The notes under the pieces: model-generated | What the model was told of the DNA's origin: nothing | The model's input: only the letters and a program-made list of their open reading frames with translations | The model's database searches: none | Program-made: the position numbers and the translations under genes | From: a virus | Direction: 5' to 3' (one strand) | DNA length: 33,357 bases | IMG/VR virus record: IMGVR_UViG_3300032282_001213 | Coordinates: 1-33,357 of that record | Part shown: one piece after another, positions 1-33,357 of the stretch | Layout: every line of letters begins with the position of its first letter | Position numbering within the stretch: position 1 is the stretch's first letter

Positions 1-23
1 CCCACCCATACATATACAATAAT

Positions 24-55
24 AAAGAAAAGTCCCCTTGCGAGGACTCTTCTTT
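24..55 (-). terminator. Terminator of the minus-strand gene at 68-481
   Basis: An inverted repeat pairs AGTCC (31-35) with GGACT (44-48), extended outward by AAAGAA (24-29) and TTCTTT (50-55). Read on the minus strand, the hairpin ends in a T-rich run (TTTTCTTTATTATT), the form of a rho-independent terminator, and lies just downstream of the minus-strand stop. The outer arms are A/T on both sides, so it may also stop transcription arriving on the plus strand. Confidence 0.75.
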
Positions 56-67
56 AATTATTGAGTG

Positions 68-481
68 TTAGATTGTTGCGTTAATTAAAGCATTAACTGC
101 ATTTTGGTTCAATCCTGCACTGCTTGCTTTTGCACTAATGTGCTTTTGAACTCCCAATTTGATTTCTGCACCAATTGTTTGTTCTTCAATAGCGCACGCT
201 GTTAGGTCTTCAAGTGTGCTGAAAACTGAAAGCGCTTCGGTTCTCTCAACCTTAACAGCAACTCCATCATCATCAGTGAGAGGATTTCCGTTCTTGTCAA
301 GTTGACCAATTAGCTGTGTTCCAACAACAGCATAGAATGGGAAACTAACTTTGTCTTCAGGACTGTAGCCCAATTCTTTCATCAAGTTTTGATGAACGAA
401 GAAAGTTTGTCCATAAGCGGTCTTTGCGGTGAAATTACCTTTGGCTGACCAAGTGCCACTTTTTACGCGTAACTCTTGCAT
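68..481 (-). CDS. Hypothetical protein, 137 aa
   Basis: This is the only convincing minus-strand gene in the window, read away from the structural block. I do not recognise the family. The protein looks like a compact mixed alpha/beta protein: a charged N-terminus (QELRVKSGTW), a central hydrophobic strand-like stretch (KVSFPFYAVVG, about residues 44-54), and an Ala/Asn-rich helical C-terminus. No signal peptide, membrane segment or Cys motif is visible. The start at 481 follows an A/T-rich leader without a Shine-Dalgarno sequence, as is usual in Bacteroidota. A terminator follows the stop. Its divergent position beside the repeat-rich intergenic region would suit a replication-block or early gene, perhaps a small DNA-binding protein, but that is only inference. 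Confidence 0.75.
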   Translation of the reverse strand: MQELRVKSGTWSAKGNFTAKTAYGQTFFVHQNLMKELGYSPEDKVSFPFYAVVGTQLIGQLDKNGNPLTDDDGVAVKVERTEALSVFSTLEDLTACAIEEQTIGAEIKLGVQKHISAKASSAGLNQNAVNALINATI

Positions 482-593
482 AACTAAAAAATTGAAATGT
501 GATTAATAATGATTGGGGGGTATCCCCAACCTGTCCATCTGCACCCCCGTCCTTTGGATGGAGTGGTCCACTCTCCCTTGCATATAATTGACC

Positions 594-660
594 TGGGGGG
601 TATATAAAATTTTTGGTGGATGGCCTGGGGGTGTTTCACGTGGAACCTGGGTATATATGG
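594..660. repeat. Short G-rich direct repeats around the parS-like site
   Basis: CTGGGGGGTATATA (593-606) and CTGGGTATATATGG (647-660) are related copies either side of the parS-like palindrome. Two closer CCTGGG copies (624-629 and 646-651) flank it directly, starting 22 bases apart, about two helical turns. The first copy contains TGGGGGGTAT, which also occurs exactly at 514-523. Confidence 0.5.
632..647. promoter_or_regulatory. parS-like centromere site
   Basis: The 16-mer TGTTTCACGTGGAACC is an imperfect palindrome. On the minus strand it reads GGTTCCACGTGAAACA, which differs from the canonical bacterial parS TGTTCCACGTGAAACA only at the first base. The 14-base core GTTCCACGTGAAAC is an exact match. 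parS is the loading site of the CTP-dependent clamp ParB. No ParA or ParB gene lies in the window, so a protein acting here would have to be encoded elsewhere on the phage or by the host. The sequence match is direct observation; function is inference. Confidence 0.6.
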
Positions 661-699
661 GGCTGTAAATGAATGGGTTATGAAAGAGGAAGTAAGTCT

Positions 700-734
700 A
701 TAGCTTTACAAAAGGGGTTGAAAAGTAAAGCTAT
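700..734. repeat. Perfect 10-bp inverted repeat, possible operator or origin stem-loop
   Basis: ATAGCTTTAC (700-709) and GTAAAGCTAT (725-734) are perfect inverted copies around a 15-base spacer. A second small inverted repeat, TTCCC (734-738) and GGGAA (746-750), abuts it. No T-run follows in either direction, so it is unlikely to be a terminator. A dyad binding site for a regulator (for example the winged-helix-like protein at 939) or an origin stem-loop are both possible. Confidence 0.5.
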
Positions 735-788
735 TCCCTTACGTGGGGAAAATAAATTTGGAAATGTTAATCTACTAGTTGTAACTTT

Positions 789-809
789 GGGGCGGATGGG
801 TGGGGTAGG
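789..809 (+). other. G-run cluster with quadruplex potential
   Basis: Runs of 4, 2, 3, 4 and 2 guanines lie within 21 bases, with spacers of one or two bases. A two-tier quadruplex is possible, and a three-tier one would need a bulge. Such a cluster stands out against the A/T-rich genome. Confidence 0.35.
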
Positions 810-888
810 AATTATTAGCTTCTTTTATATAGACTATCAATTTTAGACATAATATAGCAATAAGTTGTTAGTAATGTAAATAATTGTG

Positions 889-919
889 TTTGAGATTGTT
901 GTAAACATGCATATCTTTG
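889..919 (+). promoter_or_regulatory. Bacteroidota-type promoter upstream of the 939 gene
   Basis: TTTG at 889-892 and TATCTTTG at 912-919 are separated by 19 bases. They fit the Bacteroidota primary sigma factor consensus (-33 TTTG, -7 TAnnTTTG), the -7 box exactly. The expected start of transcription lies about 10 bases before the ATG at 939, giving a very short leader. Confidence 0.75.
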
Positions 920-938
920 CTATAATTAAATATGATTA

Positions 939-1316
939 ATGGAACCAACTGGTAAGATAATTGTTCAAAGGTTAAAGAGGATAGAATCAGATAGCTTTAT
1001 ACTAGCAGAGAAGTATTACTCTTTGCTATCAGCTATTAACAATCTATCCCTTACACAAAGGGAGATACAGCTTATAGCCTTTACAGCAATTAAGGGTAAT
1101 ATTAGTTATGCTAACATCCGTAAGGAGTTTTGTGAAAAGCATAACACAACAAGTCCTACGATTAATAACATTATTTCCAAGCTTAAGAAGATTGGAATAT
1201 TGGTGAAGGATGGAAGTAAGGTGAAGGTGAATCCTGTGATTGTCCTGGATTTCACAAAGGACATTACATTAGAAATAAAACTAACGCATGGAGAAACCAA
1301 TAAGCCTGTCAGTTAA
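939..1316 (+). CDS. Winged-helix-like DNA-binding protein, 125 aa
   Basis: First gene after the TTTG/TATCTTTG promoter. The middle of the protein (about residues 35-90) reads as a helix-turn-helix or winged-helix fold: SLTQREIQLIAF, then a helix beginning ISYANIRKEF, then a likely recognition helix (TTSPTINNIISKLKKIG), followed by a wing-like strand pair (ILVKDGSKVKVNP). A regulator or a DNA-binding packaging or replication accessory is plausible. The start at 939 is chosen because an ATG at 932 opens only a seven-codon frame. The 3' end overlaps the next gene by 29 bases, implying coupled translation. It could act on the dyad repeats just upstream, but nothing in the sequence proves that. 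Confidence 0.75.
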   Translation: MEPTGKIIVQRLKRIESDSFILAEKYYSLLSAINNLSLTQREIQLIAFTAIKGNISYANIRKEFCEKHNTTSPTINNIISKLKKIGILVKDGSKVKVNPVIVLDFTKDITLEIKLTHGETNKPVS

Positions 1317-1686
1317 GGACTGGTTAATAAGGAGGCTGGCTGTTAAGCTAATGGTGAGTGAAAATGTGTTAGACGCTGTTGTGGCGCACCAATTCCAATC
1401 AGCCAACGAGGCGCTCACGACAAATAAGAGTGTGGAGATCAGTGGGTTTGGGAAGTTCTTTTTCAACCACAAGAAGGTCGCCAAGCGTTTGGTGAAATTG
1501 GAGAGCCAAATAGATATGTTCACAAAGAAGAGTGAGGACATGTCCATTCCAGAGCAGAGACGAGAGGGATATAAGGTGAAGCTTAGAAATGCCCTCGCCA
1601 CAAAGCAGTCGTTAAAACCAAAAATAGATAATGAATATCAGTCAGATTTACGAGGGGTGGAGGAACAAGTTGATTCCACCATCTGA
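1288..1686 (+). CDS. HU/IHF-like protein, 132 aa
   Basis: Residues about 8-60 follow the HU/IHF pattern: two N-terminal helices, then ANEALTTNKSVEISGFGKFF, matching the family's helix followed by the V-x-[IL]-x-G-F-G-x-F strand. HU proteins are dimeric DNA-bending proteins of about 90 residues. Here the usual DNA-embracing arm with its RNP-x-TG tip is not visible. After the GFGKF strand comes a basic stretch (NHKKVAKR) and a helical, charged C-terminal extension of about 65 residues. It is therefore a divergent member whose DNA contact may differ. The start lies inside the preceding gene. The end overlaps the next gene by 56 bases. A second, different IHF-like gene lies at 20763. Confidence 0.75.
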   Translation: MEKPISLSVKDWLIRRLAVKLMVSENVLDAVVAHQFQSANEALTTNKSVEISGFGKFFFNHKKVAKRLVKLESQIDMFTKKSEDMSIPEQRREGYKVKLRNALATKQSLKPKIDNEYQSDLRGVEEQVDSTI

Positions 1687-1927
1687 AATAAAGGACCTCA
1701 TAAATAAAACCAGCGAACAGAGGATTAACATTTGTCTAGAATGTCCCTATCATTCTAAGAACCACAAGTCAGTAAGACCAGACGCTCATTGCACCAATTG
1801 TGGATGCACCCTGTCAGCTAAAACAAAATGTCTTTCTTGCAGCTGTCCCATAGGTAAATGGAAAGAGGTGTTAACAAAAAAGCAAGAAGAAGAAATGATT
1901 GAGAATGGAGAACCAAAACAACAATGA
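1631..1927 (+). CDS. Small zinc-ribbon protein, 98 aa
   Basis: The protein contains an N-terminal helical part (SQIYEGWRNKLIPPSEIKDL) and seven cysteines from about residue 35 on: CLEC, then CTNCGC, then CLSCSC. CxxC pairs spaced this way are typical of a zinc ribbon, and His residues between them (YHSKNH, AHC) could help bind metal. I have a recollection of similar short proteins upstream of terminase in Bacteroidota phages, with function unknown. The start overlaps the HU-like gene by 56 bases. Its last codons overlap the next gene. A nucleic-acid or protein-binding adaptor is the most likely role. Confidence 0.75.
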   Translation: MNISQIYEGWRNKLIPPSEIKDLINKTSEQRINICLECPYHSKNHKSVRPDAHCTNCGCTLSAKTKCLSCSCPIGKWKEVLTKKQEEEMIENGEPKQQ

Positions 1928-2177
1928 GGTAAGACTCAATAAGATTCCGCTTAAATTGTTTATAGACACATTGATGGATGTTTACAATTCAGGAGCAGAC
2001 TTTATTGACCTATTGGGAAAGCCAGACATTGAACAAGATTCAATAGGTGTCATTGTCAGACTGGAATATATGAATTCTGAAGAAACCGAAGAAACTAATG
2101 AGGTTAATGAAGAAGAATTTATAGCTAAGAAATTAGACATCAAATTATCAGACGAAGATCTAAACCAACTATTATAA
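1905..2177 (+). CDS. Hypothetical acidic protein, 90 aa
   Basis: Not recognised. The protein begins with a basic/hydrophobic helical segment (KIPLKLFIDTLMDVYNS), a short LLGKPDIEQDSIGVIVRL strand region, and ends in a long Glu-rich tail (about residues 52-90). The open frame can be extended to a TTG at 1899, but the ATG at 1905 (MENQNNNEVR) is the better start. Either start overlaps the zinc-ribbon gene, so the two are likely translationally coupled. Small acidic proteins in early blocks of phages often bind host proteins or mimic DNA; here that is only a possibility. Confidence 0.65.
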   Translation: MENQNNNEVRLNKIPLKLFIDTLMDVYNSGADFIDLLGKPDIEQDSIGVIVRLEYMNSEETEETNEVNEEEFIAKKLDIKLSDEDLNQLL

Positions 2178-2182
2178 AACCT

Positions 2183-2470
2183 ATGAGTAGGAAACCTAAT
2201 TATTTTAACCAGGTTATCAGTCTACTCAGTGAGCTACACAAGTCCTATCCCAACTACAATATTGGAAGACATTTAGCCACTGCTTTAGATGGATATGGAG
2301 ATGTGTGGGGAGTGACAGACAAAGAGTTGTCCTTTGCTTTACAAAAGTATAAGGTGCAGCTTGAAATGGATGTGCCACATACAGATGAGGATGAGCTAGA
2401 TGATATCATCAAGCAGGGCATGGACTTGGATAACATTTTAAAAGAAGAAGATAATGGCGAAGAGTACTAA
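2183..2470 (+). CDS. Hypothetical protein, 95 aa
   Basis: Not recognised. The N-terminal half (residues about 5-60) is helical and contains HKSYPNYNIGRHLATAL and KELSFALQKYKVQLE. The C-terminal third is strongly acidic (DEDELDDIIKQGMDLD). It starts five bases after the previous stop and overlaps the next gene by 17 bases, so it is part of the same operon leading into terminase. The sequence is soluble, without membrane segments or Cys motifs. Confidence 0.7.
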   Translation: MSRKPNYFNQVISLLSELHKSYPNYNIGRHLATALDGYGDVWGVTDKELSFALQKYKVQLEMDVPHTDEDELDDIIKQGMDLDNILKEEDNGEEY

Positions 2471-2786
2471 AACTACATATGTAAATGCTGAGCTTGATTG
2501 GGCTGAAGAACAACTCACTAGTTGGAAAGCTTATGTGGATGCCAATCCTCTTCATGAACTAAAAGACAGAATTGAATGGAAACCAACAGCTAAAGGAGGC
2601 ATGTTACCTATGGTGATTGCATCTATTGAAGCTCAGGGTAAGTTCATTCAGGAAACAATGAAGAACTATCTAGCTCTTTTAGAAGTGGTTGATAAACTAC
2701 GTAAGATTGAAGAAGCTAAGGTGGAAGTGAGAGGTAAAGGAGAGATGTCAAGTATGGCTGAAGATTGGCTTAAGAGCAGACGATAA
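2454..2786 (+). CDS. Candidate small terminase subunit or packaging accessory, 110 aa
   Basis: This gene ends two bases before the large terminase gene, the place where a small terminase subunit is usually found. The protein is predominantly helical (EEQLTSWKAYVD near 17-28; MVIASIEAQGKFIQETMKNYLALLEVVDKL near 53-82), which could form the oligomerisation helices of a small terminase ring. No helix-turn-helix is obvious at the N-terminus, so DNA recognition is not shown. It overlaps the 95-residue gene by 17 bases. The packaging assignment rests on position and helix content only. Confidence 0.55.
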   Translation: MAKSTKTTYVNAELDWAEEQLTSWKAYVDANPLHELKDRIEWKPTAKGGMLPMVIASIEAQGKFIQETMKNYLALLEVVDKLRKIEEAKVEVRGKGEMSSMAEDWLKSRR

Positions 2787-2788
2787 TA

Positions 2789-4813
2789 ATGGAACTACAA
2801 AGTATAGATTACAAAGATTGGTTCATAAACCAAAAACGTATACCTGATAAAGAGAGTGAGGAGTATAGAGCTTTCTTCGACTTTCATAAACAGCTATGTT
2901 TGGATGGTGCTATGATGAATGGGGTTTATATCAACCCCTTTTTGTATTGGCATCTAAACATCTGGCATACAGAAGTGGATGTTATAGATGATAGAGGACG
3001 TATCTCTCAGCAATATGCCAATCCCTATTTGCGTGATAATGAGTGGGTAGTGACGAATGAAATAGATAGAGCTCATATGGAGAAGCGTGGACTGGTTATC
3101 CTTGGAATCAGACGTTTTGCAAAGTCTGTTTTGGAGGCTAGTTATATTGCATGGGGAGCAACATTTGATGAGAACTCACAGAACATTATTGCTGGTTTGA
3201 ATGCTCCAGATATTAAGCTTATTACAGATAAGATTGATAAGGGGTTAAACTTCTTACCAGAAGCTTGGAGATGGCAAAGAATTGAAGACAACTGGAAGAA
3301 CCAAGTGACATTAGGAATTAAAACAAAAGGAGGAGAACGTATTCCATTCTCCCAGATCCTTGTCCGTAACTTGGATGAAGGTAATAATGAGGAAGCTATT
3401 GCTGGTACCAAACCACGTAAACTCATCATTGATGAGATTGGTAAGGGTAATTTCTTAAGAGGATTTCAAGCAGCTGTTCCTGGTTTCACTACACCATTTG
3501 GATGGGGATGTTCTCCTATCCTTACAGGTACAGGTGGTGATATGAAGAAGTTCATGGATGCTAAGAGCTTGATGTTTGATGTAGACAACTTTAACTTCCT
3601 AACATATAATAATGAGAAAGATGAGAAACGTGTTCATGGCCTTTTTATTTCGTATAAATATCGAATGGAGGCTAAGAAAGAAAGCACACTTGGTGAATTC
3701 TTAGAACAACCAGAAGGAAGTGATTTGTATAATGTAAAGATGCTAGTGAGTGATGATGAGAAAGCTAAGCAGATTACAGAAATAAACTTAGAAAGACTTA
3801 AGAAAGCAGGCGATAGAATTGCTTATTTAAAAGAGAAGATGTACTATCCATTAGAAGTGGATGACATCTTTTTGAACGAGGATACAAACATCTTCGATAT
3901 TGAAAGTGCTAAGCGTCAGAAAATCAGACTGCTTAATCAGGAAAGAACAGGTACACCTGTTATATTATTCCATGATGGAGAGAAGATTAGTCATGAGTTT
4001 ACAGACAAACAGCCCATTACAAACTTCCCTCTTAAAAATAGTGATTTAAAAGATGCTCCTATTGTAATATATGAATTCCCTATTGAGAACCCTCCTTATG
4101 GATTGTATGTTGCAGGAGTTGACCCTTATAGACAAGGACAATCTGCATATTCTACATCTCTAGGATCTGTATACATTTATAAACGTATGCACGATATTAC
4201 AGGTGAGAAGTATCAAGATATGTTCGTAGCTTCGTATTGTGCAAGACCTGATAAGAAGGAAACTTGGGAAGAACAGGCTAGACTACTTATTAAGTATTAC
4301 AATGCAAGAGCTCTTTGTGAAAATGATGAGATAAGCTTCATTGAATACATGAAGGCTAAAGGGGATGCACACTATTTAGAAAAGCAACCTGATTGGTTGA
4401 AAGAAGTGGTACCAGGATCTACAGTGAAACGTGATTATGGTGTTCACCGTTCTTCTCAAAAGATCATTGACTATCTACATAACTGTTTGAAGAAGTATAT
4501 GGAAGAAGTGGTATACAAAGAAAAGGATGATGATGGGAATGTTACAAAAGAGGTGTTAGGGATAAGTAAAATATTTGATCCTGTACTTCTTGAAGAAATC
4601 ATCCAGTATAATGATCAGGGTAACTTTGACCGTATTGTTGCAGCTGAGCTTGCTATTGCACAAGCTATGAAGATGGACCCTATCCTTGGAAAGGTGGGAT
4701 CATCAGGTGATGATAGAATTAAAGCTCTATTTAAACCAAACAAAAAGAATCAATTGTTCTCTGAATCAAGAGGATTATTTAATACAAGGAAAAGAAATAA
4801 ATTATTTTCATAA
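2789..4813 (+). CDS. terL: Terminase large subunit
   Basis: The packaging motor ATPase and nuclease, 674 aa, a normal length for crAss-like phages. The ATPase domain shows a Walker A variant GIRRFAKS at residues 106-113, Walker B LIIDE at 212-216 and the coupling motif TGTGGD at 246-251. The C-terminal RNase H-like nuclease shows GVDPY with catalytic Asp at about 445 and a second acidic site, CENDE, at 510-514. In Walker A the residue before Lys is Ala, where Gly is usual. It would bind the portal encoded immediately downstream and translocate DNA into the prohead. The stop overlaps the portal start by one base (TAATG), implying coupled translation. Confidence 0.93.
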   Translation: MELQSIDYKDWFINQKRIPDKESEEYRAFFDFHKQLCLDGAMMNGVYINPFLYWHLNIWHTEVDVIDDRGRISQQYANPYLRDNEWVVTNEIDRAHMEKRGLVILGIRRFAKSVLEASYIAWGATFDENSQNIIAGLNAPDIKLITDKIDKGLNFLPEAWRWQRIEDNWKNQVTLGIKTKGGERIPFSQILVRNLDEGNNEEAIAGTKPRKLIIDEIGKGNFLRGFQAAVPGFTTPFGWGCSPILTGTGGDMKKFMDAKSLMFDVDNFNFLTYNNEKDEKRVHGLFISYKYRMEAKKESTLGEFLEQPEGSDLYNVKMLVSDDEKAKQITEINLERLKKAGDRIAYLKEKMYYPLEVDDIFLNEDTNIFDIESAKRQKIRLLNQERTGTPVILFHDGEKISHEFTDKQPITNFPLKNSDLKDAPIVIYEFPIENPPYGLYVAGVDPYRQGQSAYSTSLGSVYIYKRMHDITGEKYQDMFVASYCARPDKKETWEEQARLLIKYYNARALCENDEISFIEYMKAKGDAHYLEKQPDWLKEVVPGSTVKRDYGVHRSSQKIIDYLHNCLKKYMEEVVYKEKDDDGNVTKEVLGISKIFDPVLLEEIIQYNDQGNFDRIVAAELAIAQAMKMDPILGKVGSSGDDRIKALFKPNKKNQLFSESRGLFNTRKRNKLFS

Positions 4814-7404
4814 TGGCTATAATTAGGTATACCAAAGATGCTACAATACGCTATGCGTATTTGAATATATTCCCTGATCAGTTTAAAACTGACAAAGAGA
4901 AGCAGGATGAAAGCTGGATTAAAAACACAATGGACTACTTTGCAAACAAAGCTTATGCTGAGTATGTAAAGAATAGAGATACATTTGTTAAGAACTATGA
5001 CTTGATAAAGGGTATTCTTCGTATGGAAGACTTCTATCAAGAACCACAAGTTAAATCTTTCACAGATATGCTAACAGCTGATCTTCAGCTTCCTGCATAT
5101 GTGAAGATGTATTCCATCATGACCACTCCTGTAAATGAGTTGGTTGGTGAGATAAGCAAGCGTCCTGATACATATAGAGTGAAGGCATTTGATGATGACA
5201 GCAAGTCTGAGGAACTAGAGTTTAAAACACAAATCCTTCAGGACTTTGTAGTGGGTAAAGCTAAACAAAAGATTGTTGAGCAAGCTGCATTTGCAGGTGA
5301 AGAACTTTCTGATGAGGATGTTCAGAAAATGACAATGGAGCAAGTACAAGATCAGATTGATAATTACACATCTGTAGCTGAGAAGTGGGCTAACCACGTA
5401 CTCACTTGTCAGAAAGCTGAGTTCAACTTGAAAGAAAAATCAGAAGACGCTTTCAGAGATATGCTCATCTCTGCTAGAGAATTCTATCACATCTATGAAG
5501 ACAATTCTAAACTTGGGTTCAACATCGAAGTGGCTAACCCAAAGAACACTTGGTTTCTTACAACTCCTGATCGTAAGTGGATCTCTGATCCTACAGGTAG
5601 AGCTCAGGGGGCTTATGCCGCTGGTACAGTGCAAGTTATGGAGCTTTCAGAAATCATCGAAAGCATTCCTGATCTTACAAAAGAAGAGATTGATCACTTG
5701 CGTTCATCTCTTCAAGACTATGGATTGATTAATGTACGTGAGTCAAATCTTGGTAACCCTAATGTTGCTCCTGGTATTGACTCAGTTACATATGATACAT
5801 ATGATCCTTTAGTGTTACAAACTAGAATGATCATTGAGTCTGAAATCAAACAGAACAATGATGGTCTTCAAGACTTCCTAGGACTTACATCAAACGTATC
5901 CTCTTTTGGATATAAATATGTTGTGGTGAGAGCCTATTGGATTTCTAAAAAGAAGATAGGAAAGCTTATCTACTTGGATGAAATGGGTAACGAACAGTCT
6001 GTTCTTGTAGATGAAACTTACAAGAGTGGAACTATTCCTACACAACAATCTATTGAATGGGGATGGATTAATGAATGGTATCAGGGTATTAAGATTGGTC
6101 CAGACATCTATCATATCAAACCATTCAAGCTTCTTAACTATTGTCCTATCATTGGTACAACATTTGAGGTGAAGAACACTGAGGCTAAGAGTCTTGTAGA
6201 CTTGATGAAGCCTTTCCAGGTGATATATAATGTATGTATGAATCAGCTTTACAAACTTCTTGAGAAAGAGGTGGGTAAGGTTTATTTGACATCCATCCGT
6301 CATATTCCTGTTCCTAAAGATGGTGATGCACAAGATGCATTAGATATCTGGGAAATGGAAGCACGTAATAGAGGTGTAGTGTTCATTGATGACTCTCCTG
6401 AGAATCTAAAGAGCCCATCTAGCTTCAATCAATTCAGAGATATTGATCTTACACGTACACAAGAGATTCAATCTCGTTATACACTAGCTCAACAAATCAA
6501 GAATGAATGTTGGGAACTTGTAGGTATGAGTAGACAAAGACTTGGATCTGTATCAGCTAGTGAATCTGCTACAGGTACAAATGCAGCTATTCAACAATCC
6601 TATTCTCAGACAGAACCTCTTTTTGTAGCTCATGAATATGTGATGGGTCAATTGTACCAAGCTATTATTGATGCAGCTCTATATGTAGAAAGCAAGAAGC
6701 CTCAGTCTACACTTTCTTATATCACTAATGAAGGAGAATCAGCATTTGTTCAGGTAAATGGATCTGATTTGAGATTCCGTGATTTGAAGGTGTTCTTGAC
6801 TAACAGACCTGAAGATAACCAAATGTTCCAGGAGATCAGAGGACTTTCTCAAGCTGTTATTCAAAATGGTGGTAGCTTGTATGACATCATTGAGCTTTAC
6901 AGCACTAAGTCTATCAGACAAATGAAGAAGGTATTTAAGGACCTTAAGGATAGACAAGAGCAAATGCAAGATCAACAAATGCAATTGCAACAGCAACAAC
7001 AACAAGCTCAGCAAGAACAAGCTCAGGCTCAGCTTCAACAACAAGCTGCTATGGCTGAACAAAAGATGGCTCACGATGATTACCAAAGAGAGCTTGATAG
7101 AATCAATAAGAAAGAGATTGCTATCATTTCAGCTACAGGATATGGTAATGTAGCAGCTGAGGATGTTAATGCAAATGCTGTTCCTGATGTACTAGAGATG
7201 AGTAGACTAGAAGGAGAACAAACAAAAGCATCTAGAGAATTCCAGATGAAGATGCAAGAACTCCAGTCAAAGAATAAACAGGCTGCTGAAAAGATAGCTC
7301 TTGAAAGAGAGAAGCTTCAGGTGGCTAGAGAAAACCAGGCTAATGACCTAGCTGTGGCTAAAGAGAATGCTAAAGGAAGAACAACCAAAAAACCTAAAAA
7401 ATAA
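4813..7404 (+). CDS. Portal protein, 863 aa
   Basis: It directly follows terminase and has the size and composition of crAss-like portals. It would form the dodecameric ring at one capsid vertex through which DNA enters and leaves. The N-terminal 700 residues are the portal core. From about residue 714 the protein becomes Gln-rich (an eight-Gln-scale run within a QMQLQQ-type stretch) and then a long charged coiled coil to the end (MKMQELQSKNKQAAEKIA), closing with a basic tail. The Gln-rich coiled coil may correspond to the barrel or crown part inside the head. Its stop overlaps the start of the SPFH gene (TAATG). Identification rests on position, length and remembered similarity, not on a catalytic motif. 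Confidence 0.85.
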   Translation: MAIIRYTKDATIRYAYLNIFPDQFKTDKEKQDESWIKNTMDYFANKAYAEYVKNRDTFVKNYDLIKGILRMEDFYQEPQVKSFTDMLTADLQLPAYVKMYSIMTTPVNELVGEISKRPDTYRVKAFDDDSKSEELEFKTQILQDFVVGKAKQKIVEQAAFAGEELSDEDVQKMTMEQVQDQIDNYTSVAEKWANHVLTCQKAEFNLKEKSEDAFRDMLISAREFYHIYEDNSKLGFNIEVANPKNTWFLTTPDRKWISDPTGRAQGAYAAGTVQVMELSEIIESIPDLTKEEIDHLRSSLQDYGLINVRESNLGNPNVAPGIDSVTYDTYDPLVLQTRMIIESEIKQNNDGLQDFLGLTSNVSSFGYKYVVVRAYWISKKKIGKLIYLDEMGNEQSVLVDETYKSGTIPTQQSIEWGWINEWYQGIKIGPDIYHIKPFKLLNYCPIIGTTFEVKNTEAKSLVDLMKPFQVIYNVCMNQLYKLLEKEVGKVYLTSIRHIPVPKDGDAQDALDIWEMEARNRGVVFIDDSPENLKSPSSFNQFRDIDLTRTQEIQSRYTLAQQIKNECWELVGMSRQRLGSVSASESATGTNAAIQQSYSQTEPLFVAHEYVMGQLYQAIIDAALYVESKKPQSTLSYITNEGESAFVQVNGSDLRFRDLKVFLTNRPEDNQMFQEIRGLSQAVIQNGGSLYDIIELYSTKSIRQMKKVFKDLKDRQEQMQDQQMQLQQQQQQAQQEQAQAQLQQQAAMAEQKMAHDDYQRELDRINKKEIAIISATGYGNVAAEDVNANAVPDVLEMSRLEGEQTKASREFQMKMQELQSKNKQAAEKIALEREKLQVARENQANDLAVAKENAKGRTTKKPKK

Positions 7405-7934
7405 TGTTTGATAGGCTCATAGACATAATAACCAACTGGCTTGAGCAACTCCTTCCTGTGTTTATTGTAAGAGATTATGAGGAATGTGTGGTGCTTAGGT
7501 TTGGTAAGTTTCACAGGTTTGTCAAGAAAGGCATTCACTGGAGGGTTCCTTTTGTAGATGAACCAATGACTCAACATGTGGTAGTAACCACTTTAAACTT
7601 GTCACCACAATCTTTATACACTATTGACAAGCATAATATTGTGGTGAAGGGGGTAATTAAATATAAGATTGCTGATGTGCAGACATTCCTTCTTGAGGTA
7701 TATGACGCACAAGATGCTATATCTGATATGACTCAATCTATTATTAAAAGCATTATTATGGCTAAAACTCTAGATGAGTGCATAGATCCTGAAATAGATA
7801 ACACTCTAACCAAGAAAGCTAGGGTGGAAGCTAAGAAGTGGGGGGTTGAAATTCAACAAGTTACCCTTACAGATCTGGCTCCAATAAGAAGTTTTAGGCT
7901 AATAAATGACACAATTGTAAACAAGCTTGATTAG
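7404..7934 (+). CDS. SPFH/stomatin-prohibitin-like protein, 176 aa
   Basis: SPFH (Band 7) proteins form ring or cage assemblies on membranes. The family pattern is clear: EECVVLRFGKFHRFVKKGIH at residues 26-45, then RVPFVDEP (47-54), a TIDKHNIVVKGVIKYKI strand pair (73-89), the helix MAKTLDECID (119-128) and the conserved KKWGVEIQQVTLTDL (144-158). The N-terminus (IIxxWLEQLLPVFI, residues 8-21) is hydrophobic/amphipathic and may be a membrane hairpin or anchor rather than a full spanning helix. The long coiled coil of flotillins is absent. It is coupled to the portal by TAATG. A membrane scaffold in the middle of a head operon is unexpected; its job (host membrane remodelling, superinfection exclusion, protease control) cannot be read from sequence. 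Confidence 0.85.
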   Translation: MFDRLIDIITNWLEQLLPVFIVRDYEECVVLRFGKFHRFVKKGIHWRVPFVDEPMTQHVVVTTLNLSPQSLYTIDKHNIVVKGVIKYKIADVQTFLLEVYDAQDAISDMTQSIIKSIIMAKTLDECIDPEIDNTLTKKARVEAKKWGVEIQQVTLTDLAPIRSFRLINDTIVNKLD

Positions 7935-7992
7935 AGTAAAAAATATTAATGCTATATTATCTAGAAAAAGGGACGATATAATGTTCTAACTC
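7935..7992. other. Spacer after the SPFH gene
   Basis: This A/T-rich spacer precedes the capsid-operon promoter. Only a weak AATAT/ATATT inverted repeat is visible and there is no convincing terminator, so readthrough from the terminase-portal operon into the capsid genes is likely. Confidence 0.4.
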
Positions 7993-8023
7993 TTTGTTAT
8001 TCAATAGTCTTTATATACTTTTA
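7993..8023 (+). promoter_or_regulatory. Bacteroidota-type promoter for scaffold and capsid genes
   Basis: TTTG at 7993-7996 and TACTTTTA at 8016-8023 are separated by 19 bases, a close match to the Bacteroidota consensus (last base A rather than G). Transcription would start about 25 bases before the scaffold ATG at 8056. Confidence 0.65.
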
Positions 8024-8055
8024 CATTTCATAAACCAAAAAAATAAGAACTACAT

Positions 8056-9357
8056 ATGGCTGAAAACTTGGAAACCCCCTCATTTGGGAACTTTAGTATT
8101 GAGAATACTATGGAAATGGGAATGGGTAGCTCTGAACTTTTGAATGATCTTATGGCTCCTGAAACAGCATCTGGTGATCCTGATGGGCTTGAAAAGATTG
8201 TTAAAGAAGTTGATGAACCTGCTCCTGCCCCAGCTGCTAAACCTAAAGCTGCACCTGCTAAAACAGTAGGAGATAAGCTTGCTGAATCCACTGCTTCTGA
8301 TAAGAAAGATGAAGAGACTGCTCAAGATCTTTTGAAAAACTTCCTTGGAGATGATAAGGAAGAAGAAGAGGAAGAAGAGGAAGATGATGCTACTAAACCT
8401 AAAGCAACTCCTAAAACTTCTGCTTCTAGTGCTAAAACTGAGGAAGAAGATGATGAAGAGAATGATGCTCCTGAAGTATCACGTTTTGCTGCTCTCTCTA
8501 ATGACCTATTTAAATTAGGGGTATTCACTAAAGAAGATGATGAAGAAGATGAAGACATCTCAACTCCTGAAGCTTTCCTGGAAAAATTCCAGGCTGAGAA
8601 AAAGAAAGGAGCTATTGAGGTAGTAAATAACTTCATTGGTCAATTTGGTGAAGACTACCAACAAGCATTTGATGCCATATTTGTTAAAGGCGTAAATCCT
8701 AAAGAGTACTTCGGTACTTATAACAACATAGTTAACTTTGCAGATCTTGATCTCTCTCAGGAGAATAATCAGATAGCAGTTATCAGACAAGCACTTACAG
8801 ATCAAGGTTTTGACACAGAAGACGTTGATACTGAGGTGGATAGACTGAAAAACTACGGTGATCTGGAAAGTGTTGCAACCAAACATCACAAAGTGTTGGT
8901 TAAGAAAGAAGCTGCAAAACTCCAACAAATGGAGCAAGAAGCTGAAAAACAACTGCAACAAAAAGCTTATATTAAGAACCAATATGTACAAAATGTACAA
9001 TCAGTTCTTCAAGACAAGCTAAAATCAAAGGAGTTTGATGGTATTCCTATCAACCCCAAACTGGCTGGCGAACTACAAGACTTCCTTTTAGTAGATAAGT
9101 ACAAAACTGCAACAGGTGAAACACTCACTGATTTTGACCGTACTATCCTAGAATTGAAGAGACCTGAGAACCATGCCACTAAGGTGAAGGTTGCTCTCCT
9201 CCTCAAAATCTTGGAAAAAGATCCTACTCTTTCTACCATCCAAAAGAATGGTGTCACAAAGAAATCAAATGAACTGTTTAGCGAAGTGGCAAGACAAGTG
9301 GAAAAAAGCAGTGTGAAAGGAAGTAAGTCTCAAAAGCCTTCTTCATGGTTTATTTAA
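8056..9357 (+). CDS. Scaffold-like acidic protein upstream of capsid, 433 aa
   Basis: Position immediately before the major capsid gene, high charge and low complexity suggest a capsid assembly scaffold or internal head protein. Residues 1-160 are disordered: Ala/Pro/Lys linkers (EPAPAPAAKPKAAPAK) and three Glu/Asp tracts, the first eight Glu followed by DD near residue 101. The middle and C-terminal parts (about 170-433) are helical with a coiled coil around 285-315 (KLQQMEQEAEKQLQQKA). The C-terminus is basic (KGSKSQKPSSWFI), the usual place for a scaffold's capsid-binding helix. The start at 8056 follows an AACTACAT leader also seen at 11136. No protease motif is visible. The GAA/GAT repeats could expand or contract by slippage. 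Confidence 0.7.
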   Translation: MAENLETPSFGNFSIENTMEMGMGSSELLNDLMAPETASGDPDGLEKIVKEVDEPAPAPAAKPKAAPAKTVGDKLAESTASDKKDEETAQDLLKNFLGDDKEEEEEEEEDDATKPKATPKTSASSAKTEEEDDEENDAPEVSRFAALSNDLFKLGVFTKEDDEEDEDISTPEAFLEKFQAEKKKGAIEVVNNFIGQFGEDYQQAFDAIFVKGVNPKEYFGTYNNIVNFADLDLSQENNQIAVIRQALTDQGFDTEDVDTEVDRLKNYGDLESVATKHHKVLVKKEAAKLQQMEQEAEKQLQQKAYIKNQYVQNVQSVLQDKLKSKEFDGIPINPKLAGELQDFLLVDKYKTATGETLTDFDRTILELKRPENHATKVKVALLLKILEKDPTLSTIQKNGVTKKSNELFSEVARQVEKSSVKGSKSQKPSSWFI

Positions 9358-9376
9358 TAATTTTCTCATAAATTTT

Positions 9377-9383
9377 AAAAGGA
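9377..9383 (+). promoter_or_regulatory. Shine-Dalgarno-like ribosome site for capsid gene
   Basis: AAAAGGA lies eight bases before the capsid ATG. Most genes here have only A/T-rich leaders, as is typical for Bacteroidota, so this purine site is unusual and fits high expression of the capsid protein. Confidence 0.45.
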
Positions 9384-9390
9384 TAACAAA

Positions 9391-10944
9391 ATGGCAATTC
9401 AAACAATCCCAGGTTTAACTGGTTTTACTTACGCTCGTGTTGCGTCTATGGACAAACGTGCAGTTGGTAAGTTGACCGATGCTAACCACCTGGAATCATT
9501 CCACTCAACTGAGCCTGCTGATTACGACAAGAAGATCATCTCTTTGTATACGCAGAGCTCTTTGTACAGCAATGACTTCCTTGACATGATCAACAAGAGC
9601 ACTCCTTATTACATCGATAATAATAGTGATGCTTGGAAATGGCAAGTACAAGTTCCGTACAAATTCCCTAAAATCATCAACGTTCCTGATAGTACGCTTG
9701 AATTAAGCAAGCCTGGTATCGATGGTCAAGAGTTTTCTCTTGTTTTGGACACTAACGAGTTCTCTAAGAATGCAATCATTTCTGTAGGTACTCGTCAATA
9801 TGGTCCTCGTTTCTATGTGATTAAAGATCCAGTTCCTTGGAACATGGGCTTCTTGTACACATTTACACTTGTGACTGACAACCCTACAGTTGACTATGTA
9901 AGCTCTACTTTCTTGCAAGTAGGTATTGAGCTTGAATTGGTTGATGCTGCAATTGGTGAATTCGATCAAGATCTTTTAGGTCTTCCTCGTTTGGGTGAGA
10001 AAATCACTATGTTTGAATCTTTGGGTTCTGCATATGGTTTCGAGCACAAAATCACTGAGTGGGCTGATGACAAAATGTTGCGTGATGCTTCTGGTAAGCC
10101 TCTTGACATTTTGGTGTATGCTCCTCAAAGACGTAACCAATTACCTCTTACACGTAATGACGTTAAATGGGAACCATTTATCGAGTTCTGGATGCGTAAG
10201 TCTATGCTTGAGTTGAAAGTTAAGCGTATGATTTGGAGCAAGCCTGGTACTGTTAAAACAAACGGTAGCAAGCAAGAACTTAAGCGTACTTCTGCTGGTG
10301 TTTATCACAGAATGCGTAATAACGGTAACCTTGTTCAATACAACCGTGGAGAATTCTCTGCTAACTTGATCCGTTCAGTGTTTGGAGACTTATTCTACAG
10401 ACGTGTGGATGTTAAAGATAGAAGAGTTAAGATGTACACTAATGAAGCTGGTTTTGACGTATTCCAACAAGCTTTGAAGACAGACGCTTTGAACAGTGGT
10501 TTGACTTTCATGGCTGATAGCGGAAATCGTTACATGCAAGGCGAAGGACAACACATCACTTACAACTTTGCATTCGATGCAATGGTTACACGTGAGACTG
10601 GTCGTGTTGAACTTATCCACTTGAAAGAACTTGACCTGCCTCAAACTAACCTAGAATTTGGACAGAACAAGAAGTCTACACCTGTATTCATGGTGTTTGA
10701 CGTATCTCCAATGTCTGATGGTTCTATGGTTAACAACATCCGTGAAGTTCGTATGAAGGGTGCACCTTCTATGACTTGGGGTTATATCGATGGAACTCGT
10801 CACCACTTAGGCTTTGCTAAGTCTCAGGGTATGAGCTCTGCGAACAAATTCCCAGGATATGAAATCTGGATGAAGGATCGTTGTGATGTATTCATTGAGG
10901 ACTTGTCTCGTACAGTCTTGATTGAGGAAATCCCACAATTCTAA
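9391..10944 (+). CDS. Major capsid protein, 517 aa
   Basis: Placed after the scaffold-like gene and of the length expected for an HK97-fold capsid protein of crAss-like phages. No single catalytic motif exists for this family; assignment comes from order, size, an SD-like site and strong codon bias. Arginine is written mostly CGT, whereas the tail genes mostly use AGA, and Asn/Phe/Ile codons often end in C, which fits a very highly expressed protein. The protein has few cysteines and mixed alpha/beta composition, starting AIQTIPGLTGFTYARVASMD and ending RTVLIEEIPQF. Transcription continues into a structured RNA region directly downstream. An alternative would be another abundant virion protein, but nothing else in the window fits capsid better. 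Confidence 0.85.
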   Translation: MAIQTIPGLTGFTYARVASMDKRAVGKLTDANHLESFHSTEPADYDKKIISLYTQSSLYSNDFLDMINKSTPYYIDNNSDAWKWQVQVPYKFPKIINVPDSTLELSKPGIDGQEFSLVLDTNEFSKNAIISVGTRQYGPRFYVIKDPVPWNMGFLYTFTLVTDNPTVDYVSSTFLQVGIELELVDAAIGEFDQDLLGLPRLGEKITMFESLGSAYGFEHKITEWADDKMLRDASGKPLDILVYAPQRRNQLPLTRNDVKWEPFIEFWMRKSMLELKVKRMIWSKPGTVKTNGSKQELKRTSAGVYHRMRNNGNLVQYNRGEFSANLIRSVFGDLFYRRVDVKDRRVKMYTNEAGFDVFQQALKTDALNSGLTFMADSGNRYMQGEGQHITYNFAFDAMVTRETGRVELIHLKELDLPQTNLEFGQNKKSTPVFMVFDVSPMSDGSMVNNIREVRMKGAPSMTWGYIDGTRHHLGFAKSQGMSSANKFPGYEIWMKDRCDVFIEDLSRTVLIEEIPQF

Positions 10945-10954
10945 TAACAAACCC

Positions 10955-11109
10955 CTAAGGATAATATCCTTAGACAAATATCGAGGAGAGAATGCCCCCC
11001 ACTTCAGAGTGGGGGAGCTCTTCTCACACAGAGTGTTGGATTGGAGGAATTCTCCAATAGCTCTCCCTTCGGTGGGAATCACTCTGCTAAAATAGGTACT
11101 AACAGTACC
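10955..11109 (+). ncRNA. Multi-stem structured RNA element after the capsid gene
   Basis: Almost the whole spacer pairs into stems. H1: CTAAGGAT/ATCCTTAG (10955-10962, 10966-10973). H2: outer GAGGAGAG/CTCTTCTC (10983-10990, 11018-11025, one G-U) around CCCCCACT-TCAG-AGTGGGGG (10996-11015). A three-way junction: closing stem CAGAGTG/CACTCTG (11029-11035, 11080-11086), arm ATTGGAG/CTCCAAT (11040-11046, 11052-11058) and arm TCCC/GGGA (11064-11067, 11074-11077). H4: GGTACT-AAC-AGTACC (11095-11109). A competing 9-bp pairing joins 11011-11019 to 11059-11067. No T-run follows H1 or H2. It could be a cis-regulatory leader for the 11136 gene, an mRNA-stabilising or processing element for capsid mRNA, or a free RNA. 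It matches no RNA family I can name. Confidence 0.65.
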
Positions 11110-11135
11110 AATAAACCAAATAAAATAAACTACAT

Positions 11136-12104
11136 ATGGGTAAGTTAGGTAAAATCTCTACTATTAAAAAAGAGTACAACAACTCTCAGTTGCAAACAAT
11201 GCAAGGTGGCCTATCGTTGAAAGGTCTAACTAGGATTCCTGGTACAGGGGTATTTAAATATCCTTACAAGGAATTGGATGGAAGATACAGAACAGGACTT
11301 GATCCTGAAGCTGCTTACATCCGTAGAATCTCAGATCCTCTTGAGAAAGAGCTTGAGATTGAACGTGTTACAAACTTGAAAGCAAAGCTTGAGTCTGAAT
11401 TAGGAGGAATTGATTTAGGACCTCGTTCTAAGTTTTGGAACTATGGACTTTCTACTTCTTCTGAAGATTCATTGCATGTGCAACCTGTTAAATTAATAGA
11501 TGGTGATAACTTTTTCGATCTTAATCTGCCTCTTCAGGAACTAGCATTCTCTTGGTTACGTGTTCACCCAACAATTGCTTCTAGCTATCAGGCTTGGGAG
11601 CGTGGTGAGTATCCTGCTGATATTCAATTCTACGTAGCTGATGATGAAATTGAAAATGCTGTGTTGTTCAAGAAGAAGCAACTTATCAACAAGGCTATTG
11701 CTAAGTTTGATGCAATGAGTCCTGAGAAGAAGAAAAAAGTTGCAAGATTGTTAGGTCTTCCTGTTACAGACTCTTCAAAAGAAGACTTTGTATATAATCA
11801 GGTGGATAACATTCTCAAACAAACTGAATTCAAGTCTGGCAAATATCAAGGATTGTCTACTGTAGAAGTATTCAACCGCTTTGCTGACATGAAGGAAAAC
11901 TTACTCCATATTAAGGACCTTGTTAAACAAGCTATTTCACACTCCATTTATAGAGTGAAACCTAATGGTAGAATCTATGAAGGGGAATATGAAGTGGCAA
12001 TTGATGAGGATGGACTGATTAAACATCTTGCTGATGATGACAACCAGGATGATTTGTTGACATTAGAAGGCAAGTTAAAAACTAAAAAACTCGCTTCTGT
12101 ATGA
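11136..12104 (+). CDS. Head or connector structural protein, 322 aa
   Basis: First gene after the capsid and structured spacer. I do not recognise a named fold, but position suggests a head-completion or capsid-associated protein. The N-terminal 60 residues are basic and Gly-rich (QGGLSLKGLTRIPGTGVFKY). The middle contains LPLQELAFSWLRVHPTIA and a helical region rich in Lys and Glu (about residues 180-215, SPEKKKKVARLLGLPVTD). The C-terminal part (IYRVKPNGRIYEGEYEVAI) looks beta-rich. The start at 11136 is preceded by AACTACAT, as at 8056. Its stop overlaps the next start (ATGA at 12101-12104), so the two products are probably made in linked amounts. Confidence 0.7.
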   Translation: MGKLGKISTIKKEYNNSQLQTMQGGLSLKGLTRIPGTGVFKYPYKELDGRYRTGLDPEAAYIRRISDPLEKELEIERVTNLKAKLESELGGIDLGPRSKFWNYGLSTSSEDSLHVQPVKLIDGDNFFDLNLPLQELAFSWLRVHPTIASSYQAWERGEYPADIQFYVADDEIENAVLFKKKQLINKAIAKFDAMSPEKKKKVARLLGLPVTDSSKEDFVYNQVDNILKQTEFKSGKYQGLSTVEVFNRFADMKENLLHIKDLVKQAISHSIYRVKPNGRIYEGEYEVAIDEDGLIKHLADDDNQDDLLTLEGKLKTKKLASV

Positions 12105-12832
12105 TATCCGTAGATAGTTTATTGTATAAAATCGACCAACGACTAAATAAACTATCAACCAATGATCATCAGCAAATCAACCTCGAAGATAAGATCTTGG
12201 CTCTTAATGAGGCACAGATCAAGCTGATTAAACAGAAGGTTGATGGTCTAAGCGTGATAAATGGTCTGGGTCTAGATGCTTTTAAAAAGCGTTATGAAGA
12301 CCTACAAAGTTTGGTGATAACTTATAATCACCAACCTCTTGAGCTACGTCTCAAGAATGTTGAACTAAATCAATGGTTTGCGAATCTACACTTGTTAGAT
12401 CCAAAGTATATGTTCTATATCGATAGTTATGTACTTGCTGACAAGGGAAGATGTAAAGATAGAAAGATCTGGATTAACAGAGACTTGGCTAAGCATGGTG
12501 ATCTTCAATTCATTCTGAATAACGATCATTACAAGCCTTCTTTCGAATACCAAGAAACTTTCAACTTTCTTTCATCTGATGAAATCTCAGTCTTTACAGA
12601 TGGTACATTTACCCCTACAAAGATTTATATTTCATACATGAGATACCCACAATACATTGATAAAACTGGATATGTTAGATTTGATGGAACCCCATCAATT
12701 GACCAAGACTGTGAACTTGAGACTTATCTGGAAGATGAACTTCTAGACTTAACAGTTCAAAACTTGGCAATGTACACTGAAAATGCTTCTGCTGTACAGT
12801 CTGCTCAGTTCAGAATTCAAACGAACGAATAA
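12101..12832 (+). CDS. Structural protein, possible connector/adaptor, 243 aa
   Basis: Translated from an ATGA overlap with the 322-residue gene. The N-terminal 70 residues are a helical hairpin or coiled coil (KILALNEAQIKLIKQKVDGL). The centre is beta-rich with aromatic residues (PKYMFYIDSYVLAD; SFEYQETFNFLSSDEISVF). The C-terminal helix contains LETYLEDELLDLTVQNLAMYTEN, a pattern common in head-tail adaptor proteins, where a helical bundle packs against the portal. That reading is tentative. No Cys cluster or catalytic motif is present. It sits between the capsid region and a Cys-bearing virion protein. Confidence 0.65.
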   Translation: MISVDSLLYKIDQRLNKLSTNDHQQINLEDKILALNEAQIKLIKQKVDGLSVINGLGLDAFKKRYEDLQSLVITYNHQPLELRLKNVELNQWFANLHLLDPKYMFYIDSYVLADKGRCKDRKIWINRDLAKHGDLQFILNNDHYKPSFEYQETFNFLSSDEISVFTDGTFTPTKIYISYMRYPQYIDKTGYVRFDGTPSIDQDCELETYLEDELLDLTVQNLAMYTENASAVQSAQFRIQTNE

Positions 12833-12860
12833 GCATTTTTAACAATTAAAATAAAACAAA

Positions 12861-14027
12861 ATGGCTGATTTTTCATTAACTACGGTCTTCGTGGTTCCTG
12901 TCAACACTGATATTGCTGATAGTGGTTCTACTCAAGACCTTGCTGCTGGTGAAGTTGGATTTTTCAAGTCTGACTACACTGTTGCTACTGCTGCTAACAT
13001 CGCTGCCTCTTCCTACTTCTATGTAGCTCAAGGTAGAACAAACACTTACTTGCAAGGTTCAAAGCGCTCTGACAAGATCAAAGGATGTCCTTCTGGTACT
13101 GGTTGTAAGAGTAACGTAACTAATTTCTACAAAGTAAACGGTTGCCCTACTCCTGTAACTCAGATTACAGATGTAATTAACTGGAATGTAAAATGTGGTG
13201 ATATCGTCACTCTTACACTTCGTGCTCACTCTAGTTACTTGGATACTTTGTACTTCAATGGTTTCACTCGTAGTGTAACTGTACAAGCTCCTTGTTGCGA
13301 TTGTGGTGCTGATCCTTGTGATCTAGTAGACATTCCTGCATTGATCGACAAAATCATTGTAGCTCTTGAATTGCATGCTCCAGGTAACAACCCTGACAAC
13401 ATCTATTTGAGCCAATTCTATCAATTCCAAAGAGTTGGTAACGATCAAAACGCTTTCTTGCGTATCACTGGTAAGCCTCTTACTAAATACGGACAGCCTT
13501 GTGATGTTGCTGCATTTCCTTTCGAGTATGACAGAATGTGGTTCCGTACATTCGTGTACAGTGGACCTGCAACAACTGCTGACTTCATTGTAGCAGATGC
13601 TTGTAACGTTGTTGCTGATCCTGTAGTTGTACAGCGTTCTTCTTACGCTGATGGTACTTCTGCTGAGATCCAACAATTGGAGAAAAACTTCTACAGCTAC
13701 CAAGCTGGTTACTTGAAGCACCTCTACAGAATGGTGGGTTACAACGAAAACTTTGAGAGTTGGGTAACTGATGGTGTTACTTATGACACTTTCTATATCA
13801 GATTCAATGAGTATGACAAAGCTGCTTATCAGTGGGGTGACTACATTGAAGAAGATAGCACAGTGATCATTGCTGTTCCAGCTGGATCAAATGCTGCTTC
13901 TGATGTTAACTCAATTCTGACTGCTGCTCTAGGTACTATCCCTGGTGACAATACATGTATCACAACTACATCTACTACCACCACTGTATGGCCTACTACA
14001 ACTACCACTTCTACACTTATTCCATAA
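12861..14027 (+). CDS. Virion protein with Cys motifs and Thr-rich tail, 388 aa
   Basis: Not assigned to a named family. Likely an abundant virion protein (head decoration, auxiliary capsid or tail), because its codon use resembles the capsid gene (Asn AAC, Phe TTC) and it follows head genes. Cysteines are grouped: CPSGTGCKSN near residue 75, NGCPTP near 94, VKCGD near 112 and CCDCGADPC near 146-154, which could bind metal or form disulphides outside the cell. The rest is beta-rich. The C-terminal 22 residues are two Thr tracts split by VWP and end TSTLIP, the same linker type as in the fibre-like genes downstream, but with no module after it. A strong terminator follows. Confidence 0.7.
   Translation: MADFSLTTVFVVPVNTDIADSGSTQDLAAGEVGFFKSDYTVATAANIAASSYFYVAQGRTNTYLQGSKRSDKIKGCPSGTGCKSNVTNFYKVNGCPTPVTQITDVINWNVKCGDIVTLTLRAHSSYLDTLYFNGFTRSVTVQAPCCDCGADPCDLVDIPALIDKIIVALELHAPGNNPDNIYLSQFYQFQRVGNDQNAFLRITGKPLTKYGQPCDVAAFPFEYDRMWFRTFVYSGPATTADFIVADACNVVADPVVVQRSSYADGTSAEIQQLEKNFYSYQAGYLKHLYRMVGYNENFESWVTDGVTYDTFYIRFNEYDKAAYQWGDYIEEDSTVIIAVPAGSNAASDVNSILTAALGTIPGDNTCITTTSTTTTVWPTTTTTSTLIP
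13962..14015 (+). repeat. Thr-codon tract at the C-terminus of the 388-aa protein
   Basis: Fifty-four bases of mainly ACA/ACT/ACC codons, interrupted by GTATGGCCT. This is the first of the Thr tracts that recur up to 27992. Confidence 0.75.
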
Positions 14028-14057
14028 TAGGGGAGTTGTAAATAATATCATATAACC

Positions 14058-14107
14058 TATGCCAGAGGTGAGAGGATTAAAACTCAATCCTCTGGCATAT
14101 TTATTTT
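14058..14107 (+). terminator. Strong terminator with an alternative hairpin
   Basis: TATGCCAGAGG (14058-14068) pairs with CCTCTGGCATA (14089-14099), an 11-bp perfect stem, extended inside by TGAG/CTCA, and is followed by TTTATTTT. A competing hairpin AGAGGATT/AATCCTCT (14071-14078 region with 14086-14093) uses the same 3' bases. The next gene starts ten bases after the T-run with no visible promoter between, so termination is presumably partial. Confidence 0.85.
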
Positions 14108-14116
14108 AAAGCAGCT

Positions 14117-14683
14117 ATGTCAACACTGAAATTAGATATATTAGTACTTCCTACATATAATGTACAAACATTAGGAATTGCTGATGCTTCTGTATATCCA
14201 ACAAACCCTCCTGTTGTAAGTTCGCCTACAATTGAGATTACTGTTCCTTCTTTTGGAACTGTGAGTCTTCCTTTTACTCCCAACGAATTTAATATTTTCA
14301 ATTCATCTTCCCTCGGTCTATCAGATCCTGGGCAACCTCTATTGCCCCTACCTGATGGAATTTACTATCTAAAATATTCAGTGGCTCCTGCTTATGAAAA
14401 CTTTGTAGAGAAATCAATCATGCGTGTTGATCAGCTACAAGAGAAGTTTGATGAAGCATTCATGAGATTGGATATGATGGAATGTGACTTGGCTATTAAA
14501 ACACAGGCAAAGGTTAACTTAAACACAATATATTTCTTTATCCAAGGATCAATTGCTGCAGCAAACAATTGTGCTGCTGATACAGCTAATAAACTGTATG
14601 AACAAGCGCGTATGATGCTGAATAACTTTATTAGAAGTGGGTGCAATTGTTCTGGTAATAATTACGTCATAAACTTCTACTAA
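14117..14683 (+). CDS. Small virion-associated protein, 188 aa
   Basis: Not assigned. Residues 1-90 are beta-rich, Pro/Ser/Thr-rich (ITVPSFGTVSLPFTP), and the second half is helical (EKSIMRVDQLQEKFDEAFMRLDMMECDL; NKLYEQARMMLNNFI). It ends with a short Cys motif (SGCNCSGNNY). A beta head plus a helical oligomerisation region fits a small fibre, a whisker or a connector subunit. Its start lies ten bases downstream of the terminator T-run, so expression probably depends on readthrough. Together with the next two genes it forms a Cys-bearing trio that leads into the fibre genes. Confidence 0.65.
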   Translation: MSTLKLDILVLPTYNVQTLGIADASVYPTNPPVVSSPTIEITVPSFGTVSLPFTPNEFNIFNSSSLGLSDPGQPLLPLPDGIYYLKYSVAPAYENFVEKSIMRVDQLQEKFDEAFMRLDMMECDLAIKTQAKVNLNTIYFFIQGSIAAANNCAADTANKLYEQARMMLNNFIRSGCNCSGNNYVINFY

Positions 14684-14684
14684 T

Positions 14685-14837
14685 ATGGCAAACTGTAGAA
14701 AATGTGGATTATCCGTAGGATGCGGATGTCAATTAATAAATGGCCTTTGTGCAGCCTGCAACATTGCTGCTACCAAAGGTGTAAAACGTTTTAAAGATGC
14801 TATCACCAAGGCTTTCAGATTGTGTTCAATGTTCTAG
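14685..14837 (+). CDS. Cys-rich mini-protein, 50 aa
   Basis: A 50-codon gene begins at ATG 14685, one base after the previous stop. The product has seven cysteines in its first 25 residues: NCRKCG, VGCGCQ, GLCAAC, a zinc-knuckle or ribbon-like spacing, followed by a basic amphipathic helix (KGVKRFKDAITKAFRLC). Its last 41 bases overlap the start of the next gene in another frame. The tight spacing, Cys pattern and sensible length argue that it is real. The helix may bind membrane, nucleic acid or a virion partner; no family is recognised. Confidence 0.65.
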   Translation: MANCRKCGLSVGCGCQLINGLCAACNIAATKGVKRFKDAITKAFRLCSMF

Positions 14838-15063
14838 TATTCTCCCATTACTTGCAGACATTGATTGCAAATTAAAGGAAACAGGAGATGATCTATACAA
14901 TAACATTGTTTATTTATTGAATAGACCAGTTCCTGCTACAGCAATTAATGACCTTCTCAACTATAAGAGAATATTAACATACAAGCTTTGTAACCCAGAT
15001 TATGCTAGAAATTTTACTGTAAAACAGATTGCTAGCAGAGTTAAAATTTTAAAATATAAATAA
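14797..15063 (+). CDS. Conserved small phage protein, 88 aa
   Basis: The protein starts inside the Cys-rich mini-gene; a TAA at 14782 in this frame excludes a longer product, so ATG 14797 is the first ATG available. Features are CVQCSSILPLLADIDCKL near residues 9-26, a helical stretch (LYNNIVYLLNRPVP), NYKRILTYKLCNPDYA and a basic end (IASRVKILKYK). I recall short proteins of this kind beside fibre genes in Bacteroidota phages, function unknown. Paired cysteines match the Cys-rich character of its neighbours. It is directly followed by the collar-domain gene (TAAATG junction). Confidence 0.7.
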   Translation: MLSPRLSDCVQCSSILPLLADIDCKLKETGDDLYNNIVYLLNRPVPATAINDLLNYKRILTYKLCNPDYARNFTVKQIASRVKILKYK

Positions 15064-16179
15064 ATGAGCTGCTCGAATTGCTATAATGGTTGTCCTGAAA
15101 TTGTTTCAGACAAATGCGTAAAATACACTGGTGTGAATGTTCCCATTTTGGGAATTGAAACTGGAGATTCTTTATCCTATGTAGAGCAAGCTCTTATTGA
15201 GTTTCTCACATCTACATTAGATGGTACAGGAATTAAGCCAGTAATTGATCCACAAATCATCTGTAATCTTGTACAGAAATATCTTCCTACATGTGGAGAT
15301 CTTACTATTGTTGATATCTCTATAGCTTTGATTAAGGCTTCTTGTGATCTTCAAGATCAAGTGGATGCTGTTGTAGCAGAACTTGCTATCTTGAATGCAA
15401 ATTATAATGTAAGCTGCCTATCTGGTGTTGTAAATTCTTCTGATACACATGATGTATTACAAGCTACCATCACCAAACTTTGTTCTGTAAATTCTGCACT
15501 CACTGCATTAGCTCTTGACCTTAGCACTAACTATGTTAAGAAGTCTGAGTTGAATGCTTTGATTCAAGCATATCTAGACAGTATTGGAACCTCTACACTT
15601 GTTAAAAATAAGATGGTTCCATATGTAGCTGTTCCTTATTTTGGTTCTCTAAGTTATTTTAGTGGTACAGGTGCTGGTACAGGAGACTGGGTGAATATCT
15701 ACTTATGTAATGGACAAAACGGTACTCCTGACCTTAGAGGAAGGGTATTGGTTGGAACCACTTCAATGGGTAGCACTCCTTACAATCCTGCTGTAGATCC
15801 TGCAATTGCTGGTAACCCTACATATTCTTTGAACACAGCTTTAGGAGCAAATCAGGTTACGTTGCTTCCTTCTCAAATGCCTACTCACTCCCACACTGTT
15901 ACATCTGTTGCTACATCAACTGATCATAGTCACTTTGTTTCTAAGCCTGGAAGTCAGATAGGATTAAGTGCAACAACACCTATTGCTCAAACTGCTACTT
16001 ACGGTGGAAATACAAGTTACAATCTTGCTGGTGTAAGTGGTACAGCTAGTGTTGGTTTGACAAGTCCTGCTCAAAGCGATGTCACTATTGATAACACTGT
16101 AGGTACTGCTGGTAGTGGGCTTCCTCATCCAAATATTCAACCTGTTTGGGCTTCTCACTACATCATATATATTCCTTAA
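15064..16179 (+). CDS. Fibre protein with tail-collar domain, 371 aa
   Basis: The C-terminal half fits the phage tail Collar family (short tail fibres such as T4 gp12 and microcystin-dependent-type proteins): GTPDLRGRVLVG near 221-232, then LLPSQMPTHSHTV near 270-282, DHSHF, and the final HPNIQPVWASHYIIYI. The His-x-His motifs could bind metal in a trimer. Residues 1-40 hold a Cys-rich start and KYTGVNVPILGIETGDSLS, which matches RYTGPNLPCSGIHTCDDLS in the next gene, so both probably dock at the same virion site. The middle (90-180) is helical and could trimerise. Receptor recognition on the host surface is the likely role. Confidence 0.8.
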   Translation: MSCSNCYNGCPEIVSDKCVKYTGVNVPILGIETGDSLSYVEQALIEFLTSTLDGTGIKPVIDPQIICNLVQKYLPTCGDLTIVDISIALIKASCDLQDQVDAVVAELAILNANYNVSCLSGVVNSSDTHDVLQATITKLCSVNSALTALALDLSTNYVKKSELNALIQAYLDSIGTSTLVKNKMVPYVAVPYFGSLSYFSGTGAGTGDWVNIYLCNGQNGTPDLRGRVLVGTTSMGSTPYNPAVDPAIAGNPTYSLNTALGANQVTLLPSQMPTHSHTVTSVATSTDHSHFVSKPGSQIGLSATTPIAQTATYGGNTSYNLAGVSGTASVGLTSPAQSDVTIDNTVGTAGSGLPHPNIQPVWASHYIIYIP

Positions 16180-16197
16180 TATAATAAATCAATATAA

Positions 16198-18144
16198 ATG
16201 TCTTGTGTACCTGGAATGCCTTGTTATGGTCCTGAACAAACTGGATGTGGAGTAGATCCATGTCTTGAAATTAATATAGGAACAGACAATGTAAGATATA
16301 CTGGTCCAAATCTTCCTTGCTCTGGAATTCATACGTGCGATGACCTCTCGCTTATACTGCAGAAGTTAGATGAGAAGATTTGCGAACTGCAGGCTTGTTG
16401 TGCAGGAACCACTAGTACGACCACTACAAGTTCTACTAGTACAAGTACTACCACCACAACAACCACTGCATGTCCTTGTTTATTGTATACATTCTATGGT
16501 TCTCGAATAGATTCAGCAACATTTGAATTTACTCCTTGTGGAGAAAACTACACAATTACAATTGATCCAGGAGATACACAAGCTATTTATTCTGTTAGCA
16601 CTGCTCATCCAATTACTAAAACTGGAACAGGGGGTGGATATTTCAGTAATGAGGTTTGCTCTAGCTGTCAGTGTTATTATGTATTTGTATCAGAAATTGG
16701 CATAATTCCAGGAACACTTGCATGGCTTGATTGTTATGGCACTCCTCAACAACAAACTATTTCAAGCGTAGGAGGACAATTTATATGTGCTTTAGGAGGA
16801 ACAGTAGGATTGGTTCTTGTAGAGGGAACATCCACTATTGATGTAGTTCCTGCTGAACTTTGTGGAAGCTGTACAACTACATCCACTACATCAACAACTA
16901 CATCAACATCTTCCACAACCACAACCACTAGCACATCTTCTACAACCACCACAACAACTACCACTCAATATGGCGGTCCTTGCTTAAGTTATTTTGTGCA
17001 TGGAACTTCTGATCCTTCTAGCTGGACAGCAACAGCTTGTGGGGGAGGACTTGTTGGAGGATTTATTGGTAATGGAAACACTGTTGAAACAGGATGTATT
17101 ATTCCTCCTTCATTAGTGTTGAACAATGCATATATTGAAAGTGTTATTCCTTGTACCACTACAACAACAAGTACAAGCTCTACAACAACCACCACTACAA
17201 CAGAATTCCCTTGTATATGTACAACATATATTGTAAGCAATGATTCAGGAATTCCTGTGTGGTTATATTATAGAGATTGTAATGGAGTACTTGTATCCCA
17301 TAAAATATTAAATGGAATAGACGCTCTGATTTGTGCTTGTGAAGATACAATCACTTACACTCCTGTATCAGGATTTGCTATAGGTGTAGATCCTGCTAAT
17401 CCTTGTACAACAACTACCACTTCTTCTACAACAACTACTACCACTCCTTATCCTTGTGAGTGCTATAATGTAACTAATACTGGTGATGCAGAACAAGGTG
17501 TAGTTTATAGTAAATGTGGAAGTGGCTCAGCTGAAGATATCTTAACACCTGGAGTACCACTATTTATTTGTGTTAACTATGGTACTGTTCCAGTTAGCAT
17601 TAGTCCTGATGTTGTAATTACAAGATGTGGACTAAGCTGTACACAAGATTCTGATTGTGATGGATGTGGAACAACAACTACCACTACAACAACAGCTTTC
17701 TGTGAGTGCCATACATACACACTTCAGAACACATCTAGCTTGTTAGATTTTGATGTTTTCTATACAGATTGTAATGGTGGGGCTCAATTTGTGAATATTC
17801 TTCAAGATGCTACTGTTCAAGTTTGTGCATGTGTTGATTCCTTGACATTCTATGATCCTCTTGGTTACTTAAATGTTACAGATGGTGGTATTGGATGTAT
17901 TACAACTACAACCACTTCTACTAGTTCCACTACAACCACTACAGAATATCCTGGTCCAAGTTGTACATATTATTTGGTACAAAATGTAGGTCCTTTGGAA
18001 AGTGTAACCGTTGAATGGGAAGATTGTGCAACTGGTAATGTCTTCACTCAAACTGTATTTACAAATGACTATTTCTGTGCCATCACTGGAACTCTAGTAA
18101 CATATTATGGAGCTGCTACAGTAACAGCACTTGGACCTTGTTAA
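16198..18144 (+). CDS. Modular adhesin-like fibre: Thr linkers and Cys modules, 648 aa
   Basis: Residues 24-60 share the docking motif of the upstream collar fibre. After that the protein is a chain of about seven small beta-rich modules, mostly separated by Thr/Ser tracts at 71-90, 226-256, 320-335, 404-416, 492-499 and 569-582. Better-conserved modules run CxCxxYxLxN, then YxDC, then VCACxDSLxxY, ending in a Cys before the next tract (for example residues 338-403 and 500-567). Paired cysteines suggest disulphides or metal sites; Thr tracts make stiff, extended, possibly glycosylated spacers. This looks like a rapidly varying surface-binding protein on head or tail. The related gene at 18164 carries one more module. 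Copy number may change by recombination between tracts. Confidence 0.75.
   Translation: MSCVPGMPCYGPEQTGCGVDPCLEINIGTDNVRYTGPNLPCSGIHTCDDLSLILQKLDEKICELQACCAGTTSTTTTSSTSTSTTTTTTTACPCLLYTFYGSRIDSATFEFTPCGENYTITIDPGDTQAIYSVSTAHPITKTGTGGGYFSNEVCSSCQCYYVFVSEIGIIPGTLAWLDCYGTPQQQTISSVGGQFICALGGTVGLVLVEGTSTIDVVPAELCGSCTTTSTTSTTTSTSSTTTTTSTSSTTTTTTTTQYGGPCLSYFVHGTSDPSSWTATACGGGLVGGFIGNGNTVETGCIIPPSLVLNNAYIESVIPCTTTTTSTSSTTTTTTTEFPCICTTYIVSNDSGIPVWLYYRDCNGVLVSHKILNGIDALICACEDTITYTPVSGFAIGVDPANPCTTTTTSSTTTTTTPYPCECYNVTNTGDAEQGVVYSKCGSGSAEDILTPGVPLFICVNYGTVPVSISPDVVITRCGLSCTQDSDCDGCGTTTTTTTTAFCECHTYTLQNTSSLLDFDVFYTDCNGGAQFVNILQDATVQVCACVDSLTFYDPLGYLNVTDGGIGCITTTTTSTSSTTTTTEYPGPSCTYYLVQNVGPLESVTVEWEDCATGNVFTQTVFTNDYFCAITGTLVTYYGAATVTALGPC
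16408..16467 (+). repeat. Thr/Ser codon tract 1 of the modular fibre
   Basis: Twenty codons, all Thr or Ser, connect the docking region to the first module. Confidence 0.8.
16873..16965 (+). repeat. Thr/Ser codon tract 2 of the modular fibre
   Basis: Thirty-one Thr/Ser codons, the longest tract in the window. The DNA is mostly ACA, ACT and ACC triplets and is a likely site of slippage or homologous exchange. Confidence 0.85.
17155..17202 (+). repeat. Thr/Ser codon tract 3 of the modular fibre
   Basis: Sixteen Thr/Ser codons between two Cys modules. Confidence 0.8.
17407..17445 (+). repeat. Thr/Ser codon tract 4 of the modular fibre
   Basis: Thirteen Thr/Ser codons before a PYPCEC module start. 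Confidence 0.8.
17671..17694 (+). repeat. Thr codon tract 5 of the modular fibre
   Basis: Eight consecutive Thr codons before AFCECHTY. Confidence 0.75.
17902..17943 (+). repeat. Thr/Ser codon tract 6 of the modular fibre
   Basis: Fourteen Thr/Ser codons before the last module. Confidence 0.8.
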
Positions 18145-18163
18145 TTCTAAAAACCAAATAGAT

Positions 18164-18613
18164 ATGACTGTATTAATAACTTTAACAACTGCAGGGACTG
18201 ACACAGGTCCCTTCAACCTGTTCTCAAATTTAGATGGATATACCACAGCATTTGAAACAGGTGTGAGCAAAGCATCTTTGATAGCAGGATATCCTTCTTC
18301 TTTGGTTCCTGATGGGACCACTACAATTAGAGTGATGTCAGTTAACTCATTGTGTACCAATTACATAGATATTCCTGTGTCTCCTCTATCCTGCACATGT
18401 GTAGGATATAGCCTTAAAAATGATTCTGGGAATACAGTAGATTTCTCCTACACAGATTGTGCTGAGGCATATCAAGAATCTAGTGTTGCAGATGGAGATA
18501 CTGTTGATGTTTGTGCTTGCCAAGGAACACTTCTTTATGTTCCTGCTGATGGTCTTGTGGTTACACTAGATGTACCAGGTTGCACAACTACCACCACTAC
18601 TATTCCTGTATAA
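18164..18613 (+). CDS. Small two-domain virion protein ending in a Thr tract, 149 aa
   Basis: The open frame extends to a TTG at 18131 inside the previous gene, but ATG 18164 is chosen because the protein then starts MTVLITLTTAG, aligned with MSKVITIKLTKSG of the 288-residue protein at 28214. Residues 1-75 form that shared domain (GPF near 14-16, LIAGY, DGTTTIRVMS, a central Cys). Residues 76-140 are a Cys module of the type found in the 648-residue fibre: CTCVGYSLKN, YTDC, DVCACQGTLLY. It ends with six Thr codons and IPV. It is therefore a natural fusion of two building blocks used elsewhere in the window. It is followed by a strong terminator. Confidence 0.75.
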   Translation: MTVLITLTTAGTDTGPFNLFSNLDGYTTAFETGVSKASLIAGYPSSLVPDGTTTIRVMSVNSLCTNYIDIPVSPLSCTCVGYSLKNDSGNTVDFSYTDCAEAYQESSVADGDTVDVCACQGTLLYVPADGLVVTLDVPGCTTTTTTIPV

Positions 18614-18624
18614 AGTAATCAAAA

Positions 18625-18690
18625 ACCCTGTTTTGTTGGTTTTACAGGGTATCTCCTGGGGGTTTTTACCCCTGGGAGTTTTTATTTATA
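18625..18690 (+). terminator. Double-hairpin terminator after the fibre operon
   Basis: A first hairpin pairs ACCCTGT (18625-18631) with ACAGGGT (18644-18650). The second pairs CTCCTGGGGGT (18653-18663) with ACCCCTGGGAG (18668-18678) through 11 continuous pairs, two of them G-T wobbles, with a TTTT loop, followed by TTTTTATTTAT. This is a clear rho-independent terminator between the fibre operon and the tail operon. Confidence 0.9.
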
Positions 18691-18731
18691 ACCAATTTAG
18701 TTAGTACCAATAACTTCCTTGGTTAAAATAA

Positions 18732-18764
18732 TTTGGAAATTATAAAAAAGTTTTCGTATCTTTA
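18732..18764 (+). promoter_or_regulatory. Bacteroidota-type promoter for the tail operon
   Basis: TTTG (18732-18735) and TATCTTTA (18757-18764) are separated by 21 bases, within the usual Bacteroidota range. It follows a terminator and lies about 30 bases before the ATG at 18794. Confidence 0.75.
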
Positions 18765-18793
18765 CCGCAATTTTTAATTAAACTACAAGGAAT

Positions 18794-20035
18794 ATGTCTG
18801 AAAACCAGAGTCTTTTACAGCAGCTAGAACAGTTGTTGCATTGGAAAAAAAGCAAGAAATTCTACGCTGAAAAGCTTGGAGTTTCAGAATCTGTGGTGGA
18901 TGATTTGTTGAGAGAATTAAGATCTGTAGATAATGAAGCAGAAGTTGCAAACTATGTAAGTGAGCTAGAAGAAACAATTGTAAGATTTGTTGAGGATGTA
19001 CAAAAGGGAACAGGAGAAGTAGTATTTAACAGTAAAGAAGAAATCAGGTCACTTGATGAGTTAATCGAAAAGTGTAACATTGATACGGACAAGTGGGAAA
19101 TCACTAAGTATGTCCAAAACTACTGGGGAAATGGTGAACAACCCCACTGGCAGGTTAAAGCTTGGCTAGGAAAGAAGAAGAACGAACAAGTATTTCAAGA
19201 TAGTTTTGTTGCTTTTCTTGAGAACTACGAACCATGTTCTCCTCAAATAGTAGCTCCTAAGTTTGATCTGGCTAAACTAGAAGCTTGTTTAATTATCAAT
19301 AAACAAGATTCTCACCTAAACAAACTAGATATTGAAGGGAATAATGATATAGAAGAAAGATTTGGAACCTTTATCCAAAAGGTGGAAATCATCTTAAATC
19401 AGGCATCTCTATCTAATAATCTAACAGATATTAAATACATCATTGGATCGGATGAGTTCAATAGTGAGTTCACAAACACCACTACAAAAGGAACTCCTCA
19501 ACAGAACATTCTTTCCTATCACACAGCTTTTGAGTTGATATGTGATCATGAGGTGAATGTGATTAATTTGCTTCTTCAGAAAAGCGATGAGGTTGAGGTG
19601 ATCTTTGTAGCAGGTAATCATGATGAGTTTGTAGGTTGGCATTTGGCTAGCTGGTTACAAACTTATTATAGAAATGAAGACCGTGTAACTTTTGACATCT
19701 CTCCTAGATATAGAAAGTATGTAAGTTATGGTAATTCGGCAATCATGTTCAATCATGGAGATGCTTTAAAGCCTGCTAAACTTGCTGGACTATTCCCTAT
19801 GGAATATAAACAAGAATGGTCATTCCATCATAACTTCTACATCTTTACAGGAGATAAGCATCACGAAGTGAGTTTAGATCTTAATGGTATTAAGTTCTTC
19901 CAACTTCCTGCTTTCTCTACAGCTAAAAGTGGATGGGATGATAAGAATGGATACACAATAGCAAAAGGTGAGGTGACTGGATTCCTTCTTGATTACGATG
20001 ATGGAATAACAAATATATTCAAACAGTACATATAA
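18794..20035 (+). CDS. HTH-metallophosphoesterase, 413 aa
   Basis: The C-terminal half carries the calcineurin-like phosphoesterase motifs in order: KQDSHLNK (D172, H174), GSDE (218-221, GD-type motif), VAGNHDE (272-278), FNHGD (319-323) and TGDKHHE (352-358, in place of GHxH). These bind two metals and hydrolyse phosphodiesters; SbcD/Mre11-type nucleases share the fold. Residues about 22-43 (KFYAEKLGVSESVVDDLLRE) look like a helix-turn-helix, and 98-127 form a conserved-looking Trp-rich segment (QNYWGNGEQPHWQVKAWLG). A DNA-directed nuclease or phosphatase is most likely, though protein or cyclic nucleotide substrates cannot be excluded. It leads the tail operon and is coupled to the next gene by TAATG. 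Confidence 0.85.
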   Translation: MSENQSLLQQLEQLLHWKKSKKFYAEKLGVSESVVDDLLRELRSVDNEAEVANYVSELEETIVRFVEDVQKGTGEVVFNSKEEIRSLDELIEKCNIDTDKWEITKYVQNYWGNGEQPHWQVKAWLGKKKNEQVFQDSFVAFLENYEPCSPQIVAPKFDLAKLEACLIINKQDSHLNKLDIEGNNDIEERFGTFIQKVEIILNQASLSNNLTDIKYIIGSDEFNSEFTNTTTKGTPQQNILSYHTAFELICDHEVNVINLLLQKSDEVEVIFVAGNHDEFVGWHLASWLQTYYRNEDRVTFDISPRYRKYVSYGNSAIMFNHGDALKPAKLAGLFPMEYKQEWSFHHNFYIFTGDKHHEVSLDLNGIKFFQLPAFSTAKSGWDDKNGYTIAKGEVTGFLLDYDDGITNIFKQYI

Positions 20036-20763
20036 TGTCTACTTTAAGGAAATTAGTTTCAGATGTGCGATCAACACATAAGCTTCTGTCTACAGACAGT
20101 CTTATTACTGATCGCGCTGTTGCATCTGAGATAAAGAACAATGCTCTTTTGCTTATCAAAAGAGAAACCAATCTTAGAAAGCTTTGGGCTACTGGTACTT
20201 TGTTTACCACAATCCCTTGCCTAGAGATGGTTCAAGTTCCTATTTCTGAATGTTGCAATTATCAAGATCCTTGCACTGTAGCAAGAAGCAAATTTAAGCT
20301 TCCTCGCATTGCAGAAGGAAACTATCAATATATCATCCAGGGTGTATATTCAATCAATGCTATGGGTGGTACAGGAACAAAGCTTAAGGAAATTACAATC
20401 AACCGTTATCTAAATCTTCTCAAGCTTCCTATCATCAAGAAGGAATCATACTTCTGGATTGTAAATGACTATCTATATGTAAGTGATCCTCTTCTTCAAG
20501 CTATCAGAATCTCTGCTTTGTTTGAACAAGATGTTCCTAATGAAGTGATGTATCCTGAAACAGGATGTGGTGGATGTGGTCCTACAGATGAAGAGTGGTG
20601 CACAAACCCTCTTGATAAACCATATGCACTTCCTGGTTATTTGGAAAAGCAAGCTCTAGAACTTACATCTCAAAAACTACTTTCAACCTACTTCAAGTTA
20701 AAGACTGATATCAATGGAGATGGTATAGATGGACAAGCACCTAATGCAAAACCAACTAGCTAA
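20035..20763 (+). CDS. Conserved crAss-like tail/connector protein, 242 aa
   Basis: From memory this resembles a protein strongly conserved in crAss-like phages, encoded just before the IHF-like and tail tubular genes. The N-terminus (KLVSDVRSTHKLLSTD, then SEIKNNALLLIKRETNLRKL) is helical and basic; the middle is beta-rich. It contains Cys groups near residues 77-82 (SECCNYQDPC) and 178-190 (TGCGGCGPTDEEWC). The C-terminus is polar with INGDGIDG. A ring or hub subunit of the tail is likely, but its exact place is not shown here. It is coupled on both sides by TAATG. Confidence 0.75.
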   Translation: MSTLRKLVSDVRSTHKLLSTDSLITDRAVASEIKNNALLLIKRETNLRKLWATGTLFTTIPCLEMVQVPISECCNYQDPCTVARSKFKLPRIAEGNYQYIIQGVYSINAMGGTGTKLKEITINRYLNLLKLPIIKKESYFWIVNDYLYVSDPLLQAIRISALFEQDVPNEVMYPETGCGGCGPTDEEWCTNPLDKPYALPGYLEKQALELTSQKLLSTYFKLKTDINGDGIDGQAPNAKPTS

Positions 20764-21239
20764 TGCGTATAAAAATTGATTGGAGAAGCGCAAGTAAAGA
20801 AAACTACAACAACTTTTGCAAGAAACATCCATCAATAAAGCTAAGCTTTGATGAGTGGAGAAACATTATATATTCCTACAATGATGCTTTCAAAGAATAC
20901 ATACTAGAAACTGGAGAAAGAGCAAGAATTCCATTTGGATTTGGTGAGTTCTCAATTAACAAGAAGAAGAGAAGAAAGATGAAATCCAAGGATGGTAAGG
21001 AGTTTGTAAACCTACCAGTTGATTGGAAGAAAACTAAAGAGAAGGGTAAACTAATCTACAACTTTAATTATCATACAGAAGGCTATTTCTTTGGCTGGAT
21101 ATGGTTTAAAGAATCTGCAAGATTAAAGCATGGAGAGTTTTGGTACTTCAAACCCTCTCGAACAACATCCAGGTTGTTGTCCCACTACATAAAAACCAAC
21201 GATGAATACCAGCATATTTATCGTGAATGGAAAAAATAA
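20763..21239 (+). CDS. IHF-like structural protein of crAss-like phages, 158 aa
   Basis: Residues about 25-75 fit an HU/IHF-type half: helical FDEWRNIIYSYNDAFKEYIL, then ARIPFGFGEFSINKKKRRK with the GFG turn of the family. IHF-annotated genes occur next to the tail tubular gene in crAss-like genomes, and this position matches. The C-terminal half is unusual for IHF: rich in Trp, Tyr and Phe (GYFFGWIWF; HGEFWYFKPSR). The protein may be a virion ring component that borrowed the fold rather than a DNA-bending protein. It is coupled to the previous gene by TAATG, and the next gene starts five bases after its stop. Confidence 0.75.
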   Translation: MRIKIDWRSASKENYNNFCKKHPSIKLSFDEWRNIIYSYNDAFKEYILETGERARIPFGFGEFSINKKKRRKMKSKDGKEFVNLPVDWKKTKEKGKLIYNFNYHTEGYFFGWIWFKESARLKHGEFWYFKPSRTTSRLLSHYIKTNDEYQHIYREWKK

Positions 21240-21244
21240 ATTAG

Positions 21245-22216
21245 ATGTCATACTATTACAAATATAATTTTGTCTCTCCTGAGCCTGTCTATTCCACTGT
21301 TAAGGAAGAGCTGAAAAGCTATTTTGATACAGGAGCTGTAGATGATTTGATGTTCCCAACCTATTTAGACAAATGTCTTAAGAAGTTAGGCAGAACCACT
21401 TATGTAATTCAAGAACAAATCCTCTATATTGACAACTTTGAGGCTAGACTACCAGATAATTTCTATGCTGTACGAGAGGCGTGGATGTGCACACTTGTTA
21501 ATGGATTCCCTTATCAATCAGCAAATTCATTCTATTCTCAAGCTGCTTCAGCTACTACTATTCAAGTGAGCCCTGTTATTATTGGTGGTAATCCTTGTAA
21601 TGGTACTGGTTGTGACAGTCCTTATTGTCCTAAATGTATGCCTGGATTAATTCAGGCTGTTTATAAGACAAACAATCAAGTGGCAGCCACTTATCAAAAA
21701 GAGTATCTGCTTAAGCCAGGAAACATATCAGCTCAACAGAAATGTGATGTTGGCTATACAGATGCATGGCAATTCTATGATCAAGTTCCTCCTATTCGTG
21801 AGTTCACTCCTGGCTCTGCTGCTTATGACTCATTTGATATTAGAGACAATAAGTTTGTAACCAACTTCAGAAATGGTGTTGTACACCTAATTTTCTATGC
21901 TACAGAATATGATGCTGCTGGAAATCAAATGATTCCTGATAACTACCGTATAAGAGAGTATGTTGAAGCATTCATCAAATACAAGGTTTTTGAAACACTC
22001 ACTAACCAAATCAATGATGAAACTTTCCAACAACTTCAACAAAAGCTTACGTATTACAAACAGCTTTCTGATGAGGCATTCATCATGGCTGATATTGAAA
22101 CTAAGAAGCAAGATGCTTGGACTAAGCAACGTAGAATCAAGAATGATTTGAACAGATTTAACATGTATGAACTTCCAAATAGAGTAAGTAGATATGGCTG
22201 GAGAAGAAACAACTAA
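21245..22216 (+). CDS. Tail tubular/ring adaptor protein, 323 aa
   Basis: Resembles the crAss-like tail tubular protein (functional counterpart of P22 gp4/T7 gp11), which connects portal and tail. Supporting signs are the N-terminal YNFVSPEPVYSTVKEELKSY, ARLPDNFYAVREAWMC, a beta-rich centre and a long helical C-terminal part (RIREYVEAFIKYKVFETL; DAWTKQRRIKND) typical of these adaptors. A Cys cluster at about residues 118-132 (CNGTGCDSPYCPKC) looks like a small metal-binding or disulphide insert. Its last 23 bases overlap the start of the muzzle gene, so the two are translationally coupled. Confidence 0.8.
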   Translation: MSYYYKYNFVSPEPVYSTVKEELKSYFDTGAVDDLMFPTYLDKCLKKLGRTTYVIQEQILYIDNFEARLPDNFYAVREAWMCTLVNGFPYQSANSFYSQAASATTIQVSPVIIGGNPCNGTGCDSPYCPKCMPGLIQAVYKTNNQVAATYQKEYLLKPGNISAQQKCDVGYTDAWQFYDQVPPIREFTPGSAAYDSFDIRDNKFVTNFRNGVVHLIFYATEYDAAGNQMIPDNYRIREYVEAFIKYKVFETLTNQINDETFQQLQQKLTYYKQLSDEAFIMADIETKKQDAWTKQRRIKNDLNRFNMYELPNRVSRYGWRRNN

Positions 22217-25200
22217 TCAGGGTAATATTCGACAGGAATATAATGCAGCTACGACTGGTCTCAATATGGATCAAACTGTTAATCAGATCCAGAAGGGAAG
22301 ACTTACGTATGCTCTAAATGCTTCTGTTGAAAACTTTGATGCAAATTCTGTAAACTATCAGAATGAACCAGGGAATGAATTTTGTGTTCAGTTTCCTACT
22401 GGCTATCAACTTATTGGTACCCACTTCATTTCTGAAAAGAATAAACATATATTCTTCTTGGCTAACCCAACAGATGGTGGGAGTCAGATTGGATATATGG
22501 ATAACAATGACTGCACCTATCGCGTTCTTGTAGATGCTCCTTGTCTCAACTTCAATATCCACTATCCTATTCATAAATCTGTTCACAGAATTACTAATTG
22601 TAATACAGAGGTTTATTGGACAGATGGTTACAATCCTAGAAGATATATAGATATTGAAAACGTACCTTATGTTCTTAAACCTGGTACTGCTTTCTGTGAA
22701 CCTGAATATACAAATGAGGTAGACTGTAACCAACTAAAGGTTCAGCCTAATTTCTCTATTCCTCAACTTGCTGTTGTAGATATTACAACAGGTGGAACTC
22801 TTACCGCTGGTACTTACCAATTTGCAGTGCAATACTCTGATGCTGCTGGTAACCCCTACACTTCCTACTACTCTATTACCAATCCCACTCCTATTGCAAA
22901 CACTCAGCTTGCCTCAGTTAATTTTGATTACACTGTGGGTAGGTCTATTGTTTTGAATATATCTGAGCTAGATAGTTCTGGGCAGTTTCAATATTTCAAT
23001 GTTGCTGTAATTAAGTCTATTAATGGCATCAGCTCTGTTGAATTAATTGGTACATATTTTATTGACAATACACAGAAACAAATTACTTATACAGGTCAGA
23101 TTGTTGCTGATATTCGTTTGTCAATTAATGATATATTTGAGAAGTTCCCATATTACGAGATTGCACAAGACCTTACAGCTGTGCAAGGAGTTCTTGTTTG
23201 GGACCAGCTTACATCTATAGATAGAATTAACTATCAAAGTATTGCTAGCCAAATTACACTAGGTTGGGAGTCTTGGAGAATACCAGCAGATCAAAACTAT
23301 GCAGATGCAACAAATGCAACTAATCTTAGAGGTTATCTGAGAGATGAGGTGTATGCATTTGAAATAGTGTTCTTATTAAAGAACGGTAAACAAACAGATG
23401 GTTTCCATATTCCTGGAAGAATAAAGGGACCTGTTGAGAATAATCAACCACCAGTTCCTACTACCAATGATGACTTTATTGGAGAACCTGATGCTTCAGG
23501 AACTAGTCCTTATTGGAAAATTTATAATACAGCCACTGTAACAGGAACTTCTGCTGGATATGATCCTGCTGATCCAGGATATAAAGGACCTTACCAATAT
23601 GGTGAATTTGCTTATTGGGAGTCTTCAGAACTCTATCCTTGTAATAAAGATGTATGGGGAGATTTGGCTGATACACCTATCAGACATCATAAGTTCCCTG
23701 ATGTTGCTATAAGTCCTATATTTGAATCAAAGCTGTTCCTAGGTCCTCAATCAATGGTGATGGGGAATGATGCTGTGTTTCCAATAGGTGTTAGAATTGA
23801 TGTTCAACAAGTTATAACACTTATTAATGCATCAAATCTTACTGATGAGCAGAAAGCTGATATCATTGGATTTAAGATTGTAAGAGGAGATAGAGGAACA
23901 AATAAATCAATCATTGCTAAAGGTATTCTCAGAAATGTGAACACCTATAACAGAGATGAGCAAACTTACTACTTCCCTAACTATCCATATAATGACCTTT
24001 CTCAGGACCCATTCCTGAACTCATCAAACAATGCGTATACACAACTTTGTGATACGTATGAGGTACAAATAGATACTCTTGGTGTTGATCCAGATGGTGG
24101 TCCAGACTTTGCTGAATTGTTGTATACAGATTGTAATACAAACAAGCAGGTTAGAAAAAAGTTCTATGTAACAGGATCTTTTGAGTGGTGTTCAACTTCT
24201 CAACCTATTGTACTTGGTCCTGCTGTAGGTAGAGCAGGCGTTGCTAATTATGAAATATGGAGAGCATCAAGAAATAATTGGCTCAGTAGAGGATATAGAA
24301 TTGCTTGGGAAGATCGCTTTAATGGTGCTTCTACAAGATGGATAAATGGATGGCCTAATCCTCAGAATGTTGAAATTCTGCAAGTGGTACCAAATACAGG
24401 GGGTGTTAGAAAGATTGGTGGTAATGGTACAGCAAACATTAGCTATGTTGGATTCCACACAGCTGATCTAAACTGTAAGGTGCCTAGTCCTCTCAGTGGA
24501 ATAGAAACTAATGGGAATCTAGCATACAGACAGATATTCAATTCTCCTGAAACTTCTTTTGGACAACCATTCTTAGGAGACATTCTTAAGTTGGAGAGTG
24601 TTATATTTGGCTCAGGTAGAGCTCACTTTGTACAAGTGAAAAGCAATGCAAAGTACAAACTCCTCACTGAAGAGGCTCAAAGAGATGCCCTTGATAGCTC
24701 AAATACATTAGGTAATCATACAGATCCTTTTAATGCCACTGCTATGTTTACAGCATATCAGGCATATTTGACTATCTATATCAACGGCATCACTAGAAAG
24801 AACTATGCATACTCTTTCAACTCTATAGCTGATTACAACTATACAGTGGGAGTTCCTAATGATTTAGGAATTAAACAAAGAAATCTAGACATTGCTAGAT
24901 ATCTAATCCCTGGTGTTCAGAATGTTGGGGATGATCATGATATCAATAACTATAACAGAGAATCTTCTGTATTCTTAAAGACAGATCCTACTAAACCATA
25001 TCTACCTTTTCCTGACAAATCACCAAATATGGTGGTTGGTGGAAATAGTATTGTAACAGATGATTCTAGATTTATCATCTCAGATAAAGGGAATTGTAAT
25101 GCTCCTGGTAAAGAGGAGTATATCACTGCAGTGTCCTATTATGGATCTTTAAAGATAATGTTTATCAATCAGTATGGTCAAATGTATTCTTATGATACAA

Positions 25201-28200
25201 TTGACACTGGTTTCCAAAGAAAGGTAGATTCTGGTACAGCCACTGTTGAAACAATATTTGGTGGAGACACTTTCATCAGCAGATTTGCTTTTAAAACAAA
25301 GCTTCCATTCTTCATTGATGATAGGGTGAATGCTCCAGATGATAGTGATATATTCTATGATGAGATTGGTAATGTGGGTTATCCAGTGTACTGGCACTCA
25401 GCTAGATCTATTCTGAGAGATTATACAATTAATGGTGTAGGTGTACTATCTAACATCATTTCTTATAAGGCTCACAACTTTGACTGTCCTAATAGTCAGG
25501 TACTTGCTCCTGGTGCTTCTGCTCAGACTAATCCAGATAGAACATTCTATGATGGATATTTCTATATGTTTGCTTATGGTATTCCTAACTTCTATTGTGA
25601 AAGCTCTTATAATACAGATCTTAGACAAGCATTCAATAATAGAGAAGGTGATTTCTGGCCTCATGTAAGTACAGGAATTCCTGATGATTGGGTACAACAA
25701 AGCTTTGTTCCTATTGCTCAGGATAACACCTACTACTATAATGTAACATATAGTAAGCAAAATAAAGAGAACATATTTACTCACTTGCCTCCTGATTGGA
25801 AACAACAGTTGTGTTATACAAACTATCCATTCAGAGCAATCTATTCAGACACTCAACAGGCAGATGCTGATAACAAAGTAAATAACTGGTTGACTTACAG
25901 AGCTGTATCTTATTTTGACTTCCCTCAAAACTATGGTAAGCTTACTTCTTTGGATGGTATTCAGAACAGAGCTGTGCTTGCTAGATTTGAAAACAAGAGC
26001 TTGTTATATAACAACCTATTGACAATTGATACAAGTAATCCTCAGGCTGCATATGTTGGAAATGATAAGTTATTTGCAGGTGCGCCTCCTATTGACTTTG
26101 CTGAAACAGATTTGGGATATGTAGGAAGTCAGCACAAAATGCTTCTAAAAATACCTCAAGGTCAGATTACTATAGATGCTAAGAGAGGACAAGTATTTCT
26201 GATTGCTGGTACAGATGCTGTGGATATATCAGCTTTTGGTACAGGAATGAACAGGTTCTTTACAGACCATTTAGCATTTGAAATCTTACGTTATTTCCCT
26301 GATGCTGATATAGATAATAACTTTAATGGACTAGGACTACATGGTGTATATGATAGTAAGTATGATCGTGTGATTATTACAAAACTTGACTACATTCCTA
26401 GAAATAAGAGTATAAAGTATGATGCTGTAAATAGAGAGTTCTACATTGAGAAGGTATATCCTCAAGATCCTATTCCACCGAGCACTATACCTCCTGATCC
26501 TATTGTTATTCGTGAGACAGTTTATTTAACAGATGAAGAATACTTCTGTAACAAGAGCTGGACTCTTTCTTACAATATGAACACTAAGAGTTGGATAAGT
26601 TTCCATAGCTATATTCCTAACTGGTATATTGCTGAGAACAACTTCTTCTACTCTGGTATTAATGGATGTTGTGATGGATTAGATGCTACTGCTGGATTTG
26701 AGGTGTTAGCTGGAAAAGTGGTACCTGATATTACAACCACTACCACCACAACTAGCTCAACCACTACAACATCAACAACAACCACTACTTATACAGGTTG
26801 TGATTTGGGTGGTGTTATAACATTAACTAACTGTGAGTTGGAAGGAACTGCTGTAATAACTGTTCCACCTGTTCCAGCTCCTTGCGTAAGACCTTCAGGT
26901 TTGAATAACTACTTCTTCATATCAGGATATACAATAACCTCCGCTGCTACAACAATTGTATCAACTGCTACGCAGGATGATGCATGTGCTGCTGTAACAT
27001 TCCTTAATGGATTTGGAGATGATTATGTTGATTTGGATATAAGTGTTGTAGCTACACAAACTGCAGGAATTGCTGTTGGTAATCCTGTATATGTTGACAA
27101 TGGTTCAACAGATTGTGAAATGGCTCCTGATGGATGGTATTTCACAGAAGAGGGTATTTTTGATCAAGTGGTATTTAATGTATCTGGTGGCTATATCACT
27201 GAGATTGCATCTTGCTTCTGTGGTACAACAACTACAACAACCACTATTGTTAATATTCCAGAATGCTGCGGTATGATAACTAGTTCTGAAACAAGTCCTT
27301 ATTATTATGACTATAATAATAATGCATTTGCTCCATTAACTATTGGTTCCTTTACTGGAAATAGTCCTATTGCAATGACTGCTAATAAGTTATGGGAAGT
27401 GAGTGGTGGATCTAGTTGGAATGAATGGGATATTACATTAAGCCCATTTACTGCGACATTCAGTACAAATATACTATTCCCAGGTGGATTCTCATCTAAT
27501 GCTGGTTATGTGGCATTAACTGATACAGCATTAATTGGTATTGATCAGTCTGGTGGTACAGATCAAGTGACTGAGATTGATCTTACAGGACCGAATGCAT
27601 TTACAATTTTTGCATTAAGTGCTAATAGATCAGCTCTTGGAAATCTTTTATATACAATAGATCGCAAGTTAATTGTATTAAATCAAGATACAATTACATC
27701 AGATTATTATGTATCTCAATATGATTATATTACAAATGCTCTAGAAATAGATGTAGTTCTTACAGGAATTGTTCCAACAGGACTGTTTGAATGTAATTGT
27801 GATATTTACATCACTGATGATGCTAATAATGTCTTCTTGATAGACAGAACAAGTCCATATGGAATAATCGATGTAACAGACACTGATGTGGTTATAAAAG
27901 AAGTAACACAGGTAGTGGGTTGTATAACTACTTCATTATCAATCACTACAACAACAACAACCAGTAGTTCTACTACAACCACAACAACTACCGTTCCTCC
28001 TGGTGTATATACATTCAACTTTGCAACTGATTGTACACTAGTAGATGCTATTAATGTATACAGCGATTGTTCTAGTCTAACACTAGGCTGTGCTGTGTAT
28101 ACAGACATTGCTCTTACAGTGTACATTTCTAATGGTATCTACTCAGATGGTGTATACATATACACACTTGAGGATGGAGGAATTACTAACATACAACCTT

Positions 28201-28211
28201 GTGAAGCATAA
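22194..28211 (+). CDS. Muzzle/tail stabilisation protein with C-terminal modules, 2005 aa
   Basis: The N-terminal region (GNIRQEYNAATTGLN near 10-24, LTYALNASVENFDANSVNYQ, HKSVHRITNCNTEVYWTDGY) is, from memory, characteristic of the crAss-like tail stabilisation or muzzle protein (P22 gp10 analogue), which closes the tail end. Residues 1 to about 1500 form this body. After a Thr tract (1514-1532) come three extra parts: a beta-rich Cys module (1533-1676), a propeller-like segment (about 1686-1915, repeated short strands such as LWEVSGG, LIGIDQSGG, LIVLNQD, VFLIDRT) and a 69-residue end module ending QPCEA, separated by Thr tracts. The added C-terminus probably recognises the host. It overlaps the previous gene by 23 bases. 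Confidence 0.85.
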   Translation: MAGEETTNQGNIRQEYNAATTGLNMDQTVNQIQKGRLTYALNASVENFDANSVNYQNEPGNEFCVQFPTGYQLIGTHFISEKNKHIFFLANPTDGGSQIGYMDNNDCTYRVLVDAPCLNFNIHYPIHKSVHRITNCNTEVYWTDGYNPRRYIDIENVPYVLKPGTAFCEPEYTNEVDCNQLKVQPNFSIPQLAVVDITTGGTLTAGTYQFAVQYSDAAGNPYTSYYSITNPTPIANTQLASVNFDYTVGRSIVLNISELDSSGQFQYFNVAVIKSINGISSVELIGTYFIDNTQKQITYTGQIVADIRLSINDIFEKFPYYEIAQDLTAVQGVLVWDQLTSIDRINYQSIASQITLGWESWRIPADQNYADATNATNLRGYLRDEVYAFEIVFLLKNGKQTDGFHIPGRIKGPVENNQPPVPTTNDDFIGEPDASGTSPYWKIYNTATVTGTSAGYDPADPGYKGPYQYGEFAYWESSELYPCNKDVWGDLADTPIRHHKFPDVAISPIFESKLFLGPQSMVMGNDAVFPIGVRIDVQQVITLINASNLTDEQKADIIGFKIVRGDRGTNKSIIAKGILRNVNTYNRDEQTYYFPNYPYNDLSQDPFLNSSNNAYTQLCDTYEVQIDTLGVDPDGGPDFAELLYTDCNTNKQVRKKFYVTGSFEWCSTSQPIVLGPAVGRAGVANYEIWRASRNNWLSRGYRIAWEDRFNGASTRWINGWPNPQNVEILQVVPNTGGVRKIGGNGTANISYVGFHTADLNCKVPSPLSGIETNGNLAYRQIFNSPETSFGQPFLGDILKLESVIFGSGRAHFVQVKSNAKYKLLTEEAQRDALDSSNTLGNHTDPFNATAMFTAYQAYLTIYINGITRKNYAYSFNSIADYNYTVGVPNDLGIKQRNLDIARYLIPGVQNVGDDHDINNYNRESSVFLKTDPTKPYLPFPDKSPNMVVGGNSIVTDDSRFIISDKGNCNAPGKEEYITAVSYYGSLKIMFINQYGQMYSYDTIDTGFQRKVDSGTATVETIFGGDTFISRFAFKTKLPFFIDDRVNAPDDSDIFYDEIGNVGYPVYWHSARSILRDYTINGVGVLSNIISYKAHNFDCPNSQVLAPGASAQTNPDRTFYDGYFYMFAYGIPNFYCESSYNTDLRQAFNNREGDFWPHVSTGIPDDWVQQSFVPIAQDNTYYYNVTYSKQNKENIFTHLPPDWKQQLCYTNYPFRAIYSDTQQADADNKVNNWLTYRAVSYFDFPQNYGKLTSLDGIQNRAVLARFENKSLLYNNLLTIDTSNPQAAYVGNDKLFAGAPPIDFAETDLGYVGSQHKMLLKIPQGQITIDAKRGQVFLIAGTDAVDISAFGTGMNRFFTDHLAFEILRYFPDADIDNNFNGLGLHGVYDSKYDRVIITKLDYIPRNKSIKYDAVNREFYIEKVYPQDPIPPSTIPPDPIVIRETVYLTDEEYFCNKSWTLSYNMNTKSWISFHSYIPNWYIAENNFFYSGINGCCDGLDATAGFEVLAGKVVPDITTTTTTTSSTTTTSTTTTTYTGCDLGGVITLTNCELEGTAVITVPPVPAPCVRPSGLNNYFFISGYTITSAATTIVSTATQDDACAAVTFLNGFGDDYVDLDISVVATQTAGIAVGNPVYVDNGSTDCEMAPDGWYFTEEGIFDQVVFNVSGGYITEIASCFCGTTTTTTTIVNIPECCGMITSSETSPYYYDYNNNAFAPLTIGSFTGNSPIAMTANKLWEVSGGSSWNEWDITLSPFTATFSTNILFPGGFSSNAGYVALTDTALIGIDQSGGTDQVTEIDLTGPNAFTIFALSANRSALGNLLYTIDRKLIVLNQDTITSDYYVSQYDYITNALEIDVVLTGIVPTGLFECNCDIYITDDANNVFLIDRTSPYGIIDVTDTDVVIKEVTQVVGCITTSLSITTTTTTSSSTTTTTTTVPPGVYTFNFATDCTLVDAINVYSDCSSLTLGCAVYTDIALTVYISNGIYSDGVYIYTLEDGGITNIQPCEA
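26733..26789 (+). repeat. Thr/Ser codon tract 1 of the muzzle protein
   Basis: Nineteen Thr/Ser codons join the tail body to its first appended module. Confidence 0.8.
27225..27245 (+). repeat. Thr codon tract 2 of the muzzle protein
   Basis: Seven Thr codons before the propeller-like module. Confidence 0.75.
27945..27992 (+). repeat. Thr/Ser codon tract 3 of the muzzle protein
   Basis: Sixteen Thr/Ser codons before the last module. Confidence 0.8.
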
Positions 28212-28213
28212 AA

Positions 28214-29080
28214 ATGTCAAAAGTAATCACCATAAAGCTAACTAAGTCTGGCGCTAACGTTGGACCATTTACCATAACTGATAATTTTGGAAAGGTGTTG
28301 GGTACAGACATACCTAAGAACACTCTCATTTCTGGTATTAGCTATACAGTAGATGATGCTGTAACAGTGGTTATTTTGGAGTCTACAGGAACTTGTAAAG
28401 CAACAATTAATGTTTCATTACAGGACATTCCTGCATCTGTTATTTATAACACTACATACCAGCAGACTAAAACAGCTTGTTTGTGGAGACACCTTACTAA
28501 CCCAGAAATATATAATTACTTCTATGGTAACATAGAATCATACATAATTGAATATCCATTCTCCTATCAGTTCCAAGATGAAATCCTACAGAATGTGAAG
28601 GATTACACTAAGGCTTATAGATACTGGCAGAATGGTGAGGGTGTGTTCAACTATAATGATAAGGTGGAAACAGATAATGCTTGGTTCAATAAGGCTGTTC
28701 TATATAATGGTCAACAGTCTACTGGTATCCTTGAGCTGGTTCCAAAACCTATCAATAACCTCAGTGAGTATAATAAATATCCAATTTATAATACTGAGAG
28801 TAAGACAATCATGTTCACTAAGAGTGATAACTTCTATCAGTATAATACTTTCTGGTCTTTGGTGAAAAGTAAATCAGATCCCTTATTTTTGACAAGCTGT
28901 AAGAATCTCTCTATTGATAAGATCGTAAACCAAGCAAACATGGACTATGGTAAGAGATCATTCAAGAAGGAGCCCCTTAGAGCTAAAGATTTAAAGGTGA
29001 GACATATTTTAGATAATAGATATGACGCCCATTTGGTATCACAATTTATTGTTACACCAAGTCAAATTTCTTACAAATAA
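28214..29080 (+). CDS. Virion protein with a shared N-terminal domain, 288 aa
   Basis: Residues 1-75 (VITIKLTKSG, GPFTI, LISGISY, ESTGTCKATINVSL) align with the N-terminal domain of the 149-residue protein at 18164, probably a small Ig-like or beta-sandwich fold. The rest differs: an aromatic-rich central part (NYFYGNIESYIIEYPFSYQF; YRYWQNGEGVF) and a basic C-terminus (KKEPLRAKDLKVRHI). It starts three bases after the muzzle stop. An accessory tail or fibre-attachment protein is likely; no enzyme motif is seen. Confidence 0.7.
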   Translation: MSKVITIKLTKSGANVGPFTITDNFGKVLGTDIPKNTLISGISYTVDDAVTVVILESTGTCKATINVSLQDIPASVIYNTTYQQTKTACLWRHLTNPEIYNYFYGNIESYIIEYPFSYQFQDEILQNVKDYTKAYRYWQNGEGVFNYNDKVETDNAWFNKAVLYNGQQSTGILELVPKPINNLSEYNKYPIYNTESKTIMFTKSDNFYQYNTFWSLVKSKSDPLFLTSCKNLSIDKIVNQANMDYGKRSFKKEPLRAKDLKVRHILDNRYDAHLVSQFIVTPSQISYK

Positions 29081-29081
29081 C

Positions 29082-31370
29082 ATGGCAAAGAAACTTACTA
29101 AAAATAAAGCTAAAGAGATCCTGCATGATAAAAGCGTGCACGGACATCCTTTGACTGATAAACAAAGGAAGTTCTTTGGTGCTATTGCTGGAGGTGCTAA
29201 GCCTTATGAGAATGGTGGCTGGTTAGATAGATTTGAAACTCCTAGCGCACAGAATGGTATTGAGGGAACAATGGGAGGACTCACAGACAAAGGATTTAAT
29301 TTCAATCCTGCATGGGGTGGAGCTTGGAGATATGGAGGAGAGCTTGTTAGTGCACAAAATGGAAACATTATTTACACAGATAATCCAGCTGATCCTAGAC
29401 TTCATTCATATTTAGATAGTGCAAATCTTTACAAAGCTCACATCAAACAACTTGAGATTAATCCAAGATATGTTCCACAACGTCCTGCAGAAAGTCACAC
29501 TACTAAACTTTCTGAAAAAGATGCTGCAAAAATAAAAGCTAAACTTGCTAAAGTTCAGACTTTGACAAAAAAACAGCAACATGAAGATATACTTAAGGAA
29601 GTTAAAAACCCAAAAATCGGTTTTTTAGATGAAGAAAAATTTAAGAAAGAAAATCCAAAAGATGCTGCATTAATAGATTATTATAAAACATTAACTTTTT
29701 CTACACCAACTTATACTGGTATTTGGAACACTCCAGACTTAGTTAATGAAAGCATTGCTCCAACTGGTATTTATTTGGGAGGAGCTATCAATCCCGTATA
29801 TTCAGAACCAGTAGAAAAAGTAATTTATACTGGACCTTCTACAGATTATGAAAAGTTCAGAAGTGTTCCTACAATTCGTGGTACGAATATTAAATTTAAA
29901 CCACCCCTTGATTTAAAGAAAACTGTTAATATTCCACCAAAACAAGGACCTGCGCAGAAGATTGAAACTAAAGTTTCTACTACAACACAAACTACCACCA
30001 AAGCTCCTTTAAGAGTGATCAATGCTCCTTCTGGAACAACAGGTGTGTTTGGTCCAAATGGTCATAGGATTGGTGAATATGATGCTTCTACAAATACATT
30101 CTATGCTGACTATGAAGGAATATATGGAAAGACTAGTGATGCTAGCAAAGCAGCTCAAAAGTTTATAAACGATAAAGAGTCTCTTGATAGATACATTTTT
30201 GATAGAACTAGTAAAAACCCAAATGTTAAACCTCTTTCTACCACTAAACAAAGAAATGGTGGATGGATGGATAAATATGAGAATGATGGCAATATTTCTA
30301 AAGCACAAAATGGTAAAGTAAAAAACAAGGATGCTAAATGGATAGAGGATGCAGCCACTAAACATCAGAAATGTGGAATAGGTATTGAAGATCCCACTTG
30401 TAAAACTGAACCAACCCTTCAATTTCCAGGAATGCCTACATATGAAAATATGAGCAATCCTGTAAATCTATGGAACTGGCCTGAGGGAAGGAAAGAACAA
30501 AAAGCGTTCATGAGTAATGTTGATACTAGACAACAAATTCTTTCACAACAATATCCTAATTTAACAAAAGAAGCTTTAATAACTGCCCTAAGAGATAGTG
30601 CAAGAACAAATCAGTTATTAAATAATCCTGGGTATACAAAACTTTTTGATGAACAAGGTAAACTAAAAGATTCTACAGTGCGTGTAGAACCTTTTATCAA
30701 ATACTGGAAAGAAGCCTATCCTGAAAAAACTAAAATTACAGTGCCTGATATGCTTCAGTATCTTGGGCAAAATATAGGTAATTATGAAAATCTTATAAAT
30801 AGTGGATATAGAAAATTTGAAGATGGTGGCATGTTGCAGCCTCCTATGGCTGGTGCTGATCAGACTGTTCCTATGTACGCAATGGGAGGCAGTCTTCCTG
30901 GTTCTGTAGGATTTACATACGCACGTACAGCTGGGGCTGCTCCTGCTAACGGTCCTTACGCTAAGAAGACAAAAGCTAGTGCTCAGAATGGTCAGGAGAT
31001 GAAGTTCTATCAAGCAGGACTAGACTTCACTCCTAAAACTATTAGTCAGGATGGAACTGTTATAGATCCTATGGGTTATTGGAATCCTGAGAACATAGGA
31101 AACCCTGTAATCATTCCATCCACAGACATCACTATGGAGGGTGTAGATGTTCCATTGATTGGTATCTCTGACACAGGAGATGTTCAATACATGGAGCCTG
31201 GAGAAGATTATGAATTTGATGGTGAGTATGTAACAGAATATCCTGTAGCTAAAAAAGGCATCAGTGTGAATAATGCTGATGCTCAACCTCTTAAAAAGCT
31301 AGATCAATTGCTTAACTTTACAAACTATAACAAACCAACCAAGGGTGGATGGTTAGATAAATATAACTAA
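29082..31370 (+). CDS. Large cargo-type protein with GG...AQxG motifs, 762 aa
   Basis: The open frame runs back to ATG 29022 within the preceding gene, but ATG 29082 gives MAKKLTKNKAKEI right after that gene's stop and is preferred. The N-terminal motif HGHPLTDKQRKFFGAIAGG recalls large virion proteins of Bacteroidota phages. Several copies of a short motif follow: GGWLDRFETPSAQNG near residue 46, GGELVSAQNG near 85, GGWMDKYENDGNISKAQNG near 393, KASAQNG near 636 and a final GGWLDKYN. Between them lie disordered and Thr/Lys-rich stretches (TQTTTKAPLR). In crAss-like phages the genes after the muzzle encode proteins packaged and ejected with DNA, so an internal cargo role is reasonable. No enzymatic motif is recognised. 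Confidence 0.75.
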   Translation: MAKKLTKNKAKEILHDKSVHGHPLTDKQRKFFGAIAGGAKPYENGGWLDRFETPSAQNGIEGTMGGLTDKGFNFNPAWGGAWRYGGELVSAQNGNIIYTDNPADPRLHSYLDSANLYKAHIKQLEINPRYVPQRPAESHTTKLSEKDAAKIKAKLAKVQTLTKKQQHEDILKEVKNPKIGFLDEEKFKKENPKDAALIDYYKTLTFSTPTYTGIWNTPDLVNESIAPTGIYLGGAINPVYSEPVEKVIYTGPSTDYEKFRSVPTIRGTNIKFKPPLDLKKTVNIPPKQGPAQKIETKVSTTTQTTTKAPLRVINAPSGTTGVFGPNGHRIGEYDASTNTFYADYEGIYGKTSDASKAAQKFINDKESLDRYIFDRTSKNPNVKPLSTTKQRNGGWMDKYENDGNISKAQNGKVKNKDAKWIEDAATKHQKCGIGIEDPTCKTEPTLQFPGMPTYENMSNPVNLWNWPEGRKEQKAFMSNVDTRQQILSQQYPNLTKEALITALRDSARTNQLLNNPGYTKLFDEQGKLKDSTVRVEPFIKYWKEAYPEKTKITVPDMLQYLGQNIGNYENLINSGYRKFEDGGMLQPPMAGADQTVPMYAMGGSLPGSVGFTYARTAGAAPANGPYAKKTKASAQNGQEMKFYQAGLDFTPKTISQDGTVIDPMGYWNPENIGNPVIIPSTDITMEGVDVPLIGISDTGDVQYMEPGEDYEFDGEYVTEYPVAKKGISVNNADAQPLKKLDQLLNFTNYNKPTKGGWLDKYN

Positions 31371-31371
31371 C

Positions 31372-33357
31372 ATGAAAAAACAGATTCTAAAGATCGCTGG
31401 TGTCAAGTCTGAGAAGGAATTCTATAAGAAGTATCCTACAGAAGAAGCATTCATGAAGGTGCATGGTAAAGCCTTCAAGAAAGCACAAATTGGTGCTTAT
31501 ATTGGAGGAGAAAGAACTCCTTCTGCAGAAATGATAAATTTCAGCGATATATATAATGCTAATGATAGGCTAGTTACAGGCTCTACACAGGATGAGAGAG
31601 ATTATCAAGCATACCTTGCTGCTCAACAAGCTGCTGATTCTAAAGGCGGTAGTGGTGGAGGACTTGGTAATCTTGCCAATCTTGCTAGTAGTATTGGTGG
31701 TGATGGTACAGGTGATTCAGAGATGATGAAGTTATTTAGTGGTGGTGGTGGAGAAGGTGGTGCTGGATTAGCATCTGCAGCTTCTGCTATGGCTAAACGT
31801 GGTAAGAAAGTTAAAAAGTTCCAAGGTGGTGGTAATGAACCTGTCCTTGAAAACTTCCCTGATTATAACTCTTGGAAAAGTGCACATGACACTTGGGAAT
31901 CTTCTGGTGGTAATAACAATGCTATAGGTGCTACCACTACTACAACTACTGGTGGTCAAAAAGTTGGTACTATGACCACTGCTAAAGCACCTGCAAGTTC
32001 TCCAACTGCTAAGGGTACAGATTTAAGCTATGCTCAGCAAACTCCTTCTGAAAAGAGTGCTGATACAATGAATGGTATAGCAAAAGCTCTAGGTCCTATT
32101 GGTGGATTTGTTAAAGCATTTCAAACTTTGAAAGCTGAGAAAGAAGCAAGAAAAGCAGCTGAGCAAATGAGAGATGTAAGTGCTCTTACACTACAGGCTT
32201 CTAGAACTAGACCTGAAGAAACACAACGTCAATATATTCGTCCTGAAGATGTAAAAAATACTGGTGAAGAATTCTTCCCTATCTATGGTGTAGGTACTCC
32301 TAAGAATCCAATGGGTACAAATGTTCTAGCTAAATATGGTGGTAGAATATTGAGAGCACAAGATGGAGAAGAAGTTAACTATGATGAGATTGGTGGCAAT
32401 CCTACAGAAATTCAAAACACTTATGATCCAAATGATCTATATGGTGATTTGGGATATGAGCCTCTTAGTGACTCAGAACAAATGAAGCAGTACTACTATG
32501 GTGGTGGTATTCGTAGAGCACAAGATGGTGCTATTGGTGAGCGTACTAGTGGCTTCTCTAATTTTATTACAGGGGGTGGTGGTGATGCTCTTTCAGGCAT
32601 CTCTAATGCTGCATTTGATAATGCTGGTTCACAATTTGGTAGTGCAGCAGCTGATGTTGTTGGTCTAATTCCTGGTGTTGGTCCTGTTGCAAAAGCTTTA
32701 GCAAAACCTGTATTGAGTACAATTGGTGGTATTCTTGGCGGTGGCAATAAGAGAAAAACTCATAAAGCACAGATTGCTACAAATAGAAATTTACAAAACA
32801 CATCTCTTAACCAAGGAGCACAAGCTGTTCAAGCTCAGTATTCTCAGTTTGTTAGAGAGGGTGGAAATATTCCTAGTGCACAAGTAGGTAAAGATCTTCA
32901 AAAAATTGGTAAGTGTGCAGCAGAAGAGGCTCGTAATAAAGAATATGGTGCAATGGATAAACAAGCAGCTAAAGAAAATAGAGCTTGGGATAAAGAAGTG
33001 GCAGCAGCTGAAAGAGAGGCTGCAAGACAAACTGCTAGAGAAAGAGCTGATTATATTAGTGAGGGATTAACAGGATATGGTGATAAGGTTAAGAGAAAAG
33101 ATTTTGAAGCTGGTTATCAAGCATTTGCTGCACAAAATCCTGAACTTGCTAAAGATAGACTACTATATACAATAGCTAATAAAGAACTTCCAAAACTTCA
33201 TTCTAACAGAGATTATTATTTGAGAAAAGTTCTTAATAGACAAAATCCTCAAATGGGATATGATACACTTAGTCTCCCTGGATTAATGCAAACTATGCAA
33301 AAAGGATATGGTAGTGGTGAAGGATATTTACAAGCATGGGATAAAGGATTTCCTCAA
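31372..33357 (+). CDS. Large Gly-rich cargo-type protein, partial (first 662 codons)
   Basis: An open frame begins at ATG 31372, two bases after the previous stop, and runs without a stop to the window end, so the gene is cut. It shares the motif of its neighbour: KKAQIG near residue 37, GGRILRAQDG near 325, GGGIRRAQDG near 378 and GGNIPSAQVG near 498. Gly-rich flexible regions (about 85-140), a hydrophobic Gly/Ala segment (residues about 425-460, VVGLIPGVGPVAKAL) that could insert in membrane, and a long charged Ala-rich helix (about 515-570) follow. The hydrophobic segment and helix fit an ejected channel or internal virion protein. The missing 3' end prevents further assignment. Confidence 0.75.
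   Translation, partial: MKKQILKIAGVKSEKEFYKKYPTEEAFMKVHGKAFKKAQIGAYIGGERTPSAEMINFSDIYNANDRLVTGSTQDERDYQAYLAAQQAADSKGGSGGGLGNLANLASSIGGDGTGDSEMMKLFSGGGGEGGAGLASAASAMAKRGKKVKKFQGGGNEPVLENFPDYNSWKSAHDTWESSGGNNNAIGATTTTTTGGQKVGTMTTAKAPASSPTAKGTDLSYAQQTPSEKSADTMNGIAKALGPIGGFVKAFQTLKAEKEARKAAEQMRDVSALTLQASRTRPEETQRQYIRPEDVKNTGEEFFPIYGVGTPKNPMGTNVLAKYGGRILRAQDGEEVNYDEIGGNPTEIQNTYDPNDLYGDLGYEPLSDSEQMKQYYYGGGIRRAQDGAIGERTSGFSNFITGGGGDALSGISNAAFDNAGSQFGSAAADVVGLIPGVGPVAKALAKPVLSTIGGILGGGNKRKTHKAQIATNRNLQNTSLNQGAQAVQAQYSQFVREGGNIPSAQVGKDLQKIGKCAAEEARNKEYGAMDKQAAKENRAWDKEVAAAEREAARQTARERADYISEGLTGYGDKVKRKDFEAGYQAFAAQNPELAKDRLLYTIANKELPKLHSNRDYYLRKVLNRQNPQMGYDTLSLPGLMQTMQKGYGSGEGYLQAWDKGFPQ

Follow-up and report, generated by a model that had tools for sequence, protein, structure and literature searches.

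A conserved tRNA-like RNA element downstream of the major capsid gene in crAss-like phages: a putative mRNA punctuation site

Introduction

In plant mitochondria, t-elements define intergenic cleavage sites for endonucleases, while RNase Z and PRORP excise the tRNAs (PMC8003010). RNase P is described as measuring a 12-bp distance from the T-loop to the 5' end, and as cleaving model substrates composed of an acceptor stem, a T-stem and a T-loop (PMC11143913). The same source lists several phage RNAs that are not tRNAs among the substrates of host RNase P: the M3 RNA, the C4 antisense RNA of P1/P7 and the T4 gene 32 mRNA (PMC11143913).

The element analysed here is comparable to these systems in some respects. 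As with t-elements and tRNA punctuation, where tRNA-like folds or real tRNAs mark mRNA boundaries, a tRNA-like fold is found at an mRNA boundary, past the stop codon of the major capsid protein (MCP) gene and before the next gene. However, those systems are organellar, whereas the phage element belongs to a late operon, holds a fixed position relative to the capsid gene, is preceded by a hairpin, and would be cleaved only on the model proposed below. It is phage-borne and not a tRNA, like the M3, C4 and T4 gene 32 RNAs, and we propose that it is likewise a substrate of host RNase P. Two of its features, the location between the capsid gene and its downstream neighbour and the exchange with tRNAs, are not described for those RNAs in the accessible part of the source (PMC11143913), and it has no match in Rfam.

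The open-access literature searched, with incomplete coverage, gave no description of an element of this sort for Crassvirales and none of phages that use tRNA punctuation. The excess of capsid protein over neighbouring virion proteins encoded in one operon is usually credited to promoters, terminators, translation, or RNase III/E sites.

The capsid locus and its folded spacer

The window, meaning the whole stretch of 33,357 nucleotides that was analysed, is a fragment of a crAss-like phage, as indicated by Pfam matches to Crass_capsid, a P22-like portal and a crassvirus muzzle protein; terminase and further head genes were identified with PHROGs. The closest cultured relative of the MCP is that of Leptolyngbya phage Lbo-JY46, with 26% identity. 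The described hosts of Crassvirales are Bacteroidetes (PMC10136315). The promoter-like block upstream of the MCP gene (Table 1) would fit a putative Bacteroidetes host.

Table 1. Positions of the features discussed, numbered along the window
Feature	Position	Strand	Basis and remarks
Promoter-like block (TTAATGCTATATTAT ... CTCTTTG-N17-TATACTTTTAC) and AAACCAA...AACTACAT leader	7946..8055	+	conserved; precedes capsid-operon gene at 8056
Major capsid protein gene (MCP), 517 aa, crAss-like	9391..10944	+	Pfam PF23898 Crass_capsid, E 3.4e-28; PHROG major head protein, E 1.3e-32
Hairpin H1, 8 bp (10955-10962/10966-10973)	10955..10973	+	fold; variable, outside conserved core
Hairpin H2, conserved	10983..11025	+	fold, covariation; persists where a tRNA replaces the junction (L170, L188, L164)
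H2 lower stem, 8 bp	10983-10990/11018-11025	+	fold
H2 upper stem, 8 bp	10996-11003/11008-11015	+	fold
Three-way junction, proposed tRNA-like structure (TLS)	11029..11086	+	covariation, geometry
P1, acceptor-like junction closing stem, 7 bp	11029-11035/11080-11086	+	99.2% of cells paired; compensatory change in 4 of 7 pairs
Arm A, variable, 7 bp, in place of D and anticodon arms	11040-11046/11052-11058	+	fold, alignment; absent in L147
Arm B, T-arm-like hairpin, 4 bp, loop UUCGGU (11068-11073)	11064-11067/11074-11077	+	loop UUCRNU/UUURAU conserved in relatives
Tail and A-rich leader AAACCAA...AACTACAT ahead of next start codon	11087..11135	+	contains H4
Hairpin H4, window-specific (11095-11100/11104-11109)	11095..11109	+	fold
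Next gene, 322 aa, position of crAss001 gp33	11136..12104	+	gene order; PHROG 16383, unknown function

The folded element sits between the MCP stop codon and the gene starting at 11136. A preliminary description made from the sequence had pointed to 155 bases of this spacer (10955-11109) as densely packed with stems, including a 7-bp stem closing two arms, and folding bears this out: the minimum free energy is -63 kcal/mol, while shuffled sequences average -40.9 (sd 3.85; z -5.75), none of 200 being as low. In a sliding scan, the lowest 130-nt folding energy of the whole window belongs to the stretch covering the element. Comparable folding z-scores are nevertheless found at other sites of the window, for example at 3771 and 12676, and for this reason conservation, rather than stability, is the decisive evidence. 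These two stretches (3771-3900 and 12676-12805) lie within coding sequence and, with z near -5, match the element in strength.

The leader AAACCAA...AACTACAT precedes the gene at 8056, the gene at 11136 and a third gene that has no TLS-type element. Because of its occurrence at this third gene, the shared leader is no longer taken to prove that the 5' end is processed, and it is probably a translation-start feature. The gene at 8056 lies just upstream of the MCP gene; the promoter-like block in front of it (7946-8024 without the leader) is strongly conserved, and 7 of 12 longer records contain the CTCTTTG...TATACTTTTAC pattern, with a single occurrence in each genome.

A core conserved by compensatory changes

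The search for MCP relatives in IMG/VR yielded 80 loci, every one of them with such a spacer after the MCP gene, from which 54 distinct cores (corresponding to 10983-11086) were aligned and a consensus structure was derived with RNAalifold. Double compensatory changes were found in 21 of the 26 consensus pairs. Altogether, 96.7% of cells pair, versus 78.4% after shuffling (none of 500 shuffles reached the observed value) and 42-54% when partners were slid, and the covariation score is 0.521, versus 0.05-0.18 in controls. The preliminary description had placed a structured three-way-junction RNA between the capsid gene and its neighbour and had suggested looking for covariation in the capsid-downstream spacers of relatives; both the structure and the compensatory changes are confirmed by these values. 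In the same 80 relatives the MCP is 95-98% identical at the protein level, versus 76-87% for the next gene, the MCP of this clade being unusually conserved.

G-U cells (87) outnumber A-C cells (18), and therefore the + strand RNA is the working molecule; a DNA-level cruciform or a minus-strand RNA is disfavoured by this ratio. A covariance model found one + strand copy per locus, directly after the MCP gene, in all 80 of these first relatives, together with weaker minus-strand matches that overlap the + strand copy. It also matched 19 of 23 longer records, with one proper copy each at the post-MCP site. No further copies elsewhere in the genome were detected in the scans of the loci and of the 23 longer records, and one scan of genome contigs for host or prophage copies, with the next gene as query, revealed no relative.

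The multi-stem element originally described must be trimmed: H2 and the junction are conserved, but the outer hairpins (10955-10973 and 11095-11109) are not. H1 is variable or absent in relatives and H4 was not seen in their spacers, so that both were rejected as parts of the element. A competing 9-bp pairing (11011-11019 with 11059-11067), previously noted as a possible switch, is present in the window but complete in only 1 of 54 distinct relatives. As this alternative is not conserved and no Rfam riboswitch matches, the switch reading is unsupported. The suggested role as a packaging RNA found no support either, the curated Rfam model of the phi29 pRNA giving no match. The Rfam search, also proposed as a check, retrieved no known family at the gathering score and nothing relevant at permissive thresholds up to E 10; the element is a new RNA family, absent from Rfam. 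As judged from these alignments, the core is conserved after the MCP gene across a large environmental clade of crAss-like phages and is selected for pairing.

Resemblance of the junction to half of a tRNA

A profile of distant and near MCPs added loci with MCP identity down to 84%, and about 100 distinct spacers were compared. P1 is 7-8 bp long in 73 of 94 folds. The T-like arm is joined to the 3' strand of P1 by a linker of 0-1 nt in 72 of the 94 (two unpaired nucleotides in the window), and its stem has 3-5 bp, often 3-4, across relatives. The loop of this arm has 6 nt in 80 of 94 folds, mostly UUCGAU, UUCGGU, UUCAAU or UUCGCU, whereas arm A varies from 10 to 31 nt. The 3' half, measured from the loop to where the closing stem ends, has a modal length of 12 nt (46/102), followed by 13 and 11; these counts come from an automatic descriptor and are approximate, since it misplaces some stems, for example starting the P1 of the window inside H2 and catching the tRNAs in L170 and L188. 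A strict descriptor matches 74 of 110 real spacers, versus 0.4% of dinucleotide shuffles, a difference that measures consistency and not independent discovery, because the descriptor was drawn up with the family already in view. The junction therefore resembles the acceptor/T-arm half of a tRNA, with one variable arm in place of the D and anticodon arms.

The resemblance does not extend to a canonical cloverleaf. Neither the window nor any of 49 TLS-bearing loci yields a tRNA with ARAGORN, and the Rfam tRNA model does not match the element. In a canonical tRNA, the 3' strand of a 7-bp acceptor stem adjoins a T-stem of 5 bp that carries a 7-nt UUCRANN loop. The T-like loop has 6 nt instead of 7, and the equivalent of A58 is missing in about one third of relatives, including the window (UUCGGU). 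Neither CCA nor RCC follows the TLS. A tmRNA, with a tRNA-like domain and a tag ORF, is not reported by ARAGORN, and curated Rfam models of self-cleaving ribozymes gave no match. With RNase P model substrates, the element shares the minimal half-tRNA layout and the 12-nt measure, and one relative (L147) lacks arm A. The model substrates have a T-loop of 7 nt and end in a 3' RCC(A) (PMC11143913), in contrast with the 6-nt loop and the lack of CCA in the phage element.

tRNA genes and other insertions in the same spacer

At least seven distinct relatives (L164/L166, L165/L168, L170, L180/L182, L188, L198 and L218) carry real tRNA genes, as identified by ARAGORN, in the slot of the element, and all ARAGORN tRNA genes of the divergent loci fall within the spacer between the MCP gene and the next gene. 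In L180/L182, L198 and L218, the tRNA starts 0-3 nt past the element; in L170, L188 and L164/L166, the tRNA is present, the TLS is gone and H2 is retained. H2 is also retained in L201, with no TLS at all. Further variants are L147, where loss of arm A leaves a minihelix of P1 and the T-like arm, and L202, which has a D-arm-less tRNA-like fold with a loop of canonical length (UUCGACU) that scores below tRNA-model thresholds. Mapping onto the MCP tree requires a minimum of five changes of the tRNA state, L202 being treated as a tRNA, and a minimum of three of the TLS state. As far as sequence comparison reaches, this sharing or replacement of the slot is an evolutionary exchange and not a functional assay.

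Any late-operon spacer of a phage can acquire tRNA genes that play no part in processing. Some of the longer records carry tRNAs elsewhere too, so the post-MCP spacer is not their sole site. It could be argued that the spacer is a spot for tRNA-gene insertion and that the element is a tRNA in decay that has persisted by chance, since genes for tRNAs and homing endonucleases are found there repeatedly and L202 is intermediate in form. This explanation is very improbable, because the clade-wide compensatory changes reflect active selection for pairing, which decay does not provide.

The same variants bear on a protein-bound regulatory leader, in which a phage or host protein would bind the junction and its UUCRNU loop and tune translation of the downstream gene, in the manner of coat-protein operators. 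The conserved loop and junction do lie 26-50 nt ahead of the next start codon in most spacers. However, a tRNA gene or an HNH insertion may separate the element from that gene or take its place, which would hardly be expected of a start-site operator, and no structure sequesters the start codon. Such a leader is considered improbable.

Other insertions were also recorded. Small HNH-endonuclease-like ORFs are found at varying points of the spacer (L061, L063, L077, L217, L157, L155 and L202), some bringing their own copy of the AAACCAA...ACTACAT leader. In L165/L168 (about 4730-5220), the order is a tRNA 5' half that stops at the anticodon, an HNH-type ORF and a complete tRNA called as Thr(CGU), as if a homing gene had inserted into the anticodon loop of a tRNA. 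L164/L166 contain a small lipoprotein-like ORF, starting MKLILLIMVILGCTS, between H2 and the tRNA gene.

Terminators and outgroups

In crAss001, a terminator-like 13-bp hairpin with a T-run follows the MCP gene. The gene-order place is the same, between the MCP gene and the next gene, but in the present clade it is taken by H2 without a T-run and by the tRNA-like fold. The crAss001 hairpin makes it plausible that this spacer is where the capsid mRNA end is set, and the means by which the capsid message is ended here may differ between lineages. In the sister clade, the spacer of Lbo-JY46 folds no better than shuffles (z -0.58), its relatives have spacers of just 50-88 nt, and the terminator scan gave no + strand match in one of them (L140).

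An intrinsic terminator, defined as a GC hairpin followed by a U-run, does not account for the element. The lack of a terminator T-run reported in the preliminary description holds, as the scan found no + strand intrinsic terminator in 10900-11200 of the window, and by a rough pattern a T-run follows H2 in about 2 of 111 spacers. These results also weigh against a stable 3' mRNA structure without specific cleavage, in which H2 and the junction would block 3' exonucleases or partly terminate transcription, raising capsid over downstream mRNA, and the likeness to tRNA would be incidental. H2 is extremely stable and is kept everywhere, even without the junction (L170, L188 and L201), and the hairpin of crAss001 at the same place is in line with this explanation. 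Nevertheless, it leaves unexplained the conserved junction geometry, the UUCRNU loop and the sharing of the slot with tRNAs, and we regard it as rather unlikely.

Two adjacent structured parts, a hairpin and a junction, in a long late operon might also suggest an RNA that modifies RNA polymerase or causes antitermination in late transcription, like put of HK022. This option is very improbable, given that the element lies mid-operon after the capsid gene and away from the promoter, that replacement by tRNAs would not be anticipated, and that Rfam shows no match.

Proposed mechanism

The element is probably a cutting signal, because it resembles a tRNA half and because a real tRNA shares its place in relatives. 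We propose, with a probability of about 0.55, that the core (10983-11086) is a tRNA-mimic punctuation site in the late mRNA, cut by host tRNA-processing enzymes. Processing that separates the capsid mRNA from the downstream mRNA was among the roles put forward in the preliminary description; the comparative evidence favours it, through a tRNA mimicry that had been missed, the cleavage itself being what we infer.

According to this model, the late transcript would cross the MCP gene and the element, and H2 and the tRNA-like junction would fold. The junction would mimic the tRNA half recognised by the enzymes, with an acceptor-length stem, an adjacent T-arm, a UUC loop and a 12-nt 3' half. Host RNase P is predicted to cut the 5' side of the junction near 11028/11029, and the 3' side would be cut or trimmed near 11087, perhaps by RNase Z or some other nuclease. 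This would place the end of the capsid mRNA a few bases past the very stable H2 (10983-11025), which could serve as a 3' cap against 3' exonucleases, while the mRNA of the next gene would be released with a short A-rich leader. In this way, the capsid message would persist longer and become more abundant than the messages downstream, with no need for a terminator. In the real host, cleavage may depend on features beyond those seen in the element.

Implications for crAss-like phages

More broadly, it is tentatively suggested, at somewhat less than even odds, that crAss-like phages use a dedicated anticodon-free tRNA mimic, interchangeable in evolution with tRNA genes, to punctuate mRNA, with host tRNA-processing enzymes cutting the late operon after the capsid gene and so setting capsid output. 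The question is directly testable, as the relatives offer natural swap experiments (TLS, TLS plus tRNA, tRNA alone and minihelix) and the predicted cut sites are precise. If this proposal is true, tRNA punctuation, known from organelles, would extend to a bacterial virus, and with a conserved tRNA mimic at the capsid boundary, the activity of host RNase P and RNase Z would shape late gene output.
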